From an uncultured Mucilaginibacter sp. (GTDB lineage: Bacteria > Bacteroidota > Bacteroidia > Sphingobacteriales > Sphingobacteriaceae), in contig CAITEP010000020.1 of NCBI GenBank assembly GCA_903891475.1, positions 1 to 64,000 of the forward strand: DNA of 64,000 bases. The letters are read 5' to 3'. The notes beneath the pieces are model-generated. The model worked only from the letters and a program-made list of their open reading frames with translations, searched no databases and was not told the DNA's origin. The translations under genes were made by a program, and so were the position numbers. Below, one piece after another: positions 1 to 64,000 of this stretch. Every line of letters starts with the position of its first letter. Position 1 is the stretch's first letter.

Positions 1-7
1 GGGTTTT

Positions 8-1396
8 GTGGTAAGCGATTGGAACTCGATAGGCGAAATGATTAACCATGGATATGTGAAGGATAGCTATGATGCGGCCCAAGTTGCCATTAACGCTGGT
101 AACGATATGGATATGGAGAGCAATAGCTACCTGAAAAATCTTGCCAAATTGGTTGCTGATAAAAAGGTATCTGAAAAGGTAATAGATGAAGCGGTTAGGC
201 GCATTTTAACCAAGAAATATGAGCTTGGCTTATTTAGCGACCCCTACCGATTTAGCGATGCCGACCGCGAAAAACGTATATTAAACAGGAAAGAGCACAC
301 AGAAGCTGCTTTGGATATCGCAAAAAAAAGCATTGTACTGTTAAAGAACGACCATCAAGTATTGCCACTTTCAAAAAATTTGAAATCAATTGCCATTATT
401 GGTCCGTTGGCAAAGGTTAAAAAGGATTTAAAAGGCTTTTGGTCGCTTGAGGTTGGTAATGTGAACGACATTGTTTCTGTTTACGAAGGTATGCAACAAC
501 AAGCGGGTAATACTAAGTTGCTATACGCTAGAGGTTGTGATATTACTGATACCAGTCGTGCTGGCTTTGCCGAGGCTTATAAAACAGCCATGCAAGCCGA
601 TGTGGTGGTAATGTCCATGGGCGAAAAATTTGATTGGACGGGTGAAGCCAAAAGCAGGTCGAATATTCATTTACCGGCTATTCAAGAAGAATTAATAAAA
701 ACGATTATGGCTACTAACAAGCCAGTTGTGGTATTATTGATGGCAGGGCGACCAATGATTTTTAACTGGACAGCCGACCATGTACCGGCTATTTTATATA
801 CTTGGTGGCTTGGCAATCAGGCAGGTAATGCCATTGCCGATGTGCTATATGGTAATTACAATCCAGCTGGTAAATTGCCTATTACCTTTCCACGTACAGA
901 AGGGCAAATTCCTATTTATTATAATCATTTTAACACCGGCAGGCCGGCACAAAATGATTCGGCGGTAAATTATACCTCAGCATATATTGATTTATTAAAC
1001 AGCCCTAAATTTGCCTTTGGGCATGGTTTAAGCTATACCACCTTTAGTTATAGCAACCTGCAAATCAATAAAAAAAACATGAAAAAAAAGGAAACCATTA
1101 CAGTTACCTTTAACATAACCAATAATGGCAATTATGCTGGCGAAGAAGTGGCGCAGTTTTATTTAAGGCAAATGGTGGCGCAACCATTAAGACCCATTAA
1201 GGAATTGAAAGGATTTGAAAAGGTGATGTTGCAGCCCAACGAAACAAGAACCATTACCTTCACCATTGATAGCGAAAAACTGGCTTTTTATAACGAACAG
1301 TTGGAGCGTATTACCCAACCCGGCGAGTTTAGCCTCATGATTGGTAGCGCGTCGGACGATATTAGGCTACAGGATAGTTTTACCCTCGTTGATTAA
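8..1396 (+). CDS. Glycoside hydrolase family 3 beta-glucosidase, C-terminal part (5' end outside window)
   Basis: ORF starts at window edge; FVVSDWNSIGEM...AINAGNDMDM (GH3 nucleophile region), GH3 C-terminal and fibronectin-III-like domains. Confidence 0.9.
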   Translation: MVSDWNSIGEMINHGYVKDSYDAAQVAINAGNDMDMESNSYLKNLAKLVADKKVSEKVIDEAVRRILTKKYELGLFSDPYRFSDADREKRILNRKEHTEAALDIAKKSIVLLKNDHQVLPLSKNLKSIAIIGPLAKVKKDLKGFWSLEVGNVNDIVSVYEGMQQQAGNTKLLYARGCDITDTSRAGFAEAYKTAMQADVVVMSMGEKFDWTGEAKSRSNIHLPAIQEELIKTIMATNKPVVVLLMAGRPMIFNWTADHVPAILYTWWLGNQAGNAIADVLYGNYNPAGKLPITFPRTEGQIPIYYNHFNTGRPAQNDSAVNYTSAYIDLLNSPKFAFGHGLSYTTFSYSNLQINKKNMKKKETITVTFNITNNGNYAGEEVAQFYLRQMVAQPLRPIKELKGFEKVMLQPNETRTITFTIDSEKLAFYNEQLERITQPGEFSLMIGSASDDIRLQDSFTLVD

Positions 1397-1410
1397 TTAT
1401 CCTAAAAAAC

Positions 1411-2130
1411 ATGATTAAAACCTATCCTGATTTTGATGCCATGAGCCGTGCCGCCGCCGATTTAATAATCGGGCAGGTAAATAGCAAGCCAAACTCATTG
1501 CTATGCTTCCCTTCCGGGGAATCGCCAGCAGGCGTATTTAAATATTTAGTTGCCGATGCCAAGGCGGGCAAAGTAAATTTTGACGAATGTTATTTTGTAG
1601 GTTTAGATGAATGGGTTGGTTTAGGCAAGGAGGATGATGGTAGTTGTACCCGCTTTTTACGGGAACATTTTTTTGAACCGGCTGGCATAGCCGCTAGCAA
1701 AATTCATTTTTTTGATGCCAAAGCTGCCGATTTGGACAATGAGTGCGATAAAATGAATACTTTTATCATGCAACATGGGCCGCTGGATATCATGATGGTG
1801 GGCATAGGCATGAATGGTCATATAGGCCTCAATGAACCCGAAACAGATTTTAATTTGTACGCGCATTACGCCCCATTGGCAGAGACTACCATTACAGTAG
1901 GTCAAAAATACTTCACAATACCTACTATTTTAAGCAAAGGCATCACCTTAGGCTTGAAGCATCTTCAGGAAGCAAAATTGCCCTTACTGATTGCGGCTGG
2001 TGCTAAGAAAGCTGGAATCATATCCCAATCACTTAAAGGACCAATTGGTACACAAGTTCCGGCTACAATTTTTCAAACTTTGCCACATGGTTTGGTATTG
2101 TTGGATGAGGGAGCCGCTTCGGAATTGTGA
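1411..2130 (+). CDS. Glucosamine-6-phosphate deaminase / 6-phosphogluconolactonase family protein
   Basis: NagB-like motifs FVGLDEWVGL, GIGMNGHIGLNEP. Confidence 0.85.
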   Translation: MIKTYPDFDAMSRAAADLIIGQVNSKPNSLLCFPSGESPAGVFKYLVADAKAGKVNFDECYFVGLDEWVGLGKEDDGSCTRFLREHFFEPAGIAASKIHFFDAKAADLDNECDKMNTFIMQHGPLDIMMVGIGMNGHIGLNEPETDFNLYAHYAPLAETTITVGQKYFTIPTILSKGITLGLKHLQEAKLPLLIAAGAKKAGIISQSLKGPIGTQVPATIFQTLPHGLVLLDEGAASEL

Positions 2131-2184
2131 TAAAAAAATTAATTTAAAATCATTCCCACCCAAAGTCTGTGTCCCCCCAAAGCC

Positions 2185-2322
2185 AGTTCAAGCGTCTACG
2201 CTTGAACTTAACCTATTTTCAGCGTCTAAGCTGAATCTAATTGTTTTATTATTTTAAGCGTGGACGCTTAAAAATGCGAAACTTTCAAGCGTGGACGCTT
2301 GAAAGGGCGAAAACGCTTGAAA
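2185..2322. repeat. Cluster of imperfect-copy palindromes (core AAGCG-N4-CGCTT) plus one half-copy
   Basis: AGTTCAAGCG-TCTA-CGCTTGAACT (2185-2208), TTCAGC-GTCTAA-GCTGAA (2218-2235), ATTTTAAGCG-TGGA-CGCTTAAAAT (2251-2274), CTTTCAAGCG-TGGA-CGCTTGAAAG (2282-2305), half-copy ACGCTTGAAAGGGCGAA after it. Confidence 0.9.
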
Positions 2323-2394
2323 GGGCGAAGACTTTAACCCTTTATATTCAATTATCCTACATAAATATTTACCCCAATCAAAAATTTCGGGCTT

Positions 2395-2422
2395 TTGCAC
2401 TTTCACAAAAAAACTATCTTTG
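2395..2422 (+). promoter_or_regulatory. Bacteroidota-type promoter for glyS
   Basis: TTTTG followed about 17 nt later by TATCTTTG (2415-2422), matching TTTG/TAnnTTTG consensus; start codon at 2430. Confidence 0.6.
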
Positions 2423-2429
2423 CGCTATT

Positions 2430-3911
2430 ATGAGTAAACCGAACGACGAACTATTTAAAAATGTTATTTCGCATGCCAAAGAGTATGGCTTTGTTTTTCC
2501 TTCCTCCGAGATTTATGATGGCCTGAGCGCCGTTTATGATTACGGCCAAAATGGTGTTGAACTAAAAAACAACATTAAAACCTATTGGTGGAAAGCAATG
2601 GTGCAAATGCATGAAAACATAGTTGGGATTGATTCGGCTATATTTATGCACCCTACTATATGGAAAGCGAGCGGTCACGTTGATGGCTTTAGCGACCCGA
2701 TGATTGATAATAAAGATTCGAAAAAGCGCTATCGTGCCGACCAGCTTTTGGAAGATAAGATTGACCGTTATACCAAAGATGGCAAAACTGCTAAGGCAGA
2801 GCAATTGCAGGCCGATATGGATGAGGCTTTGAAGGCCGAAAACTTGCCACGCCTAAAAGAATTAATTATTGAGCACGAAATAGCTTGCCCGGTAAGCGGT
2901 ACACGTAACTGGACCGATGTCCGTCAGTTTAACCTCATGTTCAGCACCCAAATGGGTGCCGTTGCCGATGATGCCGATGTGGTTTACCTAAGGCCCGAAA
3001 CAGCCCAAGGTATTTTTGTAAACTATCTGAACGTGCAAAAATCGGGCAGGATGAAAATCCCCTTTGGTATCGCGCAAATAGGTAAGGCTTTCCGTAACGA
3101 GGTAATTGCACGCCAGTTTATTATCCGCATGCGCGAATTTGAGCAAATGGAAATGCAATACTTTGTTCGCCCTGGTACCCAAAAGGAGTGGTTTAACAAA
3201 TGGAAAGAAACCCGTTTAAAATGGCACCTGGCTTTAGGAACCGAGCCCGAAAAATACCGTTACCATGAGCATACCAAATTGGCTCATTATGCCGATGCGG
3301 CTTACGATATTGAATTTGAATTTCCGTTTGGGTTTAAAGAGGTGGAAGGTATACATAGCCGTACCGATTTTGATTTAAGTCAGCATCAAAAGTTCTCGAA
3401 CAAAAAGATGCAATACTTTGATCCGGAGGTCGACCCTGATACCGATAAACCTTATGGTAATTACATTCCATATGTAATAGAAACATCGATAGGTTTGGAC
3501 AGGATGTTTTTACTGACCATGATCAACGCTTTTGAAGAGGAAGACTTAAGCACCGAAGAAAAACAAGATAGTAGAACTGTTTTAAAACTACACCCTTGCT
3601 TGGCACCTGTTAAAGCGGCCATCTTCCCATTGATTAAAAAGGATGGTCTCCCGGAAAAAGCACGGGAGATTATGGACAAGCTTAAAATCGACTTTAATGT
3701 ACAATACGAAGAAAAGGATGCCATTGGTAAACGTTACCGCAGACAAGATGCCATAGGCACGCCTTTTTGTATTACGGTCGACCATCAAACATTGGAAGAC
3801 AATACCGTAACCATACGCCACCGTGATACGATGGCGCAAGAGCGTGTGAACGCCAACGACTTAGGGAAAATTATTGGTGATTTAGTTAGCTGGAAAAATT
3901 TATTGAGTTAA
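2430..3911 (+). CDS. glyS: Glycine--tRNA ligase (class II, dimeric type)
   Basis: MSKPNDELFKNVISHAKEYGFVFPSSEIY...; RPETAQGIFVNYLNV, IGKAFRNE, SIGLDRM motifs; the ORF-track start at 2241 runs through the palindrome cluster, ATG 2430 is preferred. Confidence 0.93.
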   Translation: MSKPNDELFKNVISHAKEYGFVFPSSEIYDGLSAVYDYGQNGVELKNNIKTYWWKAMVQMHENIVGIDSAIFMHPTIWKASGHVDGFSDPMIDNKDSKKRYRADQLLEDKIDRYTKDGKTAKAEQLQADMDEALKAENLPRLKELIIEHEIACPVSGTRNWTDVRQFNLMFSTQMGAVADDADVVYLRPETAQGIFVNYLNVQKSGRMKIPFGIAQIGKAFRNEVIARQFIIRMREFEQMEMQYFVRPGTQKEWFNKWKETRLKWHLALGTEPEKYRYHEHTKLAHYADAAYDIEFEFPFGFKEVEGIHSRTDFDLSQHQKFSNKKMQYFDPEVDPDTDKPYGNYIPYVIETSIGLDRMFLLTMINAFEEEDLSTEEKQDSRTVLKLHPCLAPVKAAIFPLIKKDGLPEKAREIMDKLKIDFNVQYEEKDAIGKRYRRQDAIGTPFCITVDHQTLEDNTVTIRHRDTMAQERVNANDLGKIIGDLVSWKNLLS

Positions 3912-4029
3912 GCTGATAAAACTATTTCGTCTGTTTAAATGGTGTTACTGGTCGATAAGTTTTGGCTTTAAGCCGATTTTATGCTATTGTTATGCAAAAC
4001 AATCTTATTTTTGGTTAAGCAATTTTAAA

Positions 4030-5031
4030 ATGAAAAAGTTTAACCAATTATTTGTTTTGTTGGCATTGTTGCCTTTTTTAGCAATTAACGCGCAAGGTTT
4101 AAAAGTTCAAAAAACTTTCCCGATAAAAAGTGCCGGCGGGTATGATTATATCACGGTCGATTCTGTTTCCGATAACCTGTATGTATCGCATGGTACACAG
4201 GTAAATATCCTCAATAAAACCACAGGAGATTCCATAGGGGTAATTTCTTCAGATAAGGATGTACATGGAATAGCGATAGCTCATGAGTTTGGTAAAGGCT
4301 ATATCACCAATGGCGGAGCCAATAGCGTTCTGATATTCGACCTAAAAACGAATAAAATTTTAGGTTCTGCTCCAACTGGGATGTTTGCCGATGGTATTTT
4401 TTACGACGATTTCTCCAAAAAAATAATCAGTTGCAATGGTCGCAGCAAGAACATGACAGTGATTGACCCGGTTACCGACCAATCAATAGCCACCATTCAA
4501 CTAACAGGCTGGCCCGAAACTGCTACCAGCGATGGTGCGGGCAAAATATATGTAAACAACTCCGAAAAAAGTGAAATTGATGTTATTGATGCCACTACCT
4601 ACAAAATCATCAACACTTGGCCTATTAAGCCCGGTAAGGACAATTCGGGCTTAGCGATTGATAGGCAAACCATGCATCTGTTTATTGGCTGTGGTAATAA
4701 GTTGCTGACTGTGATGGATGCCACCAATGGAAAAGTGATTACCACCGTACCAATAGGCGACGAAAGCGATGCCATAGGCTTTGATAAAAAATTGAAAATC
4801 ATTTATTCCTCCAACGGTGAAGGTACATTAACCGTGATAAAAGAACAATCGGCTAATAAATTTACAGTTTTACAAACCCTTAAAACTCAAAAAGGTGCGA
4901 GAACCATTGCGGTTGATCAAATTACCCATACTTTATATTTACCAACCGGACAATTCGCGCCCAAAAAACCCGGAACTTTTAGGCCATCGGTAATACCGGG
5001 TACGTTTAAGGTATTGGTGGTTGGGAAGTAA
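4030..5031 (+). CDS. Secreted YncE-like beta-propeller repeat protein
   Basis: Signal peptide; repeated DVIDATTYKIINTWP/DPVTDQSIATIQL propeller motifs. Confidence 0.8.
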   Translation: MKKFNQLFVLLALLPFLAINAQGLKVQKTFPIKSAGGYDYITVDSVSDNLYVSHGTQVNILNKTTGDSIGVISSDKDVHGIAIAHEFGKGYITNGGANSVLIFDLKTNKILGSAPTGMFADGIFYDDFSKKIISCNGRSKNMTVIDPVTDQSIATIQLTGWPETATSDGAGKIYVNNSEKSEIDVIDATTYKIINTWPIKPGKDNSGLAIDRQTMHLFIGCGNKLLTVMDATNGKVITTVPIGDESDAIGFDKKLKIIYSSNGEGTLTVIKEQSANKFTVLQTLKTQKGARTIAVDQITHTLYLPTGQFAPKKPGTFRPSVIPGTFKVLVVGK

Positions 5032-5213
5032 ACAAAGTTTGTAATTAACACAAATTACGCGATAGATATATTTTTAAATCTAAATAATTGATTTCAACAA
5101 TATGATATTGAACTATCTATTGCTAAGCATTAGAAAAATATTGAAAATCAATGTTTTATAGAATTTGTAATTTCTATTGCGTAATCTGGGCTTAAGCATA
5201 TAGCCTTTGGGGT

Positions 5214-5335
5214 CAAAACCAATCCGAAGGATTGACATGTTTATAGAAAAGATGAAGGGGAAAAATTCGACCCCGAATGGGGTCGTATACCTCATATACT
5301 ATATATGCTATAAACATTTAATCCCATTGGGATTA
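5214..5335. repeat. Nested palindrome mosaic (REP-like)
   Basis: CAATCC-GAA-GGATTG; outer ATGTTTATAG (5237-5246)/CTATAAACAT (5308-5317) enclosing CGACCCC-GAAT-GGGGTCG; then AATCCCATTGGGATT. Confidence 0.75.
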
Positions 5336-5459
5336 ATCTTATTTAGTATAAGGGTTTTAATTGATGTTTAAAAGCCATTTAAACTGTCTTCAAATTGTTT
5401 TATTTTGGTATATTTAAAACCAAACGGGGCATTTTTACGTATATTAGTAAAAAACATAT

Positions 5460-6512
5460 ATGCCCTTTATAGCCGCTACTGCAAAAATTGATTTCCCGCA
5501 TAGAGTAGACCAACAAGAAGTTAAAAAACAAGCCCAGGAAATGTTCTCGGAAAATTTCCCGGAAACTGCCCGACTGATTTTTGCCTTTGACAATACCGAA
5601 ATAAAATTCCGAAACTTTTGCGAAACTATTCCCTATTATAAAAGTCCGAATACGTTTGAAGAGCGGAATAATAAATACATCGATACCACACTTACCTACT
5701 CGGTAAAGGCTGTTGAAGAATGTATTGCTAAAGCTGAAATTGAAAAAGAGGCTATTACCGATATTATTTTTGTATCTACCACTGGCTTAGCTACACCAAG
5801 TATGGACGCGCTCATTATCAATAAAATGCGCCTTAACCAGCATATTAACCGTATTCCCGTTTGGGGGCTTGGTTGCGGGGGAGGGGTATCGGGCATGGCG
5901 AAAGCGAATATGCTTGCCATCGCCAATCCAAAGGCCATTGTTTTGTTGGTAGCAGTTGAGCTGTGCTCATTAACACTTATCAAAAACGATTATAGCAAGA
6001 GTAACTTTATAGGTTCAAGCCTGTTTTCGGATGGTGTGGCGGCGTGTTTGATAAAGGGCGACAGCTTCCAATCGGAAAAAAAGGTAAATTATGTCGCGTC
6101 ATCCAGTAAGCTTTATTATGATTCCTTAGAAGTAATGGGTTGGGATTTTCAGGATACTGGGTTTAAGGTATTGTTCTCGAAAGATATCCCCAAATTCATC
6201 CATGAAAACATCAAGGCTGATATTGATGCGTTTTTAGCCAAGCACAATTTGACAATAGCCGATATCAAAAACTTTATTTTTCATCCAGGAGGCAAAAAGG
6301 TTTTGGAGGCTTATCAGGATGCTTTGGGTGTTGAGGGCGATTTTCTGAAAAATACCCGTGAAATTATGGGCAATTATGGCAATATGTCGAGCGCTACGGT
6401 TTTATATGTGCTCGATAAATTCATGACCGAAGGTTTTGAACCGGGTTACGGACTGATGCTAGCCATGGGGCCAGGCTTCTCCAGCGAGATGGTTTTATTG
6501 AAAATTGCTTAA
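5460..6512 (+). CDS. Type III polyketide synthase (chalcone/alkylpyrone synthase-like)
   Basis: GLGCGGGVSGM active-site Cys, IFHPGGKKVLE His region, NYGNMSSATVLYVL Asn region. Confidence 0.92.
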   Translation: MPFIAATAKIDFPHRVDQQEVKKQAQEMFSENFPETARLIFAFDNTEIKFRNFCETIPYYKSPNTFEERNNKYIDTTLTYSVKAVEECIAKAEIEKEAITDIIFVSTTGLATPSMDALIINKMRLNQHINRIPVWGLGCGGGVSGMAKANMLAIANPKAIVLLVAVELCSLTLIKNDYSKSNFIGSSLFSDGVAACLIKGDSFQSEKKVNYVASSSKLYYDSLEVMGWDFQDTGFKVLFSKDIPKFIHENIKADIDAFLAKHNLTIADIKNFIFHPGGKKVLEAYQDALGVEGDFLKNTREIMGNYGNMSSATVLYVLDKFMTEGFEPGYGLMLAMGPGFSSEMVLLKIA

Positions 6513-6537
6513 TTCACCACCCTCAATTTATTCTAAC

Positions 6538-7092
6538 ATGGACTTAAAAGCAACTGCCGATCACCTATTCGTTTACATCTACACGCAATTTATCGCGCAA
6601 AACTGGTTGTTTTACGCTTTTGTTTTATTCATCATCGTCCAAAGATTATTGGAACTTTTTGTAAACAAACGCAACGAAAAATGGCTTTTGCAACAGGGTG
6701 CCGTTCAATACGGACAAGGGCATTATCCGTTTATGATAGCCCTACATACTTTTTTTATTTTATCGCTTGTTATTGAATACGTTTTGCGAGGTGGTGCTCA
6801 AATTAGCTATTCGCTGTTAACCATTTATTTTTTAATCCTAGTATTTAAGTGTTATACCTTAGCGGCTATCGGGAAGTATTGGAGCACCAAAATATATCGG
6901 ATTCCCGGGGTATCTCCTGTTTTAAGAGGACCTTATAAATATTTCAAGCATCCTAATTATACCGAGGTTGTTTTGGAAATTGCGGTGATACCGCTCATAT
7001 TCCACCTTTACATTACCGCAATCGTATTTACCATCCTAAACGCTTGGATGCTTTATGTTAGGATAAAGGAAGAAAACAAAGTTTGGGCATAG
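6538..7092 (+). CDS. Isoprenylcysteine carboxyl methyltransferase (ICMT) family protein
   Basis: Multi-TM protein with GPYKYFKHPNYTEVVLEIAVIPL; ATG at 6538 preferred over upstream TTG 6505; directly follows type III PKS. Confidence 0.85.
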   Translation: MDLKATADHLFVYIYTQFIAQNWLFYAFVLFIIVQRLLELFVNKRNEKWLLQQGAVQYGQGHYPFMIALHTFFILSLVIEYVLRGGAQISYSLLTIYFLILVFKCYTLAAIGKYWSTKIYRIPGVSPVLRGPYKYFKHPNYTEVVLEIAVIPLIFHLYITAIVFTILNAWMLYVRIKEENKVWA

Positions 7093-7096
7093 GCAA

Positions 7097-7774
7097 TTAA
7101 TCCTGATGGGCAAATTCCTTCAAATCGCTCTTGTTAACAATGCTCTTATTTTCGTGCAGTTGATAATGAAAATTTTCAAGCTTTTGTAATAAATGCTGTA
7201 AAGCAAGTTTTTCCGTAAAGCTTAAATCACCGGTTACCATTTTACCTACATAGCTCATATCTTCAAAAATACTATATAAAAGCTCTTTGCCTTGTTGTGT
7301 AATGGCGATGCGTTTGCCACGTTTATCGTTTTCATCATCCCATTGTTTGGCTAACCCGGCTGCAATCAATCGCCTAATTACCTCAGTACCCGAAGTTTTT
7401 TCTTGTATGTTCTTGCTAATCAAATCTCCTTTTGACAAATCTTCATGTGTCAGCAATATGGCCAAACAGGTAAAATCTTCACCAGTTTGCAGGGGGGTAC
7501 CTTCCAATGCTTTTTTTATGTATGATTTCGCGTACCTGCTCATGTAAATAAATAATCTGCCAATATTGTTATCAATCTGGTAAGCTAAATCGGTTGCAAC
7601 TGGCTCTTCATTTCCAAACCTCGCATCAGGGCTAGTTTCATAATTCTTTTGTTCGGTTACGTGGTTTACCAAATAACCTGCAAAGTCGGCAAGGGTAGGT
7701 TCGCTATTTTGATTTTCATTTTCAAAACCCTCAACCAGGCTCATCAATTGGTGCATTAAGGCGTACGTCTTCAT
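7097..7774 (-). CDS. MarR family winged-helix transcriptional regulator
   Basis: FTCLAILLTHEDLSKGDLISKNIQEKTSGTEVIRRLIAAGLAKQWDDENDKRGKRIAITQQGKEL. Confidence 0.85.
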   Translation of the reverse strand: MKTYALMHQLMSLVEGFENENQNSEPTLADFAGYLVNHVTEQKNYETSPDARFGNEEPVATDLAYQIDNNIGRLFIYMSRYAKSYIKKALEGTPLQTGEDFTCLAILLTHEDLSKGDLISKNIQEKTSGTEVIRRLIAAGLAKQWDDENDKRGKRIAITQQGKELLYSIFEDMSYVGKMVTGDLSFTEKLALQHLLQKLENFHYQLHENKSIVNKSDLKEFAHQD

Positions 7775-7821
7775 TTTTTGTTAAATGATGTATTTTGCAA
7801 ATGTATCATATTGTAGCATAA

Positions 7822-8877
7822 TTATTTAGCTTTTTCTTTCTTGAATTTTTGAAAACCTTTTTGATAGGCCAAGTCGGGCTTATCAAATAATGTTAAATGT
7901 TTTAACAGGTTGATATTGCGCATTAACTGCACTTTATTGGCAGGATATTCTTCTGTAGGTAATCCCAAAATATCCGCTACCTCATTCCCTAAAAGGTATC
8001 GCATCAATTGCGGAATTTCCTGATTGCTCAATCCACTATTGGTATTGATAATGGTAAAATATTTTAACAAGGCCGATGTTAATTCCATGCCCTGTTCCGA
8101 GGTTGTAAATTGACGTAAGCGTATGGCTTCTTCCAAATTAAAGGCATCTTTTCCGTTATTAGGCAATAGGTCTTCATCCAAACCTAATAAATAGCCAATC
8201 ACATTCCATAAATGCATAAATGCCGATTGCTCTTCATAACTCACCGAAATCCCAAATTTCCTTAAACCACGTACTACCAATAAGGAAAATGAAAGGTTGG
8301 TACCAGCCATATCTTCCTGGTTTACCGGATAGCCTAAAGCCAAATTCCAATTATCGCTTTTTAAAATATAATGGCGGGCGGCGGCATGCATCAACCTTAC
8401 TTTTAAAATACTGGCAAAGCCTTTACCCTCTTTTTCAAAAGCGTTGGGCGCCATTACTTCCCAAACAAACTCGGCTGTTTCATACAGGCGTTTGCCTACA
8501 TCATCTCGCATGCGGTTGGTTTGGTACAAAACCATAGCACCATTAGCGGCCGCATAGCAATAGGGAAGGGATAGGAGCGCCAGCAGGTTCATGATTAAAT
8601 CACTGTTCTTGGCAAAAAATGCCGCACCAAACTTCATTTGGTTAGGTTTAGCCCATGCTGGTAATTCATTGGCTCTGGCTATAAAATCATAGTTATTAAA
8701 TTCGGGTGGTATGCTTTGTAGGTCGGTATTTTGTTTTAACTGGCTTAGCCAATTACGTAAGATTTGCTTTTTATCGGTATCTGTAAAATAATCTTTTATC
8801 AGTTCATCGGCATAGCTATCTCCTTTAGTTCTTTTCGAACTTAGAAGGGTTTCCGAATATTGCCGATTATCTGTCAT
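7822..8877 (-). CDS. MpaB-like / DUF2236 oxygenase-family protein
   Basis: MHAAARHYI...LGYPVNQEDMAGTNLSFSLLVVRGLRKFG...HLWNVIGYLLGL matches DUF2236-type layout. Confidence 0.75.
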   Translation of the reverse strand: MTDNRQYSETLLSSKRTKGDSYADELIKDYFTDTDKKQILRNWLSQLKQNTDLQSIPPEFNNYDFIARANELPAWAKPNQMKFGAAFFAKNSDLIMNLLALLSLPYCYAAANGAMVLYQTNRMRDDVGKRLYETAEFVWEVMAPNAFEKEGKGFASILKVRLMHAAARHYILKSDNWNLALGYPVNQEDMAGTNLSFSLLVVRGLRKFGISVSYEEQSAFMHLWNVIGYLLGLDEDLLPNNGKDAFNLEEAIRLRQFTTSEQGMELTSALLKYFTIINTNSGLSNQEIPQLMRYLLGNEVADILGLPTEEYPANKVQLMRNINLLKHLTLFDKPDLAYQKGFQKFKKEKAK

Positions 8878-8881
8878 TATT

Positions 8882-10132
8882 TTAATTCAAACAGCTTAGT
8901 ATAGCCTCTGCCGCTAATCTGCCACTTTTCATGGCGGCATTGATGGAACCGTTTAATAGGTGGTCGCCACAAATAAAGCTTTCATCCGTAAGTCTGATAA
9001 TCGCCTTATCGGTGGTATCAATTACATGCTCATCCAACGGTAAAGCATAGGGGATGTTGTATGTTTTTAAATATTCCCAATCAATAGCTTCTGGGTACCA
9101 TTGTTTTATTTCGGCTAAAGCCATAGCAGGCAGGTTACTTTCATGCCCTGTAAATTTACTTCCAATAATGGAAACTGAAATGAGCGATTTACCTTCTGGA
9201 GCGTAAACTGATGAAACCTGGTCGAGTACGGCTATGTTATTTACCAACTTATTTACAGAAGCATTGAGTATGATGATTGGCTTTTTAACAGGTGCTTTAT
9301 CGGCAGTAAAGTAAATATTGATAACCTGCCGCATAGTGGTATTGTATATTTTAAATGGCGCAGGTATTCCCGGAGGATTGGTGGCAATCAGTATTTTTTT
9401 CGAGGTGTACCAATTTCCTTTTTCGGTTTGCGCACGGTTATTGTCTATCCCAATTACTTTTTCATTCAAAACAATTTCCTCATTTAAAAAACTGATGGCC
9501 AGTTGCTTGGGTATTTCTCCCATTCCTTTGGCAGGAATAGCGGTATCGCCTTCGCTAAACATCTTGAAAACAAATTCAAACATCCTACTAGAGGTACTGA
9601 GTTGGTTCTCCAAAAAAATACCAGTCATAAATGGCTTAAAAAACTGAGCAAGCATCTTATCGCTAAAGCCAGCTTGCTTTAAGTATTCAAGGGTGGTGAT
9701 TTCGGGCTTTTCAAATATTTGTTCAATACTGGTACCTGATAACTTAAGTTTTAAACCAAGCATCTTCAACTTATCAAAAATTGATCCGACAGGCGAACTC
9801 AATGTTTGGAAGAGTGTGGAAGGCTTTCTTAAAGGGTCGCCAATTTCGGTAATCCCTTTTTCGTTCAAAACAATGGCACCAGGCTCGAATGCTTTTAAAT
9901 CGAGTGCTTTATAATTCAGCTGTTTTTGGTCTTCGGGGTAGGCTGCGAGTAATACTTGAAAACCATGATCCAGCAAATAGCCATTATAGTTATCCGTTTT
10001 TACCCTGCCGCCAATGCCATCGCTGGCTTCAATTATTTTAACGGTTTTACCAGCTTCCTTTAATATTTTGGCAGCCGTTAAACCGGCTATGCCTGCCCCA
10101 ATAATTAAAACATCCGCTTCGTTCGCCATCAC
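8882..10132 (-). CDS. NAD(P)/FAD-dependent oxidoreductase (amine oxidase/protoporphyrinogen oxidase-like)
   Basis: [41 protein letters not shown]-terminal [25 protein letters not shown]. Confidence 0.9.
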
Positions 10133-10140
10133 CTCTATTT

Positions 10141-10788
10141 TTAAACTTTTTGTCGGCTTGCCTGTTGTATCAAATTACCATCTGCCTTGGCATAGGGTAA
10201 TCTCTCCAAGGGTTGGATAGTAAAATAACTATCCAAACCGGCGACGGTTACCGTTTCCGCTTTTGCATGGTCAACATAACCATCTTCTCCTAGTAATTCC
10301 CCATCAAGCAAAATATGTACCACTTCGCCAATCAAAATTTTGGTATCGTTTACATTAATGTCAATGCATTCTTTAAACTCCAAACCTATCTTAATGTTTG
10401 ATTCTTGCACAAATGGCGCCTTAAACCCTGCTAAATATTGTTTGGTAAAGCCACAAATAGAAAATTCAGAAACTTCGGATGGATAGCTGGCGCTTGTTTG
10501 GTGCGCTTGTTTATAAAAACCGGGTAATACATTGTTAAATGTATAATGCCCGGTTTCCATAATATTGTTAAAGGTATCATGCTCAGGGTTAAGCGGCCTA
10601 AACACCATACCGAGCAAAGCCGGATTGGCTCCTAAATGAAAAATGGAATTGAACAGCCCGATATTGCTAATGCCATCCTTATTACTGGTGCCCACCATTT
10701 GCAGGCATTTAGAACCGGGTACGCTGTTTATCAGCGTAGCTCGGAAACGTTGTTCCATTTCGGCTATCTGATTTTGGCTTATTTGCAT
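10141..10788 (-). CDS. Flavin reductase family protein (FMN-binding split barrel)
   Basis: [53 protein letters not shown]. Confidence 0.8.
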
Positions 10789-10791
10789 GGC

Positions 10792-11508
10792 TTAACTTGT
10801 TTTTAATCGCCCTAAACCACCATCAATACCCAAGGTTTGCCCGGTAATCCAAACACTATCATCCGACAATAAAAAGGCAATCGCTTTCGCGATATCTTCC
10901 GGCTTACCAATTTGGTTCAATGGGTGCCTTTTGGCAGAGGCTTCCCTTTTTTCGGGGGTATTCAAGAGGTTTTGTGCCAAAGGGGTATCAGTTAATGACG
11001 GAGCCACCACATTTACCCTAATTTGAAAAGGGGCAAACTCCGCGGCCAGCGAAATAGCCAAACCCTCTAAACCAGCCTTTGCCGCCGCGATACTAGCATG
11101 AAAGCCCAAGCCTGTTTGCGCTGCTACCGAACTTATCAAGGTAATAGCAGCTCCTTTCGCGTTTTTCAAGCTTTTTAATGCCTGTTGTATGGTTTTAACA
11201 GCACCCAATACATTAATCCTGTAATCATTCAAAAAGTCATCTTCGGTCAATCGGGTAAATGGCTTGAGGTTAATGCTTCCGACAGAGTACACCAAACCGT
11301 GTAGTTGTTCAGGTAGAAATTCTGCAATTGCACTCACATCACCAATAATATCCAAAGCCAAATGTTTAACTGAATTAGGCAAAGCATTAGATGGATTTCG
11401 GGAAATTACATAAACACCCGCACCTTCGCTTACCAATTGACTTACCAATGCCAAACCAATACCACTGCTACCGCCAACCACTAATATATTTTTCCCGGAA
11501 AACTTCAT
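10792..11508 (-). CDS. SDR family oxidoreductase lacking the canonical catalytic Tyr
   Basis: NILVVGGSSGIGLALV, NVLGAV, ISSVAAQ, HASIAAAKAGLEG (IxxxK instead of YxxxK), ITGQTLGIDGG. Confidence 0.9.
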   Translation of the reverse strand: MKFSGKNILVVGGSSGIGLALVSQLVSEGAGVYVISRNPSNALPNSVKHLALDIIGDVSAIAEFLPEQLHGLVYSVGSINLKPFTRLTEDDFLNDYRINVLGAVKTIQQALKSLKNAKGAAITLISSVAAQTGLGFHASIAAAKAGLEGLAISLAAEFAPFQIRVNVVAPSLTDTPLAQNLLNTPEKREASAKRHPLNQIGKPEDIAKAIAFLLSDDSVWITGQTLGIDGGLGRLKTS

Positions 11509-12194
11509 TGAGCAATGTGCTTTAAAAATTCTTCCTTAAACCCTGCCTCTAAAAATTTACCGCAATATTCGGCAGTAATGGTAGAGCTACCAGTATCTTT
11601 AACCCCTCTTGATGATACGCAATGGTGGTTGGCATCAATCACAATAGCCACATCTTCGGTGCCTAAGGCTTCTTTAAGCTCATTAGCAATTTGCACTGTC
11701 AATCTTTCTTGCACTTGCGGGCGTTGCGAACAATATTGTACCAATCGGTTCAGTTTTGATAGGCCAATAACCGTACCATTGCTTATATAAGCCACATGTG
11801 CTTTGCCTACAATGGGTACAAAATGATGTTCGCAATTGCTATATACTGCTATGTTTTTTTCAACCAGCATTTGGTTGTAGCTGTATTTATTTTTAAATAG
11901 GGTGATGTCGGGCTTGTTGGCCGGGTTTAAACCGCTAAAAATTTCTTTTACATACATTTTAGCTACCCTGGTTGGGGTGTCTTTCAAGCTATCATCGGTT
12001 AAATCAAGACCTAGGATATTCATGATAGAGGTAAATTCCTTGGTAATCAATTCAATTTTTGTTTCGTCGTCCAGCTCAAAGGCGTCTGGTCTTAATGGTG
12101 TATCGAAAGAAATTTGGTGGTCTTGTTTCTCAATCAGATTCAAAAGTTCGGTTTCAGTGTTAAATTCGTTGTAAACCTTATGTAATTTATTCAT
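11505..12194 (-). CDS. folE: GTP cyclohydrolase I
   Basis: SNCEHHFVPIVGKAHVAYI, GLSKLNRLVQYCSQRPQVQERLT, HHCVSSRGVKDTGSSTIT; 4-bp ATGA overlap with downstream SDR. Confidence 0.95.
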   Translation of the reverse strand: MNKLHKVYNEFNTETELLNLIEKQDHQISFDTPLRPDAFELDDETKIELITKEFTSIMNILGLDLTDDSLKDTPTRVAKMYVKEIFSGLNPANKPDITLFKNKYSYNQMLVEKNIAVYSNCEHHFVPIVGKAHVAYISNGTVIGLSKLNRLVQYCSQRPQVQERLTVQIANELKEALGTEDVAIVIDANHHCVSSRGVKDTGSSTITAEYCGKFLEAGFKEEFLKHIAQ

Positions 12195-12314
12195 TGGTTC
12201 AATTTTGTATTATTTTGGATGCAATTATAACAACTATATTCAAATTAAATAGCCTGCAATGGTGGTTGAAATGTCAAACTTTTAATTTGTAAAAATGCGA
12301 TTTATACGGATCAG

Positions 12315-14480
12315 TTAATTGTTAATCCAATAGGTGAATTTAACTACCAAGGCCCTGTTTTTAACAAAAAACGGACGAGGTAAATAATTATCGGTATAAA
12401 CAATAAAAAAATCAGAGGCTGGTCTGAAACGCCATTGCAGTCTCGCGTTTATGTTCATGTTTTTGCCTTGTTGGTTATATTGGTAAAACCCGGTTAGGTA
12501 AAACTTGTTGGTTAGGGTTACATCGGTTCGGGGGCCAACCAGCCAAAAATTGTTTTGCCCCCAAGGCTGTGGCAATTGTAATATATTTAAAGTGGTGCTC
12601 CAAGCTATATTTACAAAGGGTTGTATGCGGTAACCTATATTGTTCACAAAGCTAATTTTTTTGCTGTTGTCATAATATCCACCATAATCAAAGGTAAAAT
12701 CATAAGTAAAAACGCTTTGCGGGTACGAATAATACGCTATCTCCATATTATTCCAGCTACTTTGTGAGCCTGCTGGCAATACTTTTTTTGTAAAGTTTGT
12801 AGGATCAAAAGGGGCTAAAAGTTTTACAAAATCATGCTCAACCAATGGGGTTAGGGTACTTCGGTCTCTAAAGGTGATGGGGTACGATAGGAATGTTCGG
12901 TTATCGGTAGCATTCAAACTTCCATCATAATAAGCTGTCAGGTTAAATTGCGGTCCATGGCTCAGTATTACTCCCTGTTTAGGAAAAAACAGATGCGCCA
13001 CAACCGGATTAAACTTGATATAGCCTTGCCTTGGCACATAACCCACTTCGGCGTTGTAATTTGCTCCCACTATTTCATATTGCCCACCTATAGTCCAGTA
13101 TTTATTGGCGAATTGCAGGTTACCTGCTTGGGTAAAGTCGTGCCCGTTTTTATTTGGGGTGAATGATTTTAAGGCGAGTAATTTGCCAGTCCATAAATTA
13201 TCGGACGATGCCAGGTTGAACTCTATCCCAACATCGGTATTATAGCGCGAATTATTAGGTTGAAGATTTACTGGCGGCGGAGGATAATTAAAAGCTATTT
13301 TATTCACCACTAAAAACCCGATGTTTGAGCGAGCGAAAATTTTACGTTGTAACGCGATGGCGGTAAAATTTTGCGAAGGGATAGAATCATTGCTATTGGT
13401 TTGCATATCCATTACCCCGATGCGCCAATTTTTATTCAGCTTGCCGCTTAACCTAAACCCACCAAATATATTGGAAGCCAAACCTATTCGCCTCGAAAAA
13501 AACGGACGGATAGTGGCATATCCAAAATTGCTAAACTGGTCGCCGTTTTCAATGAAAAACTGGCGGGTTTCCGGGTAAAAAAGCTCGTATCTACTAAGGT
13601 CGGTTACTTGTTTATCAGCATCCACTTGCGAAAAATCGGGTCGCACCGTTAAATCGAGGTTGAGTGCAGATGTTACCGCGATTTTCGCATCGCCACCTAA
13701 TTGGTGCTGCATGGTCCAGTTTTTATTATTTTGATAATCTCTTTTTACCCCGGCTAAGGCATAAGGAATGATGGATATGTTTGGCCCCGGACTAGGAGGC
13801 GGAGTATCCCAAATTAAAGTACCAGTATAAGCCAATGAAGCTGTAGGGAATTGCCTTGGCACCGGAGCCCAGCTCGATTTTTCGGTGGTTTTAAGGTCAT
13901 TCCTGCTAAAATTAATACCCCATTCGGTGATTCCTTTTTTATACCGGATGGAAGTAAAAGGAATAGCCGCTTCAAAAACATACTTATCAGGATAATCTTT
14001 TACAGCCGAGGTCCATTTATTGGTCCAACTCAAATCAACCTTACCACCTTCGTACATAGAGCCATCCCATTCGGCACCTTCGGCATTGGAGCCAAAGCTA
14101 AAACCATTGGTTTGGTCGTTATAGGTATCCATAAAAAAAATGAAATTATCATTTTTCAAAAAGCTAAAATCTCTTTTTAATGATTCCACCATATTTGGTC
14201 CGGTAACCGCTTTATAGCAAATTGCCAAAATATAAATGGCTTTATCATCGTAACACATCCTAACCTCAGTTTTTACCTTTGCTAAGCTGGTATCCATTGG
14301 CAAAACCATTTTAAAATCTTTGGCAACCTCGGCATTAACCCAGGTTTGTTCATTCATTAAGCCATCAACTTTAATTTCATCGCTTGCCTTATGTATATAA
14401 TAGTTAAAATTGAGGTTTTTCTTTTGCGCAAGTAGCTGTAAGCTAAGTAAGCAGGCAAAAAATGATATTTTTAATTTCAA
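12315..14480 (-). CDS. DUF5916 outer-membrane protein with CBM9-like N-terminal domain
   Basis: Signal peptide; EIKVDGLMNEQTWVNAEVAKDFKMVLPMD; DFSQVDADKQVTDLSRYELFYPETRQFFIENGDQF; beta-barrel C-terminus. Confidence 0.85.
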   Translation of the reverse strand: MKLKISFFACLLSLQLLAQKKNLNFNYYIHKASDEIKVDGLMNEQTWVNAEVAKDFKMVLPMDTSLAKVKTEVRMCYDDKAIYILAICYKAVTGPNMVESLKRDFSFLKNDNFIFFMDTYNDQTNGFSFGSNAEGAEWDGSMYEGGKVDLSWTNKWTSAVKDYPDKYVFEAAIPFTSIRYKKGITEWGINFSRNDLKTTEKSSWAPVPRQFPTASLAYTGTLIWDTPPPSPGPNISIIPYALAGVKRDYQNNKNWTMQHQLGGDAKIAVTSALNLDLTVRPDFSQVDADKQVTDLSRYELFYPETRQFFIENGDQFSNFGYATIRPFFSRRIGLASNIFGGFRLSGKLNKNWRIGVMDMQTNSNDSIPSQNFTAIALQRKIFARSNIGFLVVNKIAFNYPPPPVNLQPNNSRYNTDVGIEFNLASSDNLWTGKLLALKSFTPNKNGHDFTQAGNLQFANKYWTIGGQYEIVGANYNAEVGYVPRQGYIKFNPVVAHLFFPKQGVILSHGPQFNLTAYYDGSLNATDNRTFLSYPITFRDRSTLTPLVEHDFVKLLAPFDPTNFTKKVLPAGSQSSWNNMEIAYYSYPQSVFTYDFTFDYGGYYDNSKKISFVNNIGYRIQPFVNIAWSTTLNILQLPQPWGQNNFWLVGPRTDVTLTNKFYLTGFYQYNQQGKNMNINARLQWRFRPASDFFIVYTDNYLPRPFFVKNRALVVKFTYWINN

Positions 14481-14707
14481 TAGTTTATTTGGTTTTATTT
14501 TGGTGTATTAGCCCTAAATTTAGTACATATCGTAAAAAAAAAGCCTTTTTTTATTAATATAATAAAAAAGTAGCATGGTTTTCTATTTATTCAGTCGTTT
14601 TTATTGTAAAATGTTAATAATTGGCAGATGTTGATAAAAAATTTATAAAAATTGGATAGAAACGCCTTCTTTTTCAATAAAAATTAGTCTTGTAATCCTA
14701 TAGATAT

Positions 14708-14812
14708 TATATTTGCATATGTTTATCTAAAACACCAATTTGTTCTTTATGATAAATTATTGAGATCAGTTTTTAAAAGAGTAAGCGATTGTTTGCTCTT
14801 TTAATTTTTTTT
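14708..14812 (+). ncRNA. Candidate small RNA: TAnnTTTG-like promoter element followed by intrinsic terminator, in gap between two minus-strand genes
   Basis: TATATTTG 14708-14715; terminator TTAAAAGAGTAA...TTTGCTCTTTTAA then T8 (14773-14812); no + strand ORF. Confidence 0.45.
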
Positions 14813-14867
14813 CAAGTGGGTTGCTGAAGCGATTTCTTACAATCCACACCCTCAATTAATAGCTGTT

Positions 14868-15611
14868 TCAAAATCCACATCCTCGCCAATTAAAAATTTC
14901 CTCCAATACTTCGTGCGATTTTATGTTTCCAAATCCCTCAGCGTGCATCGCGTAGTAATCTAGTATTTTCTGCACCAAAAACCTGCGCTCCTCATTGCTT
15001 AATTTTATTTCATCCAAACTTTCAAAACTGCTTAACAATAGCTTGATAAAATTTTGTGTATGTGGTGGCGACAAGTACAAAATGCTTTCGGGTTTAAAGC
15101 GCGAAAATATGCCATTCTTCAAATCAAAATAATCAGCATCCCCATTCAATGGTCTATCGGGATAAAATCCCAAAAAGCGGGTTAGTTTTAGCATAAACAC
15201 CAAATGAAAATTTGCCAGACCTTTGCTTTCATTATCCAACCACTCAATGGCGCTAAATAAAAAACTAAACAAACCCTCATCGGCCCCTTGCTGTTTTGCA
15301 GCTTTATAAATTACCTCATTTAAAAATAGCGCGATGCTGCTTTTTACCAAATCGTATGGAATATGTAGCAGTTGCGGCAAGTTTTTTAATTCCCGGATGC
15401 GTTGAATATTACCATTGTTTTTATGGTAAACCACCATATCTAATAAATGCAATGGCTGCAGCATGTTTTTGGCAATTTTAGCTTTTGGCTTTTTTGCTCC
15501 GTTTACCAAATAGGTTTGCAGGCCAAACTTCTCTGTAAATATTTGGGCAATAATACTGCTATCGCCATAATCGGTTGTTTTAAAAACTATACCACGTGTT
15601 TTATGTAGCAT
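14868..15611 (-). CDS. recO: DNA repair protein RecO
   Basis: MLHKTRGIVFKTTDYGDSSIIAQIFTEKFGLQTYLVNGAKK. Confidence 0.9.
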   Translation of the reverse strand: MLHKTRGIVFKTTDYGDSSIIAQIFTEKFGLQTYLVNGAKKPKAKIAKNMLQPLHLLDMVVYHKNNGNIQRIRELKNLPQLLHIPYDLVKSSIALFLNEVIYKAAKQQGADEGLFSFLFSAIEWLDNESKGLANFHLVFMLKLTRFLGFYPDRPLNGDADYFDLKNGIFSRFKPESILYLSPPHTQNFIKLLLSSFESLDEIKLSNEERRFLVQKILDYYAMHAEGFGNIKSHEVLEEIFNWRGCGF

Positions 15612-15969
15612 AGAAAATAAGGGCGAAAATTTTTGGTAGCAAAATAATGCAGCCAGTTATCAAGGCAAATATTGCCGTAATAAGCACAGCCCCAGCGGCA
15701 AGGTCTTTAACGGCACCCGCTTTTTCATGAAAATTGGGTGATACCAAATCTGTCAATATTTCAATGGCGGTATTAAATAATTCGGCTGCCAAAACCAAGG
15801 CGAAACATAAAATAATCCACAACCATTCATTACCCGAAATTTTTAGCAATGAGGCAACTACAATGGTTATTAACATGGCTATTAGGTGCACTCTAAAATT
15901 TAGCTGCGTTTTTGTCGCTAACACAATTCCTTTAAAGGCATAGCCAAAGCCATTAATAAATTTTTTCAT
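15601..15969 (-). CDS. Diacylglycerol kinase family protein
   Basis: ELFNTAIEILTDLVSPNFHEKAGAVKDLAAGAVLI motif. Confidence 0.9.
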   Translation of the reverse strand: MKKFINGFGYAFKGIVLATKTQLNFRVHLIAMLITIVVASLLKISGNEWLWIILCFALVLAAELFNTAIEILTDLVSPNFHEKAGAVKDLAAGAVLITAIFALITGCIILLPKIFALIFYAT

Positions 15970-16136
15970 TTAGTAAATTAAGTCTCCTTTTAAACAGCGT
16001 TTAAATCGTTTAAAAAAGCGTGTTGTGTATAATTCAACAGCTAATTTACATTTATAGCTTCATTAAGCAACAATTAGCTCAATTTTTATCAGCCGAAACC
16101 AAAACGTTTTAGCTTTATATGGTTTATATAAAAAAT

Positions 16137-16277
16137 ATTGTAACACTTTTGTTACAATGAAACTATCTAGTAACTTTTTGCGTTTTAGTTCAATGTAAAT
16201 ACACCTCGTATTTACTAATTGTGATAAGGTTTAGGTTGAAACCCCCAAACAGCGAGTGTAAGGGGGTTTTATTTTTT
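16137..16277 (+). ncRNA. Candidate structured RNA: three consecutive hairpins, the last an intrinsic terminator
   Basis: ATTGTAAC-ACTTTT-GTTACAAT (16137-16158); GTAAATAC-ACCTC-GTATTTAC (16195-16215); AAACCCCC...GGGGGTTT + U-tract (16239-16277); no ORF. Confidence 0.5.
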
Positions 16278-16329
16278 TCAAATATTTTATTTGATTAAAT
16301 GAGCACATTCGCTTATACCTAAAAATTTA

Positions 16330-16875
16330 ATGCCATTCAAATACTATTTTTACCATTTAACAGCCAAACGTTTTAATAGGTCCATTTGGCAATTACCATT
16401 AATTATAAACTCAACTCAATATTTGGATACTTTAAAACAAAATCTATATCAACTATGCCATGCCTATATAGATAAGTGCATTGAAGCCAATCTTCAAACG
16501 ATAGCCGATGCCCAAAAGGCATCGAACGATGATACCAAAAGCAGCGCCGGCGATAAATATGAAACTGGCCGTGCCATGATGCAGCAAGAAAAAGACCGCG
16601 GCATGGCACAATTAAACGAAGCCAATAAACAAAAGGTTTTTTTAAATAGCATAGCAACAAACACCTGCCATACCAAGGCCGAAACTGGTAGCCTAATTTT
16701 TACCGACAAGGGCAATTTTTATTTGGCCATAAGCGCAGGGGTTTTGAGGTTTCAAGGTGTTGAATATGTTGCTGTTTCTCCTGCATCACCCATCGGAATG
16801 AAATTAAAAGGACTTGCTGAAGGTCAAAATTTTAGCCTCAATGGCAAAGTTTTTCAAATAAATAAGATTATTTAA
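16330..16875 (+). CDS. Hypothetical protein with GreA-like C-terminal features
   Basis: DDTKSSAGDKYETGRAMMQQEKDR...VEYVAVSPASPIGMKLKGLAEGQNFSLNGKVFQINKI, a family common in Bacteroidota. Confidence 0.6.
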   Translation: MPFKYYFYHLTAKRFNRSIWQLPLIINSTQYLDTLKQNLYQLCHAYIDKCIEANLQTIADAQKASNDDTKSSAGDKYETGRAMMQQEKDRGMAQLNEANKQKVFLNSIATNTCHTKAETGSLIFTDKGNFYLAISAGVLRFQGVEYVAVSPASPIGMKLKGLAEGQNFSLNGKVFQINKII

Positions 16876-16999
16876 AGTTTTTTTTAAAATAAGCGCATCT
16901 ATTTATGATTTATATAAGGATTCATAAAATATCTATTACTATATTTGAGGATAATTAAAAAAGGCAAGCAAAATGGACTTGCTGGTTATAAACTAAATT

Positions 17000-17392
17000 T
17001 TGATGAATATATTTGTAGGAAGTCTTCCTTTTCAGTTAGAGGAAGCCGATTTAAGAGAGCTTTTTGAAGCTTATGGTGAAGTTAGCACCGTTAAATTAAT
17101 TAGCGACAGGGAAACAGGCAGAAGCAAAGGTTTTGGTTTTGTTGAAATGCCCGACAGCGAAAGCGCTCAAAAGGCAATTGCAGGTTTAAATGGCGCCGAT
17201 GTAAAAGGAAGATCAATTGCAGTAAGCCAGGCTGAAGACAAAAAGCCTAGCGATCGCAGAAGTGGCGGTGGCGGCGGTTACGGCGGAAACCGTGGCGGCG
17301 GTGGCGGTTACGGTGGTAATCGTGGCGGCGGCGGTGGTGGCTATTCAAAAGATGGCAACCGTGGCGGTGGCGGCGGCGGTGGTCGTTGGTAA
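17000..17392 (+). CDS. RRM-domain RNA-binding protein with Gly/Arg-rich tail
   Basis: MNIFVGSLPFQLEEADLRELFEAYG...KGFGFVEM; C-terminal GGGGGYGGNRGGGGG repeats. Confidence 0.93.
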   Translation: MMNIFVGSLPFQLEEADLRELFEAYGEVSTVKLISDRETGRSKGFGFVEMPDSESAQKAIAGLNGADVKGRSIAVSQAEDKKPSDRRSGGGGGYGGNRGGGGGYGGNRGGGGGGYSKDGNRGGGGGGGRW

Positions 17393-17403
17393 ATATATCA
17401 TGC

Positions 17404-17444
17404 AAACCCAAAATTTCAATTCTTAAAGCTGAAATTTTGGGTTT
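17404..17444. terminator. Perfect 15-bp hairpin downstream of the RRM gene
   Basis: AAACCCAAAATTTCA-ATTCTTAAAGC-TGAAATTTTGGGTTT; no strong T-tract on + strand. Confidence 0.7.
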
Positions 17445-17669
17445 CATACTTATTAGATTGCTTTTATAAGGCCTTTAAAAATATATTTGTGTTTTTATTT
17501 TCTTTATAAACTGGTTTTCTTTACCCAAAAAGCATTTAATAATATATTTATTCGTGCTATTAAACTTAGTTCGGACTATTTAGCCCGATTAGAAAGTTAT
17601 ATTTAATATTTTAATGTTGAATATGAATCTGTGCGGTTTAGGTACTTTAAGGTTGATATTGTTTAAAAT

Positions 17670-17882
17670 TTAAGCAGTTTTTTCTAGATAAATTTTTTGA
17701 CAATTTTCATCTAACAAGTATGCATCTCCCTGCTTACCCCTAATCCAGCTGCAAAGCTTGTTTTCTCTGCTACTTCCTTTTATTTCTATTTCTTCATCAA
17801 TCCATTCCACGCCATCAATCTCAATAAATGGTTTGCTATTAACCTGTTCCGATTTTTTTAATGTCAATATCCTTATAGCCAT
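17670..17882 (-). CDS. Small hypothetical protein
   Basis: Intact 70-aa ORF with plausible composition in otherwise non-coding gap. Confidence 0.45.
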   Translation of the reverse strand: MAIRILTLKKSEQVNSKPFIEIDGVEWIDEEIEIKGSSRENKLCSWIRGKQGDAYLLDENCQKIYLEKTA

Positions 17883-18045
17883 GATTTAAACAATTTATAA
17901 CCAAAGGTATTAGTCTTCAATCACACAAAAAAGCGTTATTATACTAGTTTTATAGCGTAGAACTACGTAATTTTTAAAGTGTAATTTGCTGAAACATGTA
18001 AGTTTGGTAGTTTGAAACTATCAAACTTAATTAAAAAGGGCTTTG

Positions 18046-18936
18046 CTAATCCATTCCTTTTAAAAAAGATGAATTCTCCAGCATTAACCTAAAATTGGTG
18101 GGGTTAATAATATCATTATGTGGTTTTAAGCTATGGATAAAAATAAGTCGGTTATTTTTTAAAATTGCTTTTGTAAGGTCTTTTTCTTCTAATTCAATAT
18201 AGGCTATTTTTTCATCAGCCAATAATTGTACCATATGTTTGCTTTCCTCTAAGGTGCCTTCACCATAGTTGGTAAATAAATGGATAAATCTATGTTTTCT
18301 ATCCCCTTTTAGCCAATCCATAAACTTATCTGTCTGACCATAAAGTGCATCAAACAGCATAGCCTCTTCAATAGGTAAACCGCCGTTTTGTATAATAAAT
18401 GCCATTACTCTATACGCGCCACTATGCCCTGCTAAAATAATATTACCTGGCAAGCAGTTTTTATCGGCTAGTTGTTTGGCTTTTAGGGCATTTAATACAT
18501 CGTTGTTCAATAGTTTAAATTCGCCTTTATTTTCAAGTTTTCCACCATAGCTATCAGGCGCATTGAAAGCGGTTTCTGGCAAAACCAAAACCGCATTTCG
18601 CTTGGATGCTATAAATTGTTTAATCAACTCATAGCGCACAGCTGCACTGTCAATATGGTTACCCCAACCGTGAAACCAATATATCAGGTCGACCTTTTTG
18701 TTGGCTGCCAAATTTTTTGGCACTACTATCAATACCGAACTATCCTGGTAATGTTGTTGAGCCGAATACAGTTTCCCATCATAAAAATGTCCTTTGCTAC
18801 GCCCGGTATCAGGGAATGAAGTATGCGCCGAAGTAATATGAAAAATAATGGCGTTCTCATTATCTTGGGCTTTCAATGCCTTGGTGAACAACATCGCCCA
18901 AACAAAAAACAGGTATTTAAGGATTGATTTAACCAT
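18046..18936 (-). CDS. Secreted alpha/beta-hydrolase-like protein
   Basis: Signal peptide; YWFHGWGNH and GHSGAYRVMAF (nucleophile-elbow-like) motifs. Confidence 0.65.
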   Translation of the reverse strand: MVKSILKYLFFVWAMLFTKALKAQDNENAIIFHITSAHTSFPDTGRSKGHFYDGKLYSAQQHYQDSSVLIVVPKNLAANKKVDLIYWFHGWGNHIDSAAVRYELIKQFIASKRNAVLVLPETAFNAPDSYGGKLENKGEFKLLNNDVLNALKAKQLADKNCLPGNIILAGHSGAYRVMAFIIQNGGLPIEEAMLFDALYGQTDKFMDWLKGDRKHRFIHLFTNYGEGTLEESKHMVQLLADEKIAYIELEEKDLTKAILKNNRLIFIHSLKPHNDIINPTNFRLMLENSSFLKGMD

Positions 18937-18963
18937 GATTATGCAACTTAAAGCTAAAAAAAT

Positions 18964-19509
18964 TTAAACAGACTCTTTATTTATTTTGTACAAGATATGG
19001 GTTTTTAAATCATCCCCATCATCCAGCATAGGGTGTTCAAAATAACCTTGAAAAATCATACCTATCTTAATCATTACCCTTGCCGACGGCGTATTGCTTA
19101 CAGTTGTAAATGAATAAATTTCAGGAATATCAAATTCCTCAAAACCTAATTTTAAACAAGCCATTGCCGCTTCGGTAGCAAAACCTTGTCCCCAATTTTG
19201 CTTACTTAATCGCCAACCAATTTCAACGCAGGGTGTAAAATAACTCTCAAACCTTGGGTGCGATAAGCCTGTAAAACCCATAAATTCATGATTATCTTTC
19301 CGCTCCACCGCAAAAAATCCATAGCCATAATCATCAATATGCTTGCTCAGTCGCTTAATTTGCAGCAAACTTTCCTCCTTGGTATGAGTAGTTGGGAAAT
19401 ATCGCATCACCTCCTTATCCTGATTTAACACAATGTAAGGTGCTTCATCGCTACTTTTCCATTGTCTTAAAATCAGTCTATGGGTTTCTACATATACTTT
19501 ATCAAGCAT
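18964..19509 (-). CDS. GNAT family N-acetyltransferase (RimJ/RimL-like)
   Basis: TERLILRQWKSSD-like N-terminus, CVEIGWRLSKQNWGQGFATEA, NTPSARVMIKIGM. Confidence 0.85.
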   Translation of the reverse strand: MLDKVYVETHRLILRQWKSSDEAPYIVLNQDKEVMRYFPTTHTKEESLLQIKRLSKHIDDYGYGFFAVERKDNHEFMGFTGLSHPRFESYFTPCVEIGWRLSKQNWGQGFATEAAMACLKLGFEEFDIPEIYSFTTVSNTPSARVMIKIGMIFQGYFEHPMLDDGDDLKTHILYKINKESV

Positions 19510-19898
19510 ATTGGTTAAATATTTTAGGGTGCTTTTTTAGCTAATTTAGGGTATTTCTTTTAAAATCAGCGTCAATATAGCTAAAACGGTGCCATGTGAG
19601 GTGTTTTGTATATAAATTTAAAAAAATCAGCTGATTTATATCCGATTTATTTCGATTTCCATACTAAAATGCCCTGAATCGCATCATTTATTTAAAAAAA
19701 ACAGACTTTTTATTAAAAAAACCAAATAAGGTAAATTATTAAAGTACGAATAAATTGGCTTAATAATTGTTAAATTTATAAAAATACTCAAAAAAAAGTA
19801 TTCTTTATTTAATTTTTTTTAAAAGTATTAAGATATTTTAAATTAAATTTTTCAATCAGTATCTTCGTAGTTACACCATTTATAAACAGGTTATAAAA

Positions 19899-22800
19899 AT
19901 GGATCAAACTATAAACGAACAGGGTCTTTACCGACCAGAATTTGAACACGACTCATGCGGAACGGGTTTCATCACCAATATTAATGGTCAAAAATCGCAC
20001 CAAATTGTTAGTGACGCGCTTACCATGCTCGAAAATATGGAACATCGCGGGGCTTGCGGTTGCGACCCTGAATCAGGCGATGGTGCCGGTATATTGATAC
20101 AACTTCCCCATGAATTTTTCATGGAGGAATGCTCAAACCTCGAAATTAGCTTACCCGAGCCAGGCGAATACGGTGTAGGGATGATATTTTACCCTAAAGA
20201 TTCGGCACAAAAAAAAGCTTGCCGCACTGTTATCAGTAATGCGATTGAAAAATTTGGTTTGCATAAATTAGGCGAGCGTAAATTAAGCGTCAACTCATCT
20301 ATTATTGGTGAAACCGCCCACAAGGTAGAGCCCGATTTTGAGCAGATATTTATATTACGCCCGCAACATATTACCAATGTTGATGATTTTGAACGTAAAT
20401 TATATGTTTTACGCCGTTATATCAACAAAACCATTACCGAAATGCACAAGGCTGCTGCCGAGTCGTTTTACTTTACTTCGCTATCCTGCAAAACCATCAT
20501 ATACAAAGGTCAGCTAACCACTTACCAATTGCGTAATTTTTTTGCCGATTTGAGCGACCCACGCATCGCCTCTGGCTTTGCCATGATTCACTCCAGGTTC
20601 TCAACCAATACCTTCCCGTCATGGAAGTTGGCACAACCCTTTAGGTTAATTGCCCATAATGGCGAGATCAATACCCTTACAGGGAATTTAAACTGGTTTT
20701 ATTCGGGATTAAAATCATATGCTTCCGCTTATTTCACCAAGGAAGAAATGGAAATGTTGTTGCCTGTAATTGATAATAACCAGTCGGATTCTGCCTGTTT
20801 GGATAATATTATCGAGATTTTATTGCATACCGGTCGCTCCCTGCCACACGTAATGATGATGCTGGTACCTGAAGCATGGGATGGCAATGAACAAATGGAC
20901 CCGCTTAAAAAGGCCTTCTACGAGTTTCATGCCACCTTAATGGAGCCTTGGGATGGTCCAGCAGCTATTACATTTACCGACGGTAAACTAATTGGTGCCT
21001 TGTTAGATAGGAACGGATTGCGCCCATTACGCTATGTGGTTACCAATGATGGCAGGGTAATTGCCGCGTCGGAAGCGGGTGTACTAGGTTTAGACGAAAG
21101 TTTGGTTTTGCGTAAAGGCCGTTTACAACCCGGCAAAATGTTGTTGATTGATACCGAAAAAGGTAAAATAATAACCGATGATGAAATAAAACACGAAATT
21201 GCTTCCCGTCAGCCTTATGGCCGTTGGTTAGAGAATTATAAGATACAGTTAAGTGAATTGGCCGAACCGAGATTGGCTTTTGCTAGTTTAACAGAAGATT
21301 CCGTTTATCGTTACCAACAGGTTTTTGGTTATACCCGCGAAGATATTGATACCATTATAAAGCCAATGGCATTGGATGGTAAAGAACCAATAGGCTCAAT
21401 GGGAACGGATGTTCCTTTGGCTATCCTGTCCGACAAACCCCAACATTTATCAAGCTATTTCAAACAATTTTTCGCGCAAGTTACCAACCCGCCAATCGAC
21501 CCGATTCGTGAGCGTTTGGTAATGAGCTTATCAACCTTTATAGGTAATAACGGGAATTTATTGGATGAAGATAAAATGCATTGCCATTGCGTGGTGCTTA
21601 AACATCCTATCCTGAAAAATCACCAACTCGAGAAATTGAGGAGTATTGATACCGGAATGTTCCATGCAAAAACATTGCAGACTTATTATAATGCCGATGG
21701 CCAACCAGGCAGCTTAGAGCGGGGTATAGCCCGACTATGCCGCTATGCCGAAGATTCGGTAGATGATGGTTTTGAGGTGTTGATATTATCCGACCGTGCG
21801 ATTGACTCCGACCATGCGCCTATACCATCTTTATTGGCGGTATCAGCTGTTCACCATCATTTAATTAGGATAGGTAGGAGGGGAGCTGTAGGTATTGTTG
21901 TTGAAACCGGAGATACCTGGGAAGTACACCATTTTGCCTGCTTGTTGGCATTTGGCGCTACTGCCATTAATCCATATCTGGCACTATCCACAATTGAAAC
22001 GCTTAAAAACAATGGTGGATTAGAAACCAATTTGGATATTAAAACGCTACATAAAAACTATGTAAAATCAATAAACGATGGCTTGTTAAAGATATTCTCT
22101 AAAATGGGTATCTCTACCTTGCAATCGTATCATGGTTCGCAAGTTTTCGAAATTTTGGGTCTTAACCAGTCGGTTGTTGATAAATATTTTACAGGTGCGG
22201 TAACCCGGATAGGTGGTTTAGGTTTAGACGAAATTGCCCGCGAATCGTTATGCAAACATAAACTGGGCTTCGGTGCTAAAAACGCCCAGCGTCTATTGCC
22301 CGAAGGTGGTATTTACCAATGGAAACGCCGTGGCGAACAACATTTGTTTAACCCAACCACGGTACATTTATTACAGCACGCTACCCGTAGCAATAGCTAC
22401 GAAGTTTATAAAAACTATGCCAAGGAGGTAAACAGCCAAAGCGAAAAGCATTTCACTATTCGAGGTATGCTTGATTTTGCCCACCATCGTGAATCCATCA
22501 GCATTGAGGAGGTAGAACCAGCCGAAAACATCATGAAGCGTTTTGCTACAGGTGCCATGTCGTTCGGTTCCATTTCGCACGAGGCGCACAGTACCATGGC
22601 TATTGCCATGAACCGTATTGGCGGAAAAAGCAATACCGGCGAAGGTGGCGAGGACGAAATTAGGTATACCGTTTTAGAAAACGGCGATTCCATGCGCTCG
22701 GCCATTAAGCAAGTAGCTTCCGCAAGGTTTGGGGTAACCTCCAATTATCTTACCAATGCCGATGAGTTACAAATAAAAATGGCACAAGGTGCTAAACCTG

Positions 22801-24416
22801 GGGAGGGCGGACAATTACCGGGCCACAAGGTAGATGACTGGATTGCAAAAACCCGTCACTCAACACCGGGTGTAGGCTTGATATCTCCACCGCCACACCA
22901 TGATATATACTCGATTGAAGATTTGGCGCAGCTAATATTCGATCTGAAAAATGCTAACCGTGCAGCCCGTATCAATGTAAAATTGGTATCAAAGGCAGGG
23001 GTTGGTACCATAGCCGCAGGTGTTGCTAAGGCACATGCCGATGTTATTTTAATTGCCGGGTACGACGGGGGTACAGGTGCATCACCAATAAGCTCTATCA
23101 AACATGCTGGTTTACCTTGGGAACTTGGTTTAACCGAAGCGCATCAAACATTGGTACGTAATAAACTGCGTAGCCGTGTGGTATTGCAAACCGACGGACA
23201 GTTAAAAACAGGGCGCGATTTAGCCATTGCCTGTTTAATGGGTGCCGAAGAATGGGGCGTAGCTACAGCGGCATTGGTTGCCGGAGGCTGTATCATGATG
23301 CGTAAATGCCATTTGAATACTTGTCCGGTTGGTGTTGCTACCCAAGACCCTGAATTACGTAAACTATTCTCGGGCAAACCCGAACATATCGTAAACCTTT
23401 TCCGCTTTATGGCCGAGGAGTTGCGCGAAATTATGGCCGAATTAGGCTTCCGTACTATAAATGAAATGGTTGGTCGCGTGCAGTTTTTAAAGGTGAAAGA
23501 CGGCTTGAAAAGCTGGAAAGCCAAAAAAATCGACCTTTCAGGTATCTTGCATCCGGTGAATAATCCTAAAGAGGTTACCCTTTATAATAGCGAAAAGCAA
23601 GATCATGGCATGGACGCTATCATAGATTGGAAACTATTGGAAGCCGCGCAACCCGCATTGGAAGATAAAACCCCTGTTTTCGCGACTTATGAGGTGCGCA
23701 ATGTGGATAGGACTATTGGTACCTTGCTATCAAACGAGATATCCAAAAAGTATGGTTCGGCTGGCTTGCCCGATAATACCATCAACTATAAATTTAAAGG
23801 CTCAGCCGGACAAAGCTTTGGCGCATTTGCTACCAAGGGCATATCATTTGAGTTGGAAGGCGAAGCGAATGACTATGTAGGCAAAGGGCTTTCGGGCGCG
23901 CAATTGGCAATTTATCCGGCCGAAAAAGCAACCTTTACGCCAGAAGAAAATATCATTATTGGTAACGTAGCCTTATATGGCGCTACCTCGGGCGAAGTAT
24001 TTATCCGTGGTATGGCTGGCGAACGTTTCGCGGTGCGTAACTCGGGTGCTACTACCGTAGTGGAAGGTATAGGCGACCATGGTTGCGAATACATGACTGG
24101 CGGTCGCGCGCTAATTTTGGGCGAGACCGGGCGCAATTTTGCCGCTGGTATGAGTGGAGGTATTGCCTGGGTATATAATCCTAATAACACCTTTAAGGAT
24201 AACTGCAATATGGAAATGGTTGACCTTGACCCATTAAGTAGTAAAGATTCGGAACAGATAAAGGCGCTGTTGCGCAAGCACATCAGCCTTACAGGTAGCA
24301 AAGTGGCCAAGCATATATTAGATAATTGGGATATAGCCTCTACGCAATTTGTAAAGGTGTATCCTAAGGAGTACAAAAAAGTTTTAGAGAAATTAGAATA
24401 TCAAACTATCAGCTAA
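19899..24416 (+). CDS. gltB: Glutamate synthase large subunit
   Basis: CGTGFITNI N-terminal Cys, MEHRGACGCDPESGDGAGI, FGSISHEAH, GYDGGTGASP, CHLNTCPVGVATQDPELR. Confidence 0.97.
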   Translation: MDQTINEQGLYRPEFEHDSCGTGFITNINGQKSHQIVSDALTMLENMEHRGACGCDPESGDGAGILIQLPHEFFMEECSNLEISLPEPGEYGVGMIFYPKDSAQKKACRTVISNAIEKFGLHKLGERKLSVNSSIIGETAHKVEPDFEQIFILRPQHITNVDDFERKLYVLRRYINKTITEMHKAAAESFYFTSLSCKTIIYKGQLTTYQLRNFFADLSDPRIASGFAMIHSRFSTNTFPSWKLAQPFRLIAHNGEINTLTGNLNWFYSGLKSYASAYFTKEEMEMLLPVIDNNQSDSACLDNIIEILLHTGRSLPHVMMMLVPEAWDGNEQMDPLKKAFYEFHATLMEPWDGPAAITFTDGKLIGALLDRNGLRPLRYVVTNDGRVIAASEAGVLGLDESLVLRKGRLQPGKMLLIDTEKGKIITDDEIKHEIASRQPYGRWLENYKIQLSELAEPRLAFASLTEDSVYRYQQVFGYTREDIDTIIKPMALDGKEPIGSMGTDVPLAILSDKPQHLSSYFKQFFAQVTNPPIDPIRERLVMSLSTFIGNNGNLLDEDKMHCHCVVLKHPILKNHQLEKLRSIDTGMFHAKTLQTYYNADGQPGSLERGIARLCRYAEDSVDDGFEVLILSDRAIDSDHAPIPSLLAVSAVHHHLIRIGRRGAVGIVVETGDTWEVHHFACLLAFGATAINPYLALSTIETLKNNGGLETNLDIKTLHKNYVKSINDGLLKIFSKMGISTLQSYHGSQVFEILGLNQSVVDKYFTGAVTRIGGLGLDEIARESLCKHKLGFGAKNAQRLLPEGGIYQWKRRGEQHLFNPTTVHLLQHATRSNSYEVYKNYAKEVNSQSEKHFTIRGMLDFAHHRESISIEEVEPAENIMKRFATGAMSFGSISHEAHSTMAIAMNRIGGKSNTGEGGEDEIRYTVLENGDSMRSAIKQVASARFGVTSNYLTNADELQIKMAQGAKPGEGGQLPGHKVDDWIAKTRHSTPGVGLISPPPHHDIYSIEDLAQLIFDLKNANRAARINVKLVSKAGVGTIAAGVAKAHADVILIAGYDGGTGASPISSIKHAGLPWELGLTEAHQTLVRNKLRSRVVLQTDGQLKTGRDLAIACLMGAEEWGVATAALVAGGCIMMRKCHLNTCPVGVATQDPELRKLFSGKPEHIVNLFRFMAEELREIMAELGFRTINEMVGRVQFLKVKDGLKSWKAKKIDLSGILHPVNNPKEVTLYNSEKQDHGMDAIIDWKLLEAAQPALEDKTPVFATYEVRNVDRTIGTLLSNEISKKYGSAGLPDNTINYKFKGSAGQSFGAFATKGISFELEGEANDYVGKGLSGAQLAIYPAEKATFTPEENIIIGNVALYGATSGEVFIRGMAGERFAVRNSGATTVVEGIGDHGCEYMTGGRALILGETGRNFAAGMSGGIAWVYNPNNTFKDNCNMEMVDLDPLSSKDSEQIKALLRKHISLTGSKVAKHILDNWDIASTQFVKVYPKEYKKVLEKLEYQTIS

Positions 24417-25894
24417 TGGGAAAAGTAACAGGATTTCAGGAGTATAACAGGGAAATGCCCGAGAAAACCCCGGTTGCCGAACGGGTAAAAAATTATAAGG
24501 AATTTGTACACCTCTACCCGGAAGAAAAACTGAACCAACAATCGGCTCGTTGTATGAATTGTGGCATACCGTTTTGCCATTCAGGTTGTCCGCTTGGCAA
24601 TATTATTCCCGAGTTTAACGATGCTGTTTATCGTAAAAATTGGGAAGAGGCTTATACTATATTATCCTCCACCAATAACTTTCCGGAGTTTACCGGGCGT
24701 ATTTGTCCCGCTCCATGCGAATCAGCTTGTGTATTAGGTATCAATAAGCCAGCCGTAGCCATCGAGGAAATTGAAAAACATATTATAGAAATTGCCTACT
24801 CAAAAAACTTGGTTAAACCAGTTGCCCCATTGGTGAAAACAGGTAAAAAAGTGGCCGTTATAGGCTCTGGTCCTGCAGGTTTGGCTGCAGCAGCGCAATT
24901 AAGCAAGGCTGGCCATAAGGTAACCGTTTTTGAGCGTGATGATAAGCCCGGAGGTTTATTGCGCTATGGCATTCCCGATTTTAAATTGGAAAAATGGGTA
25001 ATTGACCGCCGTATTGCCATTATGGAGCAGGATGGGGTTGAGTTTAAATGTAATGTAGAGGTTGGTAAAGATATAGCCGCCGAAGAAATTACCCGTACAC
25101 ATGATGCGGTGGTATTAGCTGGAGGTTCTACTATTCCACGTAATCTTAACATCCCCGGAAGGGAACTAAAAGGCATCCATTTCGCGATGGACTTTTTAAA
25201 ACAGCAAAATAAAAGAGTGAGTGATACCGCCTTTTACACCGAAAATATTTTAGCTACCGATAAAGATGTAGTGGTAATAGGTGGTGGAGATACAGGATCA
25301 GACTGCGTTGGGACAAGCAACCGTCAGGGGGCAAAGTCAATTAAGCAGTTTGAGGTAATGGTACAACCACCTGCGCAACGTACTGCTAATATGCCTTGGC
25401 CAACTTATCCTATGGTGCTGAAAACCACCAGCAGCCACGAAGAAGGTGCCGAACGCTTTTGGGGAATTAATACCGAAGAGTTTTTGGGCGACGAACATGG
25501 AAACCTGCGTGCACTAAAAGTGGTGGATGTTAGCTGGGAACTGGATGTAATGGGCAGGCCAATTAAATTTAACAGGGTAGAAGGTTCTGAGCGCGAGATA
25601 CCTTGTCAGCGTGTGTTTTTAGCCATGGGCTTTTTACACCCGCAACATATAGGTTTGGTTGAGAACCTGGGTGTAGAGCTGGATGAGCGCAAAAACGTAA
25701 AAGCCCAAGAGGGCGTTTACCGCACCAATGTAAGCAAGGTCTTTGCAGCTGGTGACATGCGCAGGGGACAATCATTGGTAGTTTGGGCCATATCCGAAGG
25801 CCGTGAAGCTGCCCGCAAGGTGGACGAGTTTTTAATGGGGCATTCATTGCTGGAAAGTAAAGACGCCATCAATCAATTTGAACAAGCATTTTAA
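24416..25894 (+). CDS. gltD: Glutamate synthase small subunit
   Basis: TAATG overlap with glt[43 protein letters not shown]. Confidence 0.96.
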
Positions 25895-25906
25895 GCATTA
25901 AATACG

Positions 25907-26003
25907 TTACCATTGGGTTGTCAATGGTAATATAAATTCAAAACAAAACAAATCAAATCAATCAATCGGGTCGGGTTAGCGCAAGCTTCCCGGCCTTTTT
26001 TTT
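25907..26003 (+). terminator. Two consecutive hairpins after gltD, the second an intrinsic terminator
   Basis: TTACCATTG-GGTTGT-CAATGGTAA (25907-25930); GGTCGGG...CCCGGCC then T8 (25968-26003). Confidence 0.75.
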
Positions 26004-26157
26004 GCTCTTATTGCTGTTTTAATTCAAATAAAAATCACGTCAAAAGAAAAACAATTATTTATAAAAATAAAAAAGGTTATAAATTCTTTATTTAAAAAAA
26101 ATATTTTCATATTTATACACTAAACTATCTACTGTCTTATAAAAACATCTATCCACA

Positions 26158-26760
26158 ATGAAACCTCAAATTTTACTTTTGGCTTTTACGCTTTTATTAG
26201 GGAGTTGTGCTTCCTCCTATAAAGCAATAAACCCACCCGGTTTAACCTATTTGTCAAAAAGTACCGATAAATCAGTTACGCTTGAGTACCAATACGGAAT
26301 TTTACCGGGTAAATACGCCAAAAACGAGGTAGAAAATGATTTTAAACTGATTGCTATTAAAATCACTAATAACAGCGGCCACGATGTTGTTTTGGATAAA
26401 GATATCCGACTTTACTTTGGCGATACAACCAAAGTTTTACTTACCGATAAAAAGCTAATTTATAATAGGTTAAAACAGCAATCCAATTTTTACTTGCTTT
26501 ATTTGGCCTTAACAACTGTGGCATTAAATTTAGACAAAGGCGATGGCACCAACTATTTTGTGCCTATAGGCTATGTAGTTGGCCCCGGATTGGCTGTTGG
26601 TAATTTTTTGGTAGCAACCACCGTAAATCACCGATTTAAAAATGAACTTAATAAATACTATATTCCTCCGGGTACCATCATAAAAAATAATGCAACATTA
26701 TATGGTTTAATAGGTATAAAAACATGGAAGTATGAGGCTTTAACTTTAAAGGTAGATTAA
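26158..26760 (+). CDS. Hypothetical lipoprotein
   Basis: Lipobox-like LLLGSCASS; no recognised domain. Confidence 0.6.
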   Translation: MKPQILLLAFTLLLGSCASSYKAINPPGLTYLSKSTDKSVTLEYQYGILPGKYAKNEVENDFKLIAIKITNNSGHDVVLDKDIRLYFGDTTKVLLTDKKLIYNRLKQQSNFYLLYLALTTVALNLDKGDGTNYFVPIGYVVGPGLAVGNFLVATTVNHRFKNELNKYYIPPGTIIKNNATLYGLIGIKTWKYEALTLKVD

Positions 26761-26905
26761 TTTTATACTGGCAAAACCTTCATATTAAATAATACACGTT
26801 AAAAATTTGCATTATATATACTAAAAGTAGAATAATAAATTCGGAAATTTATTACACTACTTTTTTATAGGCATTTATTAACCCGCAAAACCCAATTACA
26901 TAACC

Positions 26906-27280
26906 ATGCAAACCGGAACAAAGTTTAAAACCGTTGATGAATATTTTGCATCACTCACGGAGGCGGACCAGCAATTGCTAGCAACTATTCGCTATACAGT
27001 AAAGCAAGCCGCCCCGAATGCCACCGAAGTAATAAGCTATAACATGCCTGCTATAAAGCAAAAAGGCATTTTGGTTTACTACGCCGCCCACCAAAACCAT
27101 ATAGGCTTTTACCCTACCTCCAAACCCATTGAAGTATTTAAAGCCGAACTAACCCATTACAAAACCAGCAAAGGCGCCATCCAATTCCCACATAACCAGA
27201 TAGACCTAGCGCTAATTACCAAAATAGTTGAATTTAGGCTCAAAGAGGATTTGGCGAAGGGAAAGAAGGAATCAAAATAA
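26906..27280 (+). CDS. DUF1801 / YdhG-like iron-chaperone-family protein
   Basis: TVDEYFASLTEADQQLLATIRYTVKQAAPNATEVISYNMPAIKQKGILVYYAAHQNHIGFYPT. Confidence 0.9.
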   Translation: MQTGTKFKTVDEYFASLTEADQQLLATIRYTVKQAAPNATEVISYNMPAIKQKGILVYYAAHQNHIGFYPTSKPIEVFKAELTHYKTSKGAIQFPHNQIDLALITKIVEFRLKEDLAKGKKESK

Positions 27281-27308
27281 AAAACGCATCAAGCCCCCTT
27301 CTCAGAGC

Positions 27309-27484
27309 CTAGTAGCTAGTAACTAGTATTAATTAGCTAGATAAATTTCAAAAAATCAGCAGTCAATCGCACCATTACTATAGCTATCTGCATAAAGGGT
27401 ATTAAATCTATCTCCTTAAAATTTTTCCAGAGACATTAAATCGCTTTAGAATACTAGAGACTTGATACTATTTACTAGCTACTA
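27309..27484. repeat. Copy A of a ~176-bp element with terminal inverted repeats
   Basis: Left TAGTAGCTAGTAACTAGTATTAATTAGCTAG; right end reverse-complements to TAGTAGCTAGTAAATAGTATCAAGTCTCTAG; interior shared with 31398-31574. Confidence 0.85.
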
Positions 27485-27627
27485 ACGATTGGAGGGTGAG
27501 GCTTTATTAGATGCTAGTAGCCAGTATCAAGATGCTAGATAAAAATTAACCTAACTTTACAGCAACCTACAACCTTCAACTTATCAAGATTTGAGTATTG
27601 AGATTTTAGAGGTGAGAAAAATTAAAG

Positions 27628-27759
27628 TCAAAACATCCTACAACCCCCAAAAACCACACAACCTACAACCCACACCAACCCATCCCACAACCCACAACAT
27701 ACAACCACCAACATACAACACGCGCCCCACAACCTTCAACCTACAACCCACAACCAAAT
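27628..27759. repeat. G-depleted ACAACC-rich low-complexity tract
   Basis: CCTACAACCC/CCCACAACC motifs; G-free 27628-27721 and 27725-27759. Confidence 0.8.
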
Positions 27760-27847
27760 GATACAGGTTACCCAAAACCATGACCTTCGTCAAAATTGGG
27801 GCTAAGCTATTCCCCTAATTTTGGTAATCGTTGTTTTTGTACATGGC

Positions 27848-28255
27848 ATGAAAAAAATCATTGTTTCGGGTTTAATTGTTGGCTGCATATTATTTATAGT
27901 AAGCTATGGCGGTTTGTTTTTAGCCATCAGGTTAGTACCATCGCTGTTTATTGAATACAATAACCCGCTTTTTAAGTCGGACGGGAGTCGCGATGTATTA
28001 TTTTACCTGCATGCCTTCATCATCAGCTTCGCACTTTCCTGGTTTTGGGATAGGTTTAAAGGCATGTTTAAAGGCTGGTTTGTTGTACGCGGACTAGAAT
28101 TTGGCCTTGTATACTCCCTTATTGCCCTGCTGCCCGTTATGTGGATCTCCTTTAGCTCGTTAGATATTACCGTAACCATGGTAGTAAGCTGGTTTGTGTA
28201 CGGCTTGTTTCAAGCCGTAGTTGCAGGAACCGTTTTTGCTAAAATTAACCCCTGA
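27848..28255 (+). CDS. Hypothetical membrane protein
   Basis: Four hydrophobic segments; ATG at 27848 preferred over 27821. Confidence 0.55.
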   Translation: MKKIIVSGLIVGCILFIVSYGGLFLAIRLVPSLFIEYNNPLFKSDGSRDVLFYLHAFIISFALSWFWDRFKGMFKGWFVVRGLEFGLVYSLIALLPVMWISFSSLDITVTMVVSWFVYGLFQAVVAGTVFAKINP

Positions 28256-28281
28256 TACGCAATAATCCCTATCCAAGTTAA

Positions 28282-28907
28282 TTGAAGGAAATGATGCTTC
28301 GCCCTATAATATGTACCTTAACCTTATTGCTCTCCACCTGTTTTGTATGTTTTTCGCAACCTTTCGAAAAGACAAGCGAAACAAGACATTGGCTGGTAAC
28401 AGAAAACAGCAACCTGAGGGTAAACGGCAGCACAAATATCAATACCTTTTCCTGCCAAATTCCGGCATATAACAATACTGATACCCTGATTATTGTACGT
28501 AACAAGGGTACCAATGCCATAATTTTAAAAGGCTGTATCAGTTTAAGTGTGCAAAGCTTTGATTGTAAAAACCCGATCATGACGCACGATTTACGCAAAA
28601 CCCTCAAAGCCGAACAGTATCCACTGCTGCATATCTATTTTTTATCGCTCGATAAATTGCCCGAACTCTCCAATCATCCCGAAAGTATTACCGGCTTGGT
28701 TGATATTGAAATTGCCGGGGTAAAAAAAGGTTCGAAGTAAAATATCTAATAAGTGAGGACGCGCCAAAATCAATTCATTTATTGGGCTCACGCGATGTAA
28801 ACTTTTCCGATTTCCATTTAATCCCTCCCCGCAAACTAGGCGGCATGATCAAAACCAACGACAAACTCAGCGTTGATTTCCATTTGAGGATGCTTACCTG
28901 CAATTAG
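28282..28907 (+). CDS. YceI-like protein, full length only via a -1 frameshift at an A7 tract (frame 0 stops at 28740)
   Basis: GTA AAA AAA GGT in frame 0; the -1 frame continues KRFEVKYLISEDAPKSIHLLGSRDVNFSDFHLIPPRKLGGMIKTNDKLSVDFHLRMLTCN*, aligning with the C-terminus of the next YceI protein. Confidence 0.7.
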
Positions 28908-29156
28908 TTTTTTCAGCAAAATATTTTTTGCTAATCGGGCTCAAATTGCCAAAATAATTTATTGAAAATTCTCTAAAAATCAGTCCATTTTTTACCAAAA
29001 TATTATCATATATGTCAAAATAATGATGTTTTAATATAAATAATTTAACAAAATATCCAATTAGATTAAAAAATGATAATAGTCATATCTGGGTGTTTAC
29101 TCCGTCATATTTAGGATAGATAGAAGGTTGCAACTTTGGGTATAAATTAAAAGCAA

Positions 29157-29759
29157 ATGAAAATTATAAATAACAAATTAATAATAGTGATCACCATCAT
29201 GGCGGTTTTCCTGACCATGAACGCCCGTAAATTAAGGGCTCAAGCCTATAAACTAGTACCCGGCAAGGAGGTAAGCATTAAAGTACTAGGATTATCAAAC
29301 GTGCACGATTGGACTGAAGTTACCAGTGCCATTGAGAGTACAGGTGAATTTAAAATAGGTGATGAAAATCAAATTCAAGCCTTGGAAAACTTCAATTTAG
29401 CTGTAACCGCCAAAAGCTTAAAAAGTGAGCACGATATGATGGATACCCGAACCTATAAAGCCATCAAAGCCGATCAGTTTCCAAAAATCACCTTCAAGCT
29501 CGAATCGGCAGTAATTACCCCGGTTCAAAAGGCCAAGGTAAACATTAAAGCTACCGGAAACTTAACCATAGCAGGTGTTACCCAAAGCGTTGTTTTGGAG
29601 GTGGTAGCTACCGTAAACGCCGATAACACCATTACTTGTACAGGAAGCAAAAAAATAAAACTCACTGATTTTAAAATAGACCCACCCAGTTATTTGCTAG
29701 GTGCCATGAAAGTAACAAACGACCTTACTATTCAATATAATTTAACTTACAAAAAATAA
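29157..29759 (+). CDS. YceI family protein
   Basis: VSIKVLGLSNVHDWTEV, KSEHDMMDTRTYKAIKADQFPKITFKL, KLTDFKIDPPSYLLGAMKVTNDLTI. Confidence 0.9.
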   Translation: MKIINNKLIIVITIMAVFLTMNARKLRAQAYKLVPGKEVSIKVLGLSNVHDWTEVTSAIESTGEFKIGDENQIQALENFNLAVTAKSLKSEHDMMDTRTYKAIKADQFPKITFKLESAVITPVQKAKVNIKATGNLTIAGVTQSVVLEVVATVNADNTITCTGSKKIKLTDFKIDPPSYLLGAMKVTNDLTIQYNLTYKK

Positions 29760-29780
29760 ATAACCTTTAATACTAAGAAT

Positions 29781-31142
29781 ATGAAAACTAAATTTTTTAC
29801 ACAGCTCGGCGTCCTTATAATTTTGGGGCTTAGCTTCATACCCTTCTGCTCAAAAGCACAAGATTTGCAATTTATTAGACCGAATGACCAACGTGGCATC
29901 AATGTATTCGAAACCTCAAAGGCTGATACTGTTAAGTTTACAGGTTTAAAAGTTAAAGTTGGTGGTAATTTCGAATTGACATTTCAGGGATTAGGACAAT
30001 CAAATACGGATGTACCGCTTACTAAAACCGGGTATGTTGGCGATGTTAATAGCTTAATTCCGCTATCACACGCCTTTCAATTGCCAATGGCTAACTTAAA
30101 TTTCGATATTCAATTGGCCGATGGTATCAGGATGAACCTAACCAACTACTTGGCTTCCAGGCACCACGAAGATAGCTGGGTAAAAGGAGGCTATATTCAA
30201 TTTGATAAACTGCCATTTTTGCACAGTCAGGTTATTGATAATATCATGAAGAGTGTTTCTATCAGGATTGGTCAGAATGATGTAGACTATGGCGACCAAC
30301 ACTACAGAAGAACCGACGGTGGTTCAACCATATACAACCCATTTGTTGAAAACTACATTATGGATGAATTCTCAACCGAATTGGGTGCTCAAGTATATTA
30401 CTTCCATAAATCAGGTTTGTTTGTAATGGGTGGCTTAACCGATGGCTTGCTAAACGAAACCGTAGTTGGCTTAACAAAAATAGATGCCAAAACAGGAGCG
30501 GTAAATAAATACGATCCTGCCATACTTGGTAAAGTTGGTTTCGATAAGCAACTAAACAAAGACTTTAGGTTGAGAGTAACAGGTTCAGTTTATACCGTAA
30601 ACAGCTCAAACAGCAGCACCTTGTTTGGTGGCGACCGTACAGGCTCACACTATTACAACTTGCTCGAAAACCAAGCGGTAGCAAACGCTACTACCTTGAG
30701 CGACGCGGTAGATTATAACTTTACCTCAGGCAGGGTAAACCCAGGCTTTAGCGAAGAAAACCATGCCTTTATGGGTAACGTACTTTTAAAATACAAAGGA
30801 CTTGAGTTTTTTGGAACCGCCGAAAATGCTACTGGTAGGGCCATTACCGAAACCACCAACCGTTGGGCCACCCAATATGCGGCCGATATAATTTACAGGT
30901 TTCCACAAGGTAAAGAAAATTTTTGGTTAGCCTATAGGTATAACACTTTATCAACCCGTTTGGCAGGCGTTGCCGATGTTACCGTAAACAGAAATGTAGG
31001 TTCATTCGGTTGGTTTTTAACCAGAAACATCATGATGAAATTGGAATATGTAAGTCAGGAATATCAAAACTATCCATCAAATAACATCCTAAATGGTGCT
31101 AAATTCAGCGGCTTCATGGCCGAAGCATCTATAGGCTTCTAA
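29781..31142 (+). CDS. Outer-membrane beta-barrel/porin-like protein
   Basis: Signal peptide; alternating amphipathic strands; terminal aromatic GFMAEASIGF. Confidence 0.7.
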   Translation: MKTKFFTQLGVLIILGLSFIPFCSKAQDLQFIRPNDQRGINVFETSKADTVKFTGLKVKVGGNFELTFQGLGQSNTDVPLTKTGYVGDVNSLIPLSHAFQLPMANLNFDIQLADGIRMNLTNYLASRHHEDSWVKGGYIQFDKLPFLHSQVIDNIMKSVSIRIGQNDVDYGDQHYRRTDGGSTIYNPFVENYIMDEFSTELGAQVYYFHKSGLFVMGGLTDGLLNETVVGLTKIDAKTGAVNKYDPAILGKVGFDKQLNKDFRLRVTGSVYTVNSSNSSTLFGGDRTGSHYYNLLENQAVANATTLSDAVDYNFTSGRVNPGFSEENHAFMGNVLLKYKGLEFFGTAENATGRAITETTNRWATQYAADIIYRFPQGKENFWLAYRYNTLSTRLAGVADVTVNRNVGSFGWFLTRNIMMKLEYVSQEYQNYPSNNILNGAKFSGFMAEASIGF

Positions 31143-31327
31143 ACGCTTTCATTGTTTTGTTTTTTAATTAATAGTAATCTAAATTGTTTGCCAAAGCTTC
31201 CAAATAACAAATTGGAGGCTTTGGTTTTTTATATGCGGATTAATAAAAAATTATAAATCAATCACATACAAATAAAAGTATTAAAAACTCACCAACCCAC
31301 CACCCAAATCAGGCTTCCCCTATTATT

Positions 31328-31574
31328 TAGTAGCTAGTTTTTAGTAGCTAGTAACTAGTATCAAGTAGCTAGTATTTATTGGCTTGTAACTATTATTTAG
31401 TAGCTAGTAACTAGTATCAAGTAGCTAGATAAATTTCAAAAAATCAGCTATCACTCGCACCATCACTAAAGCTATCAGTATAAAGGGTATTAAATCTATC
31501 TACCTAATAATTTTTACCAGAGACTTTAAATCGTTATTGAATACTAGAGACTTGATACTAGTTACTAGCTGCTA
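31328..31574. repeat. Copy B of the TIR element (core 31398-31574) with extra tandem left-end copies
   Basis: TAGTAGCTAGTAACTAGTATCAAGTAGCTAG at 31398-31428; right end reverse-complements to TAGCAGCTAGTAACTAGTATCAAGTCTCTAG; partial left ends at 31328-31397. Confidence 0.85.
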
Positions 31575-31716
31575 ACGAGTAGAGGGCGGGGGTGAGGCTC
31601 CCTCCATCATTCAATTGCAACAAAAACTATTTCATAAAACTTAATAAGCATTAAAAGGTTTATATAGTATCAACGGTTTGCATACAGCAAAAATCAGCGT
31701 TGTTTAATCCAAAAAA

Positions 31717-32187
31717 ATGAAATCAATTTATCAGGCATTGTGTACCATCGTACTGCTGGCTTTAATTACCCCGGCCTTTGCCCAAAAATACCGTACCCCT
31801 GCCGATACCGGCAAACTAAATGCCGAATACGTAAAGGTACAAAACAAAATAGCCGAAATTACCGCCAAACTGGCCGAAGTACAAGGTAACCTGCCCGAGT
31901 ACCAAACAAAAGCGGTAAACGCGGGCAATACCGCCCAAACTGCCGTGCAAACCAGCGACGCCAGTGCCAGCAAGGCCACCAGTGGCAACATAGGCGATGT
32001 AAAAGACGCTAAAAACGATGCCAATGAAGCCTATGATAAAGCGAAAGACGCCCAAAGTGCCAACAAAAACGTAGGCAAGCAAAACGAAAAAATTAGAAGC
32101 CTAACCCGCGACCTAACCAAACAACGCCAACGCCTAAAAGACTTGGATGTGATGCGAGCAGCCGTTAACGCCCAATTGTATAGGTAG
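31717..32187 (+). CDS. Secreted coiled-coil hypothetical protein
   Basis: Signal peptide; Ala/Lys/Asn-rich heptad-like sequence. Confidence 0.6.
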   Translation: MKSIYQALCTIVLLALITPAFAQKYRTPADTGKLNAEYVKVQNKIAEITAKLAEVQGNLPEYQTKAVNAGNTAQTAVQTSDASASKATSGNIGDVKDAKNDANEAYDKAKDAQSANKNVGKQNEKIRSLTRDLTKQRQRLKDLDVMRAAVNAQLYR

Positions 32188-32510
32188 TTTTTAATATTTC
32201 AAAAACGTATTAAGCCTCCGCTCAATAAAATGGGTGGGGGCTTTTTAATTTACCCAATCCCGAATATTACCTACCACATTTATCGTATGAATGAGTTTAC
32301 AATTAAATGAAGCGCTATTATATTACCTAATATTGAATAGGTATTTTTTATTTCTGATGTAGGAGATGAACCAAGTAGAAGGATAGAATCAAAAAGAAGT
32401 TAAATATTGTTAAAAAGGGTTGCTTTACTATAATCAATTATAAGTTTTATACTTTTTGAAGCGTTAAATGGCGGTCTTATAGACAGTATTAGGGCTTTTA
32501 ACGTATTTAA

Positions 32511-33557
32511 ATGATTAAAAATTTAAAACCACATTTAATAATTCAGTTTTGTTTACATTTATTATTTTGGTTATTTATAGCTTTTTTCCCAATAATTTCA
32601 GCGTCGCCACCAAATACACCCAATCACTTATTTTTTTCTCCGGTTCGCTTTGTTTTGATAATTACTACACTGGCATCCTTGTTTTATCTGAATACGTATT
32701 TTTTAATACCCGAAATTTTAAATAAAAAAAGAAATTTTTGGTTATATATTGGAATACTTATAGTGGTTTTAATTGGCTTTGATTTTATTTTAACTACCAT
32801 ATTGCCTCAAAAAATTGAGCCCAATTTACTACCACCTTCTGAATTTAATTCGAATCCTCCATTTAATAGAGATTTTCATATTCTGCCATTAGCTACAATT
32901 GTTATAGCCTCCTTGGCATATCATTTTTTAGCCGATAGATATAAAGAATTTTATAATAAAAAGGATATTGCAAATTCAAATCTCGAAACAGAACTGGCAT
33001 TTCTTCGTTCGCAAATTAGTCCGCATTTTATATTTAATATCATAAATAGTATTGTATCACTTTCACGGTCAAATTCTAAATTAGTTGAACCTACTTTGAT
33101 ACAATTATCAAAATTAATGCGCTACATGCTCTACATTTCGGATGCTGAAAAAGTTAAGCTAGAAGAGAAGGCCGCTTATTTAACTTCTTATATTGATTTA
33201 CAAAGAATTAGAATGCCTAAGGTAGTAATAATAAATTTTTCTTCCGAAATTTTAGATGGGCAAAAGACCATTGAACCAATGTTATTAATACCATTTGTTG
33301 AAAACGCTTTTAAATACTGCGCAATTGATGCCGCAAACCCAATTATAATAATTAGGCTAAATGCTGATAGTAAGAGGCTTACATTTTCCGTTCAAAACAC
33401 ATACAATCCAGAGGCAAACAATTACCACGAAAGTGGAGGTATAGGATTAAAGAATGTAAAAAGGCGACTTGACCTTTTATATCCTAAGGAGCATGTTTTA
33501 AATATTAACCAAACTAATGAAATGTATAACATTAATCTTCAAATACAGTTAAAATGA
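32511..33557 (+). CDS. LytS-type sensor histidine kinase
   Basis: LAFLRSQISPHFIFNIINSIVSLSR (His_kinase domain); four TM segments; HATPase LIPFVENAFKYC, GIGLKNVKRRL. Confidence 0.92.
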   Translation: MIKNLKPHLIIQFCLHLLFWLFIAFFPIISASPPNTPNHLFFSPVRFVLIITTLASLFYLNTYFLIPEILNKKRNFWLYIGILIVVLIGFDFILTTILPQKIEPNLLPPSEFNSNPPFNRDFHILPLATIVIASLAYHFLADRYKEFYNKKDIANSNLETELAFLRSQISPHFIFNIINSIVSLSRSNSKLVEPTLIQLSKLMRYMLYISDAEKVKLEEKAAYLTSYIDLQRIRMPKVVIINFSSEILDGQKTIEPMLLIPFVENAFKYCAIDAANPIIIIRLNADSKRLTFSVQNTYNPEANNYHESGGIGLKNVKRRLDLLYPKEHVLNINQTNEMYNINLQIQLK

Positions 33558-34267
33558 TACGATGTTTAATTATTGATGACGAGCCTTTAGCTGTTGATTT
33601 AATAGAAGATAACCTAAAATATGCCAATTATATTCAAATTGTAGGTAAGTGCCATACTGTTTCAGAAGGGTTAGCCTGTATACAGTCTGAAAGGATTGAT
33701 CTTATATTTTGTGATATTGGTATGCCAGGGTTAAATGGCATTCAATTGGTTAAAAGTTTAAAAAACAAACCCATGATAATATTTATAACCGCTTTTGAAA
33801 AATTTGCGGTTGAAGGCTTTGAATTGGGTGTTGTAGACTATTTGGTAAAACCAGTGCCACTTGATCGTTTTTTGGTAGCATGCCATAAGGCTCAAAAATT
33901 ATTTGAGCTTAACAAAGTGATTCCGGTACAACAAAAAGTAAAAAATGAGCACTTTTTTTTATATGCAAATTATGACCTTATTAAAATTAAATTCATTGAT
34001 ATAGAGTATATTGAAGGATTGAAAGATTATGTTAAAATTAATTTGGTTGATCAGTCCAAACCAATAATATCTCGAAGTACAATAAAGGCAATAGAGGCAC
34101 AACTACCAACCGAAATATTTTTTAGAGTACATAAATCATATATTATTAATGTGGAATTTGTAACTCAAATTAGAAGAGGCAAAATTAAAACCATCAACGC
34201 AGAACTCCCTTTAAGCGATAATTACAGAAATGAAATAAATAAAATGATTGGTAAGGCAATAGTTTAA
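33554..34267 (+). CDS. LytTR-family response regulator
   Basis: CLIIDDEPLAVDLIEDN receiver; FFRVHKSYIINVEFVTQI LytTR domain; ATGA overlap with kinase. Confidence 0.95.
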   Translation: MIRCLIIDDEPLAVDLIEDNLKYANYIQIVGKCHTVSEGLACIQSERIDLIFCDIGMPGLNGIQLVKSLKNKPMIIFITAFEKFAVEGFELGVVDYLVKPVPLDRFLVACHKAQKLFELNKVIPVQQKVKNEHFFLYANYDLIKIKFIDIEYIEGLKDYVKINLVDQSKPIISRSTIKAIEAQLPTEIFFRVHKSYIINVEFVTQIRRGKIKTINAELPLSDNYRNEINKMIGKAIV

Positions 34268-34374
34268 ATGCAATACAATTAAGCATTTTGTCTATTCCTT
34301 TACCTATTTAGTCTCATTTATTTCATTTGGCTTTCAAGATATCGCAATTTCGACTTTGATTTAAATAAAATCGA

Positions 34375-37266
34375 ATGAGGAAACTGCTAACATTATTTTT
34401 ACTTATTTGTCTTACTTCACTGGTCAATGCACAAACTACCCAGTATAAGCTAAAAAAATATAATCTTGATAAATTTGTTGCGAGGCCTTTGGATGATTTA
34501 TTAGATACATTATCAGTAAATTATAAACTTAAAATCGTATTTGAACGGGATTCATTGCACCAATTTGATGTTGTTGACCATTTCTTCAATGAACCATTAA
34601 ATAAAGTATTTGATTTGGTATGTAGCAAGTTCAACCTGCATTATTGGATTGACTATAAAGGAACAATATATATTTTGCAAAAGGTTGATGATATGGCGCG
34701 ATTGAGCAGTTTAGAAAAAACCTTAAAGCCTATAACTGTTCAAAAACCAGATTCCTTACCATCAACATTTTCAAGCCAACACCGTGCTGAACCAATGGCA
34801 AACGCAAAACAATTAAATAACGTAGTACAGCCAGCTCTCACAAAAGGCACAGAAAAGCCTCTTACCCAGAAATTAAACCAATTGCCGGTTAATAAACCAA
34901 TAAATTTATTGGTTACAATTAATGGAAAAATAATTGACCAAAGTTCAGGAATGCCACTTCCTTCAGCTACCATAAAAATTCGGAATACTGATATCATTGC
35001 TACTACCAACACTGATGGAGACTTTACTGTTTTTAAAGTTCCGGCCGATACTTGTACTGTTGAAATTTCATATTCTGGTTATCAGTCTGATCAATTTAAA
35101 CTTACCACCGAAAAGTTAAGTAATCCTATTGTTGTTGAATTGCTTCCTGCTTTTAATACGCTGAACGAAGTATCCATTATCGGTCAAAAAAGAGGGGTTA
35201 TGAATACAGATGTTAAAAAAGTAGGGGTATTGCAACTTACTCCTGCAAATCTTGATAAGCTGCCTAGTTTAGGCGAAAAAGATATTTTAAGGGCATTTCA
35301 ATTGATGCCAGGGGTTGGTGCAACCAATGAATCTTCTTCGGGTGCTTATGTTCGGGGCGGTACTCCTGATCAAAACCTGGTAGTTTTTGATGGATTTACA
35401 GTTTATCAGGTTGACCATTTATATGGATTTTTCAGTGCTTTTAATAGCAATGCTATTAAAGATGTGCAACTGTATATGGGTGGTTTTTCATCAAAATATG
35501 GCGGTAGGCTTTCAAGCGTAACTGAAATAAATGGAAAGGATGGTAATCGTAATTCGGCTGGTTTTGGGGTTGATTTAAGCCTTTTAAGCGTAAATTTATT
35601 TGCCGAGACACCTATAAACAAAAAATCATCGGTGTTATTTACCTTTAGACGTTCGTACCAAGGCCCTCTTTACGACAAAATTTTTAGCCAATTCAATACT
35701 TCAACGCCTCAAGGAGGAGGCCAAGGAGGACCACCACCGGGAGGTGGTCAGGGTGGCCCGCCTCCCGGTGGTGGGTTTGGAGAACAAACAACACCTGCAT
35801 CGCATTTTTATGATGCCGATTTACGATATAATTATCACCTTGATAAAAACAATATTTTTACCTGGAGTTTATACATTGGTGCAGATAAAACAGATAATAG
35901 CAGGACATTAGATTTACCTTCGTTTATAAGTTCGTCCGGGAGTATCAATATAACAGATATTACAGAATACGGCAATTTAGGCAGTAGTGTCAAGTGGTTT
36001 AGGCAATGGAATCAAAAAGTTCATTCAAATACTTACATTACCTATTCATCCTATTTTAATAATCGAAATCGTGGTTCATCCGGCTTAACTACTGATGTAA
36101 ATAATAAATCAGTAACTGTAAATAATAATAGTATTGAGGATAATAATTTAAAGGATTTTGGTATAAAATCTGATTGGGAATGGCAAACAAGTAACGATGT
36201 AAAGCTGAATTTTGGTGGATTTAGTAATTTCCAAAAAATAAATTATGATTATATACAAAACGATACTACAAAACTTATAACTCAGCATACAAATGCACTT
36301 TTAGGGGGCACCTATGCAGATTTAGAATATAGCCCTAACAGTAAACTTCATTTACAACCGGGTATACGCACTACTTTTTATCAACCATTAGGTAAGTTAT
36401 ATTTCGAACCACGCTTTTCTGCTAGCTACCAATTTAGCGATCGAATAACATTCAAACTGGCAACCGGACAATTTTACCAGTTTATAAATGAAGTTACTCG
36501 TCAAGATATTTTAAATGGTAACAGAAATTTTTGGGTTTTATCTAACAATAACAATATTCCGGTAGGCCAATCAAGGCATTATATGGGTGGAATTAGCTAT
36601 GAAACTGATCAGTTTTTAGTGGATTTTGAAGGATATTATAAAACACTGGATGGATTAACTCAATTCTCAATAACCCAATCTCGGCCCTCACCAGGAGAGT
36701 CGCCAACTGTTGAACAAAATTTTTATACAGGTGTTGGAGAAGCAGAAGGCTTTGAAATACTTGTGCAAAAAAAATTGGGACGATATACTGGCTGGATAGG
36801 ATACACATTGGCAAATGTTCAAAACAAGTTTCAAATTTATGGTAATAACTATTATCCGGCAGATCAGGATGTAAGGCATGAATTTAAGTCGATTAATTTA
36901 TACCATTTAAATAGATGGAATTTTTCGGCTGTTTTTATTTTTAGCACTGGGCATCCATATACTGCACCACTTACAACTTATACCATTAATTCAGGTGATG
37001 GCAATGTTTCAACCTATTTTAATGTAAGTAGTAAAAATGCCCAACGTTTACCTGATTACAATCGTCTTGACCTATCAGCTTCGTACGATTTATTGAAAAT
37101 AAGTGGTAATAAGGTAGGAACCATAGGCATATCCTTATTTAATGTTTATAACCACACAAATATTTGGTATAAAGAATATCAAATTCATAATAACCAAGCA
37201 ATTACTACTGATGTTACTTATTTAGGATTTACACCCAACCTTACTTTTAGTTTAAGATGGAAATAA
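34375..37266 (+). CDS. SusC-like TonB-dependent receptor with STN and carboxypeptidase-regulatory domains
   Basis: STN-like LLDTLSVNYKLKIVFERDSL; plug LRAFQLMPGVGATNESSSGAYVRGGTPDQNLVVFDGF; beta-barrel. Confidence 0.93.
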   Translation: MRKLLTLFLLICLTSLVNAQTTQYKLKKYNLDKFVARPLDDLLDTLSVNYKLKIVFERDSLHQFDVVDHFFNEPLNKVFDLVCSKFNLHYWIDYKGTIYILQKVDDMARLSSLEKTLKPITVQKPDSLPSTFSSQHRAEPMANAKQLNNVVQPALTKGTEKPLTQKLNQLPVNKPINLLVTINGKIIDQSSGMPLPSATIKIRNTDIIATTNTDGDFTVFKVPADTCTVEISYSGYQSDQFKLTTEKLSNPIVVELLPAFNTLNEVSIIGQKRGVMNTDVKKVGVLQLTPANLDKLPSLGEKDILRAFQLMPGVGATNESSSGAYVRGGTPDQNLVVFDGFTVYQVDHLYGFFSAFNSNAIKDVQLYMGGFSSKYGGRLSSVTEINGKDGNRNSAGFGVDLSLLSVNLFAETPINKKSSVLFTFRRSYQGPLYDKIFSQFNTSTPQGGGQGGPPPGGGQGGPPPGGGFGEQTTPASHFYDADLRYNYHLDKNNIFTWSLYIGADKTDNSRTLDLPSFISSSGSINITDITEYGNLGSSVKWFRQWNQKVHSNTYITYSSYFNNRNRGSSGLTTDVNNKSVTVNNNSIEDNNLKDFGIKSDWEWQTSNDVKLNFGGFSNFQKINYDYIQNDTTKLITQHTNALLGGTYADLEYSPNSKLHLQPGIRTTFYQPLGKLYFEPRFSASYQFSDRITFKLATGQFYQFINEVTRQDILNGNRNFWVLSNNNNIPVGQSRHYMGGISYETDQFLVDFEGYYKTLDGLTQFSITQSRPSPGESPTVEQNFYTGVGEAEGFEILVQKKLGRYTGWIGYTLANVQNKFQIYGNNYYPADQDVRHEFKSINLYHLNRWNFSAVFIFSTGHPYTAPLTTYTINSGDGNVSTYFNVSSKNAQRLPDYNRLDLSASYDLLKISGNKVGTIGISLFNVYNHTNIWYKEYQIHNNQAITTDVTYLGFTPNLTFSLRWK

Positions 37267-38054
37267 AAAAAAAATCAATTACAATTTTTTTGTTCGGCGT
37301 GATAGGCACGTTATTAATTGCATGTAACAAGGAAAGTCAAACCTCTATTAATAAATTACCAGTAGTAGAAGCATATTTGATTTCTGGTAAGCAATTAAGC
37401 GTTAAACTATATTACCAAAAATCGCTATCCGATACTACACAATACGGTTCACCTATAATAGGGCAGGAATTATATGTTTCTGATGGTGATAAAACAATAG
37501 AACTTACCGAAACAAAAAAAGGAACTTATACCTTTTCAGATACCTCATTTTTAGTTGTTGGAAAAACATACACACTTAAGTTTAATTACAATTTAGTAAG
37601 TGTTACAGCTAAAACAGTTATTCCTCCAAAAAATCAAAACTTTTCATCTAAATATGTAACTGTCAATTATCCTGGCGCAACTACTGATAAAATAGATACG
37701 TTAAATAAATTTACTTGGAGTAATCCCGATTCATTAAATCATGTGCTAGTGTTTATTAACATAAATGGAACTTATACCCCAATTAGTACAAAGATGAGTG
37801 GATTTAGAGAAAGGATTTACCAAGTTGATACTAAACGAAAATCAAATTATTACATAACCACCTCTGATTTTTCTTATTACGGCCAATATAAGGTAATACT
37901 CATGAGTGTAAATCAAGAATATATTGATTTGGTAAATAGTGATGCATCAAACTCAAATACAGAAAAATTATTAAATATGCCGACTAATGTGGTAAACGGT
38001 TTAGGTATTTTTACAGCAATTCAGACAGATACATTAAACTTTAATTTGTATTAA
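37257..38054 (+). CDS. DUF4249 family lipoprotein
   Basis: Lipobox LLIACNKE; follows a TonB receptor, typical DUF4249 context. Confidence 0.75.
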   Translation: MEIKKKSITIFLFGVIGTLLIACNKESQTSINKLPVVEAYLISGKQLSVKLYYQKSLSDTTQYGSPIIGQELYVSDGDKTIELTETKKGTYTFSDTSFLVVGKTYTLKFNYNLVSVTAKTVIPPKNQNFSSKYVTVNYPGATTDKIDTLNKFTWSNPDSLNHVLVFININGTYTPISTKMSGFRERIYQVDTKRKSNYYITTSDFSYYGQYKVILMSVNQEYIDLVNSDASNSNTEKLLNMPTNVVNGLGIFTAIQTDTLNFNLY

Positions 38055-38464
38055 ATAAAATATTTAATACCCCTAACGTCTTAAGTTTTTAAATTTCAGA
38101 CGACTATGTCTAGAGAAGTGCCCCCCAATGCTACCGCAAGGCTCTGCCTTGTGGGTTAATGTTTAGTAATAAACATTAAATAAACACCATTTTCAATCTC
38201 ACACCAAAAAATGTAGCTAAACAACCAACAAGCCTCCAAAAATTTAATTTTCTATACATTCAACCTTATCCCAAAACCACCCCCCCCCAAAAAAACCAAA
38301 TCAACTAAATCACACTTAATCAACCCAATCAATAAAAGAAAAGGCAACTAAATAAGGCCTACAACCCCACAAACCAAACCTTAATTTCTACTTTTGGATT
38401 TGTGAAAAAAATTTGGCGAAAAAATGCTCGAAAACTAAGGAAATATAGCCATTTTTCGAACCAA

Positions 38465-38569
38465 AATTATAGTTTCACCATGATTTGAAGGGTTTCAATT
38501 ATAATTTGAAAGGTTTTAATTATAATTTCTACGGTTTCGATTATAATTATGATGGCCTAAATTATAGTT
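38465..38569. promoter_or_regulatory. Helically phased array of the palindrome AATTATAATT upstream of a DUF5686-type gene
   Basis: Starts at 38465, 38497, 38518, 38539, 38560 (spacings 32, 21, 21, 21); related copy GATTATAATT at 38668. Confidence 0.6.
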
Positions 38570-38709
38570 TCGGATGATTAATTTTTCGGTTGTAATACAC
38601 TTAAAAGTAGTAGTGTTACATCATTTTGTCAGTGTGTACAACCTAACTTTTCGTTAAAAATCTTTCCGATTATAATTATTACAAAATTTAGCGTTATTTT
38701 GTAATAATT

Positions 38710-41250
38710 ATGTTGCCCAAATACCCAAACCTTCCGTTCTTTAGCAAGCTTTTTGCAGTTTGGTTAGTATTTTGCGCAGTAACAGCTGTAGCGCAAACCC
38801 AAGCCCGGTTAATTAAAGGTAAAGTAACCGATTTGACAACCGGCGAGGCAATTCCTTATGCCACCATAGCCATAAAAGGTACCAGCATAGGTACCCATAC
38901 CGATTTTGATGGCTTATATAATTTGGAATTTGTCTCCAAAAAAGATTCAATTACCTATAATTGTGTAGGATATGAGCCTAAAACGGTCTTTATAGGCGCC
39001 CTCACCTGGCAGGTCATCAACCTTACCCTAAAGCCTGCAACTAATACGCTCGATGAGGTAAGGATAACTCCAAAAGGTTATATCAATCCGGCTTGGCCCA
39101 TTATAAATCAGGCAGTTAAGCGCAAACCAGAAAACGATCCGCGACAGCTTAACACCTATCAATACCACAGCTATAACCGCATTGAATTTGATGCTAATGA
39201 TTTGAGCGCCAAAATATTAAGTAAACGAGGCTTTAAAAAATTGGTGGATAAGGCCGATAGTTTGGGACTATCGGGCATTAGCCACAACACCATACTGCCA
39301 CTTTTTGAATCAGAGAGTATTTCCGACTTTTATTATAAAGCAAACCCGGCTACCAAGCACGAAAACATACTACATACACGCACCCGTGGCGTTGGTTTTG
39401 AGGATGGCACGCTCATGGCTCAGCTTACCGGAAGTACGTTTCAGCAGTACAATTTTTATAAAAACTTTTTGAGCGCTGCCGGTAAAGATTTCGCCTCACC
39501 CATCAGCGATAATTGTTACAACTGGTACGAATATGAACTGGAAAACCGAAACGCCGTAGTTGGAGGAAAAGCCTGCTATCAAATTTCCTTCAAACCAAAA
39601 AATGCCAAGGATTTGGCATTTACAGGCATCATGTGGATAGCTAAGGACAATTATGCGCTTTACCAAGTAAAAGCAACCATTGAGCCTACCGCCAACCTGA
39701 ATTTCATTAACCTCATTACCATCCAACAGTTGATGGACGGGGCGCCTAACCGAGCCTGGTTACCAGCTAAAACCCGTATTTTGGTGGAGGTAAAACGTAT
39801 AAGCGAAAACACAAGTGGCTTATTAGCAAAGTTTTATACTGTAAATACCAATATTGAAGTCAACAAAGCCTACCCCGATGATTTCTTTAAAGAACCCCTT
39901 ACCATAGCTGCAAACGTAGACAAAACTGATGCTAAATACTGGGACAGCAACCGCCCCGACACACTCAGTAAAGCCGAGAAGGGGGTGTACAACCTCATTG
40001 GCGAAGTAAAAGAACTACCCGCTGTAAAAAATTATATTACTGTAGCCGATTTGTTAATCAATGGCTATTATCGGGTTGGCAAAGTAGGTTTCGGGCCTTT
40101 CATTGAATCGTACAGCTTTAATAACGTAGAGGGGAATCGCTTTAGGCTTGGCTTTAAAACCAACAATAGTTTTGATAAAAACCTGATTTTAGGCGGCTTT
40201 TTAGCTTACGGCACCCGCGATAATGCCGTTAAATATGGCGCTAATGCAAGTTATATCCTTACAAGGAAAAACTGGACAGAGGCCGGCATCAGCTTTAAGC
40301 ACGATTTGAATCAAGTGGCCTTGCTAAGCGAGAATTATATCTATCAGCGCGATAATTTGTTCGGGGCTTTTACCGGCTTTGGCAAAATTAGCCGTCGCAA
40401 AGTATTTTTTCAGGATGACCTTGAACTTTACATAAAACGCGACCTGTTTAAAGGCTTTACCGAAAAGGTAACCTTCGCCAATTGGACACTCGACCCCTTG
40501 TTTCCATTCAATTTCAGGGAGCCAAACGGCACTAGGATAGGGCATTACCTATTTGTTTCGGAGTTTCAGTTCGAATCAAAATGGTCGCCCGGGGTAATGC
40601 CTTTAATGTCCGAAACATCCAACAGGCAAATAAAAGTAAAGACGAATGTTGAGCAACCGGTCATTACATTTCGCTATACCTTAGGTTTGAAGGACTTTTT
40701 GTCGGGCAGTAACTCCTACAATAAATTCAGCATAAACATAGCCCAAACGCTAAAAATGGGGAGGCTGGGTAGAGGTAAATATTCATTTTCGGCAGGTTAT
40801 ATACCTTCAACTGTGCCTTATCCACTGTTGGAGAACCATTTGGGCAACCAAACATTTCTGTATAATGCCAACGCTTTTAACCAAATGCGCTTTTTTGAAT
40901 TCGCGAGCGATAAATATGCCAGCTTAAACTATACCCAGCATTTTGAAGGCTTATTATTGAATGAGGTGCCATTAATAAAAAACTTTAACTGGCGACTGGT
41001 AGGTACGGCAAACATCTTATTCGGAGGTATTTCAAAGGCCAATCAGCAAGATATTTCGGTTTACAACCAAATTAAGTTGCATAGCTTTGGCAGTACACCT
41101 TACATGGAAACCGGTGCAGGTGTGGAAAACATATTCAAATTCCTTAGGGTCGATTTCATCCGCAGACTCACTTACCTTCAAAACCGCGACTCATACAATA
41201 ACCTACCTCAAAAGTTTGGGGTAAAAATTTCGGCTCAAATAAGGTTATAG
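38710..41250 (+). CDS. DUF5686 / carboxypeptidase-like regulatory domain outer-membrane protein
   Basis: ARLIKGKVTDLTTGEAIPYATIAIKGTSIGTHTDFDGLY; long beta-barrel C-terminus. Confidence 0.85.
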   Translation: MLPKYPNLPFFSKLFAVWLVFCAVTAVAQTQARLIKGKVTDLTTGEAIPYATIAIKGTSIGTHTDFDGLYNLEFVSKKDSITYNCVGYEPKTVFIGALTWQVINLTLKPATNTLDEVRITPKGYINPAWPIINQAVKRKPENDPRQLNTYQYHSYNRIEFDANDLSAKILSKRGFKKLVDKADSLGLSGISHNTILPLFESESISDFYYKANPATKHENILHTRTRGVGFEDGTLMAQLTGSTFQQYNFYKNFLSAAGKDFASPISDNCYNWYEYELENRNAVVGGKACYQISFKPKNAKDLAFTGIMWIAKDNYALYQVKATIEPTANLNFINLITIQQLMDGAPNRAWLPAKTRILVEVKRISENTSGLLAKFYTVNTNIEVNKAYPDDFFKEPLTIAANVDKTDAKYWDSNRPDTLSKAEKGVYNLIGEVKELPAVKNYITVADLLINGYYRVGKVGFGPFIESYSFNNVEGNRFRLGFKTNNSFDKNLILGGFLAYGTRDNAVKYGANASYILTRKNWTEAGISFKHDLNQVALLSENYIYQRDNLFGAFTGFGKISRRKVFFQDDLELYIKRDLFKGFTEKVTFANWTLDPLFPFNFREPNGTRIGHYLFVSEFQFESKWSPGVMPLMSETSNRQIKVKTNVEQPVITFRYTLGLKDFLSGSNSYNKFSINIAQTLKMGRLGRGKYSFSAGYIPSTVPYPLLENHLGNQTFLYNANAFNQMRFFEFASDKYASLNYTQHFEGLLLNEVPLIKNFNWRLVGTANILFGGISKANQQDISVYNQIKLHSFGSTPYMETGAGVENIFKFLRVDFIRRLTYLQNRDSYNNLPQKFGVKISAQIRL

Positions 41251-41481
41251 CAAATTCTTTCCAAATACGCTTTAAAAAAACACAAGCTAGATCCAATTTT
41301 TATTCACTAAATAGATAGTTAATGTATTGATTATCAGTAATAAATAATTTTAAGTGTCAAATAATTACTGAAATTATTTTTTAGGTTTAAATTTTTGTTC
41401 CTAATTGTCAAATTGTAATAGTATTATTGTTGTTCATTTTTTTGAAACCAATTTTTAAATCGTTTAATCCGGTAACTGTTT

Positions 41482-42837
41482 ATGGCTTTTGTAAAACCTA
41501 AGTTAACCTTTTGGCAAATAATAAATATGAATGTCGGTTTTTTTGGCATTCAGTATAGTTTTGGCTTGCAACAAACAGCCATTAACCCACTATACACCTT
41601 TTTGCATGCCAAACCCGAACAATTACCCTTGTTAAACCTTGCGGGGCCTATGACTGGTTTGCTTATTCAACCTATTATAGGGGCATTAAGCGATAAAACT
41701 TGGCATCCCCGTTATGGTCGTCGTAAGCCTTATTTTTTAATGGGAGCTATTTTTTGTAGTTTTTGTCTATTCTCATTTCCTTTTAGTCGTGCCTTATGGA
41801 TGGCAGCTGGCTTATTATGGATTTTGGATGCTGCAAACAATACCGCTATGGAGCCTTACAGAGCTTTTATAGCCGATAAATTACCCGAAAAACAACGAGC
41901 CTTAGGTTTTTTAACACAGAGCTTTTTTACAGGTCTAGGTATAACCCTTGCAAATTTATCTTTGGGTTTTTTTAAAAATATCATACACGGCGAAACCAAG
42001 ACTTCAACCGGAGAATCAGGCATTCCTTATTGGGTATTTGGATCCTTTTTTGTTGGTGCAGTATGTTCAATAGTTTCCGTTATATGGTCGGTAACCACTA
42101 CACCCGAAATTCCACCTACAGAAGAAGAATTGGCTGAACTTAAAGCAAGAAAAAGAGGTTTTTGGGAGCCCCTTAAAGAAATATTTTCTGCCATTGGCGA
42201 TATGCCTTCTGTAATGTGGAAACTTGCTTTGGTTTACCTGTTTCAATGGTATGCCATGTTTTGCTACTGGCAATTTGTATCACTTAGCATAGCCCAAACC
42301 ATATTTCACACCACTCCCGATGGTAATAAAGAGTTATACGAACAAGCGGTGGTATTAGCAGGCAAAATAAATGGCTTTTATAATATAGTGACCTTTAGTT
42401 CAGCCTTTTTATTGGTATGGCTTGCTCGTAAGTTTAGCGCTAAATATGTACACATTGCTTGCCTTGCCATGGCAGGTATAGCCTTATTGGTTTTTGTACA
42501 CATTACCGATCAAACACTTTTATACGCGCCAATGGTAGGCTTTGGTATTGCCTGGGCCAGCATGATGGGTGTACCATACATCATGGTGGTAGGCAGTATA
42601 CCTAAAGAACGATATGGGGTTTATATGGGAATTATTAACATGATGATTGTTATACCGATGATTTTTCAAACCATAAGTTTTGGATATGTATATAAACATT
42701 TTTTAGGGGCAAATCCGCTAAACGCTATTACATTTGCGGGGGTACTGTTATTAATTGCAGCAGCTGCCACCATGCGCATTAAACGCGATGTAATTGTTCC
42801 TGATGACAGTATGGTTCCAGTTAGTAGTGGGCATTAA
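41482..42837 (+). CDS. MFS transporter, SLC45-like (sucrose/maltose type), paralog 1
   Basis: GPMTGLLIQPIIGALSDKTWHPRYGRRKPYFLMGA, MEPYRAFIADKLPEKQR. Confidence 0.92.
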   Translation: MAFVKPKLTFWQIINMNVGFFGIQYSFGLQQTAINPLYTFLHAKPEQLPLLNLAGPMTGLLIQPIIGALSDKTWHPRYGRRKPYFLMGAIFCSFCLFSFPFSRALWMAAGLLWILDAANNTAMEPYRAFIADKLPEKQRALGFLTQSFFTGLGITLANLSLGFFKNIIHGETKTSTGESGIPYWVFGSFFVGAVCSIVSVIWSVTTTPEIPPTEEELAELKARKRGFWEPLKEIFSAIGDMPSVMWKLALVYLFQWYAMFCYWQFVSLSIAQTIFHTTPDGNKELYEQAVVLAGKINGFYNIVTFSSAFLLVWLARKFSAKYVHIACLAMAGIALLVFVHITDQTLLYAPMVGFGIAWASMMGVPYIMVVGSIPKERYGVYMGIINMMIVIPMIFQTISFGYVYKHFLGANPLNAITFAGVLLLIAAAATMRIKRDVIVPDDSMVPVSSGH

Positions 42838-42961
42838 TACGGTGGAGATTAGATAAATTAATTTTAGCTAAATCTTGAATTATTTTCTCAATTACCAGAA
42901 AGTGCCAATTTGCTCAATTAATTTTAAACAAGAAATTATAAAAAATAGTATAAAATAAAAC

Positions 42962-44905
42962 GTGTATAGCTCATCATTACATCAACAAGTTAACGCTTTA
43001 CTTAAAAAAAATAAAATAGCTATTTCTGGTGCCGATAACGAATTTTATGTTCGGATAATTGCAAATGCTGCACCCATTCATAACCTGTACCATGAAATTT
43101 ATGAACACCATCCGAAAGCCAAAGAAGCTTTTTCACAGCTAATTGATGGCATAATAAAGGCCTATATCAATCGTTCGGCTACACTAAAACAAAAGGATAA
43201 AGATAAACCTGCCGATTGGTTTTTGAGTAACCAAATTACCGGCATGAGCCTTTATGTGGATCGATTTTGCGGCAGCCTTAAAAACATGGAGCAAAAGCTT
43301 GATCATTTTAACAGGCTTGGCGTTAATTTGCTGCATCTGCTACCTGTATTTGAAAGCCCTGCCGGAGAAAGCGATGGTGGCTATGCGGTTTCTGATTTTA
43401 GAAAAGTAGATGCCCGCTTTGGTACTTTAGATGATTTAATTTCGCTACAGCAAAAAATGAATGCCGAGGGTATTTATTTGATGCAGGATATTGTTTTAAA
43501 CCATACCTCACGCCAGCACGAATGGGCCTTAAAAGCCAAACAAGGTGATGCCAAGTATCAGGACTATTTTTATATTTACAGTGATAGCTCCATTCCCGAT
43601 GAGTTTGATAGGCACATGCCCGAGATTTTCCCTGAAAGTTCGCCCGGTAACTTTACCTATATACCAGAATGCGGTAAATGGGTGATGACAGTTTTTCACC
43701 ATTACCAATGGGATTTAAATTATACCAACCCGGCTGTGTTTATCGAAATGCTCGATAATGTTTTCTTTTATGCTAATATTGGTGTGGATGTATTACGTAT
43801 TGACGCCCCCGCTTTTATTTGGAAACAAATGGGCACTAGCTGCCAAAACTTACCAAAAGCGCATACACTTTTGCGTTTAATTAAGCAATGCGTACAGGTG
43901 GCTAGTCCGGGTATGGCTATTTTGGGTGAGGCCATTGTTGGTCCAACCGAAATCATGAAATATTTTGGCACTGGCGAGTACAAGGCGCATGAATGCGATT
44001 TTGCTTACAATGCTACCCAAATGGCCTTGCAATGGGATATGCTAGCCACTGGAGATACAAGGGTAATGTTGAACGCGCAGCATGAACTGCTACAAAAACC
44101 TTTAGGTGCCACATGGATTACCTATACCCGTTGTCATGACGATATTGGTTTAGGTTATGATGATGATACCATCAGGGCGGCCGGGTTTAACGCTTATGAA
44201 CATCGTAAATACTTAAAAGAATACTATATAGGCAATACTCCGGGTAGTCCGGCTAAAGGCGCTTTGTTTTCCTCTAATCCAAAAACTGGTGATGCCCGTA
44301 TCAGTGGTTCATTGGCATCATTATGCGGATTGGAAAAGGCTTTGGCCGATAAGGATATATTAGGTATTGATTTAGCCATCCGCAGAATATTGTTGATGCA
44401 AGCGCATAGCTTCTTTTTAGGTGGCGTGCCCATGTTGTTTTATGGCGATGAGCTGGGCTACTGTAATGATTACTCGTACCTAAGCGACCCCGGAAAAAGT
44501 TATGATAACCGATGGATGCACCGGCCAATAATAGATTGGGAAAAAAATAAAAAAATTGATATACCCGGAACTGTTGAGCATAAGATATTTACGGCTACGC
44601 AAAAGTTAATAGCTTTGCGCAAAAAATTAAAAATGGTGGCCGATTATAAAAATATTACTTGGTTGCCAGCCTATAATATCCATGTAGCGGGCTATGTGCG
44701 CGAATTGAAGGGTGAGGTTTTATATGGTATTTTTAATTTTAGCCATCAGCCAGCTTATTTAACTTGGTTTGCTTTTAAAGGTTTGGGTAAGATCCCTGCC
44801 ATTTTATACGACCATTATACAGAGGATGAATACCCAGTAGGGCTGGATAATGAATATTTAATTCTGGAACCCTACGGATTTCATTTATTGGAGCCTCGTA
44901 GCTAA
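42962..44905 (+). CDS. Amylosucrase-like GH13 enzyme (GTG start)
   Basis: GMSLYVDRFCGSLKNMEQKLDHF, ESDGGYAVSDFRKVD, RIDAPAFIWKQMGTSCQNLP, LGEAIVGPTEIMKYFG, CHDDIGLG. Confidence 0.88.
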   Translation: MYSSSLHQQVNALLKKNKIAISGADNEFYVRIIANAAPIHNLYHEIYEHHPKAKEAFSQLIDGIIKAYINRSATLKQKDKDKPADWFLSNQITGMSLYVDRFCGSLKNMEQKLDHFNRLGVNLLHLLPVFESPAGESDGGYAVSDFRKVDARFGTLDDLISLQQKMNAEGIYLMQDIVLNHTSRQHEWALKAKQGDAKYQDYFYIYSDSSIPDEFDRHMPEIFPESSPGNFTYIPECGKWVMTVFHHYQWDLNYTNPAVFIEMLDNVFFYANIGVDVLRIDAPAFIWKQMGTSCQNLPKAHTLLRLIKQCVQVASPGMAILGEAIVGPTEIMKYFGTGEYKAHECDFAYNATQMALQWDMLATGDTRVMLNAQHELLQKPLGATWITYTRCHDDIGLGYDDDTIRAAGFNAYEHRKYLKEYYIGNTPGSPAKGALFSSNPKTGDARISGSLASLCGLEKALADKDILGIDLAIRRILLMQAHSFFLGGVPMLFYGDELGYCNDYSYLSDPGKSYDNRWMHRPIIDWEKNKKIDIPGTVEHKIFTATQKLIALRKKLKMVADYKNITWLPAYNIHVAGYVRELKGEVLYGIFNFSHQPAYLTWFAFKGLGKIPAILYDHYTEDEYPVGLDNEYLILEPYGFHLLEPRS

Positions 44906-44941
44906 ACATACACGTAAATAATTTGTATCCTATTTATTAAG

Positions 44942-45352
44942 ATGACTTTCAAAATAAACCATATTCAACACATAGGTATCCCTGTTACTAATTTGGAGGC
45001 CTCCAAATTATTTTACCAAAAATTGGGCTTTGAAAGTGTGATGGAATCGGGTTTCGATTATAATGGTGGTAAAGGTAAAGTGGCCATGATGCAAAGTGGT
45101 GATATGATGATGGAAATTTACCAAATGCCTGAGGCCGAATTAGCCGAAATTAAAGCAAGAGGAAATGGCCATATTGACCATGTAGCTTTTGATGTGGATG
45201 ATATTGAGGAGGCATTTAAACAACTGAATGAAAGAGGATTTACTGTTTTAGAACCCGCGCCCGTTTTTCTGCCATTTTGGAAAAACGGCTGTAAATATTT
45301 CAATATCCAAGGTCCTGATGGCGAACGATTGGAGTTTAATCAGATACTTTGA
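44942..45352 (+). CDS. VOC (glyoxalase-like) family protein
   Basis: HIQHIGIPVTNLEASKLFYQKLGFE...YFNIQGPDGERLEFNQ. Confidence 0.9.
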   Translation: MTFKINHIQHIGIPVTNLEASKLFYQKLGFESVMESGFDYNGGKGKVAMMQSGDMMMEIYQMPEAELAEIKARGNGHIDHVAFDVDDIEEAFKQLNERGFTVLEPAPVFLPFWKNGCKYFNIQGPDGERLEFNQIL

Positions 45353-45470
45353 TAGTTGGCTATAAATTTCGATAATTAAATACAGGAGTAAGCTATTTAA
45401 GCCTGAAAGATATTTAGTTATCCCAATAATAACAACTATTATTTATCTATAAATAACAAACAGTTTGTCC

Positions 45471-46829
45471 TTACCTAATCGGCTTTGGAAATATCGGCAA
45501 ACTCTCATGTCCATCAGCATCTACCGATTGTACCGCGAATAAATAATTATCTTTGGAATAGGCTAAAGTTGTGTTGTTTTCAGTTACATAAAATTTCTTT
45601 TCCCAATAGGGGCTAATTGTTTCGCGCATTAAAACGTAGTAGCCAGCTGGCTTTTTGCCTGTTTTAGGCGCATCCCATTTTAAGGTGGTTTTATTGGTGA
45701 GTTCTCCGGTTACAATACCAACATTTTCGGGAGGCGCTGGCGCAATTGCAAGGTTTGCTAAAACAGACAGGTTCATGCGTGCTACTTTTTGCGTGTAATT
45801 AAAATCTACAAAATCGGGCAAATCGCCATAGTCAACCCCTTTTTCGGTTCGCACATCTTGATGCTGACGGGTAAAATCCTCATTCATTTCTGTAACTCGC
45901 ACCGCTGTAAACCCTTGTTTCAAAAAGGAGGTATGGTCGCCACCACGTAAGTATCTGTCGCGTCGGTATATCAATTTAACATCCAGTTGGTCAACATAGC
46001 GTTCGCCAATTTCTTTCACATATCGAGCCAACTCTCGCGACGGACTATCATTTTCACCACCAATGGCAATTAAATTAGCTACCATCTTTTTATCATCATT
46101 CGCTATGGAAGGCACACCCTCGCTAAATACCCGAACACTGCGGTTGTCTTTTAAATCGGTTTCCATACCATGGGTATTGCCAACAATATCATTATTCAAC
46201 ATGGCATCAACATTCCATCCTTCCACTTTGGCACGTTTGGCAACATTCGCGGAGCCATATAGTCCCTGTTCTTCTCCTACTACACACGTAAAAATAATGG
46301 TAGCAGGAAACGATTTTTTAGCCATCACGCGCGCCAATTCCATCGATACGGCTGTGCCCGAAGCATCATCATTGGCACCCGGCTCAAAACCATTGGGGTT
46401 CATCACATCAGTCCTGCGCGAATCAAAATGCCCCGAAACTATATAAACCCTTGTATCATTCGGGTCGGTACCTTTTAAGGTGGCTATTACATTTTTTAAA
46501 AGAAAAGGCTTATCAATCCTTTCGCCTTTTGGTTGCGTAAAAGTATCCAATTGAACTTTCATGCGCCCACCCGATAATTCCGCGTACTTTTCCAATTCAG
46601 TCTTTATCCAATTACGCGCGGCACCAACCCCTTCCGTTTTGCTCGTGGTATCGCCCAAGGTATGGCGCGATTTAAAACTTACCAGTTTGCGGATAATGGC
46701 TTCAATATTCTTAGCCGAAACCTCATCCACCATTTTTTTAATCACCGAATCTTGTTTTATAACGGTTTGAGCCATTAAAGAGGTTGTAATGAATGCCAGT
46801 AAAAAAAGTAAGGTATATTTCATTTTCAT
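45471..46829 (-). CDS. M28 family metallopeptidase
   Basis: VSGHFDSRRTDVMNPNGFEPGANDDASGTAVSMELARVM, VVGEEQGLYGS. Confidence 0.93.
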   Translation of the reverse strand: MKMKYTLLFLLAFITTSLMAQTVIKQDSVIKKMVDEVSAKNIEAIIRKLVSFKSRHTLGDTTSKTEGVGAARNWIKTELEKYAELSGGRMKVQLDTFTQPKGERIDKPFLLKNVIATLKGTDPNDTRVYIVSGHFDSRRTDVMNPNGFEPGANDDASGTAVSMELARVMAKKSFPATIIFTCVVGEEQGLYGSANVAKRAKVEGWNVDAMLNNDIVGNTHGMETDLKDNRSVRVFSEGVPSIANDDKKMVANLIAIGGENDSPSRELARYVKEIGERYVDQLDVKLIYRRDRYLRGGDHTSFLKQGFTAVRVTEMNEDFTRQHQDVRTEKGVDYGDLPDFVDFNYTQKVARMNLSVLANLAIAPAPPENVGIVTGELTNKTTLKWDAPKTGKKPAGYYVLMRETISPYWEKKFYVTENNTTLAYSKDNYLFAVQSVDADGHESLPIFPKPIR

Positions 46830-47016
46830 TTTGATTAGAAGGTAATTTTAATTCCTAATTAAATATTGATTGATAGCTTTATGGGGTTCATTGTAAATGA
46901 CGATAAGATAGTAGATTTTTTAAAATGAATGATAGCGGTTTTATAGTTTAATTCAATTTGTTGTTAATAAATTATATTAAAGCCCTTTCATAACTTCAAT
47001 TAAGAAAATCTCAAAA

Positions 47017-47206
47017 ATCCCATAGGGATTAAACCTTTGTAGGACTAAAGAAGAAGGCATCTTTGCGCGGCCTTGCCGTGCTACCCTTAAACAATTTTAG
47101 GGTTAACAAGCTAAAACCAATCACTTGTGCAGCTTACAAGGCGTTTAGGGGTAGACCGCCAAAGGCGGACATTAAAAACCTTTAAAATATTTTCTACAAA
47201 GGTTTT
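47017..47206. repeat. Inverted-repeat mosaic in intergenic region
   Basis: AATCCCATAGGGATT; outer AAACCTTTGTAG (from 47031)/CTACAAAGGTTT (from 47194); inner CTACCCTTAAAC/GTTTAGGGGTAG; CCGCC-AAA-GGCGG. Confidence 0.75.
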
Positions 47207-47250
47207 GACCCTACAAGGCAAATTGTCATTTTTCTTATGCATATTTTGGG

Positions 47251-47288
47251 TTAAATAAAAAAGTCCGGAGGGGATACCTCCAGACTTT
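47251..47288 (-). terminator. Intrinsic terminator of the phospho-sugar mutase gene
   Basis: Minus strand AAAGTCTGGAGG-TATCC-CCTCCGGACTTT followed by T-rich run. Confidence 0.85.
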
Positions 47289-47317
47289 CAGTATTATCCT
47301 TCAACCAAACTAAAAAC

Positions 47318-49054
47318 TTAAACTCCTAAATCCTTAATTATGGTATCAATTTTCAATTCAAGTTGTCTGTCGGTTTCCTGATAGGCTGCCGCATTGGCCA
47401 GTTTACCATTTACGCTGCAATAAAATTTAATTTTTGGTTCGGTGCCGGATGGTCTGGCTGATATGATGCTACCATCCGCGGTAATAAATTGTAACACATC
47501 CGATGTCGGCAATTCAATATTACTGGTTTTTCCAGTTACCAAATCGGTTTCTACGCGCTTTTCATAATCTTTTAAAGTGATAACTTTTGAGCCACCCAAG
47601 TTAACCGGCGGGTTGGTCCTAAATTTCTCCATCATCTCCTTAATCTCTTCCGCTCCAGATTTTCCTTTTTTGGTAATCGAAATTAATTTTTCCTTATAAA
47701 AGCCATACTGAACATAAGTATTAATCAATGCCTCGAATAAGCTAGTGCCTTTGTCTTTATAATATGCCGTCATCTCGGCAATAAACGCGCTCGATACTAC
47801 GGCGTCTTTATCCCTCACCAATTCGCCAATCAAATAGCCATAACTTTCTTCGCCACCGCCTATAAAGGTTTGTTTGCCTTCAAACTTGGTCATTAGCTCG
47901 CCTATGTATTTAAAACCAGTTAAGGTATTATAGCAGGTTACATGCTTTGCTGCCGCAATGGCATCAATTAAGTTCGTGGTTACGATGGTTTTTACAATGT
48001 ATTCTTTGCCAGTTAGTTTTCCTTTTTCTTGCCATGCGGATAATAGGTAATTAATCAGCATGCTACCTGTTTGGTTACCGTTTAGCAATACAAATTCATT
48101 ATCAAGGTTTTTAACGGCAATACCTACACGGTCGGCATCCGGGTCGGTTGCCAGTACCAAATCGGCATCTACTTCTTTGGCTTTTTTCAGGGCAAGAGTA
48201 AGCGCTTCCTTTTCTTCGGGGTTTGGATAAATTACGGTTGGGAAATTACCATTGGGGGTAATTTGTTCATCCACCAAAATAACATTCTCAAAACCAAACC
48301 TTTTTAATGCCTGTGGTACCAAAGTAATACCTGTACCATGTATAGGCGAATAAACAATTTTAAGGTCTTTTTGTCTTTTTATAGCCTCCGGCGAAACTGA
48401 TAAGGCGGTGATTTTTTCTAAGTATTGCTCGTCAATTTCTTCCCCTATCTCTTCAATATTGGCATCAACCCTGGTAAACTTTACCTCATCAATACTTTTT
48501 ATGGCCGCAACCTCGTCCATTACCGCGGTATCAGCCGGACTAACAAACTGCCCGCCATCGGCACCATAGGCTTTGTAGCCATTGTATTCTTTAGGATTAT
48601 GCGAGGCTGTGAGCATTACCCCGCTTTTACAACCCAATACACGTACAGCGAAAGAAAGTTCTGGAGTTGGCCTTAGGGCTTTAAAAAAGTAAACATGTAT
48701 GCCATTTGCCGAAAAAACCTCGGCAGTGATGCGAGAAAAAAGTTCGGCATTGTTACGACTATCATGTGCTATAGCTACCTTGATTTTTTCGCCGGGATAT
48801 GTTTTTTTCAGGTAGTTGGCTAGGCCTTGTGTAGCCGCGCCTATGGTGTATTTGTTGATACGGTTGGTGCCATTGCCCATAATGCCACGCAAACCACCCG
48901 TGCCAAATTCAAGGTCGCGGTAAAACGAGTCGGTTAGTTCGGTATATGCTTTTTCATCAAGCAGCTTTTGAATTTCATTTTTTACTTCCTGGTCATAGCT
49001 ACCCTGTAGCCACGAATTTATTTTTTGCAGTACGGCTGGTTCTAACTCTTGCAT
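47318..49054 (-). CDS. Phospho-sugar mutase (phosphoglucomutase/phosphomannomutase family)
   Basis: LTASHNPKEYNGYKAYGADGGQ, ATDPDADRVG, GGGEESYGYL, SARPSGTEPKIKFY. Confidence 0.95.
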   Translation of the reverse strand: MQELEPAVLQKINSWLQGSYDQEVKNEIQKLLDEKAYTELTDSFYRDLEFGTGGLRGIMGNGTNRINKYTIGAATQGLANYLKKTYPGEKIKVAIAHDSRNNAELFSRITAEVFSANGIHVYFFKALRPTPELSFAVRVLGCKSGVMLTASHNPKEYNGYKAYGADGGQFVSPADTAVMDEVAAIKSIDEVKFTRVDANIEEIGEEIDEQYLEKITALSVSPEAIKRQKDLKIVYSPIHGTGITLVPQALKRFGFENVILVDEQITPNGNFPTVIYPNPEEKEALTLALKKAKEVDADLVLATDPDADRVGIAVKNLDNEFVLLNGNQTGSMLINYLLSAWQEKGKLTGKEYIVKTIVTTNLIDAIAAAKHVTCYNTLTGFKYIGELMTKFEGKQTFIGGGEESYGYLIGELVRDKDAVVSSAFIAEMTAYYKDKGTSLFEALINTYVQYGFYKEKLISITKKGKSGAEEIKEMMEKFRTNPPVNLGGSKVITLKDYEKRVETDLVTGKTSNIELPTSDVLQFITADGSIISARPSGTEPKIKFYCSVNGKLANAAAYQETDRQLELKIDTIIKDLGV

Positions 49055-49175
49055 AACAATATACTTATAGGTTTTTTTGAGGCTTTTATCATTTCAAATA
49101 TCATAATAAAAATTGTTTTTAAGCCTCTATGTAAAAATTATCATTAAAAAAATACAAAAACATTTTGACCGGGTT

Positions 49176-49865
49176 TTAAACCATTTCCTCTTTTTGTATA
49201 AAATAGAAATGCAGATAAGTCCGAGTAACAAAACCAAGTCTTTCGTAAACTTGTATAGCTCGGTGGTTATCATGCCTCACGTGTAAAAATGGAATTCCTT
49301 CCTCGTTCAAAATACGGTTGATATTAAATTTTAAAATTTGACTGGCGTAACCTTTTCCCAAGTAATCAGGGTGGGTACAAATGGCGCTAATTTCTTGGTA
49401 GGGTTTTGGGTGGAGACGTTGGCCACCCATGGCAACTAATTGCCCAGCCTCAAAAACGCCAAAGTAATTGCCAAAATCTATGGTGCGCTCGTCAAAGGGT
49501 CCTGGTTTGGTCAATTTGGTAAGCTCCAGCATTTGCGGTATATGTACATCCGCTAAAGGTTGAAGTTGGTTATTTCCTAAATCAAACCGTTTTTCAGCAT
49601 TATAAACCATTTGGAGGCATTTAACATACCTTATTAATTTCCATCCTTTAGGAGTATCCAGTTCAATGTCCGAAATAAATCCTACTGGTTTGTTAGTGGT
49701 TAAAGTATTAGCAAGAATTTTAAAGTTATCGGCCGAATTTTCCTCCAATCCCACAAAAGGGGAAACCTTCGAATCAAAATATTTTACCTTTTCATTGCCG
49801 TAGGCGAGGTTTTTATTGCCCGAAACCAGCGCGTGCCAAACAGGATTGTTTAAAGGAAGTTCCAT
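49176..49865 (-). CDS. GNAT family N-acetyltransferase
   Basis: QEISAICTHPDYLGKGYASQIL, HRAIQVYERLGF. Confidence 0.88.
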   Translation of the reverse strand: MELPLNNPVWHALVSGNKNLAYGNEKVKYFDSKVSPFVGLEENSADNFKILANTLTTNKPVGFISDIELDTPKGWKLIRYVKCLQMVYNAEKRFDLGNNQLQPLADVHIPQMLELTKLTKPGPFDERTIDFGNYFGVFEAGQLVAMGGQRLHPKPYQEISAICTHPDYLGKGYASQILKFNINRILNEEGIPFLHVRHDNHRAIQVYERLGFVTRTYLHFYFIQKEEMV

Positions 49866-50086
49866 AGCTGCAAACCTAAATAATGTATTTACATTTTAAA
49901 ATCAAAGATTCATAAAAAAGGAATACTTTAATTTGATGTGGAACTTCTATTCCAATTTATTTTTTATTACTTCCTGAGCATAATTATTTGAAATTAATAC
50001 CCTGAATTATTTTTTTACGCTAAATTTGAAACTTATATTTTATTATAATCTTAAGTTACCCAATTATACCTCAATATAAAATTTTT

Positions 50087-51937
50087 ATGAAAAAAGTTAC
50101 TGCCTTAACAGCTTTTTGCCTGTTAGTTTCCTTTGTCACATTTGCACAAATGCCGGCAATGGAGCGTGTTGAACCAATGTTTTGGTGGGTTGGCATGCAC
50201 AATCCTAATTTGCAATTAATTGTACATGGCAATAATATCAGCACCCGCGAAGTGCAGTTAAGTTACCTGGGTGTAAAACTGGTTACGGTACACAAGGTGG
50301 AGAACCCTAATTATTTATTTATCGATCTAAGTATATCTTCAATCGCAAAAGCAGGAACGTTTCCAATAAAATTTATAAAAGCCGGGGAAGCACCTTTGGT
50401 ATATAATTACGTGCTAAAGGAGCGCGATAAATCGGCCAATAGGGCACAAGGCGTTACCAGTAAAGATTTGATTTACTTGCTGATGCCTGATCGTTTTGCC
50501 AATGGCGATACTACCAACGATTCGTTTAGTAATATGCATGAAGTTGGCGTAAATCGTAGCCAAATGTATAAGCGCCATGGTGGCGATATTCAAGGGGTAA
50601 TGGATCATTTGGATTATTTGAAAGACCTAGGTGTAACCGCCATTTGGTTTACCCCCGAAATTGAAAACGATGAACCCAATGCCTCTTACCATGGCTATGC
50701 GGTTACCGACCATTATAAGGTGGATCAGCGTTTTGGTACCAACGAACTTTACAAGCAATTTGTAGACAAATGCCACAGCCTTGGCTTAAAGGTGGTGAAG
50801 GATTTGGTACATAACCATGCCGGCACTGAAGGTTATACCATTGCCGATATGCCAATGAAAGACTGGGTGCACCAATGGCCCACTTACACCACTTCAAACT
50901 TTAGGGATGCCGCGGTGATGGATCCGTACGCGGCACCGTCCGATCGTAAAAAAATGTTGGATGGTTGGTTTGATAGGCGCATGGCCGATATGAACGAGAA
51001 TAACCCTTATGTGCAAAACTTTTTGACCCAAAACCATATTTGGTGGGTAGAATATGCCGGGGTTGATGGTTTTCGTTTAGATACTTACCCATACAACGAT
51101 CCTGCCTATATGGCTAAATGGGCGCAGGATGTACAAGCAGAATTCCCTCACCTATCTATTTTTGGCGAAACCTTGGTATGGTCGGCTACTAACCAGGCAT
51201 TCTTTACAGGGGGTAATACCGTAAACCGAGGTTTTGATACCCATTTGCCCGGAGTAACCGATGGCGTGGTTAAAGATGCCATTTACGAGGCTTTGAATGG
51301 CAATAATGGTTGGACAGATGGTGTTAACCGACTTTATTCTGTGCTAGCGCAGGACTTTTTGTATAAAGATGCTTCCTTAAATACCATATTTTTAGATAAC
51401 CATGATATGAGTCGTGTTTTCTCGGTAGTGGGCGAAAATGTGAGTAAATATAAATCGGCCATGGCCATGTTGCTAACCTTAAGAGGGGTACCACAAATGT
51501 ATTATGGCGATGAAATATTAATGAAGAATTTTTCGAACCCTGATGGGCTGGTAAGGTCTGATTTTCCGGGCGGATGGCCTGGCGATAAGGTAAATAAATT
51601 TACCGAGCAAGGGCGAACCCCTGCCGAAAACGACGCTTTTAATTATGTGCGCAAATTGGCAAACTATCGTAAAAATACCACCGCCTTGCAAACAGGTAAA
51701 CTTATGCAGTATATACCCGAAAACGGTATTTATGTATACTTTAGGTATGATGCCGCTAAAACAGTGATGATGATTTACAATAGTTCGGAAAACGACCAAA
51801 AACTAAAAACCGATAGGTTTACCGAGCAACTAAATGGAGCCAAAAAAGCCATCAATGTTATTACCGGCGAGGCGGTTGATTTGAAGGAATTGAATTTGGC
51901 TGATAAATCGACCCTGGTGCTCGAAATTGTTAAATAA
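50087..51937 (+). CDS. GH13 alpha-amylase / neopullulanase-type enzyme, exported
   Basis: Signal peptide; cyclomaltodextrinase-type N-domain; VGVDGFRLDTYPY-like nucleophile (AGVDGFRLDTYPYND), SIFGETLVWS, FLDNHDMSR. Confidence 0.93.
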   Translation: MKKVTALTAFCLLVSFVTFAQMPAMERVEPMFWWVGMHNPNLQLIVHGNNISTREVQLSYLGVKLVTVHKVENPNYLFIDLSISSIAKAGTFPIKFIKAGEAPLVYNYVLKERDKSANRAQGVTSKDLIYLLMPDRFANGDTTNDSFSNMHEVGVNRSQMYKRHGGDIQGVMDHLDYLKDLGVTAIWFTPEIENDEPNASYHGYAVTDHYKVDQRFGTNELYKQFVDKCHSLGLKVVKDLVHNHAGTEGYTIADMPMKDWVHQWPTYTTSNFRDAAVMDPYAAPSDRKKMLDGWFDRRMADMNENNPYVQNFLTQNHIWWVEYAGVDGFRLDTYPYNDPAYMAKWAQDVQAEFPHLSIFGETLVWSATNQAFFTGGNTVNRGFDTHLPGVTDGVVKDAIYEALNGNNGWTDGVNRLYSVLAQDFLYKDASLNTIFLDNHDMSRVFSVVGENVSKYKSAMAMLLTLRGVPQMYYGDEILMKNFSNPDGLVRSDFPGGWPGDKVNKFTEQGRTPAENDAFNYVRKLANYRKNTTALQTGKLMQYIPENGIYVYFRYDAAKTVMMIYNSSENDQKLKTDRFTEQLNGAKKAINVITGEAVDLKELNLADKSTLVLEIVK

Positions 51938-52090
51938 AAATATTTTTTTAATGGCATAATGCGGGATATTATTTTGCAATTAAATTAAAAATATCTTTTT
52001 TTACGCTATAAAATTATTACAATTTGTAAGCATCCTAATAGGTAAACTAATTTGCCTATCATGTTATCAAATAATTAAAATTGCTTTAAA

Positions 52091-52741
52091 ATGAGTATCA
52101 TAAAGGCTTGCATATTTGACCTCGACGGTGTTATTGTTGATACCGCGGTTTATCATTATAAAGCATGGAAAAGGTTAGCCAACGAACTTGGTTTCGACTT
52201 TACAGAACACGATAACGAAAAACTGAAAGGCGTTAGTCGCACCCGCTCGCTCGAATTGATATTAAAATGGGGAGGTGTAACCAAAACTGCCGCCGAACAG
52301 CATGAACTGGCAACCCGCAAAAACCAATGGTATGTGGATATGATTAACCACATGACGCCTGATGAAATTTTACCCGGAGCCAAAGAGTTTTTAGAAGCCT
52401 GCCGCAATGCGGGAATAAAAACCGCGCTTGGTTCGGCCAGTAAAAATTCAATGATGATTTTGGATAAAACAGGACTGACGCATTTATTTGACGTGGTGAT
52501 TGACGGAAACAAGGTAAGCAAGGCAAAGCCCGACCCCGAAGTGTTTCTGAAAGGAGCGGATGCCTTAGGTGTTGACCCTGCGGAATGTGTGGTTTATGAA
52601 GATGCCATAGCAGGCGTTGAAGCTGCCATTAAAGGCGGAATGAAAGTGGTTGGCATCGGCTCGCCCGAGGTACTAGGTGAGGCAAACTTGGTATTAAACG
52701 GATTAAATGAAATGAGTTTGGAAAAGCTAAATAATCTTTAA
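52091..52741 (+). CDS. pgmB: Beta-phosphoglucomutase
   Basis: CIFDLDGVIVDTAVYHYKAWKRLANELG, KGVSRTRSLELIL, EDAIAGVEAA; directly upstream of GH65. Confidence 0.93.
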   Translation: MSIIKACIFDLDGVIVDTAVYHYKAWKRLANELGFDFTEHDNEKLKGVSRTRSLELILKWGGVTKTAAEQHELATRKNQWYVDMINHMTPDEILPGAKEFLEACRNAGIKTALGSASKNSMMILDKTGLTHLFDVVIDGNKVSKAKPDPEVFLKGADALGVDPAECVVYEDAIAGVEAAIKGGMKVVGIGSPEVLGEANLVLNGLNEMSLEKLNNL

Positions 52742-52790
52742 AAAGGATATAAAAAAACCAAAAGGCATATTAATATATTATTGATTAAAT

Positions 52791-55100
52791 ATGAAGGACT
52801 ATATTAAGGTTGATGAATGGAAAATAATTGAACAAGGATTCGACCCGCATAATAACAAAGTTTCCGAAAGTATTTTTAGTTTAGGAAATGGCCGCATAGG
52901 CCAACGTGCTAATTTTGAAGAGGCTTATAGTGGCGATACGCTATTAGGTAATTATGTTGCTGGTGTTTATTATCCCGATAAAACCCGCGTTGGCTGGTGG
53001 AAAAATGGCTACCCCGAATATTTTGCCAAAGTATTAAACGCTGCCAATTGGATTGGTATTGATATAGTGATTGACCGCGAACAACTGGACCTTGCCAAAT
53101 GCGAAGTAAGCGAATTTGAACGGGTGCTTGATATGAAGGAAGGCTACCTAAAGCGTACTTTTACTGCTAAAACGCAGAGCGGCAAGCTATTAAAAGTAGT
53201 TTCAGTTCGTTTTTGTAGCATGGCCGATGACGAAATTGGCGCTATCAAATACCAAATAACCCCATTGAATTTTAGTGCCGACATTACCATTACTCCATTT
53301 ATTGATGGCGATGTGGTGAACAAAGACTCCAACTATGACGAAAAGTTTTGGGACGAGGTAAAAAAGGACAATTGGGACAATGGCGGGTACATCCAAATGC
53401 GCACCAAAAAAACTGGTTTTGAGGTAGCAACCGGCATGCAATTGAGCGTATTGGTTGATGAAAAGCCCATTGCCGAAACCTTGCAACCATTTCAAAAGGA
53501 AAAATTTATAGGAGCTAGGGTAAGCCTAAAAGCTAATGTTAACCAAACTATTACAGTTTTAAAATATGCTGCTAATGTTTCTTCACAAAATTATGGAGCC
53601 GAACTATTAGCCCAAAAAGTAAAGGAAGCGGTTACGCGTGCCAGTGCCAAAGGTTTTGATGCTTTGTTAACCGCCCAAGCCGATGCTTGGGCCGAGAAAT
53701 GGAAACATAACGATATTATTATTGAAGGCGATGTTGCCGCGCAACAAGCCATCAGGTTCAATATATTTCAACTTAACCAAACTTATACTGGTGAAGACGA
53801 CCGTTTAAATATTGGCCCTAAAGGTTTTACTGGAGAAAAGTACGGAGGTTCTACCTATTGGGATACCGAAGCCTATTGCGTGCCGTTTTACCTATCAACA
53901 GCCGACCAAAAGGTTACTCGCAACCTATTGTTATACCGCTATAAACAATTGGGTAAGGCTATAGAAAACGCCAAACTATTAGGCTTTAATAATGGTGCCG
54001 CACTATACCCCATGGTTACCATGGATGGTACCGAATGCCATAACGAATGGGAAATAACCTTCGAAGAGATACATCGTAATGGTGCCATTGCCTTTGCCAT
54101 CTATAATTATGTGCGTTATACTGGCGATGACAGCTACCTTTTTGATTATGGTTTGGAGGTTTTAATAGCCATATCCAGGTTCTGGTCGCAACGTATTACC
54201 TGGTCTAACGATAAAAAGCAGTATGTAATGCTAGGCGTAACCGGGCCCAACGAATACGAAAATAACGTTAACAACAATTGGTACACCAATAAAATAGCTA
54301 CTTGGTGTATGGAATATACGCTAGAGGTAATTGATAAGGTACGTACCAAAGACCATGATAAATACAATGCCCTGATTAAAAAGATCAATTTTGACGAAAA
54401 GCACGAAACAGCTAGGTTTAATCATATCATCGAAAACATGTACTTCCCTTATGATGATGCCCACATGGTGTTTTTACAACAAGATGGGTATTTGGATAAG
54501 GAACAAATTTTGGTGAAAGACTTACCTGCTACCGATAGACCGATTAACCAAAAATGGAGCTGGGATAGGATTTTACGTTCTTGCTTTATAAAGCAAGCCG
54601 ACGTATTGCAGGGCATTTACTTTTTTGAAGACGAGTTTGATAACGAAACCATCCGCCGCAATTTTGATTTTTACGAACCACGCACCGTTCATGAGTCGTC
54701 ATTATCGCCCTGTGTACATGCTATTTTAGCCGCCAAGTTAGGCGATGGGGCAAGGGCATATGAGTTTTACCTACGTACCTCAAGGCTCGATTTGGACGAT
54801 TATAACAACGATACCGAAGATGGTTGCCATATCACCTCTATGGCTGGCACTTGGATGTCGATAGTGGAAGGTTTTGGTGGGATGCGTGTACGCTTCGGTA
54901 GGCTTTCGTTCCAGCCATTTTTACCAGCAAAATGGAAATCATTTTCTTTCCATGTAGGCTTTAGAGGGAAATTGCTAAACATCAAGGTAACCAAGGCAGG
55001 CGTATATGTAAAAAACCTTTCGGATGAGCCTATTTCGCTTACCGTATTTTATAAAGAACAATTTATTGCCGCCAATACCGAATTATTTGTAGAGGCTTAA
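52791..55100 (+). CDS. GH65 family phosphorylase (maltose phosphorylase-like)
   Basis: NRIGQRANFEE-like N-terminus, WDTEAYCVPFYL, DGTECHNEWEITFEEIHRNGAIA, ESSLSPCVHAILA. Confidence 0.93.
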   Translation: MKDYIKVDEWKIIEQGFDPHNNKVSESIFSLGNGRIGQRANFEEAYSGDTLLGNYVAGVYYPDKTRVGWWKNGYPEYFAKVLNAANWIGIDIVIDREQLDLAKCEVSEFERVLDMKEGYLKRTFTAKTQSGKLLKVVSVRFCSMADDEIGAIKYQITPLNFSADITITPFIDGDVVNKDSNYDEKFWDEVKKDNWDNGGYIQMRTKKTGFEVATGMQLSVLVDEKPIAETLQPFQKEKFIGARVSLKANVNQTITVLKYAANVSSQNYGAELLAQKVKEAVTRASAKGFDALLTAQADAWAEKWKHNDIIIEGDVAAQQAIRFNIFQLNQTYTGEDDRLNIGPKGFTGEKYGGSTYWDTEAYCVPFYLSTADQKVTRNLLLYRYKQLGKAIENAKLLGFNNGAALYPMVTMDGTECHNEWEITFEEIHRNGAIAFAIYNYVRYTGDDSYLFDYGLEVLIAISRFWSQRITWSNDKKQYVMLGVTGPNEYENNVNNNWYTNKIATWCMEYTLEVIDKVRTKDHDKYNALIKKINFDEKHETARFNHIIENMYFPYDDAHMVFLQQDGYLDKEQILVKDLPATDRPINQKWSWDRILRSCFIKQADVLQGIYFFEDEFDNETIRRNFDFYEPRTVHESSLSPCVHAILAAKLGDGARAYEFYLRTSRLDLDDYNNDTEDGCHITSMAGTWMSIVEGFGGMRVRFGRLSFQPFLPAKWKSFSFHVGFRGKLLNIKVTKAGVYVKNLSDEPISLTVFYKEQFIAANTELFVEA

Positions 55101-55135
55101 AATATTAGCTAAAGCAATCGCATAAAAAACAAAAC

Positions 55136-56857
55136 ATGGAACAAAGCCCGGCTAGTCATAAACTAATTATCTATCAGTTGCTGCCGCGCTTGTTTGGGAA
55201 TGCTATTACCAAAAATAAGTTTTATGGGTCTATTCAGGAAAACGGAGTAGGCAAGTTTAATGATATTAGCGATAAGGCGCTTAAAGAGCTAAAAAATATG
55301 GGCTTTACCCATGTTTGGTACACCGGAATTATTGAGCATGCTACCATGACCGATTATTCGGCCTACGGCATTGAATCCGACGATCCGGATGTGGTAAAGG
55401 GTAGGGCTGGTTCGCCTTATGCTATAAAAGATTATTACGATGTTGCGCCCGATTTGGCGGTGGATGTACCCAACCGCATTGCCGAATTTGAGGCATTGCT
55501 AAGCCGTACCCACCAACAAGGTTTGAAGGTAATTATTGATTTGGTGCCCAACCATGTTGCCCGCACCTACGCGTCAGACAAAAAACCGGATGGTGTAAGA
55601 AACATTGGCGAGGATGATGATAAAAGCAAGTCCTTTTCGCCACAGAACGATTTTTATTATATCCCCGGTAATTCCTTGGTAGTTCCCTATGGCTATAATC
55701 CCGGTGGCAATGAATTTATAAGTCCGTTGAAGGATGGAAAGTTTGATGAAAATCCTGCCAAAGCAACCGGAAACGATGTTTTTAGCGCTTGGCCCTCTAT
55801 TAATGATTGGTTCGAGACCTGCAAATTAAACTATGGAGTTGATTACCTAAACGGGCATGGTTTGCATTTCGACCCAATACCACCACTATGGCAAAAAATA
55901 CTGGATATCTTATTATTTTGGGCCAATAAGGGTGTGGATGCATTCAGGTGCGATATGGTGGAGATGGTTCCCATTGAATTTTGGGGCTGGGTAATACCAA
56001 AGCTAAAAGAAAGCTATCCCGCTATTGTTTTTATTGGCGAAGCCTATAATACCAACTTGTACGGCAAATATATTTTTGATGGGAAATTTGATTATTTGTA
56101 CGACAAAGTAGGTTTGTATGATGCCATAAAACGCCTAACCTGTAACCCCTATGAGGCCAGTACCTGGGAAATAAACCGCGTTTGGAACCACGATACCAAG
56201 GGGATTGACGAGCATATGCTACGCTTTATGGAAAACCATGATGAGCAACGCATTGCATCCAAATATTTTGCGGGTAACCCTTGGCTGGCAGTGCCGGGGA
56301 TGATTGTTTCCGCTACTTTGGCAACGGGGCCTGTAATGGTGTATTTCGGACAAGAGGTAGGGGAGCCCGCCGAAGGTGCGCAAGGTTTTAGCGGCGATGA
56401 TGGCCGCACCACTATTTTTGATTATTGGGGTGTAACCGAACATCAAAAATGGGTAAACAATTGCAAATTTGATGGTGCGCAATTAAGCGATAGCCAAAAA
56501 GCGCTTCGCCATTTTTATGCCAAGTTACTCAATACCGTAAATAGCAAACCAGCTTTAAAAGATGGTAGTTTTTATGAATTGATGATAGCCAACGAGCATC
56601 AACAGGGCTTTAATCAGCAGCTATATATTTTCCTTCGATATATCGAAAATCAACTTATATTGGTAATCACCAATTTTAGCCGGACTGAAAGTAGCATAAC
56701 TATTAAATTGCCTGATGATTTATTGTCGAAATTTAACCTGATGGGCAAGGTTATCTTTACCGACTTATTGAGTGGAAACAAATTAAGCACCGATAATATT
56801 GCTTCGGGGCTACAATTAAGTTTGCCGGCAAGCAGTGGAATGTTGCTTGAGTTTTAA
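55136..56857 (+). CDS. GH13 alpha-amylase family protein
   Basis: LIIYQLLPRLFGN, GLKVIIDLVPNHVARTY, GVDAFRCDMVEMVP, FIGEAYNTN, FMENHDEQR. Confidence 0.92.
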   Translation: MEQSPASHKLIIYQLLPRLFGNAITKNKFYGSIQENGVGKFNDISDKALKELKNMGFTHVWYTGIIEHATMTDYSAYGIESDDPDVVKGRAGSPYAIKDYYDVAPDLAVDVPNRIAEFEALLSRTHQQGLKVIIDLVPNHVARTYASDKKPDGVRNIGEDDDKSKSFSPQNDFYYIPGNSLVVPYGYNPGGNEFISPLKDGKFDENPAKATGNDVFSAWPSINDWFETCKLNYGVDYLNGHGLHFDPIPPLWQKILDILLFWANKGVDAFRCDMVEMVPIEFWGWVIPKLKESYPAIVFIGEAYNTNLYGKYIFDGKFDYLYDKVGLYDAIKRLTCNPYEASTWEINRVWNHDTKGIDEHMLRFMENHDEQRIASKYFAGNPWLAVPGMIVSATLATGPVMVYFGQEVGEPAEGAQGFSGDDGRTTIFDYWGVTEHQKWVNNCKFDGAQLSDSQKALRHFYAKLLNTVNSKPALKDGSFYELMIANEHQQGFNQQLYIFLRYIENQLILVITNFSRTESSITIKLPDDLLSKFNLMGKVIFTDLLSGNKLSTDNIASGLQLSLPASSGMLLEF

Positions 56858-56971
56858 AAAGCAAGGCGGTAATAGCTAATAATATTTTTTTGTTGTTAAG
56901 CTCATCGACCCAAAAAAAGAATAATAACCAATTAAAAAATATACCAATTAACAAACCGAACCAATAAAATT

Positions 56972-58291
56972 ATGACCTCAACAACTACTTTTCAAAAGCC
57001 GAAATTAAGTTTTTGGTCAATTTGGAATATGAGCTTCGGCTTTTTAGGTATCCAGTTTGGCTGGGCCCTACAAATGGCAAACATGGGTGCTATTTATGAA
57101 TACTTGGGCGCAAAAGCCGATAAAATTCCCATGCTGTTTTTAGCAGCTCCGCTAACTGGCCTTATTGTACAACCTATTGTAGGATACTTGAGCGATCATA
57201 CTTGGAACCGTACCCTGGGTAGAAGGAGACCTTATTTTTTGGTAGGTGCTATTTTTAGTACCATTTGTTTATTTATCATGCCCCAATCATCCACCTTATG
57301 GATGGCAGCTGGTACATTATGGATTTTAGATACTTCCATCAACGTAAGTATGGAACCATTCCGTGCATTTATTACCGATAAATTGCCCGATGAGCAACGT
57401 ACGCAAGGCTTTGCCATGCAGAGCGTTTTTATTGGGCTTGGCTCTATCGTAGCATCCGCCTTGCCTTGGATGATGGCACATTGGTTTAATGTGGTTAACA
57501 CACTGGTTAAAGGCGAAATTCCAGCAACTGTACGTTACTCTTTTTATATTGGCGCAATTGCTTTTATTGCTACGGTTGTTTATACAGTAATCACCAGTTC
57601 AGAATACCCACCTGCCGATTTGGATGAAAAACAAAAGGCTAAAGAAGCTAAAAAAGGCTTTGGTGCTGGGGCTGCCGATATATTTACGGCCATAAAGCAT
57701 ATGCCTAAAAGAATGCGGAAATTGGCATTGGTTCAATTTTTTACCTGGCCGGGCTTGTTTTTAATGTGGTTTTACTACTCGCCTGCAGTGGCACGCAACG
57801 TTTTTGGCGCTGTTTCCGAAACTTCCGCCCTTTACAACAAAGGTATTGAATTTGCCGGGTTAACCTTATCTTTCTATAATTTGGTAACATTTGCCTTTGC
57901 CATGTGCATACCATTTATAGCCATGCGAATAGGCAGAAAATATACCCATATGCTTTGCTTATTTTGTGGTGCGGCTGGTCTTATTTCAGTTGGTTTCATT
58001 CATCAACCAAATATGCTATACCTGTCTATGACGGGGGTAGGTATTGCCTGGGCCAGTATCTTGTCTATGCCTTATGCCATGCTGGGCGGTTGTTTGCCCG
58101 AAGATAAAATTGGCATCTACATGGGCATTTTCAACTTTTTTATCGTAATGCCCGAAATACTGGCTTCCTTATTTTTTGGTTGGATCATGTCGCATTTGCT
58201 GAATAATAACCGCTTATTGGCAGTGGAAATTGGTGGTTGTCTCATGATTTTGGCTGGTTTATTAACCCTTTTAATTAAAGAAGAAGAATAA
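56972..58291 (+). CDS. MFS transporter, SLC45-like, paralog 2
   Basis: APLTGLIVQPIVGYLSDHTWNRTLGRRRPYFLVGA, MEPFRAFITDKLPDEQR; clearly paralogous to 41482-42837. Confidence 0.93.
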   Translation: MTSTTTFQKPKLSFWSIWNMSFGFLGIQFGWALQMANMGAIYEYLGAKADKIPMLFLAAPLTGLIVQPIVGYLSDHTWNRTLGRRRPYFLVGAIFSTICLFIMPQSSTLWMAAGTLWILDTSINVSMEPFRAFITDKLPDEQRTQGFAMQSVFIGLGSIVASALPWMMAHWFNVVNTLVKGEIPATVRYSFYIGAIAFIATVVYTVITSSEYPPADLDEKQKAKEAKKGFGAGAADIFTAIKHMPKRMRKLALVQFFTWPGLFLMWFYYSPAVARNVFGAVSETSALYNKGIEFAGLTLSFYNLVTFAFAMCIPFIAMRIGRKYTHMLCLFCGAAGLISVGFIHQPNMLYLSMTGVGIAWASILSMPYAMLGGCLPEDKIGIYMGIFNFFIVMPEILASLFFGWIMSHLLNNNRLLAVEIGGCLMILAGLLTLLIKEEE

Positions 58292-58399
58292 ATTTTAAGC
58301 TTTTTTATAATCATTACCTAGCTGGCTTAAAGAATTTTACGCGTTTTTAAATCTATATTTAGCATCATACTGTCATTTAAATTGGCTTAATTATGCTTG

Positions 58400-58428
58400 A
58401 ATATTGTATATTGCAAATCATAAATTTG
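58400..58428 (+). promoter_or_regulatory. Bacteroidota-type promoter for GH31 gene
   Basis: TTG followed about 21 nt later by TAAATTTG (58421-58428). Confidence 0.4.
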
Positions 58429-58459
58429 TTATAATTATTTAATTAAACGCATTTTTTTA

Positions 58460-60922
58460 ATGGAAGAAAATTTACTCAACCAAGAGCTATTAGCCAATAA
58501 AAATATAGAGCAGGAAGAGGAAGAGGAGTTTCATCACCTCAATAACCCGGCGGACGGGATAAAGCCTATTATAAAAAAATATTTAGGCGCGGTTACTAAG
58601 GTGACTCAGGTAGAGAACAAGCTGTACTTTACCGACGGAAACGCGACTGTTGAAGTGATCGTAGTAACCGACCAAATTATACGGGTTAGGTTAGCCCCAC
58701 ATAGTGTTTTTCTCGACGATTTTTCATACGGTGTTCCAACTGTGAAACGTAAGGCCATTTTCTTCGCCCTTGATGAAGATGAGCTGGAATATAGGGTAAA
58801 TACCAGGGCCGTAAATTGCCATATCCGCAAACAAGATTTCTTTATTTCCTTTTCTGATACCAACGACAAAGTAACCAGTGTTGATGCGGTTCCAATGCAT
58901 TGGGAAGAGAATGTAAAATTTGGCGGTTATTATGTATTTTGTACCAAAGAGTGCCATCAGGAAGAAAGCTTTTTTGGCTTAGGCGATAAACCTACCGAAC
59001 TTAACCTTCGCGGTAAACGCTTAAAAAACTGGAATACGGACGCCTATTCTTTTTCTTGGAACCAAGATCCGCTTTATCGTAGCATCCCTTTTTATATCAG
59101 CATAAATGAAGGCATTGCGCATGGTATATTTTTTGATAATACCTTTAAAGCGCATTTTGATTTTGGTGCCGAAGACCCAACCAAAACCAGTTTTTGGGCT
59201 GATGGTGGCGAGTTGCAATATTATTACATCCATGGTCCGCATATGATGGATGTGGTAAAAAGCTACCACTTGCTTACAGGCACACACCCCATGCCACCGC
59301 TTTGGGCCTTGGGTTACCACCAATGCCGTTGGAGCTATTATCCCGAGGCCAAGGTTAAAAAAATAACCAAGGGCTTCCGCGAAAATAAGATTCCTTGCGA
59401 CGGTATTTATTTGGATATTGATTATATGGACGGCTACAGGTGCTTTACCTGGAACCGCAAATATTTCCCTAACCCTAAACGCATGATAGCCGAATTGGCT
59501 GCCGATGGCTTTAAAACCGTGGTAATTATTGACCCCGGTATAAGGGTGGATGATAATTATTCGGTATTTAAAGAAGGTAAGGAAAAGAAATACTTCTGCC
59601 GCCGTAGCGACGATTATTTTATGGAAGGCCACGTTTGGCCCGGTCGTTGCCAATTCCCCGATTTTACCAACCCCGAAGTACGCGAATGGTGGGGCAAATT
59701 ATTCGACGAGTTGGTTGATATAGGTGTTGCAGGTGTTTGGAACGATATGAACGAGCCTGCCGTATTTGGCGCGGGCACTTTTCCTGATGATGTAAGGCAT
59801 CAGTACGATGGCTTCCGTGGTTCGCACCGCAAAGCCCATAATGTGTATGGCATGCAAATGGTGCGTTCTACCTACGAGGGTTTGCGCAAACTAATGAAAA
59901 ATAAAAGGCCTTTTACCATTACAAGGGCTGGTTACTCGGGGGTACAACGCTTTTCATCGGTATGGACTGGCGATAACGTGGCCTCATGGGAGCATTTGCA
60001 ATTAGGTAATATACAATGTCAAAGGCTTTCCATATCGGGTATTTCGTTTTGTGGTACCGATATTGGGGGCTTTAGTGGCGAGCCTGACGGCGAATTATTT
60101 ACCCGTTGGATACAAATGGGCACCTTTTCGCCCTTTATGCGTGCCCACTCCGCTGGCGATACCAAAGAGCGTGAGCCTTGGAGCTTTGGCGAGCCTTTTA
60201 CCGCTATCAACCGTAAATTTATTGAACTAAGGTATAAGCTTATCCCATACCTGTATTCCACTTTTTGGGAGCATCATCGCTATGGTTTCCCAATATTACG
60301 CCCTGTTGTAATGCAGGAGCAGGAGGAAATAACCAATCATTTCCGTCAGGATGAGTTTACCTATGGCGATAAAATATTGGTTTGCCCAATTTTAGGTCCT
60401 GGTCAAACCAGTAGGATTGTTTACCTGCCTAAAGGTAAATGGTACAACTTCTGGGATAATGAATTGGTGGATGGTGGCAAAGAAATATTAGTTGCCGCGC
60501 CTTTAGAAACCATACCGGTATTTGTAAAAGCTGGCTCTGTAATTCCTGAATACCCGGTGATGCAATACACAGGCGAAAAGGAGATAGAAGAGGTAAAAAT
60601 GAATATCTATTTTAGTGATTATGAAGTAAATTCCTTCCTTTTTGAAGATTACGGAGAGACTTTCGCCTATGAGCAGGATATTTATCTGGAGAAAAAATTT
60701 GTAGTAAGCGGAAAAACAAATAAGCTAAACATTAGCCAAAGCATGGAAGGTTTATATACCCCACGTTATGAAAATTACCATTTCAATATTATAGGGCTAC
60801 CGTTCAAGCCTAAAAAAGTAATTGCTGATGGTAAGGAAGTAACTGGTTTTGTTTTTGAAAAGGATAAAAATCTTGAATTTAAATTAAGTAAAAATTTTAA
60901 ACAGATTGAAATTCTTAAATAA
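58460..60922 (+). CDS. GH31 alpha-glucosidase
   Basis: GVWNDMNEPAVFG nucleophile motif, WTGDNVASWEHLQ, GTDIGGFSGEPDGELFTRW. Confidence 0.95.
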   Translation: MEENLLNQELLANKNIEQEEEEEFHHLNNPADGIKPIIKKYLGAVTKVTQVENKLYFTDGNATVEVIVVTDQIIRVRLAPHSVFLDDFSYGVPTVKRKAIFFALDEDELEYRVNTRAVNCHIRKQDFFISFSDTNDKVTSVDAVPMHWEENVKFGGYYVFCTKECHQEESFFGLGDKPTELNLRGKRLKNWNTDAYSFSWNQDPLYRSIPFYISINEGIAHGIFFDNTFKAHFDFGAEDPTKTSFWADGGELQYYYIHGPHMMDVVKSYHLLTGTHPMPPLWALGYHQCRWSYYPEAKVKKITKGFRENKIPCDGIYLDIDYMDGYRCFTWNRKYFPNPKRMIAELAADGFKTVVIIDPGIRVDDNYSVFKEGKEKKYFCRRSDDYFMEGHVWPGRCQFPDFTNPEVREWWGKLFDELVDIGVAGVWNDMNEPAVFGAGTFPDDVRHQYDGFRGSHRKAHNVYGMQMVRSTYEGLRKLMKNKRPFTITRAGYSGVQRFSSVWTGDNVASWEHLQLGNIQCQRLSISGISFCGTDIGGFSGEPDGELFTRWIQMGTFSPFMRAHSAGDTKEREPWSFGEPFTAINRKFIELRYKLIPYLYSTFWEHHRYGFPILRPVVMQEQEEITNHFRQDEFTYGDKILVCPILGPGQTSRIVYLPKGKWYNFWDNELVDGGKEILVAAPLETIPVFVKAGSVIPEYPVMQYTGEKEIEEVKMNIYFSDYEVNSFLFEDYGETFAYEQDIYLEKKFVVSGKTNKLNISQSMEGLYTPRYENYHFNIIGLPFKPKKVIADGKEVTGFVFEKDKNLEFKLSKNFKQIEILK

Positions 60923-61244
60923 CCGAGCATGTTTAAAAACGAAATAAACAAATGCTGATTATTTACTTGGTGATAACAGAACTATTTAATAGCAATAGAA
61001 TTTCTATGTTTATTTGGAAGATTACTAATTCTTCTTTTCGATAAATTATATAATACTTTAAAGTTAGGGCATTTAAACATTACATTGTTAGTATAAAAGG
61101 TAAATAAACATTACAGAATCAAAGGGTAACATAGGTCAAAATTGACAGATTTATCCTTTTTTATTTTTTATGGGTATTTTAATTATTTAGATAATACAAG
61201 CCTTTAAACAAAACTTAAACTATTTGAATAAATAAATTTAATAT

Positions 61245-62711
61245 ATGGTTTTTAATTCTCCTCACTTTGCGGTATTTTTTATTATAGTTACCTCACTTTA
61301 TTTTTTAATACCACATAAATTCCGTTGGCTGCTCCTATTGGTAAGTAGTTATTATTTTTATATGACATATATACCTATATATGTGTTGATATTGGAATTT
61401 ACCATTATTATTGATTATTTCTCCGGTATAGTTATTGAGGAATCAGAAGGATATAAAAGAAAGTTATTTTTAATTATCAGCTTAATAAGCAACATTGGGG
61501 TTTTAGCGATTTTTAAATACTTCAATTTTTTTAATAATGTAGTATCACAATTATCTTTATTTTTTGGTTATCATAATCCAATACCTTTTTTGAGTTGGGC
61601 TCTGCCAATAGGATTATCCTTTCACACCTTTCAAGCTATGAGTTATACGATTGAGGTTTATAGGAAAAATCAAAAAGCGGAAAGAAACTTTGGCATATAT
61701 TCATTATATGTAATGTTTTACCCTCAATTAGTGGCAGGACCTATTGAACGACCGCAAAACCTTATCCATCAGTTTTATGAAAAGCATAATTTCGATTATA
61801 CCAGGGTTACAAATGGTTTAAAATTAATGGCTTGGGGTTTGTTTAAAAAAATTGTAATTGCCGACAGGTTGTCTGTTTTAGTTGATTACGTATTTAATAG
61901 TCCATATAAACATCACGGGTTAAGTTTTTTGATAGCCGCGATATTCTTTTCATTTCAAATATTTTGTGATTTTTCAGGTTATTCTGATATGGCGATAGGA
62001 ATTGCAAGTGTTATGGGATTTAAACTCATGAAAAACTTTAACAATCCTTATCACGCTAAAAGTGTCAGGGAATTTTGGACACGTTGGCATATTTCATTAT
62101 CAACCTGGTTTAAAGATTATTTATACATTCCATTAGGAGGTAACAGGGTATCAACATTGCGCTTATGTTTAAACTTGTTTATTGTTTTTATGATAAGTGG
62201 GTTATGGCATGGTGCGAATTGGACATTTTTAATTTGGGGTGCACTTCACGGATTTTATATTATAATTTCGATAGCGTCACAAAAACTTAGGCGGTACATG
62301 GCAAAAAAAGTATTTTTAGATAGGTTACCAACTTTAAATAACTTTTTAAAGGTATTGGTAACTTTTACTTTAGTCACTTTCGCCTGGATATTTTTCCGTG
62401 CTAATACAATTGGTCAGGCATTTTATATTTCCAAAAGCATCATCACTGATTCTTTTGGTGATATACCTAATTTAATTGGCAAGTCGCATACGGGGCTTGA
62501 TTTAAAAATAACAAAAATGGAATTACTGCTATCAATTATTTTCATTTTCTTTTTGGAAGGAGTTCAAATTTTACATTCAAGATATAATTTAATAAAAGTT
62601 TCAATGAACTATCCCGCTTATTACAGGTGGACTGTTTATTATTTGTTTTTGTTTACCATGTTGTATTTCATAAGTTCAAGTTCACATTCATTTATTTATT
62701 TCCAATTCTAA
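61245..62711 (+). CDS. MBOAT family O-acyltransferase (AlgI/DltB-like)
   Basis: MVFNSPHFAVFFIIVTSLYFLIPHKFRWLLLLVSSYYFY, FWTRWHISLSTWFKDYLYIPLGGNR, MISGLWHGANWTFLIWGALHG. Confidence 0.95.
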   Translation: MVFNSPHFAVFFIIVTSLYFLIPHKFRWLLLLVSSYYFYMTYIPIYVLILEFTIIIDYFSGIVIEESEGYKRKLFLIISLISNIGVLAIFKYFNFFNNVVSQLSLFFGYHNPIPFLSWALPIGLSFHTFQAMSYTIEVYRKNQKAERNFGIYSLYVMFYPQLVAGPIERPQNLIHQFYEKHNFDYTRVTNGLKLMAWGLFKKIVIADRLSVLVDYVFNSPYKHHGLSFLIAAIFFSFQIFCDFSGYSDMAIGIASVMGFKLMKNFNNPYHAKSVREFWTRWHISLSTWFKDYLYIPLGGNRVSTLRLCLNLFIVFMISGLWHGANWTFLIWGALHGFYIIISIASQKLRRYMAKKVFLDRLPTLNNFLKVLVTFTLVTFAWIFFRANTIGQAFYISKSIITDSFGDIPNLIGKSHTGLDLKITKMELLLSIIFIFFLEGVQILHSRYNLIKVSMNYPAYYRWTVYYLFLFTMLYFISSSSHSFIYFQF

Positions 62712-62712
62712 T

Positions 62713-63741
62713 ATGGTACTTAAATTTTTCAAAAAATCATTTCTGTTTTTATTACCATTATTAATAGTTATTGCTTGTTATTTCTGGACTGACCCTTTTA
62801 AAAATCTTTACCAATACAAATATTATACTTCAACGTACGTGATGCTTCCGCGTGGAAATGTCTCTACAAAAGTTTACATGAAAAATTATGATAAATACAA
62901 GTATAACTCATTTATTTTTGGTAGTTCCCGATCATGTGCGTCAACAAGTAAAGAGTGGGCTAATTATTTACCAAAAGGAAGTGTTCCTTATTCATTTAGT
63001 GCCTGGGCCGAAAAGATTGACGGTATCTATAAAAGGATTAAGTTAATTGATTCATTAAAAAGACCACTAAATAATGCTTTTTTGGTTTTTGATTATAATC
63101 TCACCTTTATGGAGCCTGAGCAGGATTTGTTAACAGATCATTATTTAATATCTAAATCATCAATTTTAGATTATTATACTAATGACTTTTTAACCTATCT
63201 AAAAGATCCCATATTGATATTTACCAGTGTTGATTATACTTTATTTCATAAAAGAAGAAGTTATATGACCGACGATAGATTTGTTGGTATTAAAGAAAGT
63301 GATATTGATCCAATAAATAATGATTGGGAGGTAAATTCAGAATTTAAATTTAAAAGAGACTCGGCTAAATTTTGGGATTTGATTATTAATAAAAATATAG
63401 ATGTAGTTATTAATGAAAAACTTCATCCAAGATCAGCTATACAAATAGAGTCATCAAAGGAAATTTCAGTAAGACAAGAAAAATTGTTAAAAGCTATTTT
63501 TAATATTTTTAAAAAGCATAAAACAAATTACAAAATAATTATTTCTCCTCTTTACAATCAAGTGAAATTTAATCATAGCGACCTTCAAATAATCCGGAAA
63601 ATATTTAAAGCAGAGAATGTTTTTGACTACTCGGGTATAAATTCAATAACAAATAATAAATACTATTACATGGCTGACGGTGTGCACTATAGAAAAGCGG
63701 TTGGAAATAGGATTTTTAAAGATATATATAAAGGTCATTAA
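62713..63741 (+). CDS. SGNH-like protein partnering the MBOAT acyltransferase
   Basis: N-terminal TM; FGSSRSCAS (block I-like) and MADGVHYRKAVG (DxxH-like); one nt after MBOAT stop. Confidence 0.6.
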   Translation: MVLKFFKKSFLFLLPLLIVIACYFWTDPFKNLYQYKYYTSTYVMLPRGNVSTKVYMKNYDKYKYNSFIFGSSRSCASTSKEWANYLPKGSVPYSFSAWAEKIDGIYKRIKLIDSLKRPLNNAFLVFDYNLTFMEPEQDLLTDHYLISKSSILDYYTNDFLTYLKDPILIFTSVDYTLFHKRRSYMTDDRFVGIKESDIDPINNDWEVNSEFKFKRDSAKFWDLIINKNIDVVINEKLHPRSAIQIESSKEISVRQEKLLKAIFNIFKKHKTNYKIIISPLYNQVKFNHSDLQIIRKIFKAENVFDYSGINSITNNKYYYMADGVHYRKAVGNRIFKDIYKGH

Positions 63742-64000
63742 TTAAGAAATATACCTACATTGGATAAATATTAATTAAACGTATTGTACTTTATTTAGAT
63801 TGATTTTTTTGTAAATCCATACACGCGTTATAAATAACTAAAATGAAAATTTATAAATAGTGTAGATGCTCGTTTTCAAAAGTCTAATTTCATTAATTCG
63901 ATGCTTTTTTTTATAACAAATACAATAAAAAACAGATTTTTATTATTATTACATTAAATTTTCTTCTAGAAGCTGATCGATCAAAATTGTCGAGTTTTAA

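Follow-up and report, generated by a model that had tools for sequence, protein, structure and literature searches.

In many bacteria, heptamers outnumber all other classes of long simple repeats, which has been ascribed to polymerase slippage (PMC4679880, PMC4692102). TAACTGA heptamers have been described near start codons in Beggiatoaceae, cyanobacteria and five Bacteroidetes. Further heptamer repeats have been noted in Bacteroidetes gaps, and a role in rearrangement was suggested (MacGregor, 2015; PMC4679880). The heptameric repeats known so far are mainly direct arrays, with one of 170 sets inverted in BOGUAY (PMC4679880, PMC4692102). Among palindromic extragenic sequences, REPs possess stems of 5-13 bp with defined tags and are linked to RAYT transposases (PMC3733652), and the hairpin-forming elements of sponge mitochondria are described as multiple invasions (PMC2800124). 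The repeats reported here from Mucilaginibacter are best read as heptamer-armed hairpins, which are related to the STRR/TAACTGA repeats as well as to REP/MITE elements and fully fit neither definition. With the TAACTGA, cyanobacterial STRR and Xanthomonas GGGAATC repeats (PMC4679880, PMC4692102) they share tandem 7-nt units, an intergenic position close to start and stop codons, and a patchy taxonomic distribution that includes Bacteroidetes. With REP/BIME/REPIN and the GTAG-/CGTC-tagged REPs (PMC3733652) they have in common that they are palindromic, extragenic and present in many copies, with species-specific families and paired inverted units; unlike in REPs, the arms are ~24-100 nt long, 7-nt periodic and far apart, and Y1 transposases are not tied to them. 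The repetitive hairpin-forming elements of sponges likewise fill intergenic spacers with hairpins, the feature on which they were compared, but they are mitochondrial (PMC2800124). In the open-licence papers that were searched, no account has been found of heptamer arms in inverted pairs that turn over at fixed gaps.

The starting point was the window, i.e., the whole analysed stretch of 64,000 nucleotides from an uncultured Mucilaginibacter sp., in which an earlier note had proposed two copies of an element with terminal inverted repeats. Both copies have been confirmed, at 27310-27485 (copy A) and 31398-31575 (copy B), as non-coding and palindromic; they are 89% identical across ~187 nt and 88% identical across the 123-nt interior, and the complementarity of their terminal inverted repeats amounts to 84-91%. 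The arms of both are degenerate heptamer arrays of the TAGTATC/AAGTAGC type, in keeping with which the periods found by TRF in the window are 7, 14, 21 and 35. Copy A starts 29 nt behind the stop codon of a gene for a DUF1801 protein (PF08818, 26906-27280, + strand), and its left arm (27310-27340, + strand) holds 4.4 heptads (TAGTAGC TAGTAAC TAGTATT AATTAGC TAG), followed by the non-coding interior (27341-27449) and the right arm (27450-27485, - strand, reverse complement TTAGTAGCTAGTAAATAGTATCAAGTCTCTAGTATT). The left arm of copy B (31328-31428, + strand) comprises 14 uninterrupted heptads, which begin TAGTAGC TAGTTTT TAGTAGC TAGTAAC TAGTATC AAGTAGC and continue in register without an indel; the extra tandem left ends claimed for this copy at 31328-31397 are thus present, yet they are nothing but further heptads of the arm. 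Its interior extends over 31429-31540 and its right arm over 31541-31575 (- strand). Behind the right arm, the similarity of the copies continues for another ~15-20 nt and reaches a GAGGG..GTGAGGC motif, which belongs to another common repeat (GGAGGGTGAGG at 27486-27501 behind copy A, and its counterpart AGAGGGCGGGGGTGAGGCT at 31576-31595 behind copy B). The partial end reported near copy A is borne out as an extra left-type arm in the same gap (27507-27541, + strand, GCTAGTAGCCAGTATCAAGATGCTAG), and a second heptamer family of the CAACCTA type follows at 27563-27760 on the - strand (27563-27581 and 27633-27760; TRF period 7, 14.6 copies). Between the copies lie a YceI-domain gene (PF04264, 29157-29759, + strand) and a gene called porin-like in the earlier note, which has no Pfam hit (29781-31142, + strand). 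Each copy is predicted to fold into a long stem with a loop of ~110 nt, at z scores of -4.2 (A) and -6.8 (B) against dinucleotide shuffles, none of which folded equally well; an Rfam scan of the window gave no match at gathering scores. No orthologous copy of the pair was found in relatives by porin/YceI synteny, as gene order differs there.

A genome-wide copy search separates the arms from what they enclose. Arms match ~40 places in the window's genome, the interior only copies A and B, and among 150 genomes of the family the A/B interior gave short partial matches and none of full length. Since no other place shares the interior, the pair looks, on its sequence, like a local duplication of one heptamer-armed unit as well. 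Of 60 relatives searched for an arm 22-mer, with at most one mismatch allowed, 16 have it; these belong to one and the same genus, and the richest of them carries 123 copies, against controls that count near zero. The lack of further copies, by which the earlier note would have recognised a simple local duplication, accordingly holds for the interior and is false for the arms, and its conserved interior is real for A and B only. A scan of named genomes identified the genus of these relatives as Mucilaginibacter and turned up the same 22-mer in Algoriphagus as well as in Flavobacteriales MAGs and MAGs labelled Spirosoma, where neighbouring gaps hold other heptamer families. The counts of these families differ strongly by species, with reversed-pattern controls near zero: AAGTCTN arms are commonest in three genomes (G163, G153 and G160) and absent from that of the window, and GAGATNT arms are commonest in G156 and one genome of another family. 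Phage as a vector of the arms was dropped as a candidate, with a single IMG/VR contig to its credit.

The unit plan is an inverted pair of arms, made of degenerate 7-nt units and placed near gene borders. In a sample of 104 arms from 48 named Mucilaginibacter loci, 101 arms lie outside predicted ORFs, and 43 of the 47 neighbouring arms form inward-facing inverted pairs, so that inverted pairs enclosing a loop are the norm, unlike in the mainly direct TAACTGA and STRR arrays. The outer arms approach the flanking gene borders to a median of 15.5 and 21 nt (72 pairs). Ribosomal RNA operons are occupied too, with an arm pair in the 23S-5S spacer of the window's genome and, in genome G158, arms that lie within the rRNA operons and surround tRNA genes as well as the tRNA-23S spacer, part of which we take to be the usual Bacteroidota antitermination region. 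Stop codons in all frames were considered as the purpose of the arms and rejected; they suit the TAGTATC/AAGTAGC type, but the TTTCGGA and AAAATTC families have none.

Further evidence comes from orthologous gaps. Four of them, rpsN-rpsH, tpiA-prmA, era-der and the 23S-5S rRNA spacer, have been traced into other Mucilaginibacter species; they had been picked for an arm in the window's genome and for conserved flanking genes and are not a random sample. Scored at a lag-7 z above 2.5 and with the query genome left out, 44 of 57 species-gaps show 7-nt periodicity, compared with 5 of 60 random Mucilaginibacter gaps (Fisher P=5e-15, a value that is too small because the species are related, some families are common by descent and the 57 species-gaps are not independent). 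The periodic species-gaps mostly hold inverted pairs, often built from unrelated heptamer families, and most of the ~13 without clear periodicity still carry a hairpin that is not heptad-based. Between rpsN and rpsH, the arms of 24 species are nearly always inverted pairs, of TAGTATC, TTTCGGA, AGAGATT, AGTCTTA, AAAATTC or AAAGCTG type; the pooled autocorrelation of the 24 gaps reaches z=21.6 at lag 7, 14.8 at lag 14 and 10.8 at lag 21, and the minimum free energy of the hairpin lies at z<-2 in 23 of them. For the 23S-5S spacer the lag-7 value is z=15.0 (19 species), both gaps being silent at most other lags, and tpiA-prmA and era-der behave in the same way; the tpiA-prmA gap of G159 contains a palindrome of another kind (CGTCATTGCGAGG...), likewise a hairpin. 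Because randomly sampled 20-kb stretches showed no genome-wide lag-7 signal, the effect is limited to certain gaps. The hairpin thus seems to be kept at the gap while its sequence is replaced, and in this coexistence of many families, with the gap retained as the family changes, the repeats differ from TAACTGA, STRR and GGGAATC.

How the units change can be followed in SG564, M. lappiensis and OK268, where arms have been retained while interiors diverge quickly. In two orthologous pairs of loci the interior aligns only as the reverse complement (L060/L201, score 22.5 against a shuffle maximum of 7.5; L076/L242, 13 against 4; P<0.0005 each), so that it has been flipped between intact arms; such flips are known between species only, not inside one strain. 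The interiors of these three genomes possess two distinct polar ends (TATCACGAC...ATCTTGATA), are ~48 nt long and occur in both orientations, with a weak consensus of the ends. Among indels between orthologues, 15 of 7 nt stand beside four of 6 nt and seven of 8 nt, all indels being pooled since the classifier is too crude to split arms from interior. One arm of the pair L135/L204 differs by 28 nt, equal to four heptads, and mixed or intermediate heptamer arrays exist, e.g., in L371 and L280.

The reading of the earlier note, a MITE-like element or a large folded RNA, is upheld in so far as a genome-wide, non-coding, palindromic family with possible long stems exists; its emphasis is misplaced, as the interior is not the conserved unit. 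Neither a transposase, a target-site duplication nor an insertion/empty-site pair speaks for an ordinary MITE. In a conventional MITE reading, which is possible if incomplete and which we consider rather unlikely, the terminal inverted repeats would merely contain heptamers, a host transposase would move them, and tolerant gaps would be filled by successive families. The units do have terminal inverted repeats, no coding capacity and many copies in species-specific families; they begin and finish with TA, which would fit a TA target, and the era-der gap measures merely 5 and 9 nt in two distant bacterial families. A shared interior is seen within the window's genome in the window pair only, and as the weak polar consensus of the SG564 clade, whose common ~48-nt interiors in both orientations favour this reading. 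That recurring end type, also present in M. lappiensis, counts to some extent against the explanation that we prefer. By eye, however, no target duplication was noticed in ~20 units of G169, and the orthologous alignments of close species that were inspected contain no insertion/empty-site pair, arms being present on both sides or the situation complex. Y1/RAYT transposases (PF01797), the only class checked, occur in most genomes without a link to the arms, and none of nine inspected Y1 loci had paired heptad arms around it. Several of these nine loci sit among GC-rich repeats, and one of the three Y1 genes in the window's genome has a one-sided heptad arm a few hundred nt off. The arms of G158 enclose parts of an rRNA spacer, hairpins of unrelated sequence in the same gaps of other species are unpredicted by a single MITE family, and why dozens of unrelated inverted-repeat families share a 7-nt periodicity is left unexplained. 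The enterobacterial MITEs RU-1 and RU-2 (PMC2759123) are similarly non-coding and intergenic, with terminal inverted repeats and tens to hundreds of copies; unlike them, the present units generally do not have an interior common to loci, have yielded no target-site duplication or transposase, and occupy gaps that recur across species with unrelated sequence.

Mutation alone, that is, heptamer slippage in spacers together with hairpin-templated correction and neither function nor true mobility, would agree with the over-representation of heptamers laid to polymerase slippage in many bacteria (PMC4679880, PMC4692102), with the 7-nt indels and with the mixed arrays. We judge it quite improbable nonetheless, as identical 22-mers at tens of places per genome and in other orders such as Algoriphagus require copying between loci, and slippage alone would not lead one to expect periodic arrays to return at the four orthologous gaps when 5 of 60 random gaps have them. 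Far less credible still are intrinsic terminators or invertible promoters (invertons), readings that were already disfavoured. The hairpins are strong, and inverted repeats with both interior orientations are at hand, the latter in the two orthologous pairs and between species; but the gap orientation of arm loci resembles the background, without enrichment of convergent gaps (4 of 52 arm gaps, 34 of 225 others, P=0.19), no T-run was seen after the stem on inspection, and hairpins stand within rRNA operons and in an operon of ribosomal proteins. As arms flank rRNA spacers, strong unconditional terminators are excluded. Interior orientation shows no clear tie to gene direction either (17 vs 7, P=0.06), which speaks against invertons.

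We therefore lean, with some reserve, towards heptamer-armed fold-back repeats that occupy Mucilaginibacter gene spacers, including those of rRNA operons, and that would evolve by slippage, flipping and spread between spacers around a putative sequence-independent stem. The arms would gain and lose 7-nt units through replication slippage, and template switching or recombination across the hairpin could preserve arm complementarity and flip the interior. Identical arms at many loci make copying between loci necessary, and heptamer families may move from spacer to spacer by gene conversion or by some transposition activity. Given that nearly all species tested have a stem at the same gap, but with letters that are not conserved, the simplest functional reading that sequence comparison offers is a role between genes independent of sequence; at the RNA or DNA level such a stem might serve transcript processing, stabilising or insulating, and would not be a terminator.

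The interest of these repeats lies in the genome-wide class rather than in the local A/B pair. More tentatively, and with less confidence than for the fold-back repeats as such, we propose that Mucilaginibacter, and perhaps many Bacteroidota, might maintain stems that do not depend on sequence at fixed spacers, among them the 23S-5S spacer and those of ribosomal-protein operons, with arms built anew from the heptamer family that happens to be expanding in the genome. If true, structure would be conserved despite wholesale turnover of sequence. Conservation is usually judged by sequence; here, beside essential genes, position and palindrome come back with other letters. The loci, species and heptamer families found make a functional and a selfish reading both testable. 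If the stem is functional, its structure would be maintained by copying and correction instead of compensation base by base, and such hairpins would escape searches for RNA elements that rely on alignment; if it is selfish, a class of fold-back repeats with a 7-nt grammar and no obvious transposase would be widespread in Bacteroidota.

The heptamer arms, which mostly form intergenic hairpins as inward inverted pairs, frequently have a GAGAGGGCGGGGGTGAGGC repeat as their direct neighbour, as has been observed in the window (27486-27501 and 31576-31595) and at the loci L012, L014 and L015, while in one genome (G155, L088-L090) a ACATGGGTATTAATGGGTGTTTT repeat alternates with the arms. Further tandem arrays are the 21-bp repeats found by TRF at 38472-38571 of the window (ATTTGAAAGGTTTCAATTATA, ~3 copies) and, in a genome from another family, an extended GAGATAT heptamer run (G186 C50:12771-12919), the longest array of the GAGATAT type among those seen in this analysis.

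Gaps of the same kind as those with heptamer arms have also been found filled by a non-heptamer palindrome, CGTCATTGCGAGGA..CGAAGCAATC (L288, the tpiA-prmA gap of G159, and L255:5173-5403), which is similar to CGTC-tagged REPs. GC-rich repeats of the TTTCTACAAA..TTTAACCCCTACCGGGTT type adjoin the genes of IS200-like Y1 transposases (~155 aa) at L309 (G169 C7) and other Y1 loci, and look like the REPs of these genes themselves.

In the rpsN-rpsH gap, a ~55-nt leader (TTAACCGATGGAAGGTCG...GGAAACCACCATCA) that is conserved in Mucilaginibacter lies 5' of rpsH, on that gene's side of the hairpin (L092 and its orthologues L093-L115). This leader has no family match in Rfam. It is possibly an S8 autoregulatory RNA.
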